A stretch of DNA of 64,000 bases from Microtetraspora sp. NBRC 16547. GTDB lineage: Bacteria > Actinomycetota > Actinomycetes > Streptosporangiales > Streptosporangiaceae. Under the pieces are notes generated by a model that saw only the letters and a list, made by a program, of their open reading frames with translations, was not told the origin of the DNA and made no database searches. Position numbers and translations under genes: made by a program. Shown in pieces: positions 1 through 64,000 of this stretch; the first letter of the stretch is position 1, and each line of letters starts with the position of its first letter. The DNA lies in the NCBI RefSeq assembly GCF_030268965.1, contig NZ_BSSE01000003.1:389512-453511 (forward strand), in the 5' to 3' direction.

Positions 1-251
1 CGGAGGGCAGCGTCCTGTTCCGCGGGCTCGACCCCGAGACCCGGTTCTACTTCGTCCACTCGTACGGCGTGCGCGAGTGGGAGCTCACCGCGGGGCCTGG
101 GTTCACCGACCCGCTGGTCACCTGGGCCGAGCACGGTGTGCGGTTCGTCGCGGCCGTCGAGAACGGTCCCCTCATGGCCACCCAGTTCCACCCGGAGAAG
201 TCCGGGGATGCTGGAGCCGTCCTCCTCTCCAACTGGCTGAGCACACTGTGA
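1..251 (+). CDS. hisH: Imidazole glycerol phosphate synthase subunit HisH, 3' end only
   Basis: C-terminal 82 residues of the class I glutamine amidotransferase that feeds ammonia to HisF in histidine synthesis. The frame is open from base 3 and ends at TGA 249-251. The visible part holds the His and Glu of the Cys-His-Glu triad in QFHPEKSG, with the family's FVHSYG segment upstream. The nucleophile cysteine lies outside the window. It is the first gene of the his block that continues through priA and hisF; the partner HisF is encoded at 1781-2551. Confidence 0.93.
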
Positions 252-303
252 ACCTGCGGGGCCTCCCGGGCGGGAGCCCCGGACCGCCGCGTGGGGAGGC
301 CAC

Positions 304-642
304 GTGAGCAAGGAGCGAGCCAGGCGCCGGGCGGAGCGCGAGGCCGAGCGGGAACGTCGCGCCGCCGAACACGCGCTCCGCGAGGCGCGGGTGGCCCGGC
401 GGAGGAAGCTGCGTGGACGGCTGACCGCCGTCCTGCCGCGCCGCGTACGCGTGGCCAGGCCGGGCGGCCTCCTCGCCCGCAGGCGCCGCGAGCAGAACGC
501 CGTGCTCGCCGTGCTGTGGCTCCTCACGCAGGTCCTCGCCTGGCTGCTGCTCGACGGCTGGGCGGCCAGGCTCGGCGTGCTCATCTTGTCGATTCTGCTG
601 ATCCCGGTGCTCGTCACCGTTGTCTTTGACCGGAGGTCGTGA
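304..642 (+). CDS. Conserved small membrane protein of the his operon, unknown function
   Basis: A 112-residue protein starting at GTG 304, with GAGG a few bases upstream. The first 60 residues are extremely basic (Arg/Glu-rich, helical and probably coiled-coil). Two hydrophobic stretches follow at about residues 67-82 and 86-105, so a cytoplasmic basic arm anchored by a hairpin of membrane helices is likely. It lies 52 bases after hisH and ends 3 bases before priA, so it is co-transcribed. A protein of this type commonly sits between hisH and priA in actinomycetes (from memory). No catalytic motif is visible and I assign no function. Confidence 0.72.
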   Translation: MSKERARRRAEREAERERRAAEHALREARVARRRKLRGRLTAVLPRRVRVARPGGLLARRRREQNAVLAVLWLLTQVLAWLLLDGWAARLGVLILSILLIPVLVTVVFDRRS

Positions 643-645
643 CTG

Positions 646-1371
646 ATGTCGCTCGTTTTGCTTCCCGCAGTGGATGTCGCCGACGGCCAGGCGGTTCGCC
701 TGGTGCAGGGTGAGGCGGGAACGGAGACCTCGTACGGCGACCCGCTCGCCGCGGCGCTCGCCTGGCAGGAAGCCGGCGCCGAATGGATCCATCTGGTGGA
801 CCTGGACGCCGCGTTCGGCCGCGGCAGCAACCGCGAGCTGCTGGCGTCGGTGGTGGGCGCCCTTGACGTGGATGTGGAGCTGTCCGGAGGGATCCGCGAC
901 GACGCCTCTTTGGAGGCCGCCCTGGCCACCGGCTGCCGCCGCGTCAACATCGGCACCGCCGCCCTTGAGGATCCGGCCTGGTGCGCCAAGATCATCGCCG
1001 AGCACGGCGACCGCATCGCCGTCGGGCTCGACGTCCGGGGCACCACCCTGGCGGCGCGCGGCTGGACGCAGGAGGGCGGCGACCTGTGGGAGGTGCTCGA
1101 CCGGCTGGAGTCCGAGGGCTGCCCCCGCTACGTCGTCACCGATGTGACCAAGGACGGCACGCTGCGCGGGCCCAACCTGGACCTGCTCCGCGAGGTCTGC
1201 CGCCGCACGGACAAGCCGGTGATCGCCAGTGGCGGTGTGTCGTCGCTGGACGACCTGCGCGCGCTGTCGACCCTCGTCCCCGAGGGCGTCGAGGGCGCCA
1301 TCGTCGGCAAGGCGCTGTACGCCCAGGCGTTCACCCTGGAGGAGGCTTTGGCAGCCGTGAGCACCCGATGA
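646..1371 (+). CDS. priA: Bifunctional phosphoribosyl isomerase PriA (HisA/TrpF)
   Basis: A 241-residue (beta/alpha)8 barrel that isomerises ProFAR in histidine synthesis and phosphoribosylanthranilate in tryptophan synthesis. Expected acid/base residues are Asp10 (LLPAVDV) and Asp170 (TDVTKDGT). Arg138 and Trp140 in the RGW segment correspond to the residues that the mycobacterial enzyme uses for the TrpF reaction. The two phosphate-binding halves ([14 protein letters not shown]) are intact. GGAGG precedes the ATG by 9 bases. The bifunctional type fits an actinomycete genome without trpF, and no trpF lies in the trp cluster here. The stop overlaps the start of the RidA gene (ATGA). Confidence 0.96.
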
Positions 1372-1784
1372 GCACCAGGATCTTCTCGGGCGGACCGTGG
1401 GAGGACCGGTACGGCTACGCCCGCGCCGTGGTCGCCGGGCCCCGGGTGTGGATCTCCGGATGCACCGCTACCGTGGACGGTGAGGTCCGCCACGCCGGCG
1501 ACGCCTACCAGCAGACGCTCACCGCGATCTCCATCGCACTCGACGCGCTCGGCAAGGCGGGCGGCGGCCTGCAGGACGTCGTCCGCACCCGGATCTTCCT
1601 GGTGAACGCCGACGACTTCGACGCCGTCGGCCGGGCACACGGAGAGGTCTTCGGCGTGGTCCGGCCGGCCTGCACGAGCGTCCAGGTGGCCGGTCTGGTC
1701 GACCCCAGGATGCTGGTCGAGATCGAGGTCGAGGCGCACCTGGGCGACGGGACGCGCGAGAACCCGAGCGAGGAGGCGCCATGA
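1368..1784 (+). CDS. RidA/YjgF family protein
   Basis: A 138-residue single-domain Rid protein. This family hydrolyses reactive enamine/imine intermediates released by PLP enzymes. Family features visible are the N-terminal [15 protein letters not shown] segment, the [15 protein letters not shown] region, and the C-terminal [15 protein letters not shown] with the conserved Arg in the active-site cleft. The gene overlaps priA by ATGA and hisF by ATGA, so it is translationally coupled inside the his operon. Whether it is a true deaminase or one of the Rid subfamilies without the canonical substrate-binding set is not settled by eye. Confidence 0.88.
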
Positions 1785-2551
1785 CGGTCGCGGTACGCGT
1801 CATCCCCTGCCTGGACGTGGACGCCGGGCGGGTGGTCAAGGGTGTCAACTTCGCGAACCTGCGCGACGCGGGCGACCCGGTCGAGCTGGCCCGCCGGTAC
1901 GACGCCGAGGGCGCCGACGAGCTGACCTTCCTGGACATCACCGCGTCGTCGGGCGGGCGGGACACCATGCTCGATGTGGTGCGCCGCACGGCCGAGCAGG
2001 TCTTCATCCCGCTGACCGTCGGCGGTGGCGTCCGCACGGTCGAGGACGTGGACCGGCTGCTGCGCGCGGGCGCCGACAAGGTGAGCGTCAACACCGCCGC
2101 CATCGCGCGGCCCGAGCTGCTGACCGAGCTCTCCCAGCGGTTCGGCGCCCAGTGCATCGTGCTGTCCGTCGACGCGCGCCGCGTCGTCGACGGGCCGCCC
2201 ACCCCCTCCGGCTTCGAGGTGACCACTCACGGCGGCCGCCGCGGCACCGGCATCGACGCGGTCGAGTGGGCTCGCCGCGGCCAGGATCTCGGCGTGGGGG
2301 AGATCCTGCTCAACTCCATGGACGGCGACGGCACCAAGGACGGCTACGACCTGGAGATGCTCCGGGCCGTGCGCGCCGCCGTCACCGTCCCGGTGATCGC
2401 CTCGGGTGGCGCGGGGGCGCTGGAGCACTTCCCACCCGCGGTCGAGGCGGGCGCCGACGCCGTGCTCGCGGCGAGCGTCTTCCACTTCGGCGACCTCACG
2501 ATCGCCGATGTGAAGGACACCCTCCGGGCGGCCGGCCACCCCGTACGCTGA
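1781..2551 (+). CDS. hisF: Imidazole glycerol phosphate synthase cyclase subunit HisF
   Basis: A 256-residue (beta/alpha)8 barrel that closes the imidazole ring using ammonia from HisH, giving IGP and AICAR. Catalytic Asp12 ([10 protein letters not shown]) and Asp131 (VLSVDARR) are present, and so are the phosphate-binding loops (GGGVRT; ASGGAGA). Length is normal. The start ATG overlaps the stop of the RidA gene. It is the last gene of the operon and is followed immediately by a 15-bp-stem terminator. Confidence 0.97.
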
Positions 2552-2557
2552 CCCGCC

Positions 2558-2593
2558 GCAGGACCTCGGCCGCTCACCCGGCCGAGGTCCTGC
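2558..2593. terminator. Bidirectional terminator between hisF and the NmrA gene
   Basis: Perfect 15-bp inverted repeat: left arm 2558-2572, right arm 2579-2593, six-base loop CTCACC. There is no long U-tract on either side, which is usual for high-GC genomes. The converging genes end at 2551 and 2574, so the right arm forms the last codons of the minus-strand gene and the hairpin can serve both operons. Confidence 0.88.
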
Positions 2594-3422
2594 GCAGGTA
2601 TTCGGGGAAGCTCATCGGCGGGTGCCCGGCGATCTTCTCGACGGTGTCGGTGACCACGTCCAACTCCCCGGCGGCGATGGCGGCGTAGGACGTCACCCAT
2701 CCCGCCACCTCCCACTCGGGCGCGCCGTACCGGGCCCGGGACGCGTACGCCTCCTCGATCGTCTCGGCGTGGTAGCGGGTCGGCCTCCCGGTGACGCGGG
2801 TGATCGCCTCCGCGGCCTCCCCCAGGGTGAGCGCCCGCGGCCCCGTCACGTCGTAGGTCGCGCCTTGATGACCGTGCTCCCGCAGCACGGCGGCCGCCAC
2901 GTCCGCGATGTCGTCCCGCGCCACCATGGCGACGCGGCCCTGCCCGGCCGGGCCGCGGATGACTCCGTCGTCGTCGGCGAAGTACGGCACCAGGTCCATG
3001 TAGAGGTTGTTGCGCAGGAACGTGAACGCGACGCCGCTCTCGCGGATGTGCTGCTCGGTGTGCCAGTGATCGCGGGCGAACGTGAAGGTCGCGTCCGGTG
3101 CGGCGCCGAGGAACGAGATATACACGATCCTGGACACGCCCGCGTCGAGCGCCGCGTCCACGGCGGAGGTGTGCAGCGCCACGCGGCCCGCCGTCTCGGT
3201 GGCGGAGATCAGCAGCAGCGTCTGCACCTCGTCGAGCGCGGCCCGCATGGCGTCCGTGTCCTCGTACTCCGCGGCGACCGCGTGGGCGCCGGGCAGGTCC
3301 GGCGCTCGGGACGTGTCGCGGACGACGAGGCGCTGGTCCACGCCGGCGGCGGCGAGGCGGCGCGTCACGAGCCGTCCGAGCTGACCGGTCGCCCCGGTCA
3401 CAGCGATGAGATCAGAGGTCAT
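2574..3422 (-). CDS. NmrA-like NAD(P)-binding oxidoreductase
   Basis: A 282-residue atypical short-chain dehydrogenase of the NmrA/QorB group. The dinucleotide-binding loop GATGQLG lies at about residues 10-16. An Arg after the second strand (VVRDTSR) favours NADP. The extended-SDR tail with EAYASRARYGAPEWEVAGW and YAAIAAGELD resembles quinone-oxidoreductase-2-like proteins. The ATG at 3422 is chosen because it places the first strand (IAVTGATG) at the usual distance; an upstream in-frame start would add 21 charged residues. Substrate is unknown. Confidence 0.83.
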   Translation of the reverse strand: MTSDLIAVTGATGQLGRLVTRRLAAAGVDQRLVVRDTSRAPDLPGAHAVAAEYEDTDAMRAALDEVQTLLLISATETAGRVALHTSAVDAALDAGVSRIVYISFLGAAPDATFTFARDHWHTEQHIRESGVAFTFLRNNLYMDLVPYFADDDGVIRGPAGQGRVAMVARDDIADVAAAVLREHGHQGATYDVTGPRALTLGEAAEAITRVTGRPTRYHAETIEEAYASRARYGAPEWEVAGWVTSYAAIAAGELDVVTDTVEKIAGHPPMSFPEYLRRTSAG

Positions 3423-3500
3423 TTGTCCAGTGTCACACCGCCCGCTCGGTGACCGGCGCGTGGACTCGCGGATCACCGGGACCACGTTCGTGCCCCTGGT

Positions 3501-4907
3501 TCAGAACACCCGGAAATGGTGGAAGGTCTCGTACGCGGCGTCGTGCCCGGCGAAGTCCGCGGCCTCGGAGCGCTTGACGGCGAGGTAGGCCCGGCGCCGC
3601 AGGGGACCGAGGGCCTCCATGAGCAGCTCGTCGGCCTCCAGCGCGTCCAGGGCCTCGTCGAGCGATCCCGGCAGCCGGGCGCAGCCGAGGCGGGCCCGCT
3701 CCTCGTCGGTGAGCGTCGCCGGGTCGACGTCGACGGCCTCGCCCGGATCGAGCCGCCGCCGGATCCCGTCGAGCCCGGCGCGCAGCACCGCGCCGAGCGA
3801 GAGATACGGATTCGCCGTCGAGTCCGACGGCTTGATCTCCAGGTTGGTGGACGCCTCGACGTTCCCGGCCATGGGCGAGCAGATCCGGACCGCCGCCTCC
3901 CGGTTGTCCCAGCCGTAACAGCTGTACGCGCTGGCCCACGCCCGTGGGGCCAGCCGCCGGTAGCTGTTGACGCTCGCGCAGGTCAGCGCGACGAGGCCGG
4001 GCAGGTGGCGGAGGACGCCGCCGATGAAGTGGCGGGCCGTGTCCGACAGGCCGTCCGGCCCGCCGGCGAAGAGGTTGCGCTGGAGCCCCTCGTCCCACAG
4101 GGAGATGTGCAGGTGCGTCCCGTTGCCCGCCTGCGCCGGGATCGGCTTCGGCGCCAGCGAGGCCCACAGTCCCATGCGGAAGGCCACCCCACGCACGGTC
4201 TCGCGGTACAGGACGTGGTTGTCGGCCGCCTTCAGGGCGGTGGTGTGCCGGATGGACAGTTCCTGCTGCCCGGCGCCGAGCTCCGGGTAGTAGTGCTCCA
4301 CCCGCAGCCCCTGCGCGTCGAGGTCGCGCACGAGCCGTATGGCGTAGTCGTGGGCCAGGTCGAACCCCGTGGTGGCGTAGCAAAGGCTGTCGTCGACGGG
4401 GACGAGCCGGTCGGGACCGCCGGTCGGGTCGGGCAGCCGCCGGCCGAGCGTGAACTCGGGCTCGAACGCCGCCACGGGGGTGAACCCTTCGTCGCGGAGC
4501 GTGGCGATCGTGTCTTTCAGGAAGGAACGCGGGCAGGCCGCCCAGGGGGAGCCGTCCAGATCGCACAGGTCGGACAGCATCGCCGCGGCCCCCGGCGCGT
4601 ACGGGAGGGTCACGAAGGTCGTGGGGTCGGGAACGATGCGCACCTCGCCCACCGGGCCCATGCCCTCCACCGGTTGCAGGTGGTCCAGCATCGACATGGC
4701 CATCATCGCCACCGTGTGCCCGATGCCGGTGGTGATCCGTTCGGCCAGGCGCGCCCGTGCGGCGGCCTTACCCCGGATCACCCCGCCATGGTCGACATAG
4801 ATGAAGCGGGCCAGCTCGACGTTCTCGACCTCGGCGCGTTCGAGGACGCGCAGTGCCGCGGGTTCGAGCTGCCGCACGTCGGTGACGTTGTGGCGATCCC
4901 TCATCAT
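3501..4907 (-). CDS. Glutamine synthetase family ligase (GlnA-like)
   Basis: A 468-residue protein with the beta-grasp N-terminal domain and the GS catalytic domain. Visible GS landmarks are FEPEFTLG (metal-binding Glu), ELGAGQQELS, the GNGTHLHISLW loop with the metal-binding His, and the NLEIKPSDSTANPYL segment near the C-terminus. The N-terminus (ARFIYVDHGGVIRGKA) is typical of the GlnT/GlnA3/GlnA4 class, whose members ligate glutamate to polyamines or other amines rather than ammonia. I see no adenylylation-site tyrosine motif. The NmrA gene follows by 78 bases on the same strand, so the two may share a transcript. Substrate is inferred only. Confidence 0.87.
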   Translation of the reverse strand: MMRDRHNVTDVRQLEPAALRVLERAEVENVELARFIYVDHGGVIRGKAAARARLAERITTGIGHTVAMMAMSMLDHLQPVEGMGPVGEVRIVPDPTTFVTLPYAPGAAAMLSDLCDLDGSPWAACPRSFLKDTIATLRDEGFTPVAAFEPEFTLGRRLPDPTGGPDRLVPVDDSLCYATTGFDLAHDYAIRLVRDLDAQGLRVEHYYPELGAGQQELSIRHTTALKAADNHVLYRETVRGVAFRMGLWASLAPKPIPAQAGNGTHLHISLWDEGLQRNLFAGGPDGLSDTARHFIGGVLRHLPGLVALTCASVNSYRRLAPRAWASAYSCYGWDNREAAVRICSPMAGNVEASTNLEIKPSDSTANPYLSLGAVLRAGLDGIRRRLDPGEAVDVDPATLTDEERARLGCARLPGSLDEALDALEADELLMEALGPLRRRAYLAVKRSEAADFAGHDAAYETFHHFRVF

Positions 4908-4999
4908 GCCTGCGTAACACGCTGGGCGCCGTCGTGGAAGTGGCGCCGCGCCATCCCGGCCGCATCGTCGGGGCCGGGCGTCAACGGAATGCCGTCACA

Positions 5000-5161
5000 T
5001 CACCTCAGAACAGTCGTGAAGAATGTGGCCAATCGGCTGGCACCCGTGTTCACCGTCTCGAAGACACCCTTCACGGCACCTGCGGCGGCGGCTGGCTGGC
5101 TATAGAGGTAGAAGACCACGAACGCGATGGCCGCGTACGTAAGAACCTTCTTGACCTGCAT
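5000..5161 (-). CDS. Small single-pass membrane peptide, copy 2 of a tandem pair
   Basis: A 53-residue ORF, short enough to be missed by ordinary cutoffs. AGGAGG stands 7 bases before the ATG, the best Shine-Dalgarno in this area. The N-terminus is MQVKKVLTYAAIAFVVFYLY, i.e. two lysines, then a membrane helix. After it come SQPAAAAGAVKGVF and an amphipathic C-terminal tail. It is clearly paralogous to the ORF at 5283-5447 (same Met-x-Val-Lys-Lys start, same helix, same QPA...VKGVF segment). Function unknown; an anchored peptide or small regulator of a membrane complex is possible. Confidence 0.72.
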   Translation of the reverse strand: MQVKKVLTYAAIAFVVFYLYSQPAAAAGAVKGVFETVNTGASRLATFFTTVLR

Positions 5162-5282
5162 TGGGGGGCCTCCTGCAGTCAGTTTCCCGGCAATACATAC
5201 CCACCGACGCGAATGATCATAACTAGCCCAGAAGCCACGAGGCTCTTCCGGGGGCCTAACTCTTCAGCCAGAAATCAGGGAC

Positions 5283-5447
5283 TCAGCCAGAAAACAGAGA
5301 CGTGAAGAACGCCGACAGCTGCTCGGCGCCCGTGCCGATGCTGCCGAAGACGCCCTTGACCGCCGCGGCGGCCCCCGCGGGCTGGGTGAACAGGTAGAAG
5401 ACCACGAAGGCGACAGCGGCGTAGGTCAACAGCTTCTTCACGTTCAT
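5283..5447 (-). CDS. Small single-pass membrane peptide, copy 1 of a tandem pair
   Basis: A 54-residue protein starting MNVKKLLTYAAVAFVVFYLF, then TQPAGAAAAVKGVFGSIG and an amphipathic tail ending in FFTSLFSG. One transmembrane helix spans about residues 6-20. The frame continues upstream without a stop, but homology to the neighbouring 5000-5161 copy fixes the start at ATG 5447. It precedes the second copy on the minus strand by 121 bases. Between them the minus strand carries TATGAT, a possible -10 box, so copy 2 may have its own promoter. Function unknown. Confidence 0.7.
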   Translation of the reverse strand: MNVKKLLTYAAVAFVVFYLFTQPAGAAAAVKGVFGSIGTGAEQLSAFFTSLFSG

Positions 5448-5584
5448 CAGAGTTCTGGCGCGACTCTCGCCGTGGCCGGGGAGGCGGCGCCACCCTCCTT
5501 TCTTCTCCGATCGCTGGCCCTCATGCTGCCGCATCACGTCGTGACATGTGCGTGTTTCACGAGGAGTGCCCGGTATCGGAGGAA

Positions 5585-5604
5585 ACGGGGTGGCGAAGCC
5601 CCGT
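5585..5604 (-). terminator. Short hairpin just past the TIGR03085 gene
   Basis: ACGGGG (5585-5590) and CCCCGT (5599-5604) enclose an 8-base loop directly after the stop codon at 5606. It is a weak but well-placed terminator candidate separating this gene from the small membrane peptides. Confidence 0.45.
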
Positions 5605-5605
5605 G

Positions 5606-6241
5606 TCACACGCCGAGGCGTGCCCTGCGCAGCGCGGCCACGGCGTGCGGGTCGCCCTCGAAGGTCACCCACGCGTGCGCCTGGCGGCCGAAGGCCAGCA
5701 GAAGCAGCTCCTGGGCCTCGCCGGAGACCACCACGGCCGGCTCGGCCATGCGGGCCGCGACCTTCTCCCCGTCCGCGCGGCGGAGCACCACGCCGACCGG
5801 CGACCTCCGGAAGAACACCCGGGCCATGGTGCGCAGCCGCTTCCACAGCACCTCGTCCAGGCCGGCGGACAGCTCCCTGGGCTCCCAGTCCGGCTGCGCC
5901 CTGCGGACGTCCTCGTGGTGGACGAACAGCTCCACCGTGTTGACCAGCTCGTCGGCTCCCGGGATCAGGCCGTACGGCGTCCACCTCGGGGGGCCCTGCC
6001 GTACGAGGTCGACCAGCTCGGGGTAGGGGTGCCGGGCCTTGAGCCGATCCTGCACGGACGCGGTGTACGGCGCGAGCGCCTTGACCGCGATGCCGCCCAG
6101 GGCGTCCGGGCGGCGCTCGCGGAGCACGAGGTGGGCGGCGAGGTCCGCGGTCGCCCAGCCCTCGCAGAGTGTGGGCGCGGCGGGCCCGAGCTCGTCCAGC
6201 AGGTCGCAGAGCGCGGCACGCTCCGCGCGGGTGTGGGTCAC
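5606..6241 (-). CDS. TIGR03085 family (DinB/mycothiol-isomerase-like) protein
   Basis: A 211-residue protein of the actinobacterial TIGR03085 family, related to the DinB/mycothiol-dependent maleylpyruvate isomerase fold. Features seen are the N-terminal helical segment with LCEGWATADLAAHLVLRE (first metal-ligand His), the central ELFVHHEDVRRAQPDWEPR motif with the conserved His pair, and the C-terminal GEAQELLLLAFGRQAH. Members probably bind a divalent metal and may be thiol-dependent transferases; the substrate is unknown. GTG 6241 stands 6 bases from a TAGGCT box with no Shine-Dalgarno, suggesting a leaderless mRNA. Confidence 0.82.
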   Translation of the reverse strand: MTHTRAERAALCDLLDELGPAAPTLCEGWATADLAAHLVLRERRPDALGGIAVKALAPYTASVQDRLKARHPYPELVDLVRQGPPRWTPYGLIPGADELVNTVELFVHHEDVRRAQPDWEPRELSAGLDEVLWKRLRTMARVFFRRSPVGVVLRRADGEKVAARMAEPAVVVSGEAQELLLLAFGRQAHAWVTFEGDPHAVAALRRARLGV

Positions 6242-6247
6242 GCCCCG

Positions 6248-6253
6248 AGCCTA
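6248..6253 (-). promoter_or_regulatory. -10 box TAGGCT for a leaderless mRNA (TIGR03085 gene)
   Basis: On the minus strand TAGGCT is followed by 6 bases and then the GTG at 6241. This is the same hexamer and spacing as before pyk, polA and coaE. No convincing -35 is visible. Confidence 0.5.
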
Positions 6254-6292
6254 ACGGACCCCTGGCGGCCCGCATGGATCATCTGCTCCACG

Positions 6293-6455
6293 CGGAATAT
6301 TCCGGTCGATCAGGATGATATGGAGTATCTAGGACCAATTACCTGGGAAGGTGTCGGTCCGGGGACGGATCCGGGGTGCCGCGCGGGCGGGTAACGTCTC
6401 GGATGCCCGTCCGGGAACAGCCGGATTCGGGCCGGAAAGAGGGTTCGGGCCGGAA
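6293..6455. promoter_or_regulatory. Divergent regulatory region upstream of the first ABC exporter
   Basis: The 285-base gap between divergent genes holds a perfect 12-bp palindrome CGGAATATTCCG (6293-6304), flanked by ATCATC on the left and GATGAT on the right. Downstream is a perfect 12-bp direct repeat TTCGGGCCGGAA at 6426-6437 and 6444-6455, with an 18-base period. The palindrome looks like a repressor operator and the repeats could be further sites. No regulator gene is adjacent. Confidence 0.45.
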
Positions 6456-6526
6456 GCGGCAGGACCCGGAAGCAGCAGGAGGCGGTCCGGCCGGACCGCG
6501 CCGCCACGATCGAGAGGACCGCACGC

Positions 6527-8332
6527 GTGCCGTCTCAGGTGTCCACCGCCGTCATGCGCCAGGGTCTCAAGGTCATCGGTGTCGCGATCAGAACCGAGCC
6601 GCGCGTCTTCACCGCCGCGGTGCTCTCCAGCGCCCTCTACGGCGTGATGACGGTCGCCTCCTCCTGGGCCATGGGCCGGGCCACCGAGCAGGTCGTGCTG
6701 CCGGCCTTCCACGAAGGACGGACGAGCGCGGGTGCTCTGACCGCCGCGGCATTACTGATCATCGGGGTCGCCGTGCTCAAGGCCCTCGGCATCATGGGGC
6801 GGCGCATCCTGGCCGGGATCATGCAGTACCGCATGCAGGCCGCGTCCCGGCGCGCCGTCACCCGGCAGTACCTGCGGCTGCCGCTCGCCTGGCACCACCG
6901 CCATCCGACCGGCCAGCTGCTCTCCAACGCCAGCTCCGACGCCGAGGCCGCGTGGGCGCCGCTCGCGCCGCTGCCGATGGCCGTCGGCGTCATCGTCATG
7001 CTGGTGACCGCCGCCGTGGCGATCCTCGTGACGGACCCGATCCTCGCCATCGTCGGTTTCCTGATATTTCCGGCCATCGCCGTGCTCAACCTGATCTACC
7101 AGCGCAAGCTGTCGCCCTTGGCGACCCGGGCGCAGCAGCTCCGGGCCGAGGTCAGCGAGATCGCCCATGAGAGCTTCGACGGCGCCCTCGTCGTCAAGAC
7201 GCTCGGCCGGGAGGACGCCGAGACCGCCAGATTCCAGGCCAAGGCCGAGGAACTGCGCGACGCCAACATCGCGGTCGGCAAGGTGCGCGGGCTGTTCGAT
7301 CCCCTGCTGGAGGCACTGCCCACCCTCGGCGTGCTCGCCGTCCTCCTCGTCGGCTCCATCCGGCTGCGGAGCGGCGGCGTCGTGGCGGGCGAGCTGATCG
7401 AGGTCTCCTACCTGTTCACGCTCCTCGCCTTCCCGATCCGCGCGCTCGGCTGGGTCCTCGCCGAGCTGCCGCGCAGCGTCGTCGGCTGGACCCGGGTCCA
7501 GGAGGTGCTCGACGCCTCCGGCTCCATGGAGTACGGCACGGCCCGGCTGGACGGCCACGGCCCCGCCTCGATCGAGGTGAGCGGCGTCACCTACGGCTAC
7601 GACCCCGAGGCGCCCGTGCTGCGCGAGGTCGGCCTCGACGTCATCCCGGGGAGGACCGTCGCCGTCGTCGGCCCGACCGGAGCGGGCAAGTCCACGCTCA
7701 CCCAGCTCCTCGCCCGCCTGATCGACCCCGACCGCGGCGCCGTGCGCCTCGACGGGACCGACCTGCGCGAGGCGGCGCGCGGCGCGGTGAGCGACTCGGT
7801 CGCGCTCGTCCCCCAGCAGACCTTCCTCTTCGACGACAGCGTGCGCGGCAACATCACGCTCGGCCGCGACATCGCGGACGACGAGGTGTGGGCGTCGCTG
7901 CGGCTCGCGCAGGCGGACGGCTTCGTCGCCGCGCTCCCCGAGGGCCTCGACACCCGGGTCGGCGAGCGCGGCGCGACGCTCTCCGGCGGCCAGCGGCAGC
8001 GCATCGCGCTCGCCCGCGCGCTCGTGCGCGAGCCGCGCCTGCTCATCCTCGACGACTCGACCTCCAGCGTGGACCCGCAGGTCGAGAAGCGCATCCTGTA
8101 CGGCCTGCGCGAGGGCTCGTCCAGGTCCACGGTCATCGTGGTGGCCTACCGGATGGCCACCATCGCCATGGCCGACGAGGTCGTCTACCTCGAACACGGA
8201 GCGGTGGCCGACCAGGGCACCCATGAGGAGCTGATCGTCCGCTGCGAGGGCTACCGCAACCTCGTCACCGCGTACGAGAGGGAAGAGGCCGAGCGGGCCG
8301 CGATCGACAGTGACGAGGAGGTCGTGGCGTGA
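6527..8332 (+). CDS. ABC exporter half-transporter, degenerate-site subunit
   Basis: 601 residues: six-helix exporter membrane domain (about 20-310), then a nucleotide-binding domain (about 345-590). The Walker A (GPTGAGKST), Q-loop (VPQQ) and signature (LSGGQ) are canonical. However, the catalytic Glu after Walker B is Asp (LLILDDSTSS) and the switch His is Tyr (VVAYRMAT). Its own Walker site should therefore hydrolyse ATP poorly. The next gene overlaps by GTGA and has the complementary defects, so the two form a heterodimer. GAGAGG precedes the GTG. Substrate unknown; lipids, peptides or drugs are typical for the class. Confidence 0.9.
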   Translation: MPSQVSTAVMRQGLKVIGVAIRTEPRVFTAAVLSSALYGVMTVASSWAMGRATEQVVLPAFHEGRTSAGALTAAALLIIGVAVLKALGIMGRRILAGIMQYRMQAASRRAVTRQYLRLPLAWHHRHPTGQLLSNASSDAEAAWAPLAPLPMAVGVIVMLVTAAVAILVTDPILAIVGFLIFPAIAVLNLIYQRKLSPLATRAQQLRAEVSEIAHESFDGALVVKTLGREDAETARFQAKAEELRDANIAVGKVRGLFDPLLEALPTLGVLAVLLVGSIRLRSGGVVAGELIEVSYLFTLLAFPIRALGWVLAELPRSVVGWTRVQEVLDASGSMEYGTARLDGHGPASIEVSGVTYGYDPEAPVLREVGLDVIPGRTVAVVGPTGAGKSTLTQLLARLIDPDRGAVRLDGTDLREAARGAVSDSVALVPQQTFLFDDSVRGNITLGRDIADDEVWASLRLAQADGFVAALPEGLDTRVGERGATLSGGQRQRIALARALVREPRLLILDDSTSSVDPQVEKRILYGLREGSSRSTVIVVAYRMATIAMADEVVYLEHGAVADQGTHEELIVRCEGYRNLVTAYEREEAERAAIDSDEEVVA

Positions 8333-10152
8333 CCGCCGTGACGCAGGAACGAGAGGTCCGGGAGAACGGGGCGCAGGGGCCGGGCGGCGCCATGCGGGCC
8401 GCCGAGCGGTCCGCCCTGGAGACCCTACGGCACGGCCTGCGGCTGTCGCCGGAGTTCCGCCGCGGCCTCGGTGGGACCGTGGTCCTCGCCGTGCTCGCCA
8501 CCCTCGGCAAGGTCATCGTGCCGATCGCGGTCCAGCAGGTCATCGACCGCGGCCTGCGCGGCGGCGCGCCCGACATGGCGTTCATCAGGAACGCGGTCGT
8601 CCTGTGCGCCCTGGCCGTGCTGCTGACCGCGCTGGCCGGATATCTCATGAACGTCCGGCTCTACCGGGCCACCGAGTCGGGCCTCGCCACGCTGCGGACC
8701 AAGGGGTTCCGGCACGTGCACGACCTGTCCGTGCTGACGCAGAACAGCGAGCGGCGTGGCTCCATGGTCTCCCGGGTGACCGGCGACGTGGATCAGATCA
8801 GCACGTTCATGCAGTGGGGCGGGCTGATGATCATCGTCGCCGCCGGGCAGCTCGTGATCGCGACGATCCTCATGGCGGTCTACTCGTGGCAGCTCACGCT
8901 CGTGGTGTGGGCCTGCTTCCTGCCGCTGGTCTTCGCACTGCCGCGGTTCCAGCGGCTCGTGGCCGGCAGCTACACCGCCGTGCGCGAGCGGACCGGCGAC
9001 GTGCTCGCGGCCGTCAGCGAGTCGGTCGTCGGCAGCGCCGTGATCAGGGCGTACGGCTCGGAGGACCGGACCGCCGTGCGCATCGACAGCGCGGTCGACG
9101 GCCAGCGCGCGGCGCAGACGCGAGCCCAGAAGATGGTCGGCCTGACCTTCCCCGTCACCGAACTGGTCGCGTCGATCGCCATCGCCGGGGTGGTCGTCCT
9201 CGGCGTGCGGCTGGGCCTGGACGGTTCGATCACCGCCGGACGGCTGGTCGCCTTCCTGTTCCTGATCACGCTGTTCATCAGCCCGCTGCAGACCGCGACC
9301 GAGGTCCTGAACGAGGCGCAGAACGCGATCGCCGGATGGCGCCGCATCCTCGGCGTCCTCGACTCCCCGGCCGACGTGGCCGACCCCGCGGACGGGGTCA
9401 CGCTGCCGCGCGGGCCGATCTCGGTCGCGTTCGAGGGAGTCGGCTTCTCCTACCCGGGCGGCGCCCCGGTCCTGCACGACGTCTCGGTGGACATCCCGCC
9501 GTCCACCCGCGTGGCCGTGGTCGGGGAGACCGGGTCGGGCAAGACGACATTCGCCAAGCTGCTCACCCGCCTGATGGACCCCGTGTCCGGCCAGGTCCTC
9601 GTGGACGGCATCGACCTGCGGGACGTGCGCTTCTCCTCGCTGCGCGAGCGGATCGTCATGGTGCCCCAGGACGGGTTCCTCTTCGACGCGACCCTTGAGG
9701 AGAACATCCGCTTCGGCCGGCCGTCCGCCACCACGGAGGAGATCCGGCTGGCGCTGACCGAGCTGGGGCTCGCCGACTGGCTGGACGGGCTGCCCGCCGG
9801 CCTGGACACCCCGGTCGGCCAGCGCGGCGAGTCCCTGTCAGCGGGGGAGCGCCAGCTCGTCGCCCTCGCCCGCGCCTACCTCGCCGACCCCGACCTGCTG
9901 CTGCTCGACGAGGCCACCTCCGCCGTGGACCCGGCCACCGAGGTACGGCTGGCGCGGGCCCTCGACGGGGTCACCCGGGGCCGCACGGCCGTCTCGATCG
10001 CGCACCGCCTCTCGACGGCCGAGGCCGCCGACGAGGTGTTCGTCTTCCAACACGGCCGGATCGTCCAGCGCGGCCCGCACGCCGATCTGGTGAACGAGCC
10101 CGGCGTCTACGCCGACCTCTACGCCTCCTGGACCTCCGCCACCCGTTCCTGA
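8329..10152 (+). CDS. ABC exporter half-transporter, catalytic-site subunit
   Basis: 607 residues with an exporter membrane domain followed by a nucleotide-binding domain. Walker A (GETGSGKTT), Q-loop (VPQD), Walker B with catalytic Glu (LLLLDEATSAVD) and switch His (SIAHRLST) are all intact, but the signature is LSAGE instead of LSGGQ. With the preceding gene this gives one full ATP site (this Walker A/B plus partner LSGGQ) and one degenerate site. The start GTG overlaps the upstream stop. No terminator is obvious after it. Confidence 0.9.
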   Translation: MTAVTQEREVRENGAQGPGGAMRAAERSALETLRHGLRLSPEFRRGLGGTVVLAVLATLGKVIVPIAVQQVIDRGLRGGAPDMAFIRNAVVLCALAVLLTALAGYLMNVRLYRATESGLATLRTKGFRHVHDLSVLTQNSERRGSMVSRVTGDVDQISTFMQWGGLMIIVAAGQLVIATILMAVYSWQLTLVVWACFLPLVFALPRFQRLVAGSYTAVRERTGDVLAAVSESVVGSAVIRAYGSEDRTAVRIDSAVDGQRAAQTRAQKMVGLTFPVTELVASIAIAGVVVLGVRLGLDGSITAGRLVAFLFLITLFISPLQTATEVLNEAQNAIAGWRRILGVLDSPADVADPADGVTLPRGPISVAFEGVGFSYPGGAPVLHDVSVDIPPSTRVAVVGETGSGKTTFAKLLTRLMDPVSGQVLVDGIDLRDVRFSSLRERIVMVPQDGFLFDATLEENIRFGRPSATTEEIRLALTELGLADWLDGLPAGLDTPVGQRGESLSAGERQLVALARAYLADPDLLLLDEATSAVDPATEVRLARALDGVTRGRTAVSIAHRLSTAEAADEVFVFQHGRIVQRGPHADLVNEPGVYADLYASWTSATRS

Positions 10153-10167
10153 CCACGTTGACTATGG

Positions 10168-10335
10168 ACAAGGAGTGTCAACGCGGCCCGTCTGCGATCA
10201 CACCTCGCGCGAAAGGCGGCCAATCTCACGGGGAACGTGGACTCGTTGACGTACGCGATCTGCGCCCGCGAGGAGGTCACGCACGCGGGGGAGGGAGTCC
10301 TCCCCATCACGGCGGCCGACATCTTCCAGCCCTGA
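10168..10335 (+). pseudogene. Coding-like fragment, probable gene relic
   Basis: A frame open from just after 10161 to TGA 10333-10335 encodes about 55 residues ending in TYAICAREEVTHAGEGVLPI and then TAADIFQP. Third-codon positions are overwhelmingly G or C, as in the real genes, and unlike random intergenic sequence. No good start codon or ribosome site exists at the upstream end; an internal GTG would give only about 33 residues. It reads like the 3' end of a lost gene, left between the exporter and the pot operon. I do not recognise the family. Confidence 0.35.
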
Positions 10336-10339
10336 CCGG

Positions 10340-11140
10340 TCACCGTGTCTGGGGGTCACCACCGGACAGGCGCTGGGCAATATAGATCGGGACGACGGAG
10401 ACGACGATCAGCGCGGCGGCGACGACGTTCACCACCGGAGCCTGATTGGGCCGGAACAGGTTCTCGAAGATCCAGATCGGCAGGGTCCTGACCCCGGCGC
10501 CCGCGGTGAACGTGGTCACGATGATCTCGTCGAAAGACAGCGCGAACGCCAGCAGGCCGCCCGCCAGCAGCGCCGAGCGCATCATCGGGAACGTCACCAG
10601 GCGGAACGTGGTGAACGTGTCCGCGCCGAGGTCGGCCGACGCCTCCTCCACGTTCAGGCCCATGCGGCGCAGCCGCGCCAGCACGTTGTTGTAGACGGTC
10701 ACCACGCAGAACGTCGCGTGCCCGACGATCACGGTGAACAGCCCGAGGGGGATGCCGAGCACCGAATGGAACGTGTTGCTCAGCGCGATGCCGGTCACGA
10801 TGCCGGGCAGCGCGATCGGTAGCACGATCAGCAGCGACACCGTGTCACGGCCGAAGAACCGGTAGCGCTGCACGGCGAACGCCGCCATCGTCCCCAGAAC
10901 CAGCGCGATCGCGGTCGCGCCCAGCCCCGCCTGGACCGACGTCCACAGCGCGTCGCGCAGGCCCGTGGACCGCCAGGCCGCGCTCCACCACTGGAGCGTG
11001 AACCCCTGGGGAGGCCACCCGAAGGTCCGGTCGGAGTTGAAGGAGTTCAGCAGGACCACGCCGAGTGGCACGTAGATGACGCCGAGGCCGAGGGCCAGCG
11101 CCGCCCACAGCGACGCGCGAGCCGTACGGGACAGATTCAC
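10340..11140 (-). CDS. potC: Spermidine/putrescine-type ABC permease PotC
   Basis: A 266-residue inner-membrane permease with six helices. The ABC importer EAA loop is visible as EEASADLGADTFTTFRLVTFP, near residues 165-185, where the ATPase PotA docks. It is the last gene of the minus-strand potADBC operon. The start is GTG 11140, which overlaps the stop of a 23-residue mini-ORF that begins at the potB stop, so translation probably runs from potB through the mini-ORF into potC. AAGGAG also lies 8 bases before the GTG. Polyamine specificity is by family only. Confidence 0.88.
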   Translation of the reverse strand: MNLSRTARASLWAALALGLGVIYVPLGVVLLNSFNSDRTFGWPPQGFTLQWWSAAWRSTGLRDALWTSVQAGLGATAIALVLGTMAAFAVQRYRFFGRDTVSLLIVLPIALPGIVTGIALSNTFHSVLGIPLGLFTVIVGHATFCVVTVYNNVLARLRRMGLNVEEASADLGADTFTTFRLVTFPMMRSALLAGGLLAFALSFDEIIVTTFTAGAGVRTLPIWIFENLFRPNQAPVVNVVAAALIVVSVVPIYIAQRLSGGDPQTR

Positions 11141-11208
11141 CGGGCCTCCTTCGTCGGCAGGTGAATCAGGTCGCCGCGCTTCCTGGTTCGTTCGCTTCGC
11201 TCTCTCAC
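11137..11208 (-). CDS. Mini-ORF bridging potB and potC (SERSERT-type repeat)
   Basis: A 23-residue ORF, GTG 11208 to TGA 11137-11139. Its GTG overlaps the potB stop (GTGA) and its TGA overlaps the potC GTG (GTGA). The product begins V-R-E-R-S-E-R-T and the first 23 bases (11208 down to 11186) match the repeat before trpC at 18541-18563 in 20 of 23 positions. The peptide itself may be meaningless. The perfect overlaps at both ends suggest a translational bridge. An alternative is that this is merely a short repeat insertion with fortuitous overlaps. Confidence 0.45.
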   Translation of the reverse strand: MRERSERTRKRGDLIHLPTKEAR

Positions 11209-12071
11209 AGATTCTCCAGGGCTCCGGTACGGCGGACCGCCGCCAGGTACACCAGCATGATCACGACCGGCACGGTCGCGACGGCCGCGGCGAAGGGCAG
11301 GTTGTTCGCCGCGCCGATGTTGTCGTAGACGACGTTGCCGATGAGCTGCGATTTCCCGCCCACGATCTTCACGGTGATGTAGTCGCCCAGCGACAGCGAG
11401 AAGGTGAAGATCGAACCCGCCACGACGGCGGGGAAGCTGAGCGGCCACACCACGGTGCGGAACGTCCGCCAGCCCCGCGCGCCCAGGTCACCCGCCGCGT
11501 CGAGCAGCGAGGACGGCAGGCGCTCCAACCCGGCGTAGATCGGCAGGATCATGTACGGAAGCCACAGGTACGAGAGCGTCGCGATGGTGGCGCCCAGGCC
11601 GTAGCCCCAGCCGAGCACGCCGTCCGCGGACAGCATCACCCGCCACGCGTACGCCTTGACCAGGTAGGACGCCCACAGCGGGGTGAGCACCAGGATCACC
11701 AGCCAGCGCTGGGCGCGCGGCGAGGCGAGCTTGGCCATGGCGAACGCCATGGGAAAGGCGACGATCAGGTCGATGAGCGTGACCGCGACCGCCACGCCCA
11801 GGGAGCGCAGGGCGATCGTCCGGTACACGTCCCCTGTCACCAGGTCCTGGAAGTTCGCCCAGGTGAACGTCCTGATCAGATCGCCGGTGAACGTGTCGGT
11901 CGACCAGAACGCCGTCACGAAGAGTGCGGCGAGCGCGCCCAGGTAGGCGAGTCCCAGCCACGCCAGCGGCGCTGAGAGCAGCAGCGACAGCCGTACCCGC
12001 GCGTGGCGGTGCAGGAAGGCGGCCACCCGCGCGCGTGGACCGGTACGGCCGACGGCGGCCGAAGTAGTCAT
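11205..12071 (-). CDS. potB: Spermidine/putrescine-type ABC permease PotB
   Basis: A 288-residue permease partner of PotC with about six membrane helices. The EAA loop appears as LLDAAGDLGARGWRTFRTVVWP. The ATG at 12071 is chosen over the longer frame because GGGAGA stands at proper distance and the N-terminus then starts MTTSAAVG ahead of the first helix. It follows potD on the minus strand by 76 bases, which contain a strong hairpin. Confidence 0.88.
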   Translation of the reverse strand: MTTSAAVGRTGPRARVAAFLHRHARVRLSLLLSAPLAWLGLAYLGALAALFVTAFWSTDTFTGDLIRTFTWANFQDLVTGDVYRTIALRSLGVAVAVTLIDLIVAFPMAFAMAKLASPRAQRWLVILVLTPLWASYLVKAYAWRVMLSADGVLGWGYGLGATIATLSYLWLPYMILPIYAGLERLPSSLLDAAGDLGARGWRTFRTVVWPLSFPAVVAGSIFTFSLSLGDYITVKIVGGKSQLIGNVVYDNIGAANNLPFAAAVATVPVVIMLVYLAAVRRTGALENL

Positions 12072-12100
12072 GTGATCTCTCCCAAAACCCTCCACCCGCA

Positions 12101-12128
12101 CCCCGGGCGGCACCGAGCCGCGCCGGGG
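12101..12128 (-). terminator. Intercistronic hairpin between potD and potB
   Basis: CCCCGGGCGGC (12101-12111) pairs with GCCGCGCCGGGG (12117-12128) around loop ACCGA, with one bulge. A hairpin after the binding-protein gene often limits transcription of the permease genes or protects the 3' end of the binding-protein message. That role is inferred. Confidence 0.5.
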
Positions 12129-12147
12129 GCGGGAAGCCGGGGGACGG

Positions 12148-13386
12148 TCAGCCCTTGATCTCGGTCCAGGCGCGGGTCCACTCCGAGTAGTCCTTGCACG
12201 TCACGTCCGTGCGGCCGTCAAGGCACTGGGCGATCGGAGTGGTCCAGAAGTGCACCTTGGAGAAGTACTCCTCGTCGGTGGCGTGGAACGTGTCGCAGAA
12301 CGAGGCGTCCGAGGTCTTCGCGCACGCCTTCGCGTTGGCCGGGGCCTCGCCGAACCACTCCGCGACCTGCGCGTTCGCGGTGGGGGAGATGATCCAGTCG
12401 AGCCACTTGTAGGCGCAGTTCGGGTTCTTGGCCTTGGCCGCGATCATCCAGGTGTCGGACCAGCCGGTGGCGCCCTCCTTGGGCAGGGTCACCTCGACCG
12501 GCGCCTTCTCGGCCTTGGCCAGGTTGGCGATCACCTGCCAGGTGGTGCCCACGACGGTGTCGCCGCCCTTGAACGCCTGGATCTCCTTGGTGTAGTCCGA
12601 CCAGTACTCGCCGATGATCTGCCGCTGCTGCTTGAGCAGGTCCACCGCGGCCTGGAACTGCTTGTCGTCCAGCGCGTACGGGTTCTTGATGCCGAGTTCG
12701 GGCTTGGCGGACATCAGGTAGAGGGCCGCGTCGGCGATGTAGATCGGCGAGTCGTACGCCGTCACCTTCCCCTTGTGCGGTGAGGCCGGGTCGAACACCA
12801 CGCCCCACGAGTCGGGCGCGGGCGTGACCGCGTCGGTCCGCCACATGAGGAGGTTGGCCCCGCGGCCGTGCGGGACGCCGTACGCGACGCCCTTGACCGA
12901 GTTCCACGGCTTGAGCTTGAGGCCGTCGAAGACGTCCTTGTAGTTGGGGATGAGGTCGGTGTTGACCGGAGCGGCCGTTCCGGAGGCGATCAGCCGCAGC
13001 GAGGCGTCGCCCGAGGCGGACACCGCGTCGTACTCGCCGGTCTTCATCAGGTTGACCATCTCGTCAGAGGTCCCGGCGACCTTGGTGTTGACCTTGCACC
13101 CGGTCGCCTTCTCGAACGGGTGGACCCAGTCGACCTTGGGGTCGTTGGAGCCGTCCTCGGCGTATCCGGCCCAGGCGATCAGGTTGACCTGACCCTCGCC
13201 GGAACCGAGTGACTTCGCCGCCTCCATCGCGGGCGGGTTGAAGCCGCTCTGGCCCGGCGCGGTCGCGGTGCCGCCGGCGGCACCGGTCGAGGAGCCGCCG
13301 CAGGCGGTCAGGGCGGCGAGGGCCAGCGCGGCCGTGACGGCGAGGCCGCGTGTCAGGAACACCGGCCGGGGGGAGGTGGGCCGCAT
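12148..13386 (-). CDS. potD: Polyamine-type ABC substrate-binding lipoprotein PotD
   Basis: A 412-residue solute-binding protein. The signal peptide ends in the lipobox LAALTAC, with Cys about residue 29, followed by a Gly/Ser/Thr linker. The mature domain has the PotD/PotF-like pattern (NLIAWAGYAEDG early, TNTDLIPNYKDVFDGL, the GVPHGRGANLLMWRTD hinge region, YKWLDWIISP late). Six cysteines near the C-terminus (CAK, FCD, QCL, TCK) could form disulfides. AGGAGAG is well placed before ATG 13386. Ligand not determinable by eye; polyamine or GABA-like amines are likely. Confidence 0.88.
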   Translation of the reverse strand: MRPTSPRPVFLTRGLAVTAALALAALTACGGSSTGAAGGTATAPGQSGFNPPAMEAAKSLGSGEGQVNLIAWAGYAEDGSNDPKVDWVHPFEKATGCKVNTKVAGTSDEMVNLMKTGEYDAVSASGDASLRLIASGTAAPVNTDLIPNYKDVFDGLKLKPWNSVKGVAYGVPHGRGANLLMWRTDAVTPAPDSWGVVFDPASPHKGKVTAYDSPIYIADAALYLMSAKPELGIKNPYALDDKQFQAAVDLLKQQRQIIGEYWSDYTKEIQAFKGGDTVVGTTWQVIANLAKAEKAPVEVTLPKEGATGWSDTWMIAAKAKNPNCAYKWLDWIISPTANAQVAEWFGEAPANAKACAKTSDASFCDTFHATDEEYFSKVHFWTTPIAQCLDGRTDVTCKDYSEWTRAWTEIKG

Positions 13387-13469
13387 GCTGTCTCTCCTTG
13401 CTGTGTGATTACAGGTCGTTGCGCTTGGTGACGGGCGGGGTCGCCGGAAGGATCCGCCGGCGTGGCCGG

Positions 13470-13565
13470 GGCCCGGCCGGGAAGTGGGTGGGACCGGCTC
13501 AGGGCCGGCCGGGAAGTGGCTGGGACCGGCTCGGACGTGGCGGGGACGTGGCGGGGATGTGGCGG
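13470..13565. repeat. 31-bp direct repeat plus 11-bp triplicate between potA and potD
   Basis: Two near-identical 31-base units at 13470-13500 and 13502-13532 (29 of 31 matching) are followed by three 11-base units GGACGTGGCGG / GGACGTGGCGG / GGATGTGGCGG at 13533-13565. Neither period is a multiple of three and no gene is present. The array lies in the potA-potD intergenic space of the operon. Confidence 0.8.
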
Positions 13566-13573
13566 GGAAGGCG

Positions 13574-14662
13574 CTAGGAAGTGATCGCGAACTCGTGGCG
13601 GCGCTGCCAGACGAGCCGCACCCGGTGGCCGCGCAGGCCCATCACGTCCATCGACGAGACCTCCTGGTTCTGCTGGAGCGCGATGAGCCGGCCGCCGGCG
13701 TCGAGCTCCACGACGAACCGGGTCGCCGGGCCGGCGTACACGACCTCGGAGACCGTGCCCTCGGCGCTGTGCTCGTCGGAGCCCACCGGATCCGGGTCGC
13801 CGGAGTCGCCGAGGACCACTCGCAGCTTCTCCGGGCGGACGCTGAACGTGCCGTCCTTGCCGAGCACGGTCCGCGCCGCCGCGCCGGAGATGAGGTTGGA
13901 GGTGCCGACGAATCCGGCCACGAACGCGGTCGCGGGCCGCTCGTAGATCTCGGCGGGGGTCCCGACCTGCTCGATCACACCCTGGTTGAACACCGCCACC
14001 CGGTCGCTCATCGTGAGCGCCTCCTCCTGGTCGTGGGTCACGAACAGGAACGTGATGCCGACCTCGCGCTGGATGGCCTTCAGCTCGACCTGCATCTCCT
14101 CGCGCAGCTTGAGGTCGAGCGCGCCAAGTGGCTCGTCGAGCAGCAGCACGCGCGGCCGGTTGACCAGGGCGCGGGCGAGGGCCACCCGCTGGCGCTGGCC
14201 TCCGGAGAGCTGCGCCGGACGGCGCTTCTCGAAGCCGTCGAGCCGGACCGACTTCAGCGCGTCCATGGCGCGCGCCCGCCGCTCAGCCTTGGGGACCTTC
14301 TTCACCCGCAGGCCGTACTCGACGTTCTCCAGCACGCTCATGTGCGGGAACAGCGCGTAGTCCTGAAAGACGGTGTTCACGTCCCGTTCGAACGGCGCGA
14401 GCCGGGTGACGTCCCGGCCGCCCAGCTCGACGGTTCCGCCGGTGGGGGACTCGAACCCCGCGATCATCCGCAGGACAGTGGTCTTCCCGGAACCGGACGG
14501 CCCCAGCATCGCGAAGAACTCGCCGTCGGCGACGTCGAGGTCCACGCCCGCGACCGCGACGATGCTCCCGAAGCTCTTCCGCAGCCCACGCAGGCGCACC
14601 GCGTGGTCGGAGGCCGGGATGGTGACGGATGTCACTGCTTGGTGTGGCATGACCGGAAACAT
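13574..14662 (-). CDS. potA: Spermidine/putrescine-type ABC importer ATPase PotA
   Basis: A 362-residue ATPase: Walker A GPSGSGKTT, Q-loop VFQDYALF, signature LSGGQRQRVALARAL, Walker B LLLDEPLGALD, switch THDQEEAL. A C-terminal TOBE-type domain runs from about residue 245. First gene of the minus-strand pot operon and divergent from the GntR-type regulator. The start is uncertain: ATG 14662, ATG 14650 and a GTG slightly further in are in frame and none has a good ribosome site. Confidence 0.92.
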   Translation of the reverse strand: MFPVMPHQAVTSVTIPASDHAVRLRGLRKSFGSIVAVAGVDLDVADGEFFAMLGPSGSGKTTVLRMIAGFESPTGGTVELGGRDVTRLAPFERDVNTVFQDYALFPHMSVLENVEYGLRVKKVPKAERRARAMDALKSVRLDGFEKRRPAQLSGGQRQRVALARALVNRPRVLLLDEPLGALDLKLREEMQVELKAIQREVGITFLFVTHDQEEALTMSDRVAVFNQGVIEQVGTPAEIYERPATAFVAGFVGTSNLISGAAARTVLGKDGTFSVRPEKLRVVLGDSGDPDPVGSDEHSAEGTVSEVVYAGPATRFVVELDAGGRLIALQQNQEVSSMDVMGLRGHRVRLVWQRRHEFAITS

Positions 14663-14810
14663 ATGGGTTTAAATGTTTTTAGTAAAGCGGCTATCCGGTA
14701 TCACTGTGTTAACTATCAGGCGAACATGATCGAATACAGGAAAGCGGGCAGGTCGGCATGATGGCTGCGGCGCGACACAGGGGACCCGGCGGGCGAGTGA
14801 CCGACTGGGC

Positions 14811-15536
14811 GTGGCCGTGAGCGTCGCGCGGCTGGCGGTCTTCTCCCCGGTGGACAGCACCGCGCGGGTCGACCTGGTGGTCCGGCGCCTGACCGACGCG
14901 ATCGCCCTCGGCCTGGTCGCGGACGGCGAGCAGCTGCCCAGCGAGGTCGAGCTGGCCGGCCGCCTCGGCGTCTCCACCGTGACCGTGCGCGAGGCGCTCA
15001 TGGCACTGCGGCAGCAGGGGCTGGTCGAGACCCGGCGCGGCAGGGGCGGCGGCAGCTTCGCCCGCGCCCCATCGGAGTTCGACATGACCGAGCGGCTCGG
15101 CGCACTCGCCGTGGACGAGCTGCGCGACCTGGGCGACCACTACGCCGCCATCGCCGGGGCCGCCGCCAGGCTCGCGGCGCAGCGGTCGCTGCCCTCCGAC
15201 ATCGCCCCGCTGTGGCGGTCGCTCGACGAGATGGCCGCCGCCGAGTCGAGCGCGCACCTGCGCCGCCTGGACGGCCGCTTCCACATCGAGGTCGCGGCGG
15301 CCTCCCAGTCCGCGCGACTCACTCGGGAGGAGATCCGGTTACAGGCCGACATCGGACCGTTGCTGTGGCTTTCGCGCGAGGACCTCGAAGGGCACGATGA
15401 GACGGCGGCACAGCACCGCGCCATCGCCGAGGCGATCGGCGCGGGCGACGCCGACCGGGCGCGCACCCTCGCCGAGCGGCACGTGCTCGACGCCACGGAC
15501 CACCTGATCGAGCTTCGGCTGCGGCTCCGGGAGTAA
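14811..15536 (+). CDS. GntR/FadR-family transcriptional regulator
   Basis: 241 residues. The N-terminal winged helix-turn-helix (about 20-85) has the GntR signature LPSEVELAGRLGVSTVTVRE followed by ALMALRQQGLVETRRGRGGG. The C-terminal all-helical domain is FCD/FadR-like (HIEVAAASQSARL, AQHRAIAEAIGAGDADRA, with the His residues that often bind a metal). It is transcribed divergently from potA across about 150 bases and sits 4 bases before the Cache-domain gene. Autoregulator and controller of the pot operon is the natural inference. Confidence 0.87.
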   Translation: MAVSVARLAVFSPVDSTARVDLVVRRLTDAIALGLVADGEQLPSEVELAGRLGVSTVTVREALMALRQQGLVETRRGRGGGSFARAPSEFDMTERLGALAVDELRDLGDHYAAIAGAAARLAAQRSLPSDIAPLWRSLDEMAAAESSAHLRRLDGRFHIEVAAASQSARLTREEIRLQADIGPLLWLSREDLEGHDETAAQHRAIAEAIGAGDADRARTLAERHVLDATDHLIELRLRLRE

Positions 15537-15540
15537 GACA

Positions 15541-16332
15541 ATGATCACAAGGTCGGACACGGTGCTGTCGGACAGCGCGCCGCCGGGCGCCCGTCCCGCC
15601 GCGACTGCCGTGACCGCCACGAGCGCCACGAGCGCCGCGACCGCCGTGTCCGTCGCCGGAGTCCTGGCGCGGGTGCGCGACACCGCCGAGGAGGTCTTCA
15701 CGGCCCTCGGCGACGTGCGCGCGGCGACCGCGGGCCGGGCCCGTGCCGTACGACGGAACGGGCGCGGGCTGGCCAGCGACGACCTCGCCGCGCTGCGCCC
15801 CCTGCTGTTCGGCCATCTCGGCGCCATCATCGCGGGGATCGGGTTCATCGCCGCTCCCGGGCTCCTCGCCGACGCGCCCTGGTATCTGGAGTGGTGGCAG
15901 GAGAACCCCACAGGGACGCCGGTGCAGCTCCTGCGCGACCTCGACCCGTCGAGCAGCGCGTTCTACGACTACACCCACTGGGACTGGTACACCGGACCGG
16001 AGTCGGGCGTGGAACGCACGATCTGCGGGCCGTACGTCGACTATCTGTGCACCGACGAGTACAGCCTCACCCTGTCGGTGCCGGTGACGCTGGACGGCGT
16101 GTTCCTCGGGGTGGCCGCCGCCGACGTCTTCGTACGCCGTTTCCAGGCCGCCGTGGTCCCCGCGCTCAGGGACGTCCCCGTCCCGGCGCTCCTGGTCAAC
16201 ACCCAGGGACGCGTGGTCGCCTCCAACACCGCCCGGTGGATCGCCGGGTCCGTCTACCGGGGGGCCGAGGGCTTCGCCGTGCGCCCGGTGCCGGGCCTGC
16301 CGCTGTCGCTCGTCGAGGGCACCGGCCGGTAG
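15541..16332 (+). CDS. Cache-domain small-molecule-binding protein
   Basis: 263 residues. After an Ala/Thr-rich N-terminus, residues about 55-240 form a Cache/PDC-type sensor domain. The signs are WYLEWWQ, then FYDYTHWDWYTGPESGVERT, GPYVDYLCTDEYSLTLSVPV, and DGVFLGVAAADVFVRRFQ. No second effector domain and no clear transmembrane pair are visible, so it may be a soluble sensor working with the adjacent GntR regulator. Cache domains typically bind amino acids, amines or carboxylates. The 4-base gap to the regulator gene indicates one operon. Confidence 0.75.
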   Translation: MITRSDTVLSDSAPPGARPAATAVTATSATSAATAVSVAGVLARVRDTAEEVFTALGDVRAATAGRARAVRRNGRGLASDDLAALRPLLFGHLGAIIAGIGFIAAPGLLADAPWYLEWWQENPTGTPVQLLRDLDPSSSAFYDYTHWDWYTGPESGVERTICGPYVDYLCTDEYSLTLSVPVTLDGVFLGVAAADVFVRRFQAAVVPALRDVPVPALLVNTQGRVVASNTARWIAGSVYRGAEGFAVRPVPGLPLSLVEGTGR

Positions 16333-16350
16333 ACCGTCGCCCGCCTGCGG

Positions 16351-16356
16351 CAGAAT
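16351..16356 (+). promoter_or_regulatory. Possible -10 box of a leaderless hisI mRNA
   Basis: CAGAAT followed by 6 bases and then ATG 16363, with no Shine-Dalgarno. It keeps the A at position 2 and T at position 6 of the actinobacterial -10 element, but is weaker than the TAGGCT examples. Confidence 0.3.
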
Positions 16357-16362
16357 TGGCGC

Positions 16363-16752
16363 ATGGCCCTCGACCCGAAGATCGCCGCGCGGCTCAAGCG
16401 CACTCAGGACGGGCTGGTGCCCGCCATCGTCCAGCAGCACGACACCGGAGAGGTGCTGATGCTCGCCTGGATGGACGACAAGGCGCTGCACCGCACGCTC
16501 ACCACGGGCCGCGCGACGTACTGGTCGCGCAGCCGGGGGGAGTACTGGATCAAGGGCGACACCTCCGGGAACGTCCAGTGGGTGAGGTCGGCGAGCCTCG
16601 ACTGCGACGGCGACACGATCCTGCTGAAGGTCGACCAGGTGGGCGCCGCCTGCCACACCGGTGACCGCACCTGCTTCGACGCCGGGTTCCTCGACGTCGT
16701 CCAGGGACGTGACGACGACGGCGCGGCGGCGCGGGACGGCGACCGGTCATGA
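16363..16752 (+). CDS. hisI: Phosphoribosyl-AMP cyclohydrolase HisI
   Basis: 129-residue monofunctional enzyme that opens the adenine ring of PR-AMP in histidine synthesis. The DCDGDTILL motif (Mg ligands), the downstream Cys, and the HTGDRTCF motif (Zn-binding Cys with His) are all present. The hisE pyrophosphohydrolase domain is absent, as expected in actinomycetes where it is a separate gene. The stop overlaps the following membrane-protein gene (ATGA), which ties histidine synthesis to the trp region. Confidence 0.96.
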
Positions 16753-17462
16753 CGTCGCCCGCAGGCGCCGGAGGCCCCGCCGCCGGGATGCCCGGGGCAG
16801 GACTGGCCGCTCCCGCTTCCCGCCCGCGTACGGCACGGAGCTCGCTGGCGGCGTGGCTGATCGGCTGCGCGGCCGGCGCGGGCCTGGTGCTCCTGGCCGC
16901 GGGCCGCGAGTGGGCGGTCGTGGACTATGGAGGCGCGGGCGGCGCGCCCGTCCCGGTGAACGGCGGCGACGCCGTCCCCGGCCTGACGCCTCTCGCGCTG
17001 GCCGCCCTGGCGGCGGTCCTCGCGGTCTTCGCGACCAGAGGCGTGTGGCGCCGCCTCGTCGGTGTGGTGCTGGCCGTGTGCGGCGCCGCGGTCGCCGCTC
17101 TGGCCTGGCCGTCGCGGCTGCCCGCCAGGGCGATCGAGCACGCCGAGAGCATGCGCTCCCTCGCCGGGCAGGCGGCGCACGTCACGGTGTCGGCGTGGCC
17201 GTGGGCCGGGGTCGCCGGCGGGGGCGTGCTCGCCGCGGGCGGCGTGGTGGCCGTGCTGCTCGGCGGCGGCTGGCCGGGCATGTCGGGCAAGTACGAGCGC
17301 CGGCCGGGCGGCGCGGGTCGCGCCGGGGCCGGCGGGCGGCCGGAACGGCCGGGCCGGCCAGGACGGAAGGTCACGGGCGATCGCGCGTTGTGGGACGCGA
17401 TCGACGACGGCACCGATCCCACACTCGATCACGATGATCATTCTGGAAATGACAGAAAATAG
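16749..17462 (+). CDS. Trp biosynthesis-associated membrane protein (TIGR02234 family)
   Basis: 237 residues with four hydrophobic segments (about 37-58, 78-95, 101-120, 152-175), a Gly/Arg-rich linker, and a charged tail ending in HDDHSGND. The gene is characteristically found next to trpE or trpC in actinobacteria, hence the family name; molecular function unknown. It is translationally coupled to hisI. After the stop, 17466-17495 forms an imperfect inverted repeat that may end the transcript. Confidence 0.82.
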
Positions 17463-17604
17463 TGGAAAACCATCACATGACGTGGTGGTTTCCGCCTTTG
17501 CGACAACATCACAAGTTGTCCACGAACTGGATAACCAACGAACGTTCGTCTCATATGTCGCTAAGCTTCCCGACCGCAACTCATGACCAATTAGGAGTCA
17601 TTAA

Positions 17605-18015
17605 ATGAGCTACGGAAACCAGCCGGGCGACACGGGGGGCTACGGGGCCCAGCCGCCTGGTGGCGGGTACGGTCCGCCTCCCGGTGACGGCGGCTATCCG
17701 CCGCCCGGCGGTGGGTACCCGCCGCCCGGCGGGTACGGCGGCGCGCCGACCCCGCCGAACAACCACCTCGTGATGGCCATCATCACCACGGTCCTGTGCT
17801 GCCTCCCGCTGGGTGTCGTGTCGATCGTCTTCGCGACCCAGGTCAACTCGAAGTGGGCGATGGGTGACTTCCAGGGCGCCATGGCCGCTTCGGAGTCGGC
17901 CAAGAAGTGGTGGATCGCATCCATGATCACGGCCGCCGTCCTCCTCGTGCTGTACATCGTTCTCGTCGTCGTGCTGGGCGTGTTCAGCGCCAGCATGAGC
18001 AGCTCGTCATACTGA
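17605..18015 (+). CDS. CD225/dispanin-family membrane protein
   Basis: 136 residues. The first 50 are a Gly-Pro-Tyr-rich arm with repeated YPPPGGG units. The CD225 domain follows: NNHLVMAIITTVLCCLPLG (first, re-entrant-type helix with a Cys pair), then VSIVFATQVNSKWAMGDF, and a second helix at about 104-128. Such proteins curve or bind membranes; in bacteria the role is largely unknown. AGGAG stands 7 bases before the ATG. It has its own upstream region of about 140 bases and precedes a DUF2752 gene by 5 bases, a frequent pairing. Confidence 0.87.
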   Translation: MSYGNQPGDTGGYGAQPPGGGYGPPPGDGGYPPPGGGYPPPGGYGGAPTPPNNHLVMAIITTVLCCLPLGVVSIVFATQVNSKWAMGDFQGAMAASESAKKWWIASMITAAVLLVLYIVLVVVLGVFSASMSSSSY

Positions 18016-18020
18016 GGGCC

Positions 18021-18452
18021 ATGACGGCGACAACGCGTGAGCGGCGCGGCGCGGACCGGATTCGGTCGGTGCTCGCGCCGCTCGGCGTCGCGGCGGTCAC
18101 CGGCGCGGCCTTCGCGTTCGTGGGCTCCGTGGACCCCAACCAGCCCGGGCACTACCCGACGTGCCCCTTCCTCTTCCTGACCGGGCTCTACTGTCCCGGC
18201 TGCGGCACGCTGCGCGCGATGCACGCGCTCGCCCACGCCGACCCGCTCACGGCCCTCGGGTTCAACCCGCTCGCGATGGCCACCGTCCCGTTCCTGCTGT
18301 TCTGGTGGGGGCGCTGGACGCTGCGCTCGTGGCAGGGGCGGCCCGTGCGCACCACCTTGGCGCGGCCCATATATCTGTGGGCCTTCCTCGCCCTCGTGAT
18401 CGTTTATTGGGTGGTGCGGAACCTCCCATTCGGCCGCGTCCTGGCACCCTGA
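18021..18452 (+). CDS. DUF2752 membrane protein
   Basis: 143 residues with three hydrophobic segments. The family signature TGLYCPGCGTLRAMHAL (CPGCG) is near residue 60, followed by the FNPLAMATVPF motif. The family is widespread in actinobacteria and Bacteroidetes and is of unknown function; the CxxC may bind metal or be redox-active. It follows the CD225 gene closely, and that pairing suggests a shared membrane role. Confidence 0.85.
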   Translation: MTATTRERRGADRIRSVLAPLGVAAVTGAAFAFVGSVDPNQPGHYPTCPFLFLTGLYCPGCGTLRAMHALAHADPLTALGFNPLAMATVPFLLFWWGRWTLRSWQGRPVRTTLARPIYLWAFLALVIVYWVVRNLPFGRVLAP

Positions 18453-18540
18453 CGACACCCGATGGCCGAGCGGCCCCGGCGAGGCCGATAGCATCGGCAG
18501 GGCAAGGTAGCGACAGCAGCGACCGGAGGGACCGCTTCTC

Positions 18541-18624
18541 GTGAGCGAGCGTAGCGAGCGAACAGGTTTGCGCGGCAGTGTTCACTCATGCGGGCTCCGA
18601 GCCGATGGCGAGGAGGGCTCATGA
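18541..18624 (+). CDS. Mini-ORF overlapping the trpC start (SERSERT-type repeat)
   Basis: A 27-residue ORF from GTG 18541 to TGA 18622-18624. The stop overlaps the trpC ATG (ATGA). GGAGGG lies about 10 bases before the GTG. The product begins [13 protein letters not shown]. The first 23 bases are a near copy (20/23) of the repeat between potB and potC. No Trp codons are present, so it is not a classical Trp attenuator peptide. It may couple ribosomes into trpC; an alternative is that the repeat simply landed in the leader. Confidence 0.42.
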
Positions 18625-19433
18625 GCGTTCTCGACGAGATCATCGTCGGTGTCCGTGAGGACCTGGAGGCCCGGCAGAAGGCCGTGCCGATCGAGCTTCT
18701 CAAAGAGCGCGCCGGACGCGCGCCGGCGGCGAAGGACGCCTACGCCGCGCTCGGCGGCGACAAGGTCTCGGTGATCGCCGAGGTGAAGCGTTCGAGCCCG
18801 TCCAAGGGCGCGCTCGCCGCCATCGCCGACCCCGCCGCCCTGGCCGCGGACTACGAGGCCGGCGGCGCGCACGTGATCAGCGTGCTGACCGAGCGGCGCA
18901 GGTTCGGCGGCACCCTGGAGGACCTGGCCTCGGTCCGGTCCGCCGTGGACATCCCCATCCTGCGCAAGGACTTCATCGTCACCTCCTACCAGCTTTGGGA
19001 GGCCCGGGCGTACGGCGCGGACATCGCGCTGCTGATCGTGGCCGCCCTGGACCAGAACGCGCTGGTCTCGCTCATCGAGCGAGCCGAGTCGATCGGCCTG
19101 GCCGCGCTGGTCGAGGTGCACACCGAGGAGGAGCTCGACCGCGCGCTCGCCGCGGGAGCCAAGATCATCGGCGTCAACGCGCGCAACCTCAAGACCCTGG
19201 AAGTCGACCGGGACGTCTTCGCAAAGATCGCGCCCAAGATCCCCGAGGGCATCATCAAGATCGCCGAGTCGGGCGTGCGCGGCCCGCACGATCTGCTCGC
19301 GTACGCGCGGGCCGGGGCGGACGCGGTGCTGGTCGGCGAGAGCCTGGTCACGGGCAAGGACCCCAGGGCCGCCGTGAACGACCTGGTGACCGCCGGCGCC
19401 CACCCATCGTCACGGCAGGAGAGGCAGTCGTGA
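18621..19433 (+). CDS. trpC: Indole-3-glycerol phosphate synthase TrpC
   Basis: 270-residue (beta/alpha)8 enzyme that closes the indole ring from CdRP. Catalytic motifs are [13 protein letters not shown] (substrate-binding Lys), LRKDFIV (catalytic Lys), [15 protein letters not shown] (Glu), GVNARNLKT and [11 protein letters not shown] 18621 is chosen because GAGGAGGG is well placed and the family N-terminus MSVLDEII begins there. The stop overlaps the trpB start (GTGA). Confidence 0.96.
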
Positions 19434-20674
19434 GTCTGACAGAAGGACCCATCCTCACCGCGGCGGACCTCGCCGGCAACGGCGTCTACGGTGACGACCC
19501 GGACGGCAACGGCAAGTTCGGCGTCTTCGGCGGTCGGTTCGTGCCCGAGGCCCTGATCCCGGCGTTGGACGAGGTGGCCGCGGAATACGAGAAGGCCAAG
19601 AACGACGAGGAGTTCCTCCGCGAGTTCGACCACCTGCTGCGCACGTACGCGGGCCGGCCGACCACGATCACCGAGGTGCCGAGGTTCGCGACGCACGCGG
19701 GCGGCGCCCGGATCATCCTCAAGCGCGAGGACCTCACTCACACCGGCGCTCACAAGATCAACAACGTGCTCGGGCAGGCCCTGCTGACACGGCGCCTGGG
19801 CAAGACGCGGGTGATCGCCGAGACCGGGGCGGGCCAGCACGGCGTCGCCACCGCGACCGCCGCCGCGCTGCTCGGCCTGGAATGCGTGATCTACATGGGC
19901 GCCGTCGACTGCGAGCGCCAGGCGCTCAACGTCGCGCGGATGAAGCTCCTCGGCGCGACCGTCGTGCCGGTCACCAACGGCAGCCAGACCCTCAAGGACG
20001 CCATCAACGAGGCGTTCCGCGACTGGGTCACCAACGTCGACCGCACGCACTACCTGTTCGGCACGGTCGCCGGGCCGCACCCGTTCCCCGAGATCGTCCG
20101 CGACTTCGCCCGGATCATCGGCGTCGAGGCCCGCCGCCAGGTGATCGAGCTGACCGGCGCCCTGCCCGACGCGGTGTGCGCGGCGGTCGGCGGCGGTTCC
20201 AACGCGATCGGCATCTTCCACGCCTTCATCGGTGACGAGGGGGTCCAGCTCCACGGCTACGAGGCCGGCGGGCACGGGCTGGAGACGGGCGAGCACGCCC
20301 TCACCCTCACCGCGGGGTCGGTCGGCGTGCTGCACGGCGCGCGCACCTACGTCCTGCAGGACGAGGAGGGCCAGACGATCGAGTCCCACTCCATCTCGGC
20401 CGGCCTCGACTACCCCGGCGTGGGCCCCGAGCACGCCTGGTTGAAGGACTCCGGCCGGGCCGTCTACCACGGCATCACCGACGCCGAGGCGATGGAGGCG
20501 TTCGCCCTGCTGGCCCGCACCGAGGGCATCATCCCGGCGATCGAGTCCTCGCACGCCCTCGCCGGCGCGCTGAAGCTCGGGCGTGAGCTCGGCCCCGAGG
20601 CCACCATCCTGGTGAACCTCTCCGGCCGCGGCGACAAGGACATGGGCACCGCGATGAAGTACTTCAACCTCTAA
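19430..20674 (+). CDS. trpB: Tryptophan synthase beta chain TrpB
   Basis: 414 residues, PLP enzyme condensing indole with serine. The PLP lysine is Lys109 in HTGAHKINN. The substrate-carboxylate loop ETGAGQHG, the phosphate-binding loop GGGSNAIG, and the GRGDKDM tail are intact. GAGGCAG precedes GTG 19430, which overlaps the trpC stop. The long N-terminal form is the standard TrpB1 type that partners TrpA. Confidence 0.97.
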
Positions 20675-20789
20675 GCCGACCAAGCCGACCCTCCAGCGCG
20701 GCAGGGAGCCGAGCCGGCGACGGCGGGAGCGGTGAACGGCGGCCCCCACGCAGGGCGAGGTGGATCCGACCCAGACGAACGGAAATCCG

Positions 20790-21584
20790 ATGACGACTCT
20801 TCAGACGGTCTTCTCGAAGGCGCGTGCCGAGAACCGGGCCGCCCTCGTCGGCTACCTGCCGGCCGGTTTCCCCACCAAGGACGGGGCCGTCGCCGCCGCC
20901 ACCGCCATGGTGGAGGCCGGGTGCGACGTGATCGAGATCGGCCTGCCGTACTCCGACCCGCTGATGGACGGCCCCACCATCCAGGACGCGGTCCACCGCT
21001 CCCTGGCCAACGGCACCCGCATCGCCGACGTGATGCGCACCGTCGAGGGCGTCGCCAAGACCGGCGCCGCGACCCTCGTCATGACGTACTGGAACCCGAT
21101 CGACAGGTACGGCGCGGCCCGCTTCGCGCGCGACCTGGCGAACGCCGGCGGCGTCGGGACGATCACCCCGGACCTCACGCCGGAGGAGTCCGGCACGTGG
21201 CTCCAGGAGAGCAAGGACGCCGGCATCGACACCGTGTTCCTGGTGGCGCCCAGCTCGACCGAGGACCGGATCGGCAAGGTGGCCAAGATCTGCACCGGCT
21301 TCGTGTACGCCGCGTCCCTGATGGGCGTCACGGGCGCGCGCGATTCGGTCGGCTCCGCCGCCGAGGGCCTGGTCGCCCGGACCCGCCAGCACACCTCCCT
21401 GCCCGTCTGCGTCGGCCTCGGCGTCGGCACCGGCGCGCAGGCCGCCGAGGTGGCCGCCTACGCCGACGGAGTGATCGTCGGTTCGGCGTTCATCCGCCGC
21501 CTCCTCGACGCCCCGGACGAGGCGTCCGGGCTCGCGTCGGTGCGCGAGCTCGCGGCCGAGCTCGCCGCGGGCGTCCGCCGCTGA
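20790..21584 (+). CDS. trpA: Tryptophan synthase alpha chain TrpA
   Basis: 264-residue barrel that cleaves indole-3-glycerol phosphate. With ATG 20790 the catalytic residues fall at the textbook positions Glu49 (VIEIG) and Asp60 (LMDGP), which supports this start. An upstream in-frame GTG at 20760 would add ten residues. The phosphate-binding GVGTGAQ and GSAFIRR segments are present. The gap to trpB is about 115 bases, larger than the trpC-trpB overlap. Confidence 0.95.
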   Translation: MTTLQTVFSKARAENRAALVGYLPAGFPTKDGAVAAATAMVEAGCDVIEIGLPYSDPLMDGPTIQDAVHRSLANGTRIADVMRTVEGVAKTGAATLVMTYWNPIDRYGAARFARDLANAGGVGTITPDLTPEESGTWLQESKDAGIDTVFLVAPSSTEDRIGKVAKICTGFVYAASLMGVTGARDSVGSAAEGLVARTRQHTSLPVCVGLGVGTGAQAAEVAAYADGVIVGSAFIRRLLDAPDEASGLASVRELAAELAAGVRR

Positions 21585-21616
21585 CCGGTCGAGCCCGCCA
21601 CGGTCGGGTGAGGACC

Positions 21617-21771
21617 GGTGAGCAGGGGCCGGCGAGCAGGGGCCGGCGGGGCCGGCTGGGGCCGCCTCAACAGGGGGGCCGCGCGCTTAACCGATGCTTA
21701 TGCCGTCCATGATGTGGTGGGCTCCAAGTAATCTGCAGAGAACGTGGCCGCGGCTTTCCGAGTCGCGGCCA
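21617..21771. repeat. 14-bp tandem duplication and an 8-bp-stem hairpin between trpA and the MauE-like gene
   Basis: Units 21617-21630 and 21631-21644 match in 13 of 14 bases (GGYGAGCAGGGGCC). Further on, TGGCCGCG (21745-21752) and CGCGGCCA (21764-21771) form a hairpin with an 11-base loop, 40 bases before the MauE-like start. The hairpin could be the trp terminator or a leader structure of the next operon. Confidence 0.5.
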
Positions 21772-21811
21772 GACATCGTGACGGCAACGATGCTCACCCC
21801 GCCAGGAGACG

Positions 21812-22381
21812 ATGGTGTTGACTTATGAGAAGGCCGCACCGGATCGATCGCGAGCCGAACATCCCGCGTTACCCTGGGTGACGACCGCTGCTCGGCTGGT
21901 CCTCGGGGCGGTGCTGATCGTCGCGGGCGGACTCAAGATCGGCGCACCCGCGCTCTCAGTGCAGGCAGTCAAGGCCTACCAGCTCCTGCCGGACTCGCTG
22001 GCCACCGCCATCGGGTACGGCCTGCCCATCCTTGAGATCGTCATTGGCGTGCTGCTGGCGGTCGGTCTGCTGACCAGGGTCTCGGCCGTGGTCGCCGGGC
22101 TGCTCATGCTGGCGTTCGTCGTCGGCATCGCCTCCGCGTGGGCACGCGGCCTGCGGATCGACTGCGGCTGCTTCGGCGGCGGGGGCGAGCTGGGCGCGGG
22201 TCAGGATCCCAACTATTTCTGGGAGATCCTTCGTGACTTCGGTCTGGTGATCGTCGCCGCGTGGATCTTCATCCGCCCACCGGGCCGCCTCGCGATGGAC
22301 TCCGCACTCGGTCTGTCCGGGTCACGCGAGCCGCATCAGCCGGAAGGCGACATATTCCAGGGCGACGAGCCCAACGCATAG
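21812..22381 (+). CDS. MauE/DoxX-like membrane protein
   Basis: 189 residues with four membrane helices of the MauE/DoxX type (ARLVLGAVLIVAGGLKIG; LPILEIVIGVLLAVGLLT; AGLLMLAFVVGIASAWARG; FGLVIVAAWIFI). The diagnostic DCGCFGGGG loop follows the third helix. MauE proteins support disulfide chemistry in the envelope and are usually next to thioredoxin-fold genes, as here. ATG 21812 and GTG 21815 are both possible behind AGGAG. A DsbA-like gene follows by 10 bases. Confidence 0.86.
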   Translation: MVLTYEKAAPDRSRAEHPALPWVTTAARLVLGAVLIVAGGLKIGAPALSVQAVKAYQLLPDSLATAIGYGLPILEIVIGVLLAVGLLTRVSAVVAGLLMLAFVVGIASAWARGLRIDCGCFGGGGELGAGQDPNYFWEILRDFGLVIVAAWIFIRPPGRLAMDSALGLSGSREPHQPEGDIFQGDEPNA

Positions 22382-22391
22382 GGAGAGACCC

Positions 22392-23153
22392 ATGAGCAAG
22401 GCGGCGAGGGACGCTTCGGTGCGAGAGCGCATCGCGGCGCAACGTGAAGCCCAGCGCAAGCAGGAGCAACGCAAGCGTCTAGCCACCATCATCACTGTCG
22501 TGGTAGTCGTGCTGGCCGTGATCGGCGGCGGCTGGTGGTACGCCGCGCAGCAGACCAAATCGGAGACTGTCGCCGGGGGGCTCGCCCCCGTGACGGTGCA
22601 GAGCGACGGTTCCGTCGTGATGGCCAAGGACGGTGTCACCGCGCCGGTGCTGGACGTCTACGAGGACCCGCAGTGCCCGGTCTGCAAGCAGCTTGAGGAG
22701 GTCAGCGGGCCGACCATCAAGAACCTCGCCGCCGAGGGCAAGGTCAAGGTCGTCTACCACCCGCTCACGATCTTCTCGCAGGAGCCGACCCGCTCGAACT
22801 CCCTGCGTGCTGCCTCCGCGCTCCGCTGCGTGCCCGACGGCAAGCAGTGGCTCGCCTTCCACGACAAGATCTTCAAGGAGCAGCCCGGCGAGACCGTCGA
22901 GGGTGGCTTCAAGGTCGACGAACTGGTGAAGTGGGGCCAGGACGTCGGCGTCACGGCGCCCGGCTTCGAGAGCTGCGTCAAGGAGCAGAAGCAGACCGCG
23001 GCCCACGAGCAGTACTCCACGAAGACGATGACGGACCAGAAGCTCGAGGGGACGCCGACGCTCAAGCTCAACGGCACCCAGATCGACATCAACACGACCT
23101 TCGTGCCGAGCGCGCTGCGCAAGGAGATCCTCGATGCCGCAGGCGCCAAGTAG
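22392..23153 (+). CDS. Membrane-anchored DsbA-like thiol oxidoreductase
   Basis: 253 residues: a basic, Gln/Arg-rich cytoplasmic arm (1-30), one membrane helix (about 31-50), then an extracytoplasmic thioredoxin-fold domain with the CPVC active site at about residue 97 and the cis-Pro loop EGTPTLKLNG. A second Cys pair (ALRCVPDG and ESCVKE) may be structural. It probably makes or shuffles disulfides in secreted proteins with the MauE-like protein as electron partner. GGAGAG is well placed. Confidence 0.9.
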   Translation: MSKAARDASVRERIAAQREAQRKQEQRKRLATIITVVVVVLAVIGGGWWYAAQQTKSETVAGGLAPVTVQSDGSVVMAKDGVTAPVLDVYEDPQCPVCKQLEEVSGPTIKNLAAEGKVKVVYHPLTIFSQEPTRSNSLRAASALRCVPDGKQWLAFHDKIFKEQPGETVEGGFKVDELVKWGQDVGVTAPGFESCVKEQKQTAAHEQYSTKTMTDQKLEGTPTLKLNGTQIDINTTFVPSALRKEILDAAGAK

Positions 23154-23236
23154 GACAGATCGGGCCCGGGATCCCCGTGGCCCGTTCTCCACAGCGTTGC
23201 GTCGGGGCGGGCTAGTCTACGGTAACGTCCACTGAC

Positions 23237-24310
23237 ATGCCCCTCGCCTCGATTCCCAGCCCGTCTCAAGGGGTCTGGAACCTCGGACCGCTCCCCATCC
23301 GGGCGTACGCGCTGTGCATCGTGCTCGGCGTCATCGTCGCCGTCTGGATAGGGGAGCGCCGCTGGCGCGCCCGTGGCGGCGAGCCGGGAGCGATCACCGA
23401 CCTCGCCGTCTGGGCCGTCCCGTTCGGCCTCGTCGGCGGGCGGCTCTACCACGTCATCACCGACTGGCAGCTCTACTTCGGTTCCGAGGCGCCCAACCGG
23501 CCGATCGACGCCCTCTTCATCTGGAAGGGCGGCCTCGGCATCTGGGGGGCGATCGCCCTCGGCGCCCTCGGGGTGTGGATCGCCTGCCGCCGCCGGGGCA
23601 TCTCGTTCTCGGCGGTCGCGGACACCCTCGCCCCGGCCATCGCGGTGGCCCAGGCCATCGGCCGCTGGGGCAACTACTTCAACCAGGAGCTGTTCGGCGG
23701 CCCGACCACGCTGCCGTGGGGCCTGGAGATCGAGCCGGGCCGTCCCGGCACGGTTCCCGGCATCGACACCTACCACCCGACCTTCCTCTACGAGTCGCTG
23801 TGGGACCTCGCTCTCGCGGGGCTGCTGGTGCTCGCGGGCAGGCGGTTCGCCCTCCGCCACGGCCGCCTCTTCTCGCTGTACGTCGCGGGCTACACGCTCG
23901 GCCGGTTCTGGATCGAGGGCATGCGGGTCGACCCCGCCCACCAGATCCTCGGGCTCCGGCTGAACCAGTGGACCTCTGTGGTGATCTTCGTCTTGGCGAT
24001 CGCCTACTTCTGGCTCACCCGTAACAAGACCGGCGAGGAGCCCCTCGGGGCCGAGCCGGGCGCGGATGACGGCCCGACCGACGGCCACGCCGACCCCGCG
24101 CATCCCCAGGATCAGGCCGATCCGGACGAGTCCGGGGCCGAGGCCGAGGCGGACGCCGCGGGCGGCGGTTCCGGCGGCGGCGTCCCCGGCGGTGCCGCGG
24201 ATGACGGCACGACCGAGGGCACGGGCGAGGGCACGGGCGGTGGCGCGGCCGGCTCCGATCCTTCCGGCGAGACGTTCGTCGCGCCGGATCAGGGAGGGAG
24301 CCGGCGATGA
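23237..24310 (+). CDS. lgt: Prolipoprotein diacylglyceryl transferase Lgt
   Basis: 357 residues with seven predicted helices. It transfers diacylglycerol to the lipobox Cys of prolipoproteins (PotD and LivJ here are clients). Family signatures are GLVGGRLYHV, WKGGLGIWG, the IGRWGNYFNQELFGGPT core, and HPTFLYES. After about residue 270 there is an acidic, Gly/Asp/Glu-rich tail of roughly 90 residues absent from enterobacterial Lgt and common in actinomycetes. TAGTCT lies about 18 bases before the ATG and there is no Shine-Dalgarno, so the leader is very short. The stop overlaps the next ATG. Confidence 0.95.
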   Translation: MPLASIPSPSQGVWNLGPLPIRAYALCIVLGVIVAVWIGERRWRARGGEPGAITDLAVWAVPFGLVGGRLYHVITDWQLYFGSEAPNRPIDALFIWKGGLGIWGAIALGALGVWIACRRRGISFSAVADTLAPAIAVAQAIGRWGNYFNQELFGGPTTLPWGLEIEPGRPGTVPGIDTYHPTFLYESLWDLALAGLLVLAGRRFALRHGRLFSLYVAGYTLGRFWIEGMRVDPAHQILGLRLNQWTSVVIFVLAIAYFWLTRNKTGEEPLGAEPGADDGPTDGHADPAHPQDQADPDESGAEAEADAAGGGSGGGVPGGAADDGTTEGTGEGTGGGAAGSDPSGETFVAPDQGGSRR

Positions 24311-25023
24311 GCGCCGATTCGGGGGTTCGCGCCGAGATCCACCACCAACACCGGGACGTCAACGGCGGCTGGCTGCGTCCCGCGGTGTTCGGGGCGATGG
24401 ACGGCCTCGTCTCCAACTTCGCCCTCATCGCGGGCGTGGCGGGCGGCACGGCCGACACCAAGATCATCGCGCTCGCCGGGGTGGCCGGGCTCGCGGCCGG
24501 AGCCTTTTCCATGGCGGGCGGCGAGTACGTTTCGGTCGCCAGCCAGAGTGAGCTGGCCCAGGCGGAGATCGACATCGAGCGCCGCGAGCTCGAACGCAAC
24601 CCGCAGGCCGAGGAGGACGAGCTCGCGCAGCTCTACGTGCAGCGCGGGGTCGATCCGGAGACGGCCAGAGAGGTCGCCCGGCAGATCTCCAGGAACCCGC
24701 AGAGCGCGCTGGAGGTGCACGCGCAGGCCGAGTTGGGCGTGGACCTCCACGACCTGCCCTCGCCCCTGCTCGCCGCGGTGTCCTCGTTCCTGTCCTTCAC
24801 CGTGGGCGCCCTGATCCCGCTCCTGCCGTACCTGCTGGGCGTGCAGGGGCTGTTGGTGTCGGTGATCGCGTCGACGGTGGCGCTGTTCGGCGCGGGCGCG
24901 GTGGTGTCCCGGGTGACGGCGCGCACGTGGTGGTACAGCGGGCTGCGCCAGCTCCTGGTCGGCGCGGTGGCGGCGGCTCTCACCTGGGGCCTCGGGACGG
25001 CGGTCGGAGCAAGCGGTCTGTGA
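24307..25023 (+). CDS. VIT1/CCC1-family metal transporter
   Basis: 238 residues with five membrane helices: two near the N-terminus (WLRPAVFGAMDGLVSNFALI, then AGVAGLAAGAFSMAGGEYVS), a charged, Glu-rich cytosolic domain (about 75-150) that in the family binds metal, and three C-terminal helices. Family members move Fe2+ or Mn2+ out of the cytosol. It overlaps lgt (ATGA) and the next gene (GTGA). Confidence 0.89.
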   Translation: MSADSGVRAEIHHQHRDVNGGWLRPAVFGAMDGLVSNFALIAGVAGGTADTKIIALAGVAGLAAGAFSMAGGEYVSVASQSELAQAEIDIERRELERNPQAEEDELAQLYVQRGVDPETAREVARQISRNPQSALEVHAQAELGVDLHDLPSPLLAAVSSFLSFTVGALIPLLPYLLGVQGLLVSVIASTVALFGAGAVVSRVTARTWWYSGLRQLLVGAVAAALTWGLGTAVGASGL

Positions 25024-25919
25024 CGAAGCGCAAGCGTCGTTCAACAGCGTCATCGGAACGCTGGACCAGCGACACCCTGGCCGAGCTCGGGATGAGCGTC
25101 ACCAAGCAGCGGATCGTCATCGGTGTCGGATCCGCGGTGGCGCTCATCGCCTCCGCTCTCGTCCTGACCTTCGTGGTCAACATGATCGGGGCCGGTGACG
25201 TCCCGCCCGCGCGGGCGGGCGCCGGATCCCTCGGGGGGATCCGGCCCGCCGAGTACCAGGCCTGGCGGTCGCTGAAGCAGTTCGCGCCCATCGCCTACCG
25301 CAAGGCCGACGCTCAGCCCCTCACTCCGAAGGAGCTGTTTGGGGCACGCACTGTGACGGCCGGGAAGATCACCCTCAGGCGGGTCGGCTTCCACCTCGAC
25401 CCGGGGTGCCGCGAGGCCGTGTGGGGCGCCGATCTGGTCGAGGAGCTGTCCAAGGCCGGATGCACGCAGATCGCGCGCGGTCTCTACACCAGCGCCGACG
25501 GTGCGTACGTCGCCCAATACGCCATGCTCAACCTCGCGGACGTCACGGCGGCCGACGGTCTGGTGGAGCAACTGAAAGCGCTCCACCTCGGCGGCTGGGT
25601 GCTGCCGATCGAGTCGGCCAAGGCCAAGTTCACCGGCTACACCGAGTCCAGCGGCCAGGCGATGGGCCACTACGTCGGCCTGGTCTGGATCGGCCGCACC
25701 GACGGCGCCGAGCCGGGCCCTGGAGATGACTTCGTGACGCTCGGCCTGGCCGTACGCGAGGTCGAGCGGGCGATCTACAAGCGGGTCGTCGCGGTCGCCG
25801 GTGTTCCCACGATCACCGTCAAGCCCGCACCGGGGGAGGAGACGGCCCAGCCGGCGGAGCCCGCTCCGGCGGACGCGTCGTCGTCGCCCTCGGCTTCGCC
25901 CTCTCCGGCGTCCCAATAG
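25020..25919 (+). CDS. Membrane-anchored protein of unknown function
   Basis: 299 residues: a basic cytoplasmic arm, one membrane helix (about 37-58), an extracytoplasmic domain (about 75-265) with a single Cys pair (PGCREAVW and KAGCTQIARG) that could be a disulfide, and a Pro/Ala/Ser-rich tail ending in SPSASPSPASQ. The start GTG overlaps the VIT-family stop. The DsbA-like protein two genes upstream could oxidise the Cys pair. I do not recognise the family. Confidence 0.75.
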   Translation: MTKRKRRSTASSERWTSDTLAELGMSVTKQRIVIGVGSAVALIASALVLTFVVNMIGAGDVPPARAGAGSLGGIRPAEYQAWRSLKQFAPIAYRKADAQPLTPKELFGARTVTAGKITLRRVGFHLDPGCREAVWGADLVEELSKAGCTQIARGLYTSADGAYVAQYAMLNLADVTAADGLVEQLKALHLGGWVLPIESAKAKFTGYTESSGQAMGHYVGLVWIGRTDGAEPGPGDDFVTLGLAVREVERAIYKRVVAVAGVPTITVKPAPGEETAQPAEPAPADASSSPSASPSPASQ

Positions 25920-25940
25920 GCCGCCGGGGCGTTCGACGGC

Positions 25941-26110
25941 TCACCCGTCGGCCAGGCACCCCCCTACCGCCGCGACGAGCCGGTTGGCGCGCGCTTCGCC
26001 ATGGCCGATCACCCGGTTGGCGACACAACCGAAGCCCGCCCCGAACTCGTCGTCCCCGAAGGCGAACTGGCCGCCCGCGCCGTCCCGGCCCATGAAGCCC
26101 CCAATTAATG
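25941..26110 (-). pseudogene. C-terminal relic of a serine hydrolase (beta-lactamase/EstB type)
   Basis: Minus-strand residues GGFMGRDGAGGQFAFGDDEF, then GAGFGCVANRVIGHGEARAN and RLVAAVGGCL, match the C-terminal pattern of the beta-lactamase-fold esterase family (F-G-H-x-G-A-G-G-S ... GFGYVMNRM ... RAxRLVEAL). Everything upstream, including the SxxK and YxN catalytic motifs, is gone; the sequence before about 26110 is AT-richer and unrelated. The usual HDG/HGG histidine is replaced by Arg-Asp-Gly. This is a decayed gene end in the otherwise empty 25920-26517 gap. Confidence 0.6.
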
Positions 26111-26257
26111 ACATATCGCTGCAATGCCTATGCATCCATGCCGGATGCCGAAATATGGGTATGAATCATGGTGTTGTAGTGTGCGAGCCGGACAGCCCGG
26201 ATGTGCGTGCTCGCCGCGGCGCTCAAGGGGGAGCGGGGCCGCGGCGTTCGGGTGCGG

Positions 26258-26342
26258 GCCGCGACGAGGCGGCTCCACAGGCCGCGACGAGGCGGCTCCA
26301 CAGGCCGCGACGAGGCGGCTCCACAGGCCGCGACGAGGCGGT
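26258..26342. repeat. 23-bp tandem repeat, 3.6 copies
   Basis: Unit GCCGCGACGAGGCGGCTCCA plus CAG is present at 26258-26280, 26281-26303 and 26304-26326, perfectly repeated. A fourth partial unit begins at 26327 and runs for 15 bases. The 23-base period excludes a coding repeat and there are no spacers, so it is not a CRISPR. It lies about 180 bases before gltB. The rest of the 25920-26517 gap holds the hydrolase relic and a notably AT-richer stretch at about 26105-26200. Confidence 0.88.
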
Positions 26343-26517
26343 CTTCCCGGGTGTGTCCGGTGCCCGCCGTCACCCCACTCCGAGACCGGAAAGCTGCGCG
26401 AAGCGGACCTGGTTGGGACTAATCGGGCAGGATGCGGTAGCCTTTACGCACCTATAACTGCAGCAGGGCCAACGTCGTCCCTCTGTTTCGAGCAGAAGAT
26501 GACGACGGGAGGGATTC

Positions 26518-31059
<4,542 letters not shown>

Positions 31060-31131
31060 CGCCGGTGATCAACGGCCAGGCCGTCATGGGCTGCGACACA
31101 ACCACCGCACACGGATAAGGGGGGTACACCG

Positions 31132-32598
31132 ATGGCTGACCCGAAGGGTTTCCTCACGCACGACCGCGAGCTGCCGGCGCGCCGCCCGGTCGACGTGCGC
31201 ATCCGCGACTGGCGGGAGGTCTACGAGGACTTCCCCAAGCCCGCGCTGACCAAGCAGGCTTCGCGCTGCATGGACTGCGGCATCCCGTTCTGCCACAACG
31301 GCTGCCCGCTCGGGAACCTCATCCCCGAGTGGAACGACCTGGTGTACCGGGACGACTGGCGGGACGCGGTCGAGCGGCTGCACGCCACCAACAACTTCCC
31401 GGAGTTCACCGGGCGCCTGTGCCCGGCCCCGTGTGAGGCGGCCTGCGTCCTCGGCATCAACGCCGACCCCGTCGCGATCAAGCGGGTCGAGGTCGAGATC
31501 ATCGAGCGCGCCTTCGCGGAGGGCTGGGTCACCCCCCAGCCTCCGGAGGCGAAGACCGGCAAGCGCGTCGCCGTGGTGGGTTCGGGCCCGGCCGGGCTGG
31601 CCGCCGCCCAGCAGCTCACCCGCGCCGGGCACGACGTGGTCGTGTTCGAGCGGGCGGACCGGATCGGCGGCCTGCTCCGCTACGGGATCCCCGAGTTCAA
31701 GATGGAGAAGCGGCACCTCGACCGCCGTCTGGAGCAGATGAAGGCCGAGGGGACCGAGTTCCGCACCGGGGTGAACGTCGGCGTGGACGTCTCGGCCGAC
31801 GAGCTCCGCGAGGAGTTCGACGCGATCGTGCTGGCGGGCGGGGCCACCGCCTGGCGCGACCTGCCGGTGCCCGGTCGCGACCTCAAGGGCGTCCACCAGG
31901 CCATGGAGTATCTCCCGCCCGCGAACCGGGACCTGGCCGAGTCGCCGATCTCGGCCAAGGACAGGCACGTCGTCGTGATCGGCGGCGGCGACACGGGCGC
32001 CGACTGCGTCGGCACGGCGATCCGGCAGGGGGCCGCCTCGGTCACCCAGCTGGAGATCATGCCGAGGCCGCCGGCGGCCCGCCCCGGCTCCCAGCCGTGG
32101 CCGACGTACCCGATGCTGTTCAAGATGGAGAGCGCGCACGAGGAGCTGGAGGCGGGCGCGGGCGACCGGGTCTACGCCGCCTCCACCACCGAGTTCCTCG
32201 GCGACGAGGACGGCCACGTCCGGGCCCTGCGCCTGGTCGACGTCGAGGGCCCGGCGGCCGGTTTCGCGCCGATCCCGGGCAGCGAGCGGAAGATCCCCGC
32301 TGAGCTGGTGACCCTGGCGATGGGTTTCCTCGGCCCGGAGAAGGGTCCGCTGCTCACCGGCCTCGCCGCGCTCGCCTCGCGTGACTTCTTCGACGCGCGC
32401 GGCAACGTGGCCCGCGGCGCCTCGTACGAGACCGCCGTGGACGGCGTCTTCGCCGCGGGCGACATGGGCCGCGGCCAGTCGCTGATCGTCTGGGCGATCG
32501 CCGAGGGCCGTTCGGCCGCCGCCGCGGTCGACGAGTACCTCGCCGGGCGCACCGCCCTGCCGGTCGCCATCCCTCCGACGGCGCGTCCGCTGCTCTGA
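31132..32598 (+). CDS. gltD: Glutamate synthase small subunit GltD
   Basis: 488 residues. The N-terminal domain carries the low-potential 4Fe-4S ligands Cys46, Cys49, Cys54, Cys58 ([17 protein letters not shown]) and a second set in [14 protein letters not shown]. The FAD-binding [10 protein letters not shown] and NADPH-binding GGGDTGADC folds follow. It passes electrons from NADPH to GltB. AAGGGGGG precedes the ATG; the gap to gltB is 72 bases, so they are one operon. Confidence 0.97.
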
Positions 32599-32614
32599 GG
32601 CCCGTACGAACAGG

Positions 32615-32644
32615 CGTGATCACGCGGTCGGCCGCGTGATCACG
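32615..32644 (+). terminator. gltBD terminator
   Basis: Perfect 13-bp stem: CGTGATCACGCGG (32615-32627) with CCGCGTGATCACG (32632-32644) around loop TCGG, followed by TCTATTGTTG. It stands 17 bases after the gltD stop. Confidence 0.85.
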
Positions 32645-32772
32645 TCTATTGTTGTGGGCCGGAGCCGCTCCTTCGCGCCCGCCGCTGGCGAAAACCGGAC
32701 AAAACGGGAAAGTATCCCAGTATGGTCGATGGTGTGCTCTCGCTGTCAGGCCCCCGCCCGGTCGCGCGGGCC

Positions 32773-32810
32773 GGAACATGGGCAGGAACACGGGCAGGAA
32801 CATGGGAAGG
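32773..32810. repeat. 12-bp tandem repeat before the subtilase start
   Basis: GGAACATGGGCA / GGAACACGGGCA / GGAACATGGGAA, then GGAAC again: three and a bit copies of a 12-base unit. If the upstream ATG at 32802 or earlier were used it would encode N-M-G-R-N repeats. It more likely forms the leader, because the best ribosome site lies after it. A related GGCATGGGCAGG array lies in the GNAT gene at about 53538-53575. Confidence 0.7.
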
Positions 32811-32825
32811 AACGAGGAGGGGTCG

Positions 32826-34562
32826 TTGAACGTACGGGGACGTCTCGCCGCCGCGGTCCTTTCTGTGACGCTGGCGGGCACGGTGGCGGGCACGGCGTGT
32901 TCGGCGCCTTCGGGGGCGGACCCGCGGACCGGTGACGCGCGGCCGACCGTGCCGCTTCATACGGGGGAGCACACGGCGACCGCCGCGGGACACCCCTCGG
33001 CCGGACAGATGGGGGAGTACCTCGTCTTCTACACCGAGGGCGCCCGGGAGGCGGCGGCGCGTGCCGTCACGGACAGCGGTGGCGTCGTCACGGGAGGAGA
33101 TCCGCGGCTCGGCTACCTCCTGGCCCGGACCCCCGCTCCCGAGAAGGTCGGCGCGAGCCCCGCGGTCGTCGGCGTCACCGTCGACCGCCGGATCGGCGAG
33201 GCCGCCGCCCTCCCCGTTGCGGCCCCCCGCTCGGGGCGGGCCGCCGGGACCGCCGGGGCCGTCGGGGTACGGACCGCGTCCCGTGCGGCTACGCAGCCGG
33301 AGCCGCTCTCCGACCGCCAGTGGGACATGAAGATGATCGGCGCGACCGCGGACGGGTCGTATGCCACGGCCAGGGGCCGCCAGGTGCTCGTCGGTGTCAT
33401 CGACACCGGGATCGACGGAAAGCACCCCGACATCGCGCCCAATTTCAACCGCGCGCTGAGCCGCAACTTCGTCACCGACCGGCCCAAGGACCCGAACGGC
33501 AGGACCTTCGACGGCCCCTGCGAGTACCAGAACTGCAAGGACCCCGTGGACGTGGACGACGACGGCCACGGCACGCACGTCGCCAGCACGATCGGCTCGC
33601 CGCTCAACGGCATCGGCGTCGGCGGGGTCGCCCCCGAGGTGTCGCTGGTCAACCTCCGCGCGGGCACCGACTCCGGCTTCTTCTTCCTCAAGCCCACGCT
33701 GGAGGCCCTGGCCTACGCCGCCGACAACGGCATCGCGGTGGTCAACATGAGCTTCTACGTGGACCCCTGGACGTTCAACTGCACGAACAACCCGCAGGAC
33801 TCGCCCGCGGAGCGGCTCGAACAGCGCGGCATCATCGAGGGCATGCGCCGCGCCGTGGCCTACGCGCGCGGGCACGGCGTCACCCTGATCACTGCCATCG
33901 GCAACAGCGGCATCGACCTCGGCCATCCGGTCAAGGACATCGCGAGCCCCAATTACCCGCTCGGCGCCGAGCACGAGCGGAAGGTCGACAACACCTGCAT
34001 CAACGTGCCGGCCGAGCTGGAGGGCGTGATCTCGGTCTCCGCGGTCGGCCCCACCGAGCGCAAGGCGTCCTACTCCGACTACGGCATCGAGCAGACCGAC
34101 GTCGCCGCGCCCGGCGGCGACCTGTTCGCCAAGGACGCCCAGCTCAAGGGAGTGCGCAGGGAGGTCCTCGCCGCCGTCCCCGCCGGCCCGCTGCGAAAGA
34201 AGGGCCTCATCGACAGGCGCGGGATGCCCCAGGACCCGTCCGTGATCCGGGAGTGCCAGCACGGGGTCTGCGCCTACTACCAGTACCTCGAGGGCACCTC
34301 CATGGCCGCGCCGCACGCCACCGGCGTCGCCGCGATCATCATCGGCCGCTTCGGCAAGCCGGGCAAGGGCGGCCTCCAGATGGACCCCGCCGAGGTCGAG
34401 CGGATCCTGTACGCCACCGCGGTGCGGAAGTCCTGCCCCGAGCCTCGCACGTACAAGTACGGCCAGAACAACGTCCAGACCTGCGAGGGGGGCGCGGGGC
34501 GCAACGGCTTCTACGGCCACGGCGTCGTCAGCGCCTCGCGCGCCGCTACGTACACACGCTGA
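32826..34562 (+). CDS. Secreted subtilase (S8 serine protease)
   Basis: 578 residues from TTG 32826. The triad is Asp193 (VIDTGIDGKHPDI), His248 (DDDGHGTHVAS) and Ser492 (GTSMAAPH). The N-terminus is a signal peptide ending near GTVAGTACSAP, where the Cys suggests a possible but poor lipobox. A propeptide-like region (residues about 45-110) follows. Three or four Cys in the catalytic domain (GPCEYQNCKD, FNCTNN, NTCINV) could form disulfides. GAGGAGGGG stands 5 bases before TTG; ATG 32802 is an alternative adding eight residues. No transmembrane anchor at the C-terminus, so it is not a mycosin. Confidence 0.9.
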   Translation: MNVRGRLAAAVLSVTLAGTVAGTACSAPSGADPRTGDARPTVPLHTGEHTATAAGHPSAGQMGEYLVFYTEGAREAAARAVTDSGGVVTGGDPRLGYLLARTPAPEKVGASPAVVGVTVDRRIGEAAALPVAAPRSGRAAGTAGAVGVRTASRAATQPEPLSDRQWDMKMIGATADGSYATARGRQVLVGVIDTGIDGKHPDIAPNFNRALSRNFVTDRPKDPNGRTFDGPCEYQNCKDPVDVDDDGHGTHVASTIGSPLNGIGVGGVAPEVSLVNLRAGTDSGFFFLKPTLEALAYAADNGIAVVNMSFYVDPWTFNCTNNPQDSPAERLEQRGIIEGMRRAVAYARGHGVTLITAIGNSGIDLGHPVKDIASPNYPLGAEHERKVDNTCINVPAELEGVISVSAVGPTERKASYSDYGIEQTDVAAPGGDLFAKDAQLKGVRREVLAAVPAGPLRKKGLIDRRGMPQDPSVIRECQHGVCAYYQYLEGTSMAAPHATGVAAIIIGRFGKPGKGGLQMDPAEVERILYATAVRKSCPEPRTYKYGQNNVQTCEGGAGRNGFYGHGVVSASRAATYTR

Positions 34563-34762
34563 CGGAAAACCGGGTTGCGGCCCGGGCGATTGGGTACTCT
34601 GTGCTGCGCACGTGCCACGCCGGGCGGCGCCGCGACGGCGGGCGACGGGTCCCGCACCGCTCCGTACGCGGGGCGACGGGGGACACCCAGGTGAGCGCGT
34701 TACGTCATTGACAATTTGGCCACAGCTCCATGTGCCGTCACTATCAAGTGGTCTGTACCAAT

Positions 34763-34768
34763 TAGGCT
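34763..34768 (+). promoter_or_regulatory. -10 box TAGGCT for a leaderless pyk mRNA
   Basis: TAGGCT, 6 bases, then GTG 34775. A TTGACA at 34708-34713 is too far upstream to pair with it. The AGGA between the box and GTG could also act as a short ribosome site, so leaderless status is likely but not certain. Confidence 0.5.
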
Positions 34769-34774
34769 AGGACC

Positions 34775-36205
<1,431 letters not shown>

Positions 36206-36228
36206 CCGGCGCCCCGGACAGGCACGTG

Positions 36229-36254
36229 ACCCGGTGGCCTCCCGGCCGCCGGGT
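36229..36254 (+). terminator. pyk terminator
   Basis: ACCCGGTGGC (36229-36238) pairs with GCCGCCGGGT (36245-36254) with one G-U pair and a six-base loop, 24 bases after the pyk stop. Confidence 0.65.
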
Positions 36255-36514
36255 CGTCGTCGTATGGGACCGGGCCCGGCGCGGGCGAGGGGCGTGGCGG
36301 CGCGGAGATTCGAGGCGTGGCGCGGCTGGTGGCGGCGCGGTGCGGCGATTCGAGGCCGGTCGCGGCTCGCGGATCCCGTGAGAAGTGCCTCGTCGCGCCA
36401 CACTTCTCTTACGTCCTGCTATATAGCAATAACGTTCGGTGACGAAAAAGTGGTTGATCAAACGTGGCGCCTGGGCAACCATGGCGGGAGCGAGCCATCC
36501 CCCGTCAGTGAGGA
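36255..36514. promoter_or_regulatory. Intergenic region upstream of the second ABC exporter, with two dyads
   Basis: After a G/C-rich stretch, GAGAAGTG (36380-36387) and CACTTCTC (36401-36408) form an interrupted dyad. It is followed by the perfect palindrome TGCTATATAGCA (36417-36428) and an AT-richer segment (AATAACGTTCGG). This is the only AT-rich patch in the gap and probably contains the exporter promoter with its operators. No start or RNA gene is seen. Confidence 0.45.
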
Positions 36515-36529
36515 GTGTCACGCCCGGCC

Positions 36530-38311
36530 ATGCCCTCAGCATCAGGTTCCACCTCAGGCCCCCGGAAGTCCTCGTGGAACTCGCTGTGGCGGCTGAAGTC
36601 CTATCTCCGCCCTTACACCTGGCCGCTGGTCCTCGTGTGGGCCGCCGCCGTGCTCGGCATCGCGGCCGGCATCCTGACCCCGCTCGTCGGCAAGGAGATC
36701 ATCGACGGTCCCGTGGCGCACGGGGAGCAGGGCGGGCTCCTCCCGCTCGGGCTGCTCGCGCTCGCGCTCGGTGGGGCCGAGGCACTCCTCACCTTCCTCC
36801 GCAGGTGGTCCCAGGCCGCCCCGGTGCTCGGCCTGGAGACGGCGATCCGCGACGATCTCTACCGCCACCTGCAACGCCTCCCCATGCGCTTCCACGACGA
36901 GTGGCAATCCGGGCAACTCCTCTCCCGCGCCACCACCGACCTGTCGACGATCCGGCGGTTCCTCGGCTTCGGCGTCCTGTTCCTCGTCATGAACATCCTC
37001 CAGCTCACCACCGTGATCGCGGTGCTCCTGCGGATGTACTGGCCGCTCGGCCTGCTCGTCGCCGGCTCGGCGATCCCCGTCGTCGTCCTGTCGCTGCGCT
37101 TCGAGAAGCGGTACATCCGCATCTCACGCCAGGTCCAGGACGAGCAGGGCGACCTCGCGACCTTCGTCGAGGAGTCGGCCCTGGGCATCCGCACGATCAA
37201 GGCGTTCGGGCGGCGCCGCCACGTCGCCGAAACGTACGACGGCCTGGCCGGGAAGGTCCACCGCACCTCCCTCGTGAAGGTGCGGCTGTCCTCCCGGTTC
37301 TTCACGTTCCTCGAGGTGGTGCCGAACGTCACCCTCGCGATGGTGCTGCTGCTGGGCGCGCTCGCCGTCGGCGGCGGCTGGCTGACGCTGGGCACCCTCG
37401 TGGCCTTCACCACGCTGGTCCTCCAGCTCGTCTGGCCGGTCACCTCGCTCGGCTACATCCTCGCGATGGGCCAGGAGGCCATGACGTCGGCCGACCGGGT
37501 CGTCGAGGTGCTCGACACCATGCCGGAGATCACCGGCGGCACGGACGTCGTCGGCGCCCCGCGCGGGCACCTGCGGTTCGAGGGCGTCGAGTTCCGGTTC
37601 CCTGGCGCCGACCGGCCCGTGCTGCGCGACGTCTGGCTCGACGTGAAGCCGGGGGAGACCGTCGCCCTCGTCGGCGCGACCGGTTCCGGCAAGACCACGC
37701 TGACCGCTCTGGTGCCGCGTCTGGTCGACGTCACCGCGGGCCGGGTCACCGTCGACGGGCACGACGTGCGCGACCTCTCCCTGTCGTCGCTGCGCTCCGT
37801 GGTCGCCACCGCCTTCGAGGAGCCCACGCTGTTCTCGATGAGCGTCCGGGAGAACCTCACCCTCGGCAATCGCGACGCCACGGACGACGAGGTGCGCGCG
37901 GCCCTGGAGATCGCGCAGGCCACCTTCGCCTACGACCTGCCCTGGGGGCTGGAGACCCGGATCGGCGAGCAGGGCATGTCCCTGTCCGGCGGCCAGCGGC
38001 AACGCCTGGCCCTGGCCCGCGCGGTGCTCGGAAGGCCGCGGATCCTCGTCCTCGACGACACCCTCTCGGCGCTCGACGTGGAGACCGAGGCACTGGTCGA
38101 GGAGGCGCTCCGCGGCGTCCTCGCCGACGCCACCGGCCTCGTCGTCGCGCACCGGGCGTCGACCGTGCTGCTCGCCGACCGGGTCGCGCTTCTGAGAGAC
38201 GGCACCATCACCCACATCGGCCGCCACGCGGACCTGCTGGCCGGGGTGCCCGAATACCGGGCGCTCCTCGCCCAGGACGCCGAGCTCGACCCGGAGGAGG
38301 CGCTCCAGTGA
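36530..38311 (+). CDS. ABC exporter half-transporter, degenerate-site subunit
   Basis: 593 residues: exporter membrane domain (about 25-310), then NBD. Walker A is GATGSGKTT and the signature LSGGQ is intact. However, the catalytic Glu is Asp (ILVLDDTLSALD) and the Q-loop glutamine is missing (AFEEPTLF). The switch His is present (VAHRAST). ATG 36530 is preferred; GTG 36515 is in frame but overlaps the AGGAG. Partner is the next gene, coupled by GTGA. The same division of labour is seen in the exporter at 6527-10152, so the two pairs are paralogous. Confidence 0.88.
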   Translation: MPSASGSTSGPRKSSWNSLWRLKSYLRPYTWPLVLVWAAAVLGIAAGILTPLVGKEIIDGPVAHGEQGGLLPLGLLALALGGAEALLTFLRRWSQAAPVLGLETAIRDDLYRHLQRLPMRFHDEWQSGQLLSRATTDLSTIRRFLGFGVLFLVMNILQLTTVIAVLLRMYWPLGLLVAGSAIPVVVLSLRFEKRYIRISRQVQDEQGDLATFVEESALGIRTIKAFGRRRHVAETYDGLAGKVHRTSLVKVRLSSRFFTFLEVVPNVTLAMVLLLGALAVGGGWLTLGTLVAFTTLVLQLVWPVTSLGYILAMGQEAMTSADRVVEVLDTMPEITGGTDVVGAPRGHLRFEGVEFRFPGADRPVLRDVWLDVKPGETVALVGATGSGKTTLTALVPRLVDVTAGRVTVDGHDVRDLSLSSLRSVVATAFEEPTLFSMSVRENLTLGNRDATDDEVRAALEIAQATFAYDLPWGLETRIGEQGMSLSGGQRQRLALARAVLGRPRILVLDDTLSALDVETEALVEEALRGVLADATGLVVAHRASTVLLADRVALLRDGTITHIGRHADLLAGVPEYRALLAQDAELDPEEALQ

Positions 38312-40137
38312 GCGGGGGAGTCGCGGGGGACACGTGGCGCGGCGTCGCCGCCGAAGACCAGGATCAGCTCTCCGACAGGGTGTCGCTCCTGCTGCGGACC
38401 CGGTCGCGCCGGCTCCTCGGCGACCTGCTCCGCCCGCACCGCCGCCCGATGGCGCTGCTGGTCGCGATCATCGTGCTGTCGAGCGGCGCCGGGCTCGCCA
38501 TCCCGTACCTCGTCGCGCTCGGCATCGACGACGGCATCCCGCCGATGCTGCGCGGCGGAGGGCCCGGAACGCTGCTCGTCACCGTCGCGGCGCTCGTCAC
38601 GGCCGCGCTGGTCCAGGCGCTCACCCGGCAGGCGTTCCTGCGGCTGTCGGGCCGCATCGGGCAGGACATCCTCCTCGAACTCCGCCGCCGCGTCTTCGAC
38701 CACTTCCAGAAGCTGTCGCTGTCGTTCCACGAGAAGTACACCTCCGGCCGGGTCATCTCCCGGCTCACCTCGGACGTCGAGGCGATCTCCGAGTTGCTGG
38801 CCTCCGGCATCGACGGGCTGGTCACGGCGGTGCTCACGCTCTCGGGCACCGCCGTCATGCTGCTCGTGCTCGACGCGCACCTCGCCGCGGTGGCGCTGCT
38901 GCCGCTACCCCTGCTGTTGCTGTTCACCCGCTGGTTCCGGCGGGAGTCCAGCGTCACCTACCGCAGGACGCGGGAGGCCGTCGCCCTGGTCATCGTCCAC
39001 TTCGTCGAGTCCATGACCGGCATCCGCGCGGTCCAGGCGTTCCGCAGGGAGCCGCGCAACCAGGAGATCTTCGAGAGGCTCAACGACGGCTACCGCGACG
39101 CCAACATGCGGGGCATGCGCCTCATCGCCGTCTTCATGCCCGGCATCAAGCTGATCGGCAACGTGACCGTGGCCGCCATCCTGCTGTACGGCGGCTGGCT
39201 CGCGCTCCACGACGCCGTCACGGTCGGGGTGCTGGCCGCCTTCCTGCTCTACCTGCGCCAGTTCTACGAGCCCATGCAGGAGATCAGCCAGTTCTACAAC
39301 ACCCTCCAGTCCGCGGGCGCCGCGCTGGAGAAGCTGTCCGGGGTGCTGGAGGAGGAGCCCGCCGTCGCGGAGCCCTGGCGCCCCGCGGCCCTGCCGTACG
39401 CCAAGGGGGCCGTGCGGTTCGACGGCGTCGAGTTCTCCTACCCGGGCGGCCCGCCGGTGATCCCCACGCTCGATCTGGAGATCCCCGCCGGGCAGACGGT
39501 GGCGGTCGTGGGCACCACCGGCGCGGGCAAGACCACGCTGGCGAAACTGATCTCCCGGTTCTACGACCCGGTGGACGGCCGCGTCCTGCTCGACGGCGTG
39601 GACCTCCGCGACCTCGGCGAGCCCGTGCTGCGCCGCTCGGTGGTCATGGTCACCCAGGAGAACTTCCTGTTCACGGGCACCGTCGCCGACAACATCAGGT
39701 TCGGCCGCCCCGAGGCCCCGGACGAGGACGTGGTCGGCGCGGCCCGGGCGATCGGGGCGCACGACTTCGTCGCCGCGCTGCCGGACGGCTACGACACCCA
39801 GGTCGGCAAGCGGGGCGGGCGAATGTCGGCCGGGCAGCGCCAGCTCGTCGCGTTCGCGCGGGCCTTCCTCGCCGATCCGGCCGTCCTCATCCTCGACGAG
39901 GCGACCTCCAGCCTGGACGTGCCCAGCGAGCGGCTCGTCCAGCGGGCGCTGCGCACCATCCTCGCGGACCGGACCGCCGTGATCATCGCGCACCGGCTGT
40001 CCACGGTGGAGATCGCCGACCGGGTCCTCGTCATGGAGGGCGGCCGCGTCGTCGAGGACGGCCCGCCGGAGCGGCTCATCGCCGGATCGGGCCGGTTCGC
40101 CCGCCTTCACCGCGCCTGGATCGACAGTCTCGCCTGA
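38308..40137 (+). CDS. ABC exporter half-transporter, catalytic-site subunit
   Basis: 609 residues from GTG 38308, which overlaps the preceding stop. NBD motifs are Walker A GTTGAGKTT, Q-loop VTQENFLF, Walker B with catalytic Glu VLILDEATSSLD, switch IAHRLST; the signature is altered to MSAGQ. Together with the upstream partner's LSGGQ it forms the single competent ATP site. The membrane domain has the exporter coupling segments (FHEKYTSGRVISRLTSDVE). Substrate unknown. Confidence 0.9.
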   Translation: MSGGVAGDTWRGVAAEDQDQLSDRVSLLLRTRSRRLLGDLLRPHRRPMALLVAIIVLSSGAGLAIPYLVALGIDDGIPPMLRGGGPGTLLVTVAALVTAALVQALTRQAFLRLSGRIGQDILLELRRRVFDHFQKLSLSFHEKYTSGRVISRLTSDVEAISELLASGIDGLVTAVLTLSGTAVMLLVLDAHLAAVALLPLPLLLLFTRWFRRESSVTYRRTREAVALVIVHFVESMTGIRAVQAFRREPRNQEIFERLNDGYRDANMRGMRLIAVFMPGIKLIGNVTVAAILLYGGWLALHDAVTVGVLAAFLLYLRQFYEPMQEISQFYNTLQSAGAALEKLSGVLEEEPAVAEPWRPAALPYAKGAVRFDGVEFSYPGGPPVIPTLDLEIPAGQTVAVVGTTGAGKTTLAKLISRFYDPVDGRVLLDGVDLRDLGEPVLRRSVVMVTQENFLFTGTVADNIRFGRPEAPDEDVVGAARAIGAHDFVAALPDGYDTQVGKRGGRMSAGQRQLVAFARAFLADPAVLILDEATSSLDVPSERLVQRALRTILADRTAVIIAHRLSTVEIADRVLVMEGGRVVEDGPPERLIAGSGRFARLHRAWIDSLA

Positions 40138-40139
40138 CA

Positions 40140-40290
40140 GCGGCCGCATGGGAGATGCCGAGGCGACGGGCGGCGTCGCTGGTCGTGAGCCCCGACTCGA
40201 GGAGCCGGGGGGCGCGTCGGCGCGTGGCGGAAAAGTACACGCCCTCGATCGCGCCGAGCGGAACTGACAGTTCCTGGCTTCGCGCAAGTG
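40140..40290 (-). pseudogene. Relic of a helix-turn-helix gene beside the tRNA
   Basis: On the minus strand, immediately 3' of the tRNA, an open frame reads V-Y-F-S-A-T-R-R-R-A-P then RLLESGLTTSDAARRLGISH. It resembles the N-terminal HTH (YSAETRERAL..LLxSGLSxxxVSxxTGISRAA) of proteins that often lie next to tRNA genes in streptomycetes. The frame collapses into the antisense of the ABC gene after about 40 residues, so any downstream domain is missing. No start codon with a ribosome site. Confidence 0.38.
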
Positions 40291-40297
40291 ATGAAAG

Positions 40298-40372
40298 TGC
40301 CCCGGGTGGGACTCGAACCCACACTGTACGGGTTTTGAATCCGCTCCCTCATGCCAATTGGGGTACCGGGGC
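40298..40372 (-). tRNA. tRNA-like gene, anticodon CAA (Leu) but class I fold
   Basis: 75 bases. Acceptor GCCCCGG (40372-40366) pairs fully with CCGGGGC (40305-40299); discriminator A at 40298. D-stem CCCC/AGGG (last pair mismatched), D-loop AATTGGCATG with GG. Anticodon stem GCGGA/CCCGT with a weak A-C pair at 31-39, loop TTCAAAA, anticodon CAA at 40337-40335. Variable region only 5 bases (ACAGT), T-arm GTGGG-TTCGAGT-CCCAC perfect. CCA is not encoded. CAA calls for leucine, yet leucine tRNAs normally have a long class II variable arm. Confidence 0.85.
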
Positions 40373-40479
40373 TTCAATCCGGACTCTATATGCCTTGTCC
40401 GGACCCGTCGCCGACGAGCCTAGTGGATGAACGATCAACCACACGACTCCTGGCGTGGTCCTACTGTAGTGGACATCGG

Positions 40480-40485
40480 TAACCT
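40480..40485 (+). promoter_or_regulatory. -10 box TAACCT for a leaderless pdtaR mRNA
   Basis: TAACCT, 7 bases, then GTG 40493, with no Shine-Dalgarno. It supports GTG 40493 as the start rather than the in-frame ATG at 40427. Confidence 0.4.
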
Positions 40486-40492
40486 CTTGTGC

Positions 40493-41074
40493 GTGACTAC
40501 GCAGCGGCGAGTGGTGATCGCGGAAGACGAGGCCCTGATCCGCCTCGACCTCAAGGAGATGCTCGAGGAGGATGGCTACGCGGTCGTCGGGGAGGCCGGT
40601 GACGGCGAGACGGCCGTCAAGAAGGCCATGGAGCTGCGCCCCGACCTGGTGATCCTCGACGTGAAGATGCCCGTGCTCGACGGGATCTCGGCCGCCGAGC
40701 GGATCGTCTCCGAGCGCATCGCGCCCTGCCTGATCCTCACCGCGTTCTCGCAGCGCGACCTGGTCGAGCGGGCCAGGGACGCGGGTGCCATGGCCTACCT
40801 CGTGAAGCCCTTCACCAAGGGCGATCTCATCCCGGCCATCGAGATGGCCGTCAGCCGCCACGAGGAGATCGCCGCCCTGGAGAAGGAGGTCTCCGGCCTC
40901 TCCGAGCGGCTGGAGACCCGCAAGCTCGTGGAGCGGGCGAAGGGCCTGCTCATGGCGCAGCACGGATGGACCGAGCCGCAGGCGTTCCGCTGGATCCAGA
41001 AGGCGTCGATGGACCGCCGCCTGAGCATGCGCCAGGTCGCCCAGATCGTGGTCGAGGACGCGACCGAGAGCTGA
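40493..41074 (+). CDS. pdtaR: ANTAR-domain response regulator PdtaR
   Basis: 193 residues. Receiver domain: acidic pocket Glu11-Asp12, phospho-acceptor Asp56 (VILDVKMP), Thr in LTAFSQRD, Lys in YLVKPF. The C-terminal ANTAR RNA-binding domain is LSERLETRKLVERAKGLLM followed by HGWTEPQAFRWIQKASMDRR. The sequence is very close to the mycobacterial Rv1626/PdtaR type, an RNA-binding antiterminator phosphorylated by the PdtaS kinase. The kinase gene is not in this window. Start chosen by homology and the TAACCT box. Confidence 0.94.
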   Translation: MTTQRRVVIAEDEALIRLDLKEMLEEDGYAVVGEAGDGETAVKKAMELRPDLVILDVKMPVLDGISAAERIVSERIAPCLILTAFSQRDLVERARDAGAMAYLVKPFTKGDLIPAIEMAVSRHEEIAALEKEVSGLSERLETRKLVERAKGLLMAQHGWTEPQAFRWIQKASMDRRLSMRQVAQIVVEDATES

Positions 41075-41399
41075 ACCGCGCGCGAGCCCGCCGGGTCCTC
41101 CGCGTCCTCTGACACGCCGGCCCGTATGGCGACGACCCATCGGGACGCCGGTAAAAGCAACCATCCTGGCGATGGTTCATGCCCACAAAAAAGTACGAAA
41201 TGGGTTTTTTGGCGGGTTTGTTACCAGATCGATTTTGAACCGAATCGCTTTGCGTAACAAAGCCATAACTGTGATGACCTCTGTACCGACCTGTGACTTC
41301 CTGGAGTTGTACTACCGCACACGACCCCTCGGCTGACCGCTGTCTTGGGGCGGACGCGTATCCGATCCCCTCGGGGGATCAAGCGAAAGGAAGGCAACC
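41075..41399 (+). promoter_or_regulatory. Long leader/control region of the liv operon
   Basis: The 325-base gap has two nested dyads about position 41239: TTTGTTAC (41217-41224) with GTAACAAA (41254-41261), and inside it CGATT (41230-41234) with AATCG (41243-41247). Further down, GATCCCC (41364-41370) and GGGGATC (41374-41380) form a tight hairpin with loop TCG, ending 5 bases before the ribosome site AAAGGAAGG. The first looks like an operator (or two), the second like an expression-modulating hairpin at the livJ start. The flanking DNA at 41185-41285 is AT-rich. Confidence 0.5.
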
Positions 41400-42584
41400 T
41401 TGCGATCCACGATCGCTCGCCTCGGTGGCGTCGTCGCCGCCGGTACAGCGCTTGTCCTCGGCCTCGCGGCCTGTGGAACTGAGGAGTCGCCGACCGGTGC
41501 TCAGAACGGTGACGGTGCCACCACCCTCAAGATCGGGTTCATGGGTGACCTGACCGGGGCCAACTCCGCGCTGATGATCCCGCCGTCCCAGGGCGCCCAG
41601 CTCGCCGTCGACGAGTTCAACGCCAAGTCGACCAACGTCAAGGTCGAGATGGTGAAGTACGACAGCCAGGGCAACCCCGACCAGGCCGTCACCCAGGCCC
41701 AGAAGGCCGTCACCGAGGACAAGATCGTGGCCCTCGTCGGTCCCGGCTTCTCCGGTGAGTCGCGCAACGTGGGCCCCATCCTGGAGCAGGCCAAGATCCC
41801 GAGCATCTCGGCCTCGGCGACCAACCCCGCGCTGGCCGACAACGGCTGGAAGTTCTGGCACCGCGTCGTCGCGAACGACGACGTCCAGGGTCCGGCCGTC
41901 GCCGACTTCCTGGTGCAGGCCAAGTCGGCGAAGAAGGCCTTCGTCGTCGACGACGCGCAGGAGTACGGCGCCGGCCTCGGTGACGCGGTGGCCAAGGAGT
42001 TCGAGGCCAAGGGCGTCAAGGTCGAGCGTGACAAGATCGACCCCGAGGGCTCGGACTACTCCTCGACCGTCACCAAGGTGAAGGCCGCGTCGCCCGACGT
42101 CATCTTCTTCGGCGGCTACTACGCCCCGCTCGGCCGGCTGCTCAAGCAGCTCCGCGACGGCGGCGTGACCGCGGTCGTCTCCTCCGGTGACGGCTCGGTC
42201 GACAAGGCGCTCGTCGAGGGCGCGGGCAAGGCCGCCGCGGAGGACGCCGTGCTCGGCTGCCCCTGCCTCATCCCGTTCGGCTCCGACGTGCCGGAGCTGA
42301 AGGCCTTCAGTGACAAGTACAAGGCGAAGTTCGGCGGCGACCCCCTCATCTACGCCACCGAGGGCTACGACGCCATGACGTCGTTCCTCAATGCGATCGA
42401 GGCGGGCAACACCACCTCGGAGAAGATCAACGAGTACATCTCCACGATCGACTTCAAGGGCGTTTCCAAGCAGATCAAGTTCAATCCGAACGGTGAGATC
42501 GCGGCCAGCGTGATTCACATCTACCAGGTGAAGGACGGCAACGTGACCTGGCTGGGTGACACCTCGCAGGCTCAGCTGAGCTGA
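41400..42584 (+). CDS. livJ: Branched-chain amino-acid-type ABC substrate-binding lipoprotein (LivJ-like)
   Basis: 394 residues, TTG start with AAGGAAGG 5 bases away. Signal peptide with lipobox LGLAAC (Cys about 25). The mature part is a type I periplasmic-binding fold: IGFMGDLTGANSAL at the N-terminus, VGPGFSGESRNVGPI, SASATNPALADNGWKFWHRVV, ATEGYDAMTSFLNAIE. Lgt in this window would lipidate it. It feeds the downstream LivHMGF transporter; ligand could be Leu/Ile/Val or another amino acid or amide. Confidence 0.92.
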   Translation: MRSTIARLGGVVAAGTALVLGLAACGTEESPTGAQNGDGATTLKIGFMGDLTGANSALMIPPSQGAQLAVDEFNAKSTNVKVEMVKYDSQGNPDQAVTQAQKAVTEDKIVALVGPGFSGESRNVGPILEQAKIPSISASATNPALADNGWKFWHRVVANDDVQGPAVADFLVQAKSAKKAFVVDDAQEYGAGLGDAVAKEFEAKGVKVERDKIDPEGSDYSSTVTKVKAASPDVIFFGGYYAPLGRLLKQLRDGGVTAVVSSGDGSVDKALVEGAGKAAAEDAVLGCPCLIPFGSDVPELKAFSDKYKAKFGGDPLIYATEGYDAMTSFLNAIEAGNTTSEKINEYISTIDFKGVSKQIKFNPNGEIAASVIHIYQVKDGNVTWLGDTSQAQLS

Positions 42585-42611
42585 CGCGCAGAGAAGCGAT
42601 CTGAGAACGCT

Positions 42612-42643
42612 GAGGAGCGGGAGCGAATCCGCTTCCGCTCCTC
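42612..42643 (+). terminator. Intercistronic hairpin between livJ and livH
   Basis: GAGGAGCGGGAGCG (42612-42625) pairs with CGCTTCCGCTCCTC (42630-42643), one G-U pair, loop AATC. Position 28 bases after livJ suggests partial termination or mRNA protection, giving more binding protein than permease. Confidence 0.7.
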
Positions 42644-42686
42644 ACTGCCCGGCGACCCCGGTTGCCCCGGTTCGAAAGCGACCACC

Positions 42687-43655
42687 GTGCTCAACGACTT
42701 CATCAGCCAGGTCGGTCCCTCCACCGTCGGAGGTCTGGCCAGCGGCGCTATCTACGCGCTGATCGCCCTCGGCTACACGATGGTGTACGGCGTGCTCCGC
42801 CTCATCAACTTCGCCCACTCCGAAATCTTCATGATCGGCTCCTTCGCCGCGCTGTTCGTGATCATGCAAATGGGGATCACCGAGCCGCTCACCGGAGTGG
42901 CGCTGGTCGGCACGCTGCTCCTGCTGCTGATCGCGTCCATGGCGGCCTCCGGCGGCGCCGCCGTCGTCTTGGAGCGAGTGGCCTACCGTCCGCTGCGCAA
43001 GCGGGGGGCCTCCCGGCTCGCGGCGCTCATCTCCGCGATCGGCGCGTCGATCTTCCTCCAGGAGCTCTTCGCCCTGGTGATCATCCCCGAGGTGTTCGAC
43101 CGTCCCTCACAGGGGCGCAACCAGGTCCCGGTCCCACGGCTCTTCGACCGTGAGACGGTCTTCTCGGTCGGCAACACCGACATCAGGAACGACCACCTCC
43201 TCATCATCGGCGCAGCGGTGATCATGATGATCCTGCTGGACGTCTTCGTGAACCGCACCAGGATCGGCCGCGGAGTCCGCGCGACCTCGCAGGACCCCGA
43301 GACCGCCGTGCTCATGGGCGTGAACATCGACAGCATCGTGCGCACCACCTTCCTGGTGGGCGGCGCCATGGCCGGCGTGGCGGCGCTGCTCTACACCATG
43401 GAGTTCGAGAACCTCCGTTTCAACATCGGCTTCCTGCTCGGGGTCAAGGCGTTCACCGCCGCGGTGCTCGGCGGCATCGGAAACCTGCGCGGGGCGCTCC
43501 TCGGCGGGCTCGCACTCGGTCTCATCGAGAACTGGGGGTCGATCTTCTTCGGCTCCGAATGGAAGGACGTCATCGCCTTCACCGTCCTCGTCCTCGTCCT
43601 CCTGTTCCGTCCCACCGGCATCCTCGGTGAATCCCTCCAGCGAGCGCGCGCATGA
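42687..43655 (+). CDS. livH: Branched-chain amino-acid ABC permease LivH
   Basis: 322 residues from GTG 42687, about eight membrane helices. Family segments are GLASGAIYALIALGYTMVYG, RLINFAHSE near the N-terminus and VLGGIGNLRGALLGG near the C-terminus, which contacts the ATPases. Stop overlaps livM (ATGA). Confidence 0.94.
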   Translation: MLNDFISQVGPSTVGGLASGAIYALIALGYTMVYGVLRLINFAHSEIFMIGSFAALFVIMQMGITEPLTGVALVGTLLLLLIASMAASGGAAVVLERVAYRPLRKRGASRLAALISAIGASIFLQELFALVIIPEVFDRPSQGRNQVPVPRLFDRETVFSVGNTDIRNDHLLIIGAAVIMMILLDVFVNRTRIGRGVRATSQDPETAVLMGVNIDSIVRTTFLVGGAMAGVAALLYTMEFENLRFNIGFLLGVKAFTAAVLGGIGNLRGALLGGLALGLIENWGSIFFGSEWKDVIAFTVLVLVLLFRPTGILGESLQRARA

Positions 43656-44788
43656 ACGCTAACTCCACCATCCGCGACGGAAACCCGTTGGCGATGCTCA
43701 GGCAGACGGTCGTGGGTTACAGCGACCGGGTGCGCGACTGGTGGGCGACCGCTCCCGGCTGGGCGCGCTGGACCGTCTACGGCCTGCTGATCGCGTTGGC
43801 GATCATCGCGCCGCACCCGGCCATCGGGTCGTTCATGTCCCCGCACTCCCACTGGGCGTCGCTGCTGTTCAGCCCGATCGGCACGTTCGTCCTGCTGGCG
43901 GTGGGCCTGAACGTGGTGGTCGGCCAGGCCGGCCTGCTGGACCTCGGTTTCGTCGCGTTCTACGCCATCGGCGCCTACACCATGGCGGTCTTCGGCACCA
44001 AGTACGGCTGGAACTTCTGGGGCGTACTGGTGGTCGGCATCTTCATCACGGCGGTGTCCGGGATCATCCTGGGCTCGCCCACGCTGCGGCTGCGCGGAGA
44101 CTACCTGGCGATCGTCACACTGGGATTCGGGGAGATCGTCCGGATCACCGCACAGAACACCGAATACATCGGCGGCGCGCGGGGCATCACGAACATCCCC
44201 CACCCGCAGCCGATCTTCGGGGTGGAGTTCTTCCTCGATCCGCTGCCGTACTACTACCTGCTGCTCGCGGCGATCGTGCTGGTCGTGATCTTCGCGAAGC
44301 GGCTGGAACGCAGCCGGGTCGGCCGGGCTTGGGAGGCCATCCGGGAGGACGAGGACGCCGCCGAGCTGATGGGCGTGCCCACATTCAAGTTCAAGCTGCT
44401 GGCGTTCTTCATCGGAGCCATGATCGGCGGTCTCACGGGCGTCATCTGGGCCAGCAAGGTCATCGCGATCCAGCCGCCCAACTTCCCGTTCATCCTCTCG
44501 GCCACGATCCTGGCCGCCGTGGTGCTCGGAGGCTCGGGCAACCTGCCCGGCGTCATCATCGGGGCGTTCCTGATCGCGTGGCTTCCGGAGCGGTTCCGCG
44601 GCTTCGCCGACTACCGCATCCTCATCTTCGGTGCCGCGCTCGTGCTCATGATGGCGTTGCGTCCGGAAGGGCTGTTGCCTCCCCGCCGCCGTCGCGCCGT
44701 CACCGGCGAGGTGTCGAAGCCGGAGACGCCCCCCGCGGGCGGTGACGAGGCCGGCGACGACCGGCCCGCCGAGGAGGTGGCGAAGTGA
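43652..44788 (+). CDS. livM: Branched-chain amino-acid ABC permease LivM
   Basis: 378 residues with about nine membrane helices. Conserved LivM parts are GLNVVVGQAGLLDLGFVAFY, LRLRGDYLAIVTLGFGEIVR, TGGARGI-like segment GGARGITNI, and VLGGSGNLPGVIIGA. A charged Pro/Glu-rich tail of about 35 residues follows the last helix. ATGA overlaps at both ends couple it to livH and livG. Confidence 0.94.
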   Translation: MNANSTIRDGNPLAMLRQTVVGYSDRVRDWWATAPGWARWTVYGLLIALAIIAPHPAIGSFMSPHSHWASLLFSPIGTFVLLAVGLNVVVGQAGLLDLGFVAFYAIGAYTMAVFGTKYGWNFWGVLVVGIFITAVSGIILGSPTLRLRGDYLAIVTLGFGEIVRITAQNTEYIGGARGITNIPHPQPIFGVEFFLDPLPYYYLLLAAIVLVVIFAKRLERSRVGRAWEAIREDEDAAELMGVPTFKFKLLAFFIGAMIGGLTGVIWASKVIAIQPPNFPFILSATILAAVVLGGSGNLPGVIIGAFLIAWLPERFRGFADYRILIFGAALVLMMALRPEGLLPPRRRRAVTGEVSKPETPPAGGDEAGDDRPAEEVAK

Positions 44789-45570
44789 GCCAGCCCGACA
44801 AGCCGCTCCTGGAGCTGCGCGGAGTCACCATGCGCTTCGGCGGAGTGCAGGCGCTCGGCGGAGTCGACCTCACCATCAACGAAGGGGAGATCTTCGCGCT
44901 CATCGGCCCCAACGGGGCGGGCAAGACCACGGTGTTCAACACGATCACCGGCGTCTACCGGCCGACATCGGGCGAGATCGTCTTCGACGGCCAGAAAATC
45001 AACGGCCTGAAGCGGTTCAAGGTGACCAAGCGCGGCGTCGCCCGCACCTTCCAGAACATCCGGCTGTTCCACAACATGTCGGCTCTGGAGAACGTCCTGG
45101 TGGGCTGCGACGCGCACCATCGGACCGGCGCGGTCGGGGCGGCCCTCGGGCTGCCGTGGCACCGCCGCGAGGAGAAGGGCGGCCGCGAGCGGGCGATGGA
45201 ACTGCTCGAGTTCGCCGGGATCGCTCACCGCGCCGACGAGACGGCCAAGAACCTGCCCTACGGCGACCAGCGCAGGCTGGAGATCGTCCGGGCGCTCGCG
45301 ACGGAGCCCAAGCTGCTGCTGCTCGACGAGCCCGCCGCCGGCATGAACCCGGCGGAGAAGATCGACCTGCAGAACCTGATCAAGGCCATCCGCGACGCGG
45401 GACGCACGATCCTGCTGATCGAGCACGACATGGCCCTGATCATGGGCATCAGCGACCGCATCGCGGTGCTGGACTTCGGGCAGAAGATCGCCGACGGTCT
45501 CCCGGCCGAGGTGCAGAACGACCCGCGGGTCATCGAGGCGTACTTGGGAGCTCCGGCAGATGCTTCTTGA
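44785..45570 (+). CDS. livG: Branched-chain amino-acid ABC ATPase LivG
   Basis: 261 residues: Walker A GPNGAGKTT, Q-loop TFQNIRLF, signature LPYGDQRRLEIVRAL (the usual LivG variant of LSGGQ), Walker B LLLLDEPAAGMN, switch IEHDM. The C-terminal GAPADAS end overlaps livF by 11 bases. It pairs with LivF as the heterodimeric motor. Confidence 0.95.
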   Translation: MSQPDKPLLELRGVTMRFGGVQALGGVDLTINEGEIFALIGPNGAGKTTVFNTITGVYRPTSGEIVFDGQKINGLKRFKVTKRGVARTFQNIRLFHNMSALENVLVGCDAHHRTGAVGAALGLPWHRREEKGGRERAMELLEFAGIAHRADETAKNLPYGDQRRLEIVRALATEPKLLLLDEPAAGMNPAEKIDLQNLIKAIRDAGRTILLIEHDMALIMGISDRIAVLDFGQKIADGLPAEVQNDPRVIEAYLGAPADAS

Positions 45571-46276
45571 GATCAAGGACATCCACGTCCATTACGGCAA
45601 GATCGAGGCTCTCAAGGGCGTCTCTCTCGAGGTCGGCGAAGGCGAGATCGTCACCCTCATCGGCGCGAACGGTGCGGGCAAGACCACCACGCTCAAGACG
45701 ATCTCGGGCCTGCGCTCGCTGTCGTCCGGCAGCATCGTGTTCGACGGCAAGGACATCAGCCGCCTGCCGGGGCACAAGCGGGTGCTCGTCGGCATCGGCC
45801 AGTCCCCGGAGGGCCGGGGGGTGTTCCCCGGCATGACGGTGACCGAGAACCTGCTCATGGGCGCGTACACCCGTCGCGGCGACTTCACCAAGGAGCTGGA
45901 CGAGGTCTTCGAGCTGTTCCCGCGCCTGGCCGAGCGGAGGAACCAGATCGGCGGCACGATGTCGGGCGGCGAGCAGCAGATGGTCGCCATCGGCCGCGCG
46001 CTGATGAGCAAGCCCAAGGTGCTCCTCCTCGACGAACCGTCGATGGGGCTGGCCCCCATGCTCGTGGCGCAGATCTTCTCGATCATCAAGGAGATCAACG
46101 ACCGCGGGACCACGGTCCTGCTCGTCGAGCAGAACGCCCAGCAGGCCCTCCAGCTCGCCCACCGGGCGTACGTCCTGGAGACCGGCAGGGTGGTCAAGTC
46201 CGCCCCGGCCGCCGACCTCCTCGACGATCCGCAGGTCCGCGAGGCGTACCTGGGCGGAGCGCTGGGACAGCACTGA
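45560..46276 (+). CDS. livF: Branched-chain amino-acid ABC ATPase LivF
   Basis: 238 residues: Walker A GANGAGKTT, SPEGRGVFPGMTV after the Q-loop, signature MSGGEQQMVAIGRAL, Walker B LLLDEPSMGLAP, switch LVEQN (the His is normally absent in LivF). It overlaps livG by 11 bases in a different frame. Last gene of the operon, followed by a hairpin terminator. Confidence 0.95.
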   Translation: MLLEIKDIHVHYGKIEALKGVSLEVGEGEIVTLIGANGAGKTTTLKTISGLRSLSSGSIVFDGKDISRLPGHKRVLVGIGQSPEGRGVFPGMTVTENLLMGAYTRRGDFTKELDEVFELFPRLAERRNQIGGTMSGGEQQMVAIGRALMSKPKVLLLDEPSMGLAPMLVAQIFSIIKEINDRGTTVLLVEQNAQQALQLAHRAYVLETGRVVKSAPAADLLDDPQVREAYLGGALGQH

Positions 46277-46292
46277 CGGCTCGGGACAACGG

Positions 46293-46325
46293 AGGCCGGT
46301 CGGGGAGGCGTTTCCCGGCCGGCCT
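46293..46325. terminator. liv operon terminator
   Basis: AGGCCGGTCGGG (46293-46304) with CCCGGCCGGCCT (46314-46325), one G-U pair, 9-base loop, 17 bases after livF. The next gene converges from the other side (stop at 46342), so it may act in both directions. Confidence 0.75.
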
Positions 46326-46341
46326 TTCCGCGTCCACACGC

Positions 46342-46893
46342 TCAGCGGACGGGGATGTCGACGCCCTTGGGCGGTGTGACGGAACCGAACGGCGGCTCGC
46401 CGAACAGCCGGAGCTTCACGATCTCGGCGTCCTTCGGCACGTCGAACCAGAGGTCGAACTCCATGCGCACGAAGCTGCCGATCATGACCTCGTCGGGCTG
46501 GCGCTTGATCGCCTGGGTGGAGTTGTCGACGTGGAACACGCGCCCGTCCGACGCGACGAGAAGCTGGCGTTTGGCCTCGAACTTCTGGTTGGTCCGGTCG
46601 ACGTTCTGGACGACGATCCTGGCGCTCGCGAACCGGCCCTTGGCGTTCCACTCCGCGTGGCTTCCGATCACGCTCGACATGCCGTCCTGGAAACCGATGA
46701 GCCAGAACCGCGTCAGACCGTCCACGGCGAGGGACGGAGTGATCACCTTTTCACCGGGGCGCGCCGATTCCGCTGGAAGCGCGTAGGTGTGCGCGGGAAC
46801 GGGTTTCGCCGGCGCCTCCGAGCACCCGGTCGCGAGGCCGGCGGTGACCACAGCGACGAGCACGGGCAGTTCGGCTCGGGCAAACCACGGCAT
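46342..46893 (-). CDS. Predicted lipoprotein of unknown function
   Basis: 183 residues from ATG 46893. Signal peptide with lipobox GLATGC (Cys about 24). The mature domain is a beta-rich, Ig/telokin-like sequence (SARIVVQNVDRTNQKFEAKR; FVRMEFDLWFDVPKDAEIVK; LRLFGEPPFGS), similar in style to DUF4352-type extracellular domains. No catalytic motif. It is convergent with the liv operon; 267 bases upstream (46894-47160) I see nothing definite. Confidence 0.72.
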   Translation of the reverse strand: MPWFARAELPVLVAVVTAGLATGCSEAPAKPVPAHTYALPAESARPGEKVITPSLAVDGLTRFWLIGFQDGMSSVIGSHAEWNAKGRFASARIVVQNVDRTNQKFEAKRQLLVASDGRVFHVDNSTQAIKRQPDEVMIGSFVRMEFDLWFDVPKDAEIVKLRLFGEPPFGSVTPPKGVDIPVR

Positions 46894-47160
46894 TACCGCA
46901 CGATAACCCCGCGTGCCGCTCCGCACACCGGCATGTGATCGGGCGTTCCCGGATCGTTTCCTCCGCGCGACCTTCGGAGGTGAGCGGGGCGGCGCCGTCC
47001 CGTCTCATCGGGCCCGTGGCGGCCTTTGGGACCGTGCACAGCTTCCCCGGCTCCGCACGTTGTCTACTCGGCGCGCCACGGGCTCCGAGCGGACTACGGT
47101 AGCGACGACACCGCCTGCCGTGCAAAGAAACGGCAGGATCCGTTCCGATCTGCCTGCGGA

Positions 47161-47580
47161 TCAGCCGGCATCGCGCAGCATGCACGTGAGCCGTGCGGTG
47201 CAGACCCGGCGGCCCTCGTCGTCGCTGATCTCGATGTCGTACGTGGCGAGGCTGCGGCCGCCGTGGACGCGGGTGGCCACCGCGGTGACGTGGCCGGACG
47301 TGGCCGAGCGGTGGTGGGTGGCGTTGATTTCGATGCCGACGGCGATCCGTCCCGGACCGGCGTGCAGAGCGGCGCCCATCGAGCCGACGGACTCGGCGAG
47401 GACGCAGGAGGCGCCGCCGTGGAGCAGGCCGTACGGCTGGGTGTTGCCCTCCACGGGCATACGCCCGACGACCTTCTCCGGGGTCGCCTCCAGGAGTTCG
47501 ATGCCCATCCGATCCGGGAGGTGCCCGCGGCTGATCTGGTTGAGGAACGTCACGGACTCGTCGGGATTGGTCAGGGTCAA
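47161..47580 (-). CDS. PaaI-type hotdog thioesterase
   Basis: 139 residues. Start is TTG 47580, because AGGAGG stands 7 bases before it and longer frames run into the divergent polA promoter. Hotdog landmarks: RMPVEGNTQPYGLLHGGASC and VLAESVGSMGA (the HGG-x-x-x-x-x-x-E catalytic helix), INATHHRSATSGHVTAVA, and the terminal DDEGRRVCTARLTC strand. Such enzymes hydrolyse acyl-CoA thioesters; substrate unknown. Divergent from polA with a gap of only 63 bases. Confidence 0.88.
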   Translation of the reverse strand: MTLTNPDESVTFLNQISRGHLPDRMGIELLEATPEKVVGRMPVEGNTQPYGLLHGGASCVLAESVGSMGAALHAGPGRIAVGIEINATHHRSATSGHVTAVATRVHGGRSLATYDIEISDDEGRRVCTARLTCMLRDAG

Positions 47581-47631
47581 GGGGATGCCTCCTGTGCGCA
47601 AGAGCCTGCGGTTTCTGTCGTAGATGGAGAC

Positions 47632-47637
47632 TAGGCT
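47632..47637 (+). promoter_or_regulatory. -10 box TAGGCT for a leaderless polA mRNA
   Basis: TAGGCT, 6 bases, then GTG 47644, no Shine-Dalgarno. No good -35 is visible at 17-18 bases. Confidence 0.55.
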
Positions 47638-47643
47638 GCGGAT

Positions 47644-50322
47644 GTGCCGAACAGCGAAGCGACCCCCGACCGCCCGTGCCTCCTGCTCCTGGACGGTCAT
47701 TCCCTTGCCTACCGCGCCTTCTACGCTCTGAAGGACGCGAATCTCATGACGACGGACGGTCAGCACACGGAAGCGGTGTACGGCTTCACTTCGATGTTGA
47801 CCAACATTCTCCGTGATGAGCGGCCGAGCCACGTCGTGGTCTGCTTCGACCGGAGCGAGCCGACCTTCCGGCACGAGGCGTTCGAGGCGTACAAGGCGAA
47901 CAGGTCGGAGACGCCGGAGGACTTCCGCGGCCAGGTGCAGCTCATCTTCGAGCTGCTCGACGCGCTGCGCGTCCCGCGCCTGTCCCTCGCGGGGTTCGAG
48001 GCCGACGACCTGATCGCGACGCTGGCCACGCGGGCCGCGGGCGCCGACATGAACGTGCTGATCGTCACGGGCGACCGGGACGCGCTGCAGCTCGTGGACG
48101 AGCGGGTGACGGTGCTGATGACGCGGCGCGGCATCAGCGACATGACGCGGTTCACACCCGAGGCCGTCATGGACAAGTACGGCCTGACCCCGGCGCAGTA
48201 CCCCGACTTCGCCGCGCTGCGCGGCGACCCGAGCGACAACCTCCCGAGCATCCCCAGCGTTGGCGAGAAGACCGCGACCAAGTGGATCTCCGAGTACGGC
48301 TCGCTGGACGAGCTGGTCCGCCGGGCCGACGAGGTCAAGGGCAAGGTCGGCGAGAAACTGCGCGAGCACCTCGCCCAGGTGATCCACAACCGGATGCTGA
48401 CCGAGCTGCGGCGGGACGTGCCCCTCGACGCAGTCCCGGACGCGTTGACCATCGGCCAGTGGGACCGCGAGGAGATCAACAAGCTGCTCGACACGCTGCA
48501 GATCCGCGGCGAGCTGCGTGACCGGCTCTTCAAAACCCTCGGCACGGCCGAGCCCGAGGTGGGGGAGGGCTTCGAGGTCGACGTGACCGTGCTCGGCCCC
48601 GGCGAGGTCGGGGCCTGGCTGGCCGCCTTGCCCGAGGGCCGCGCCGGCCTGGAGTTCCGCGGCTCCTACGGCAGCGGCACCGGCCGGCTGGACGGCATCG
48701 CCGTCGCCTCCGGGACGGGCGCGGCCTACATCGACCCCACCCAGCTCACGCCGGAGGACGAGGCGGCCCTGGGCGCGTGGCTGGCCGACGAGTCGCGGCC
48801 GAAGGCCGTCCACGACGCGAAGGGGCCGCTGCTCGCCCTCTGGGAGCTGGGCCTGGACCTGCGCGGTCTGACCTGCGACACGGCGCTGGCGGCCTACCTC
48901 GCGATGCCGGGGCAGAGCTCCTTCCCGCTGAACGACCTCGTCCTGCGCTACCTCCATCGCGAGCTGCGCAGCGAGGCCGCCGCCAACGGGCAGACGAGCC
49001 TGTTCGAGGAGGACGACGCCGCCGCGGCCGAGCTCGCGTTGCGGGCCCACGCCGTACGCGACCTCGCGGACGAGTTGGAGGCGCGGCTGTCGAGCCGGGG
49101 CGGCACGCGGCTGGTGACCGAGGTCGAGCTGCCCCTGCTGCGCGTGCTCGCGACGATGGAGCGAGCCGGCATCGCCGCCGACGGGCAATATTTCGCGGCT
49201 TTGGAGGCCGAGTTCGGCGCGGCGGTCAAGCAGGCCGTGGAGGCGGCGCACGCCTCCGTGGGCGAGCAGTTCAACCTGGGCTCGCCGAAGCAGCTTCAGG
49301 AGATCCTCTTCGTCCGGCTGAACCTGCCCAAGACGAAGAAGACCAAGACGGGCTACACCACGGACGCCGACGCGCTGGCGTGGCTGGCGGGCCAGACCGA
49401 GCACGAGCTTCCGACGATCATGCTCAGGCACCGCGACCAGATGAAGCTGCGCACGACCGTCGAGGGCCTGATCAAGGAGATCGGCGACGACGGGCGGATC
49501 CACACCACCTTCAACCAGATCAAGGCGGCGACCGGGCGGCTCAGCTCGGAGAAGCCCAATCTGCAGAACGTGCCGATCCGCACCGCGGAGGGTCGCCGGA
49601 TCCGCAAGGGCTTCGTCGTGGGGGAGGGCTACGAGACGCTGCTCACCGCCGACTACAGCCAGATCGAGCTGCGGATCATGGCGCACCTGTCCGGGGACGA
49701 TTCGCTGATCGCGGCGTTCGCGTCCGGTCACGACTTCCACCAGGCGACGGCCGCGCGGGTCTTCGACCTCCCGCCCGAGCAGGTGGACGCCGACCTGCGG
49801 GCCCGGATCAAGGCGATGAACTACGGCCTCGCCTACGGCCTGTCCGACTTCGGGCTGTCCGGCCAGCTCGGCATCCCGGTCGCGGAGGCGCGAGAGCTCA
49901 AGGACGAGTACTTCCAGGAGTTCGGCGGGGTCCGCGACTACCTGGAGGAGGTGGTCTCCCGGGCGCGCAAGGACGGCTACACCGAGACCATCCTCGGCCG
50001 CCGCCGCTACCTGCCGGATCTCACCAGCGACAACCGGCAGCGCCGCGAGATGGCGGAGCGGATGGCGCTGAACGCGCCGATCCAGGGCTCCGCGGCGGAC
50101 GTGATCAAGGTGGCGATGCTCAGGGTGCAGGAGGCGATCGAGGGCATGCGCTCGCGCATGCTGCTCCAGGTGCACGACGAGCTCGTCTTCGAGGTGGCCC
50201 CGGGCGAGCTGGACGAGCTCAAGAGCGTGGTGGTCGGGCAGATGTGCGCGGCGTTCGAGTTCCGCGTGCCGCTCGACGTGTCCGTGGGGGTCGGTCCGAC
50301 TTGGGAGGACGCCGGCCACTGA
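47644..50322 (+). CDS. polA: DNA polymerase I
   Basis: 892 residues. The 5'-3' exonuclease domain (about 8-300) has LLLDGHSLAYRAF, FEADDLIATLA, TGDRDALQLV and GDPSDNLPSIP. The middle domain keeps the 3'-5' exonuclease position but lacks its acidic metal ligands (AGLEFRGSYG in place of D-x-E), so proofreading is presumably absent. The polymerase domain has motif A with Asp670 (DYSQIELR), motif B KAMNYGLAYG with Tyr727 where E. coli has Phe, and motif C Asp845-Glu846 (VHDELVFE). Repairs gaps and matures Okazaki fragments. Confidence 0.97.
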   Translation: MPNSEATPDRPCLLLLDGHSLAYRAFYALKDANLMTTDGQHTEAVYGFTSMLTNILRDERPSHVVVCFDRSEPTFRHEAFEAYKANRSETPEDFRGQVQLIFELLDALRVPRLSLAGFEADDLIATLATRAAGADMNVLIVTGDRDALQLVDERVTVLMTRRGISDMTRFTPEAVMDKYGLTPAQYPDFAALRGDPSDNLPSIPSVGEKTATKWISEYGSLDELVRRADEVKGKVGEKLREHLAQVIHNRMLTELRRDVPLDAVPDALTIGQWDREEINKLLDTLQIRGELRDRLFKTLGTAEPEVGEGFEVDVTVLGPGEVGAWLAALPEGRAGLEFRGSYGSGTGRLDGIAVASGTGAAYIDPTQLTPEDEAALGAWLADESRPKAVHDAKGPLLALWELGLDLRGLTCDTALAAYLAMPGQSSFPLNDLVLRYLHRELRSEAAANGQTSLFEEDDAAAAELALRAHAVRDLADELEARLSSRGGTRLVTEVELPLLRVLATMERAGIAADGQYFAALEAEFGAAVKQAVEAAHASVGEQFNLGSPKQLQEILFVRLNLPKTKKTKTGYTTDADALAWLAGQTEHELPTIMLRHRDQMKLRTTVEGLIKEIGDDGRIHTTFNQIKAATGRLSSEKPNLQNVPIRTAEGRRIRKGFVVGEGYETLLTADYSQIELRIMAHLSGDDSLIAAFASGHDFHQATAARVFDLPPEQVDADLRARIKAMNYGLAYGLSDFGLSGQLGIPVAEARELKDEYFQEFGGVRDYLEEVVSRARKDGYTETILGRRRYLPDLTSDNRQRREMAERMALNAPIQGSAADVIKVAMLRVQEAIEGMRSRMLLQVHDELVFEVAPGELDELKSVVVGQMCAAFEFRVPLDVSVGVGPTWEDAGH

Positions 50323-50398
50323 CGGAGGCTCACCCGGTTGCGGATTTGCCGTAATTCATCCGTAAGTCGACCACAGATGACCTTCTGCAAGATTCGGG

Positions 50399-50417
50399 CA
50401 GTAAGGTCAAATTACTG
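50399..50417. promoter_or_regulatory. Dyad abutting the deacetylase start codon
   Basis: CAGTAA (50399-50404), 7 bases, TTACTG (50412-50417); the final G is the first base of GTG 50417. TAAGGT within it (50402-50407) could be a -10 box for a leaderless or very short-leader mRNA. If a repressor bound the dyad it would block this promoter. Confidence 0.4.
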
Positions 50418-51502
50418 TGCGAAAACTTTCTCGGGTGACGTTGGTCGCCAACGCGGCGGTGGTCGCGGTGGGCCTGGTGGCGTTGACGCTGCTGCCCTCC
50501 GCGGAAGGTGGCGATTCCGGACGCGGGTCCGGAGACGGGAGGGTCCCGGCCAAGGCCGCGCCGGCGGCGCCGAGCCACTCGGCGCTCCCGCCGGTCACGG
50601 CGACCGTGGAGTCGGCTCGCGCCGTCGGGGCGAACGAGCTCGGCCTGGTGCCGGTGATCATGTACCACCGGCTGCTGAAGAAGCGCATCGCGTCCATCGA
50701 TCGGACGCCCTCCCAGTTCCGGGCCGAGTTGGAGAAGCTGGCCAAGGCGGGCTACGTGCCCGTCACGGCGGCCGAGTTCGTGACCGGGAAGATCGATATC
50801 CCCGCGGGCGCGCATCCGGTCGTGCTCACCTTCGACGACGGGCATCCCTCGCACTTCGCCCTCGACGCGAACGGGCTGCCGAGGAACGACACCGCGGTGG
50901 GGATCATCCTCGATGTCGCGGCGAAGTATCCGAGCTTCCGGCCGGTCGCGACCTTCTGGGTGAACCAGAGCCCCTTCGGCCTGTCCGACCGGAAGCGGCA
51001 GGAAGCGGCGGTGAAATGGCTGGTCGATCACGGGTTCGAGGTCGCCAACCACACCTACTCGCATCTCGACCTGCGGCGCCTGTCGCCGAAGGGGGTCGCC
51101 GAGCAGATCGCCCGGCAGGAACGGCTGCTGAAGAAGCTCGGCGCCCCGCCGTCCGTCACCATGGCCCTGCCGTACGGCTCCAGCCCGAGGAACGCGAAGA
51201 CCGGCCGCGAGGGCAAGTGGGACGGCACGTCGTACCGCTTCGAGGGGGTCTTCCTCGCGGGGGCGGAGCCCTCGGTTCCGCCGTACGCGAAAAGCTTTGA
51301 CCGTTCCGCGATCTGGCGCATCCAGTCCAACGGAAAGCAGGGCGAATGCCGCCGCTGGTGTTCGGCCTACTGGCTGGCCTGGCTGGACAAGCACCCCAAG
51401 GAGCGTTACACGTCGGATGGGGATCCCGAGCACATCTCCATACCGAAGAGGCTTCGAGGTAATATCATTTCAAAGGCAGCCAAAAAGGTCATCGCGTACT
51501 AG
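50417..51502 (+). CDS. Secreted polysaccharide deacetylase (NodB fold)
   Basis: 361 residues. An N-terminal signal anchor (about 5-28) and a Gly/Ala/Pro linker precede the NodB domain (about 78-300). Motif 1 TFDDGHPS has catalytic Asp140 and metal-binding Asp141; motif 2 NHTYSHLDL has the two metal-binding His; MALPYGSSP is the later motif. A Cys pair (GECRRWCSAY) near the C-terminus may be a disulfide. Likely removes N-acetyl groups from cell-wall glycan or a secreted polysaccharide. Transcribed between polA and rpsA. Confidence 0.9.
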   Translation: MRKLSRVTLVANAAVVAVGLVALTLLPSAEGGDSGRGSGDGRVPAKAAPAAPSHSALPPVTATVESARAVGANELGLVPVIMYHRLLKKRIASIDRTPSQFRAELEKLAKAGYVPVTAAEFVTGKIDIPAGAHPVVLTFDDGHPSHFALDANGLPRNDTAVGIILDVAAKYPSFRPVATFWVNQSPFGLSDRKRQEAAVKWLVDHGFEVANHTYSHLDLRRLSPKGVAEQIARQERLLKKLGAPPSVTMALPYGSSPRNAKTGREGKWDGTSYRFEGVFLAGAEPSVPPYAKSFDRSAIWRIQSNGKQGECRRWCSAYWLAWLDKHPKERYTSDGDPEHISIPKRLRGNIISKAAKKVIAY

Positions 51503-51515
51503 TGCCGCGGCCGGA

Positions 51516-51544
51516 TTGACCTGGGACGCGTCGTCTCATATGCT
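51516..51544 (+). promoter_or_regulatory. rpsA promoter
   Basis: TTGACC (51516-51521), 17-base spacer, TATGCT (51539-51544): the closest match to a housekeeping sigma promoter in the window. It predicts a 5' leader of about 130 bases before the rpsA ATG. Confidence 0.75.
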
Positions 51545-51682
51545 GATCGCTGCGCTGTGGGCTCGCGTGCGCCTCGGACGGAGCGGGCTCGCGCTCGATC
51601 ACCCATCAAGTGGTTGAACGGCAAACAAGCCCACCGCGCCTCGGTCACAACGACATCTGTCCGGTTCGGAGCAATTCCACAC

Positions 51683-53152
51683 ATGACGAGCAGCACTGAG
51701 GCCACCTCGAGCACCCCGCAGGTAGCGGTCAACGACATCGGTTCCGAGGAGGCCTTCCTCGCCGCGATCGACGAGACCATCAAGTACTTCAACGACGGCG
51801 ACATCGTTGAAGGCACCGTTGTCAAGGTCGATCGAGACGAGGTCTTGCTCGACATCGGCTACAAGACCGAGGGTGTCATCCCTTCGCGTGAGCTCTCGAT
51901 CAAGCACGATGTCGATCCCGCCGACGTCGTCGAAGTCGGCGAGCATGTCGAGGCCCTGGTTCTCCAGAAGGAGGACAAGGAAGGCCGCCTCATCCTGTCC
52001 AAGAAGCGCGCGCAGTACGAGCGGGCCTGGGGCACGATCGAGAAGATCAAGGACGAGGACGGCATCGTCACCGGCACCGTCATCGAGGTCGTCAAGGGTG
52101 GTCTCATCCTCGACATCGGCCTCCGTGGCTTCCTGCCGGCGTCCCTGGTCGAGATGCGTCGCGTCCGCGACCTGCAGCCGTACGTCGGCCGCGAGCTCGA
52201 GGCGAAGATCATAGAGCTGGACAAGAACCGCAACAACGTGGTCCTGTCCCGCCGCGCTTGGCTGGAGCAGACCCAGTCCGAGGTTCGCCAGACGTTCCTC
52301 AACACCCTGCAGAAGGGTCAGGTCCGCAAGGGCGTCGTCTCCTCGATCGTCAACTTCGGTGCGTTCGTGGACCTCGGCGGCGTCGACGGACTGGTCCACG
52401 TCTCCGAGCTCTCCTGGAAGCACATCGACCACCCGTCCGAGGTCGTCGAGGTCGGCCAGGAGGTCACGGTCGAGGTCCTCGACGTCGACATGGAGCGCGA
52501 GCGCGTCTCCCTCTCGCTCAAGGCGACGCAGGAAGACCCGTGGCAGCAGTTCGCCCGCACCCACCAGATCGGCCAGGTCGTGCCGGGCCGCGTCACCAAG
52601 CTGGTGCCGTTCGGCGCGTTCGTCCGCGTCGAGGAGGGCATCGAGGGCCTGGTCCACATCTCCGAGCTGGCCGAGCGCCACGTGGAGATCCCGGAGCAGG
52701 TCGTGCAGGTGGGCGACGAGATCTTCGTCAAGATCATCGACATCGACCTGGACCGCCGCCGCATCTCCCTCTCGCTGAAGCAGGCGAACGAGGGCGCGAT
52801 GGGCGCCGACGTCGAGTTCGACCCCACGCTGTACGGCATGGCGGCGACCTACGACGACCAGGGCAACTACATCTACCCCGAGGGCTTCGACGCCGAGACC
52901 GGCGAGTGGCTCGAGGGCTTCGACAAGCAGCGCGAGGAGTGGGAGCGGCAGTACGCCGAGGCCCAGGCCCGCTTCGAGGCCCACAAGTCGCAGGTCGAGA
53001 AGGCTCGCCAGGAGGAGGCGGAGGCTCACGAGGCCGCTCCGGCGTCCTACTCCGGCGAGACCACCGGCGCGTCCCAGCCCAGCGGTGGCGCGCTCGCCTC
53101 TGACGAGGCGCTCGCCGCCCTGCGCGAGAAGCTGGCCGGCGGCCAGAGCTGA
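51683..53152 (+). CDS. rpsA: 30S ribosomal protein S1
   Basis: 489 residues with four S1 RNA-binding repeats (about 38-106, 123-192, 208-277, 294-364), each carrying the VKGGLILDIGLRGF or NFGAFVDLGG-type pattern. A long acidic C-terminal tail (Asp/Glu/Ala-rich, from about 375) follows. Four repeats rather than six is the actinobacterial form. ATG 51683 is chosen because the family N-terminus TSSTEATSS begins there; the long in-frame extension lies in the leader. It binds mRNA on the 30S subunit. Confidence 0.97.
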   Translation: MTSSTEATSSTPQVAVNDIGSEEAFLAAIDETIKYFNDGDIVEGTVVKVDRDEVLLDIGYKTEGVIPSRELSIKHDVDPADVVEVGEHVEALVLQKEDKEGRLILSKKRAQYERAWGTIEKIKDEDGIVTGTVIEVVKGGLILDIGLRGFLPASLVEMRRVRDLQPYVGRELEAKIIELDKNRNNVVLSRRAWLEQTQSEVRQTFLNTLQKGQVRKGVVSSIVNFGAFVDLGGVDGLVHVSELSWKHIDHPSEVVEVGQEVTVEVLDVDMERERVSLSLKATQEDPWQQFARTHQIGQVVPGRVTKLVPFGAFVRVEEGIEGLVHISELAERHVEIPEQVVQVGDEIFVKIIDIDLDRRRISLSLKQANEGAMGADVEFDPTLYGMAATYDDQGNYIYPEGFDAETGEWLEGFDKQREEWERQYAEAQARFEAHKSQVEKARQEEAEAHEAAPASYSGETTGASQPSGGALASDEALAALREKLAGGQS

Positions 53153-53175
53153 CCGCTCGGGATGTGAAGTAAGCA

Positions 53176-53207
53176 CGAGAAGGCCCCGCTTCGGCGGGGC
53201 CTTCTCG
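53176..53207 (+). terminator. rpsA terminator
   Basis: Perfect 14-bp stem CGAGAAGGCCCCGC (53176-53189) with GCGGGGCCTTCTCG (53194-53207), closed by a TTCG tetraloop; 23 bases after the stop. Confidence 0.93.
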
Positions 53208-53280
53208 CGTCTCCGGGCTCCTCTCTCGGGGCCCTCTCCCGCGATCCTCGTCCGGCCCGCACACCCGATGTGGCGGCCGA

Positions 53281-53286
53281 TAAGGT
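53281..53286 (+). promoter_or_regulatory. -10 box TAAGGT for a leaderless GNAT mRNA
   Basis: TAAGGT, 6 bases, then GTG 53293; no Shine-Dalgarno. Same geometry as polA and coaE. Confidence 0.5.
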
Positions 53287-53292
53287 GACGGC

Positions 53293-53874
53293 GTGGCGGA
53301 CATCGACAGGGCATCGCCTGGCGACGCGGGGGAGATCCTCACCCTCCAGCGCGCGGCGTACGTGACCGAGGCCCAGATGTACGGCGACCCCTTCATCGCC
53401 CCCCTTGTCGAGTCGCTCGAACAGCTGCGCAAGGTGATCGAGACCGGCGTGGTGCTCAAGGCCGTCGAGGGCGCCCGCATCGTCGGCTCCGTACGGGGAC
53501 GGCTGCCGAGCCGCGCCCTGGACGGCGGGGCGGACGCTGGCATGGGCAGGGGCATGGACAGGGGCATGGGCGGCGGTGCGCGACGGGGTTCGGCGCGGAG
53601 GCCGGGGCATGAGCCCGGGGCACCTGGCCCCGCGTGTGTCGTGGGCCGTCTCGTCGTCGCCCCGGACCGGCAGGGGAACGGCATCGGCACCGCCCTGCTC
53701 GAAGCGCTCCACGCAGCGGTTCCGGAGGCCGCCGCGTTCGACCTGTTCACCGGGCACCTCTCGGAGGGCAACCTGCGGCTGTACCGCCGCCTGGGATATC
53801 GGGAGACCCGCAGGGAACGCGTTCAGGACCACCTCACCCTGATCCACCTGCGCCGCGAGGTGGCCCCGGCCTAA
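53293..53874 (+). CDS. GNAT-family acetyltransferase with a low-complexity insertion
   Basis: 193 residues. GNAT core is split: strands 1-3 (1-75, with RASPGDAGEILTLQRAAYV) and the acetyl-CoA loop region VVAPDRQGNGIGTALLEAL (about 121-139), followed by NLRLYRRLGYRET. Between them, residues about 76-114 are a Gly/Met/Arg/Ala/Pro stretch (GADAGMGRGMDRGMGGGARR and more) encoded partly by 12-base repeats. The insertion falls in the loop before strand 4, so the fold could survive. Acceptor substrate unknown. Confidence 0.83.
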   Translation: MADIDRASPGDAGEILTLQRAAYVTEAQMYGDPFIAPLVESLEQLRKVIETGVVLKAVEGARIVGSVRGRLPSRALDGGADAGMGRGMDRGMGGGARRGSARRPGHEPGAPGPACVVGRLVVAPDRQGNGIGTALLEALHAAVPEAAAFDLFTGHLSEGNLRLYRRLGYRETRRERVQDHLTLIHLRREVAPA

Positions 53875-53936
53875 GTCGTCTCACTCCCAGCCCCGTTTCT
53901 CCACCGAACCCGGAGCGGCGCAGGGCGAACACAGAT

Positions 53937-53957
53937 GGCCGGCGGATTCCGCCGGCC
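53937..53957. terminator. Hairpin between the GNAT gene and coaE
   Basis: GGCCGGCGG (53937-53945) and CCGCCGGCC (53949-53957) around ATT. It lies 60 bases after the GNAT stop and 130 before coaE; a terminator for the former is the simplest reading. Confidence 0.5.
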
Positions 53958-54076
53958 TGGTCGAACGAAGCCCGGGACCTGGGCACGGCGGGGGCACACG
54001 ACCGCCGGCCCCGATCCGGCCACCCGCCGGTTACGAGGCCGTCTGAGGGGGTCTGCGGGGTGCGGAGCCGTCCCGA

Positions 54077-54082
54077 TAGGCT
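54077..54082 (+). promoter_or_regulatory. -10 box TAGGCT for a leaderless coaE mRNA
   Basis: TAGGCT, 6 bases, then GTG 54089; no Shine-Dalgarno. Confidence 0.55.
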
Positions 54083-54088
54083 GCGGGC

Positions 54089-54685
54089 GTGGTGAAGGTG
54101 GGCCTCACAGGCGGCATCGGGTCGGGTAAGAGCGAGGTCTCGCGGCGCCTCGCGGAGCACGGGGCGGTCGTCATCGACGCCGACAAGATCGCGCGCGAGG
54201 TGGTGGAGCCCGGCACCGAGGGGCTCAAGGAGATCGTCGAGGCGTTCGGTGACGATGTGCTCCGCGCGGACGGAACACTTGACCGCGAGAGGCTCGGTTC
54301 CATCGTCTTCGCGGACGCCGGGAAGCTGGCTGTGCTCAACGGGATCGTCCACCCCAAGGTCGGCGCGCGGACGCATGAGCTCCAGGAGGCCGCGCCCGCG
54401 GACGCGATCGTGGTGTACGACGTTCCGCTGCTCGCGGAGAACGGTCTCGCTCCGATGTATGACGTGGTCGTGGTCGTGGACGCGTCCGACGAGATCCGGC
54501 TGGGCCGCCTGAGGCGCCATCGCGGCATGTCCGAGCAGGACGCCCGGGCGCGCATCGCCGCCCAGGCGGCCAGGGAGGAGCGGCTGAAGATCGCCGACGT
54601 CGTGATCGCCAACGAGGGGCCGCTGGAGGACCTCGACGCCCGGGTGGCCGAGCTCTGGGAGTCCCTGCGCGCCAGGGCCGCGTGA
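54089..54685 (+). CDS. coaE: Dephospho-CoA kinase
   Basis: 198 residues; last step of CoA synthesis. P-loop [19 protein letters not shown] near the N-terminus, [13 protein letters not shown], the HPKV motif, and [12 protein letters not shown] (family DVPLLFE). The C-terminal DUF-like extension found in mycobacterial CoaE is absent. The stop lies in the first unit of a 20-bp degenerate tandem repeat. Confidence 0.96.
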
Positions 54686-54765
54686 CGGTCATCGGGACCG
54701 CGTGAGAGCCCTGGGAATCACGTGACGAGCGCCGGGACCGCGTGACGAGGGCCTGGACACCGTGA
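54680..54765. repeat. 20-bp degenerate tandem repeat after coaE
   Basis: Four units with period 20: 54680-54699, 54700-54719, 54720-54739, 54740-54759, and a partial fifth. Shared pattern is (G/A)CGTGA-CGAG-GCC-GGGACC. The first unit includes the coaE stop codon, so the array grew from the gene end outward. Noncoding. Confidence 0.7.
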
Positions 54766-54852
54766 ACCCCTGTCTCCGCCCGCCTGGCGGCCCCTGAGCG
54801 ACGGCGGCCGGTGATCGGCGGACTCGGGTACGGAAATGTCGGTGGCCCGGCG

Positions 54853-54858
54853 TAGGTT
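54853..54858 (+). promoter_or_regulatory. -10 box TAGGTT for a leaderless uvrB mRNA
   Basis: TAGGTT, 8 bases, then GTG 54867; no Shine-Dalgarno. No LexA-type box is evident nearby. Confidence 0.42.
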
Positions 54859-54866
54859 ATGCAGAC

Positions 54867-56978
<2,112 letters not shown>

Positions 56979-57052
56979 CCGATCCGATCCGTTAACTCCG
57001 GCGAGCGCGTCGCACCGTCCTGTCTCCGGTCGGGATCCGGCAGGGGGCGGCC

Positions 57053-57658
57053 TCAGGTCGGCTGTGCCGTGCGGGAGCGGCGGGAGCCACGGTGGCGGCG
57101 CACACGGCGGAGGAGCCGCCAGCCGACGAAGGCGAGCATCGCGACCACCACCACGACCAGCACCGGCAGGAAGATCGCGATCAGGCTCATGCCGAGCGCG
57201 CCCGCGTCCTCCACCGTGCTGACCACGGGAGCGCCCACCCCGGCGGTGCTGACGTTCACGACCGGGCGGGTGCTCGCCTTGACGGCGTGGACCACGAGGG
57301 CGACGGCGACGCCGAGGACCCAACCGACGACGGGGTGCTCCGCCATCCAGGTCGAGTTGTCCAGCTCGGCGGCGGCCGCGGTGGCGCTGAAGACCACGCC
57401 GCCGGACGCGGGCCGCACGGCCGTCTGGATGATGTCGTTGACGTGGTCGACGACCGGCACCTTGTCGAGCACGATCTCGGCGACCAGGAGCACACCCACG
57501 ATCAGCAGAACCCAGCCGTTGGAGAGCCACTCGTAGCCCTGCGGAAGCCGTACGGCGTCGGTGAAGTGAGCGACCAGCCCGACGACCAGCAGCGGGATGT
57601 AGGCGTTGAGCCCCGCGGCGGTGGACAGGCCGAGCCCGGTGAGTGCGGCGAACATCAC
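57053..57658 (-). CDS. DUF4126 membrane protein
   Basis: 201 residues with four to five hydrophobic segments and a very basic C-terminus (RRVRRHRGSRRSRTAQPT). The family pattern is visible in LTGLGLSTAAGLNAYIPLLV, then LDKVPVVDHVNDIIQTAVRP and ASGGVVF. GGAGGGG precedes GTG/ATG. Function unknown. It converges with uvrB. Confidence 0.83.
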   Translation of the reverse strand: MMFAALTGLGLSTAAGLNAYIPLLVVGLVAHFTDAVRLPQGYEWLSNGWVLLIVGVLLVAEIVLDKVPVVDHVNDIIQTAVRPASGGVVFSATAAAAELDNSTWMAEHPVVGWVLGVAVALVVHAVKASTRPVVNVSTAGVGAPVVSTVEDAGALGMSLIAIFLPVLVVVVVAMLAFVGWRLLRRVRRHRGSRRSRTAQPT

Positions 57659-57789
57659 CCCTCCAACGAACGGATCTGTGCTTCGGTGCCGGAGGGCGGT
57701 GGCGACCTCGGGCAGGAGCCCATCAAAGCAGCGATCCGGCGGGTCGGCATCCGCCGTCCGTCATGGTGCGGCAGGCGGACGTCCGTGAT

Positions 57790-57900
57790 GGCGTGGGGGA
57801 GCCAGGTGTTCCTGATGGCGCACGGAGTCGGACAGGACGGCGCGGGGGAGCCAGGTGTTCCTGATGGCGCACGGAGTCGGACGGGACGGCGCGGGGGAGG
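57790..57900. repeat. 49-bp tandem duplication
   Basis: Unit 57790-57838 is repeated at 57839-57887 with two differences, and 13 bases of a third copy follow. The period is 49, not a multiple of three, and the array ends against the stop codon of the nitronate monooxygenase gene. No gene is seen in the 57659-57902 gap. Confidence 0.85.
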
Positions 57901-57902
57901 CG

Positions 57903-59033
57903 TCAGGCGTCGGTGATGCGGCGGAGCCGCTCGACCGCCTCGCCGTACCCCTCGATCATCTCGTAGACCACCTGGCGGGCCGGTTTGACCTGGTTCATCT
58001 GGCCGACGACCTGCCCGACGAAATAGTTCGCCAGCTCGCGCGCCCCTGGGGCGCCCGCCTCGGCGGCGCGGCCGACTCGGGCCATCGCGGCCTCGGCGAG
58101 CAGGAGCTGGAGCGGCATGCCGAGCGGGCCGGGGCTCTCGGGGGCGCCGTCCCACTCGTCGGTCCAGGCCGACCTGAGCTGGCGGGCGGGCTTGCCGGTG
58201 CGCGAGCGCGATCTGACGGTGTCGCGTGAGGTCGCGGCGAGCATCTTGCGCTTGACGGCCGGCGGCGTCTCGGCCTCGTCCGTGGTGAGCCACACCGAGC
58301 CGCACCACACGCCCTCGGCGCCGAGCGCGAGCGCGGCGGCCACCTGGCGGCCGTCGGCGATGCCGCCGGCGGCGAGCACGGGGACCGGCGCCACGGCGTC
58401 CACGACCTGGGGGACCAGCACCATCGTGGAGACCTCGCCGGTGTGCCCGCCCGCCTCGGTGCCCTGCGCGACGATGATGTCCGCGCCCGCGGCGACCTGC
58501 CGCGCGGCGTGCTCCACGGTCCCGACCAGCGCTGCCACAGGGACCCCGGCCGCGCGGGCCCGCTCCACCATCGCCGGGGGCGGCGGCCCGAGGGCGCTGG
58601 CGATCAGGCCGATGGGGTGCTTGAGCGCGACGTCGATGAGACCGGTGGCTCCTTCGTGCGTGACCCTCCGGCCAGCGTCCGCCGTGTCGTCCCTGCCGTA
58701 CGCGCCGCCGGGGACGCTCACGCCGTACTTGCGGAACAGGTGGTCGACGAAGTCGCGGTGCGCCTCCGGAATGAGGTCCGGCAGGCGCGCGCCGAGGTCG
58801 GCGGCCGCCGCGTCGATCTTCCCGGGGACCAGCACGTCCACGCCGTACGGCCGGCCGTTGACCTGGGCGTCGATCCAGGACAGCTCCTCGTCCAGCTGTT
58901 CGGGGGAGTAGGCGACGGCGCCGAGGACGCCGAAGCCGCCCGCGTTGGTCACCGCGGCCACGACGTCACGGCAGTGGCTGAAGGCGAACAGCGGGAAGTC
59001 GACGCCGAACCTTTCGGTGATGCTGCTGCGCAT
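57903..59033 (-). CDS. Nitronate monooxygenase-family flavoprotein
   Basis: 376 residues, FMN-dependent barrel related to 2-nitropropane dioxygenase/NMO and IMP-dehydrogenase-like folds. Landmarks: FPLFAFSHCRDVVAAVTNAG, GGFGVLGAVAYSPEQL, IVAQGTEAGGHTG (FMN phosphate region), VLAAGGIADGRQVAAALALG and EGVWCGSVWL. The ATG at 59033 follows TAGGTT by 6 bases, so leaderless expression is likely. May detoxify propionate-3-nitronate or act on another substrate; not decided by sequence. Confidence 0.88.
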   Translation of the reverse strand: MRSSITERFGVDFPLFAFSHCRDVVAAVTNAGGFGVLGAVAYSPEQLDEELSWIDAQVNGRPYGVDVLVPGKIDAAAADLGARLPDLIPEAHRDFVDHLFRKYGVSVPGGAYGRDDTADAGRRVTHEGATGLIDVALKHPIGLIASALGPPPPAMVERARAAGVPVAALVGTVEHAARQVAAGADIIVAQGTEAGGHTGEVSTMVLVPQVVDAVAPVPVLAAGGIADGRQVAAALALGAEGVWCGSVWLTTDEAETPPAVKRKMLAATSRDTVRSRSRTGKPARQLRSAWTDEWDGAPESPGPLGMPLQLLLAEAAMARVGRAAEAGAPGARELANYFVGQVVGQMNQVKPARQVVYEMIEGYGEAVERLRRITDA

Positions 59034-59039
59034 GTTGCG

Positions 59040-59045
59040 AACCTA
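59040..59045 (-). promoter_or_regulatory. -10 box TAGGTT for a leaderless mRNA (nitronate monooxygenase gene)
   Basis: On the minus strand TAGGTT is followed by 6 bases and ATG 59033; no Shine-Dalgarno. Confidence 0.45.
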
Positions 59046-59077
59046 CGCCCCAGAACGATGTTCGGTCCAGGGTGCGT

Positions 59078-59797
59078 TCAGTCGTGCGCGGCCAGGCGCC
59101 GTACGGCCCGACCGTCCGCCTCTGTCCTCACCATCCGTTCTCCGCCGTCCGGACCGGCCGCCGGGCCTCCGAGACGCGGCGCTGTCCAGCCCTCGTCGGG
59201 GGAGAACCGGCGGACGATCTTGGCGGGCACCCCGGCGACGACTGAGTGGTCGGGGAACTCCCCGCGCACGACGGCGCCTCCGGCGACCACCGACTGCCGG
59301 CCGATCCGGGTGCCGGGCAGGATGATCGCCCCAGTGCCCAGCCAGGAGCCCGAGCCGATCGAGACGGGATTGTTGCGGGGCCACTGCCGCCCGATGGGCA
59401 TCTCGGGATCGTCGTAGACGTGGTTCTGGTCGGTGATGTATACGTACGGCCCGGTGAAGACGTCGTCGCCGATGTCGATCGACTGGTGCCCGACGATGTG
59501 GCTGCCCCGGCCGATCGAACAGCCGCGGCCGATCCTGACGATGGAGTCGGGGCCGAGGTCGACGCCCGGCCCCATGCCCGCCGAGATCGACACGCGCTCC
59601 CCGACGAGCGTGTGGTCGCCGATCTCGATCCACGCCTCGCCGAAGATCGCGCCGACGGGGAAGGACAGGCACGCTCCATCACCGAGGCGGCGGAACCGAT
59701 AGTCCGCGGGGGAGAGCGGGCTGACGGCCCCGGCCGCCTTCGCGTACGCCCAGCCACGGTGGAGCAAACGGCCGACGGCGCGCTTCACGATCGACAT
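59078..59797 (-). CDS. Left-handed beta-helix (hexapeptide) acyltransferase
   Basis: 239 residues from ATG 59797. Hexapeptide repeats of the [LIV]-G-x-x-x-x type span about residues 70-200 (FGEAWIEIGDHTLVGERVSI; RIGRGCSIGRGSHIVGHQSI; GDDVFTGPYVYITDQNHVYD with the likely catalytic His; VSIGSGSWLGTGAIILPGTR). VVAGVPAKIVRR closes the domain, as in maltose/sugar O-acetyltransferases. The ~40-residue C-terminal tail is charged. Acceptor unknown. TAACTT lies 8 bases before the ATG. Confidence 0.86.
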   Translation of the reverse strand: MSIVKRAVGRLLHRGWAYAKAAGAVSPLSPADYRFRRLGDGACLSFPVGAIFGEAWIEIGDHTLVGERVSISAGMGPGVDLGPDSIVRIGRGCSIGRGSHIVGHQSIDIGDDVFTGPYVYITDQNHVYDDPEMPIGRQWPRNNPVSIGSGSWLGTGAIILPGTRIGRQSVVAGGAVVRGEFPDHSVVAGVPAKIVRRFSPDEGWTAPRLGGPAAGPDGGERMVRTEADGRAVRRLAAHD

Positions 59798-59876
59798 AAC
59801 GGGACAAGTTACTCCTCGGTCGAAGTGCGGGCTATGGCGGGTTCGTGCACGTAGTGGACAAGGTTTGTTATTCTGA

Positions 59877-62221
<2,345 letters not shown>

Positions 62222-62260
62222 GTCCGTAGGTAGGGGGATGTCCTGAGCGAGACGGAGGCC

Positions 62261-63193
62261 GTGCTGTCCAGCTACCTCGCCCATCTGGCGGTGGAGCGGG
62301 GCCTGGCCGCCAACACGCTTGCCTCCTATCGGCGTGACCTGCGACGTTACGTGGACCATCTCCGGTCGCGCGGGCTCGACACCTTCGCCGACGTGGGCGA
62401 GTCCGACGTCGTCGCCTTCCTGACGGCGCTGCGGGAGGGCGACGACGAGCACCCGGCGCTGGTCGCCAGCTCGGCCGCGCGGGCCGTGTCGGCCGTGCGC
62501 GGCCTGCACCGGTTCGCGCTGCGCGAGGGGGTGGCCGGCCACGACCCGGCGCACGAGGTCCGGCCTCCGCGCCAGCTCCGCCGACTGCCCAAGGCGATCA
62601 CGGTCGCCGAGGTCGAGCGGCTCATCGCCGCCTCCGGCCCCGAGGACTCCCCGCTGGCCCTCCGCAACCGCGCCCTCCTGGAGGTCCTGTACGGCACCGG
62701 CGCCCGCATCTCGGAGGCGGTCGGCCTCGCCGTGGACGACGTGTCCCTCGGCGCGCCGTCCGGCGGCGCGGAGGACGGCGCGGAGGACCAGGTCCGGCTA
62801 CGCGGCAAGGGGGGACGGTCCAGGATCGTCCCCCTCGGGCGGTTCGCCCGCCAGGCACTCGACGCGTACATGGTCAGGGCGCGCCCCCAGATCGCCGCAC
62901 ACGGCCGCGGCACCTCCGGCCTCTTCCTCAACGCCAGGGGCGGCCGGTTGACCCGTCAGGGGGCCTGGGAGGTCCTCCAGCAGGCCGCGGAAAGGGCCGG
63001 ACTTTCCGGAGTTTCGCCGCATATGTTGCGGCATTCGTTCGCAACGCATCTCCTTGACGGCGGAGCTGACGTTAGGGTTGTCCAGGAGTTGCTCGGCCAT
63101 GCCTCGGTGACCACCACCCAGGTGTACACCTTGGTCACGGTCGACAAGCTCCGTGAGGTTTACGCGGCCACGCACCCCCGTGCCCTGCGCTGA
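62261..63193 (+). CDS. xerD: Tyrosine recombinase XerD
   Basis: 310 residues from GTG 62261. N-terminal SAM-like domain ([20 protein letters not shown]), then the catalytic domain with the Arg in GTGARISE, Lys in [12 protein letters not shown]-x-x-R in [13 protein letters not shown], His in [11 protein letters not shown] and the Tyr nucleophile in TQVYT. Resolves chromosome dimers at dif with XerC. The true start may be CTG 62243 (GGGGG 5 bases upstream), which would add six residues. An acidic Gly-rich loop of about 12 residues sits inside the catalytic domain (GGAEDGAED). Confidence 0.95.
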
Positions 63194-63294
63194 AAGGCGG
63201 CCGAATATCACCCGGAAGGGCGCGGCGCCTTGCCGCATACGTGCCAAGCCTTTAAATTCGGTCGAGTTCGTGACCGTCAGGGAGGTTCATCAAG

Positions 63295-64000
63295 GTGACT
63301 GCGACCACTGATGCTACGTGGACCGCGGGGACCCCCGGCGGTGAGATCGGACCCACCGGTCGGCCCCGTCCGGTGTTCCCGGACCCCAACCCGCCGGAAA
63401 CCCACGGTCCCGCGCGCATCGTCGCGATGGTGAACCAGAAGGGCGGCGTCGGCAAGACGACCACCACGATCAACCTGGGCGCGGCGCTCGCCGAGGTCGG
63501 GCAGCGGGTCCTCCTCGTGGACTTCGACCCGCAGGGCGCGCTGTCGGTCGGCCTCGGCATCGACCCGCGCCCGCTCGAGATGACGATGTACGACCTCCTC
63601 ATGGAGGAGCCCGACGTCACCGCCGAGGACGTCCTGCTCGACACCACGGTCGAGGGCATGGACCTGCTGCCGAGCAACATCTTCCTGTCCGGCGCGGAGA
63701 TCAGGCTCGTCAACGAGGTCGCCAGGGAGTACGCCCTGCAGCGGGCGCTCGAGCCGCTGCTGCCGCGCTACGACATCTGCCTGATCGACTGCCAGCCGTC
63801 GCTCGGCCTGCTCACCGTCAACGCGCTGACCTGCGCGCACAGCGTGATGATCCCGCTGGAGTGCGAGTTCTTCGCCCTGCGCGGCGTCGCCCTGCTGATG
63901 GAGTCCATCGGCAAGGTCCAGGAGCGGCTCAACAAGAACCTCGCGATCGACGGCCTGCTCGCCACGATGTACGACCCGCGCACGCTGCACGCCCGGGAAG
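63295..64000 (+). CDS. ParA/Soj-family ATPase, cut by the window end
   Basis: 235 residues visible from GTG 63295. After a Pro/Thr-rich lead, the deviant Walker A is VNQKGGVGKTTTTINLG, switch I LVDFDPQGALSVGLG, switch II LIDCQPSLGLLTVNAL. It is the chromosomal ParA-like protein that in actinomycetes follows xerD and precedes scpA-scpB, distinct from the parAB locus near oriC. GGAGG stands 9 bases before GTG. The C-terminus is missing. Confidence 0.93.
   Translation, partial: MTATTDATWTAGTPGGEIGPTGRPRPVFPDPNPPETHGPARIVAMVNQKGGVGKTTTTINLGAALAEVGQRVLLVDFDPQGALSVGLGIDPRPLEMTMYDLLMEEPDVTAEDVLLDTTVEGMDLLPSNIFLSGAEIRLVNEVAREYALQRALEPLLPRYDICLIDCQPSLGLLTVNALTCAHSVMIPLECEFFALRGVALLMESIGKVQERLNKNLAIDGLLATMYDPRTLHARE

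Follow-up and report, generated by a model that had tools for sequence, protein, structure and literature searches.

Mini-ORFs at the potB–potC junction and upstream of trpC

We analyzed a window of 64,000 nt, meaning the whole stretch of DNA under study, whose minus strand carries neighboring genes for a potB-like and a potC-like permease. Both genes match BPD_transp_1, and their best NCBIfam models are PotB and PotC, with scores below the cut-offs of those models. The junction between them and a second site at trpC comprise the following features:

11205–12071, minus strand: potB-like permease gene, upstream (Pfam/NCBIfam matches)
11137–11208, minus strand: mini-ORF of 23 codons plus TGA; its start overlaps the potB stop and its stop overlaps the potC start
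11141–11208, minus strand: whole inserted unit including the left GTG, delimited by the empty sites L161 and L164 and by comparison of copies
11186–11208, minus strand: 5′ module, a diverged copy of RTGAGCGAGCGNAGCGAGCGAAY with 2 mismatches
11160–11167, minus strand: left hairpin arm GATTCACC, within the unit
11141–11156, minus strand: 3′ module CGACGAAGGAGGCCCG, with the Shine–Dalgarno (SD) sequence GGAGG inside (11145–11149)
11134–11141, minus strand: right hairpin arm GGTGAATC, across the potC start codon (46-nt segment, z −3.76)
10340–11140, minus strand: potC-like permease gene, downstream, the insertion target
18525–18530, plus strand: SD-like GGAGGG, 5′ of the second unit; it directly precedes trpC in L321 and L326
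18541–18624, plus strand: second copy, a mini-ORF of 27 codons plus TGA (unit proper 18541–18620)
18621–19433, plus strand: trpC, the insertion target

On the minus strand, potB ends in CTG GAG AAT CTG TGA, with the stop codon at 11207–11205, and the GTG at 11208 opens the mini-ORF, whose product is VRERSERTRKRGDLIHLPTKEAR and whose TGA (11139–11137) overlaps the GTG of potC at 11140 as GTGA. The first-pass annotation had described the whole gap as a single 23-codon ORF with such overlaps at both ends, and the coordinates confirm this. It had also reported that the beginning of the mini-ORF is a repeat that recurs before trpC; indeed, 20 of its first 24 bases are identical in the copy at 18541 (plus strand). 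The 5′ repeat is thus real, but its size had been underestimated: the 3′ end CGACGAAGGAGG followed by a start codon is also seen in other copies, and since the gap ends in CGACGAAGGAGGCCCG we take the whole gap as one repeated unit of 68 nt, from the left G to the base preceding the potC GTG. Units in the window are 65–80 bp long, with their own SD at the 3′ end, adjoining the next start codon. Both copies end on the start of a gene, as had been claimed, the 27-codon ORF of the trpC copy terminating on the trpC ATGA. That this second copy also bridges two genes did not hold: the ORF that stops at its TGA, 127 codons long, is read in a different frame from the ORF terminating at 18452, and in L238, one of the three congeners, it is not open. 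Between positions 10900 and 18800 of the window, Rfam gave no match at the gathering threshold. A GC-rich tandem repeat with a 32-nt period (2.7 copies) lies at 13473–13570, upstream of a gene for a solute-binding protein.

Distribution of the repeat

The genome-wide search that the first-pass annotation had proposed returned eight copies at ≤3 mismatches to GTGAGCGAGCGNAGCGAGCGAAC in the 7.8-Mb genome and none of the reversed pattern. In seven of the eight, the ORF stop overlaps a start codon, in keeping with what had been anticipated; the exception, L009 (G000:C33:43429-43451), ends on GTAG, and its middle is expanded into repeated CATCGC-type units. Scanning the genome_contigs set with AGCGAGCGNAGCGAGCGAAY, in which the start codon is left open, yielded at least 119 loci holding 132 copies, 118 of them preceded by ATG, GTG or TTG. 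Among the matches listed, 74 of 80 bear actinobacterial titles, and no Mycobacterium occurs among these 74. By eye, the copies follow one layout, in which the 5′ module leads through a variable middle into a second conserved stretch, often CCGAGCGNAGCGAGG or CGACGAAGGAGG, right ahead of a second start codon; some copies stand in tandem.

Exact 5′ modules are present in 25 of 394 sampled genomes of the class and in 14 of 138 genera. At ≤1 mismatch, the eight genomes counted hold between 5 and 52 copies (Aeromicrobium piscarium 52, Catellatospora coxensis 35, Micromonospora globbae 25, Nocardia pneumoniae 21), with reversed-pattern counts of zero in seven genomes and two in G065. Core arrays in which GAG or GGG replaces the start codon occur in one genome (G008:C2:373923-374174 and contigs C11, C13 and C15), at a spacing of ∼114–116 nt and without a kept frame. 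An Acidobacteria bin (L059, 4446–4558) contains four 31-nt tandem cores without start codons, whose likeness to the repeat is probably unrelated. Literature searches with the repeat and SERSER strings found nothing related, and none of the matches listed for MIRU combined with other actinobacterial genera concerned such units by title.

Empty sites and frame-keeping length variation

A relative of potC is present in 18 of 60 genomes. In L161 and L164, potB and potC overlap directly as GTGA with no gap, which provides the comparison with repeat-free orthologous junctions that had been suggested; in L160 they are separated by a 13-nt spacer. Three congeners carry diverged units of 68, 65 and 56 nt, all ending on the potC start and encoding differing peptides. 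In L157, 8 nt separate the potB stop from the beginning of the unit; the left overlap seen in the window may accordingly stem from a small deletion or be original.

For trpC, we read 30 of 58 matching genomes. A mini-ORF of 26–80 nt ending on the trpC start was present in 11 of the 30, and a twelfth, L320, fits by eye. In L321 and L326 the same SD stands immediately 5′ of the trpC start without a unit; 15 further regions, including the ambiguous L327, had no such unit. Several genera of the family have the trpC unit, at lengths of 26, 56, 68, 71, 77 and 80 nt with the frame kept. The window's genome and three congeners encode one and the same trpC peptide. This repeated change of length with the frame kept suggests that translation through the unit is under selection. 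The natural pairs of junctions with and without a unit could be used to measure translational coupling. At the trpC of G006 (L329), a unit remnant is fused in frame as an N-terminal extension of TrpC, VSERTEGPSVLD. Fusions of this type are a likely source of SERSERT-like N-termini, for which units fused in frame or annotated as part of a gene offer an explanation.

Reading frame and start/stop overlap across copies

A wider set comprised 283 distinct copies at ≤3 mismatches, drawn from L001–L155 and L234–L313; the copies are related, and the counts given here are not numbers of independent events. The left start codon is present in 250, and the 33 copies that lack it were set aside. Where a start codon and a visible stop coexist, 232 of 244 copies end in DTGA and 12 otherwise. 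We picked the start of the next gene by ORF length and SD alone, ignoring frame, which gave a candidate for 213 of the 250 copies, 194 of them within the SD limit; in 167 of these 194 it lies 2 mod 3 from the left start, the distance required for the stop to overlap it. The 2 mod 3 spacing also holds for 34 of 39 pairs of tandem neighbors, as against 2 of 13 pairs in which a member lacks its start codon. An SD-like word stands 5′ of the right start in 170 of 196 copies and 5′ of the left start in 127. The two start codons are the same in 163 of 196 copies; where they differ, left GTG with right ATG (22) outnumbers the reverse (11), which fits a later GTG-to-ATG change at the right end.

As these genomes are rich in RTGA junctions, the placement of the repeat on them might be thought coincidental: of 711 background RTGAGC sites, 191 terminate an ORF of ≥100 codons, compared with 148 of 245 copies in which such an ORF ends on the repeat's TGA. 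At ≤3 mismatches, however, the 24-mer was found in 0 of 100 shuffles of the window, and this, together with the empty reversed-pattern count in the genome and the frame excess described above, refutes a chance origin, to which we give practically no credence. The reading put forward in the first-pass annotation, a mobile or copied repeat that inserts between genes, is supported: the empty sites, the DTGA ends and the kept frame show a copied element that enters at start codons and leaves the stop/start overlap intact.

A MIRU-like element at start codons

Mycobacterial interspersed repetitive units (MIRUs) were reportedly described by Supply et al. in 1997. In mycobacteria, they are mainly used for strain typing. 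A review portrays MIRUs as short, apparently mobile repeats that insert at start codons and contain an ORF whose coupling to the target gene involves a spacing of −4 nt (PMC12548453). The principle of start-codon insertion, which the first-pass annotation had not recognized, is thus already described for mycobacteria in that source. We consider it very probable that the present unit belongs to this kind of short element, mobile now or in the past, inserted at start codons and near-silent.

Upon insertion, such a unit would enter at the target's start codon and leave one start codon at each end. The left RTG, which shares the TGA of an upstream gene if one is present, starts an ORF of roughly 20–36 codons that crosses the unit to a TGA overlapping the target start, just before which the unit supplies a fresh SD. 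A ribosome finishing potB, or loading at the native SD of trpC, would thereby travel along the mini-ORF and on into the following gene, which would make the insertion nearly silent. The peptide would carry little weight, and what is preserved are the frame, the overlaps and the hairpins. The comparison of sequences shows the unit, its insertion sites, the kept frame and the covariation; judging from these, the units would have moved, would couple translation by reinitiation and would be close to neutral.

Like MIRUs, the units sit at start codons (a left start in 250 of 283 copies; empty sites at potC and trpC), and their internal ORF overlaps the next gene by 4 nt (DTGA, 232 of 244). We checked the upstream regions of regX3 in the family of N. 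pneumoniae (G060), where 119 genomes have RegX3 and 30 regions were read. One of these, L205, contains two MIRU-type units by eye. Of 12 distinct GAGCGAAGCGATG-type sites examined in its genome, G152, seven lie in 53-nt ORFs ending on a start codon; for the other five, no such ORF was found within the roughly 45 nt covered. The 53-nt units have DTGA at both ends, GAGCGAAGCGA and an SD. The present family shares with them GAGCGAAGCGA and the SD before the right start, an 11-base likeness that cannot prove common descent. It differs in its hosts, which are mostly other than Mycobacterium, in its 5′ end (RTGAGCGAGCGNAGCGAGCGAAY, as opposed to ATGACCMGCRCYRRCGACGATG-like in the G152 units), in its peptide, in carrying a GA/GNA module at each end rather than at a single end and in its variable 3′ modules. 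Because the 3′ string is shared but the 5′ end is different, we call the units MIRU-like and not MIRUs. Nor do they have the terminal inverted repeats of a MITE, as their two related modules lie, by eye, in the same orientation. With these units, the class known from mycobacteria would extend to many other actinobacteria, the principle being known and the sequence family apparently different.

Proposed GNA mini-hairpin modules

At position 12 of the 5′ module, the third base of a codon, all four nucleotides occur freely (C 111, G 52, T 38, A 33), whereas the other third positions (6, 9, 15, 18 and 21) hardly vary, a test that is limited by the search pattern. This combination is not explained by peptide constraint and fits a hairpin. 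In the proposed model, a GNA loop would be closed by pairs C10–G14 and G9–C15, followed by G–A pairs 8/16 and 7/17; the outer part would comprise C6–G18 and G5–C19, G–A pairs 4/20 and 3/21, T2–A22 and R1–Y23. The outermost pair covaries: ATG occurs with T in 82 copies and with C in 39, and GTG with T in 3 and with C in 63. Of the 39 ATG/C exceptions, 19 come from one Aeromicrobium genome (G065) and 15 from the genome_contigs set; without G065, the counts are 81 (ATG/T), 20 (ATG/C), 3 (GTG/T) and 60 (GTG/C). The commonest single change, A22 to G (13 copies), retains a T–G pair. Taken alone, the 23-nt module gave the expected fold, but its energy was not more favorable than that of shuffled sequences (RNA z −0.20 and −0.11; DNA z +1.56 and +1.32), and the diverged potB copy in the window did not fold at all. 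The proposal therefore draws on the free position 12, the R1–Y23 covariation and an analogous 3′ module, not on energy.

This 3′ module, in which GA, a stem, a GN(N)A loop, the second half of the stem and GA follow one another, was present in 106 of 213 units, compared with a mean of 0.65 and a maximum of 4 in 40 shuffle sets. Its stems are GC/GC, CC/GG or GCC/GGC and its loops GNA or GNNA; the remaining units, among them the potB–potC copy in the window, have other 3′ ends. GNA or GNNA loops closed by at least two G–C pairs form unusually stable DNA mini-hairpins, according to the work of Hirao and co-workers (PMC4686876). Both loop types and the two or more G–C pairs are found in the units as well; in that work, the mini-hairpins are treated as a chemical structure in designed DNA and not as part of a mobile element.

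The same position-wise pattern bears on whether the SERSERT peptide acts through its amino acids, for example as an arrest or regulatory leader peptide. Most copies do begin with M/V-S-E-R-S-E-R, and the constancy of the trpC peptide among congeners would suit such a role. The residues after the first eight nevertheless vary widely while the unit ends are conserved, the potC peptides of the congeners differ, and no Pfam or NCBIfam model matched the mini-ORF peptides. With the third-position pattern running contrary to it, within the limits of the search pattern, conservation at the peptide level is not supported, and we regard a functional leader peptide as very unlikely.

Predicted pairing across the target start codon

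The SD and the right start codon lie within a larger predicted hairpin. Right-end segments gave a mean z of −2.35 (n = 86), compared with 0.0 for left-end segments (n = 83). In the window, GATTCACC is predicted to pair with GGTGAATC across the potC start in the 46-nt segment with z −3.76; the fold of the whole potB–potC unit (z −0.83) and the right-end hairpin at trpC (z −0.09) speak against the hairpin reading. The right start also covaries with the opposite base of the arm, ATG being found with T in 62 units, C in 34, A in 9 and G in 11, and GTG with C in 30, T in 2, A in 5 and G in 6.

Hairpins that hold the SD and start codon could alternatively be immobile cis-acting elements that regulate translation and are inherited or rebuilt by selection, a reading with which the right-end z values and the presence of the trpC unit in several genera of the family agree. 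It accounts poorly for the patchy spread (25 of 394 genomes), the 5 to 52 copies per genome counted, the occurrence at unrelated genes and in tandem arrays and the empty sites in relatives, and we consider it improbable. We retain the MIRU-like mobile element as the preferred explanation.

Complementarity between the arm and its own target beyond the start codon was scored after setting aside 44 units that directly precede another copy. The arms fit their own targets better than swapped genes: scores of ≥5 were reached by 22 of 169 units, compared with a mean of 9.0 and a maximum of 17 when genes were swapped (n = 300). For targets with AGC as second codon, 16 of 119 scored ≥5, where swaps averaged 7.0 and reached at most 15, and the mean score of this group was within the swap range; for other second codons, 6 of 50 did (swap mean 1.8, maximum 6). 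In a smaller first test with 66 copies in one comparison and 48 in the other, swaps reached the observed value in 102 and 22 of 2000 cases, respectively. Gene-specific complementarity is a minority effect, and it could arise from compensating change after insertion.

Tentatively, and with rather low confidence, we suggest that the MIRU-like units may move as folded single strands that find their targets by base pairing. On the left, R1–T2 of the target would close the hairpin with A22–Y23 of the element over the tandem G–A pairs and the GNA loop. At the right end, the inner arm of the element would base-pair with the start codon and a portion of the target gene. The element would thus carry its specificity for start codons as a short built-in guide, or this specificity would be re-established by compensating change after insertion. 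In the literature searched, we found no base-pairing mechanism for the movement of MIRU-like units; the covariation fitting GNA/GNNA mini-hairpins with GA–GA pairs, the start-codon hairpin and the partly target-complementary arms are apparently new. The covariation offers a concrete handle on how units move and choose start codons.

Y1 transposases and the repeat

REP/BIME and IS200/IS605-type elements are short and dispersed and have hairpin ends, as do the present units. Hairpin-like modules near the ends and a short fixed target are typical of the IS200/IS605/REP-type class, which the units resemble in this respect; they differ in carrying an ORF and in sitting at start codons, and no association with Y1 was found. 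They might still be non-autonomous copies spread by a Y1 transposase acting on the hairpins, and the window's genome does contain 25 matches to Y1_Tnp. Such matches occur, however, in 5 of 11 repeat-bearing genomes and in 7 of 30 that lack the repeat, two congeners that carry it have none, and GAGCGNAGCGAG was absent from 30 Y1 loci that total 97 kb and represent about three fifths of the matches listed. As Y1_Tnp does not track the repeat, a Y1 transposase is not supported as the mobilizer, and we think this source of mobility most improbable. Many of the 25 matches in the window's genome are partial (e.g. C18:17594-17959), and the three congeners have 0, 3 and 0; this abundance likely reflects a recent expansion of an IS200/IS605-type element.
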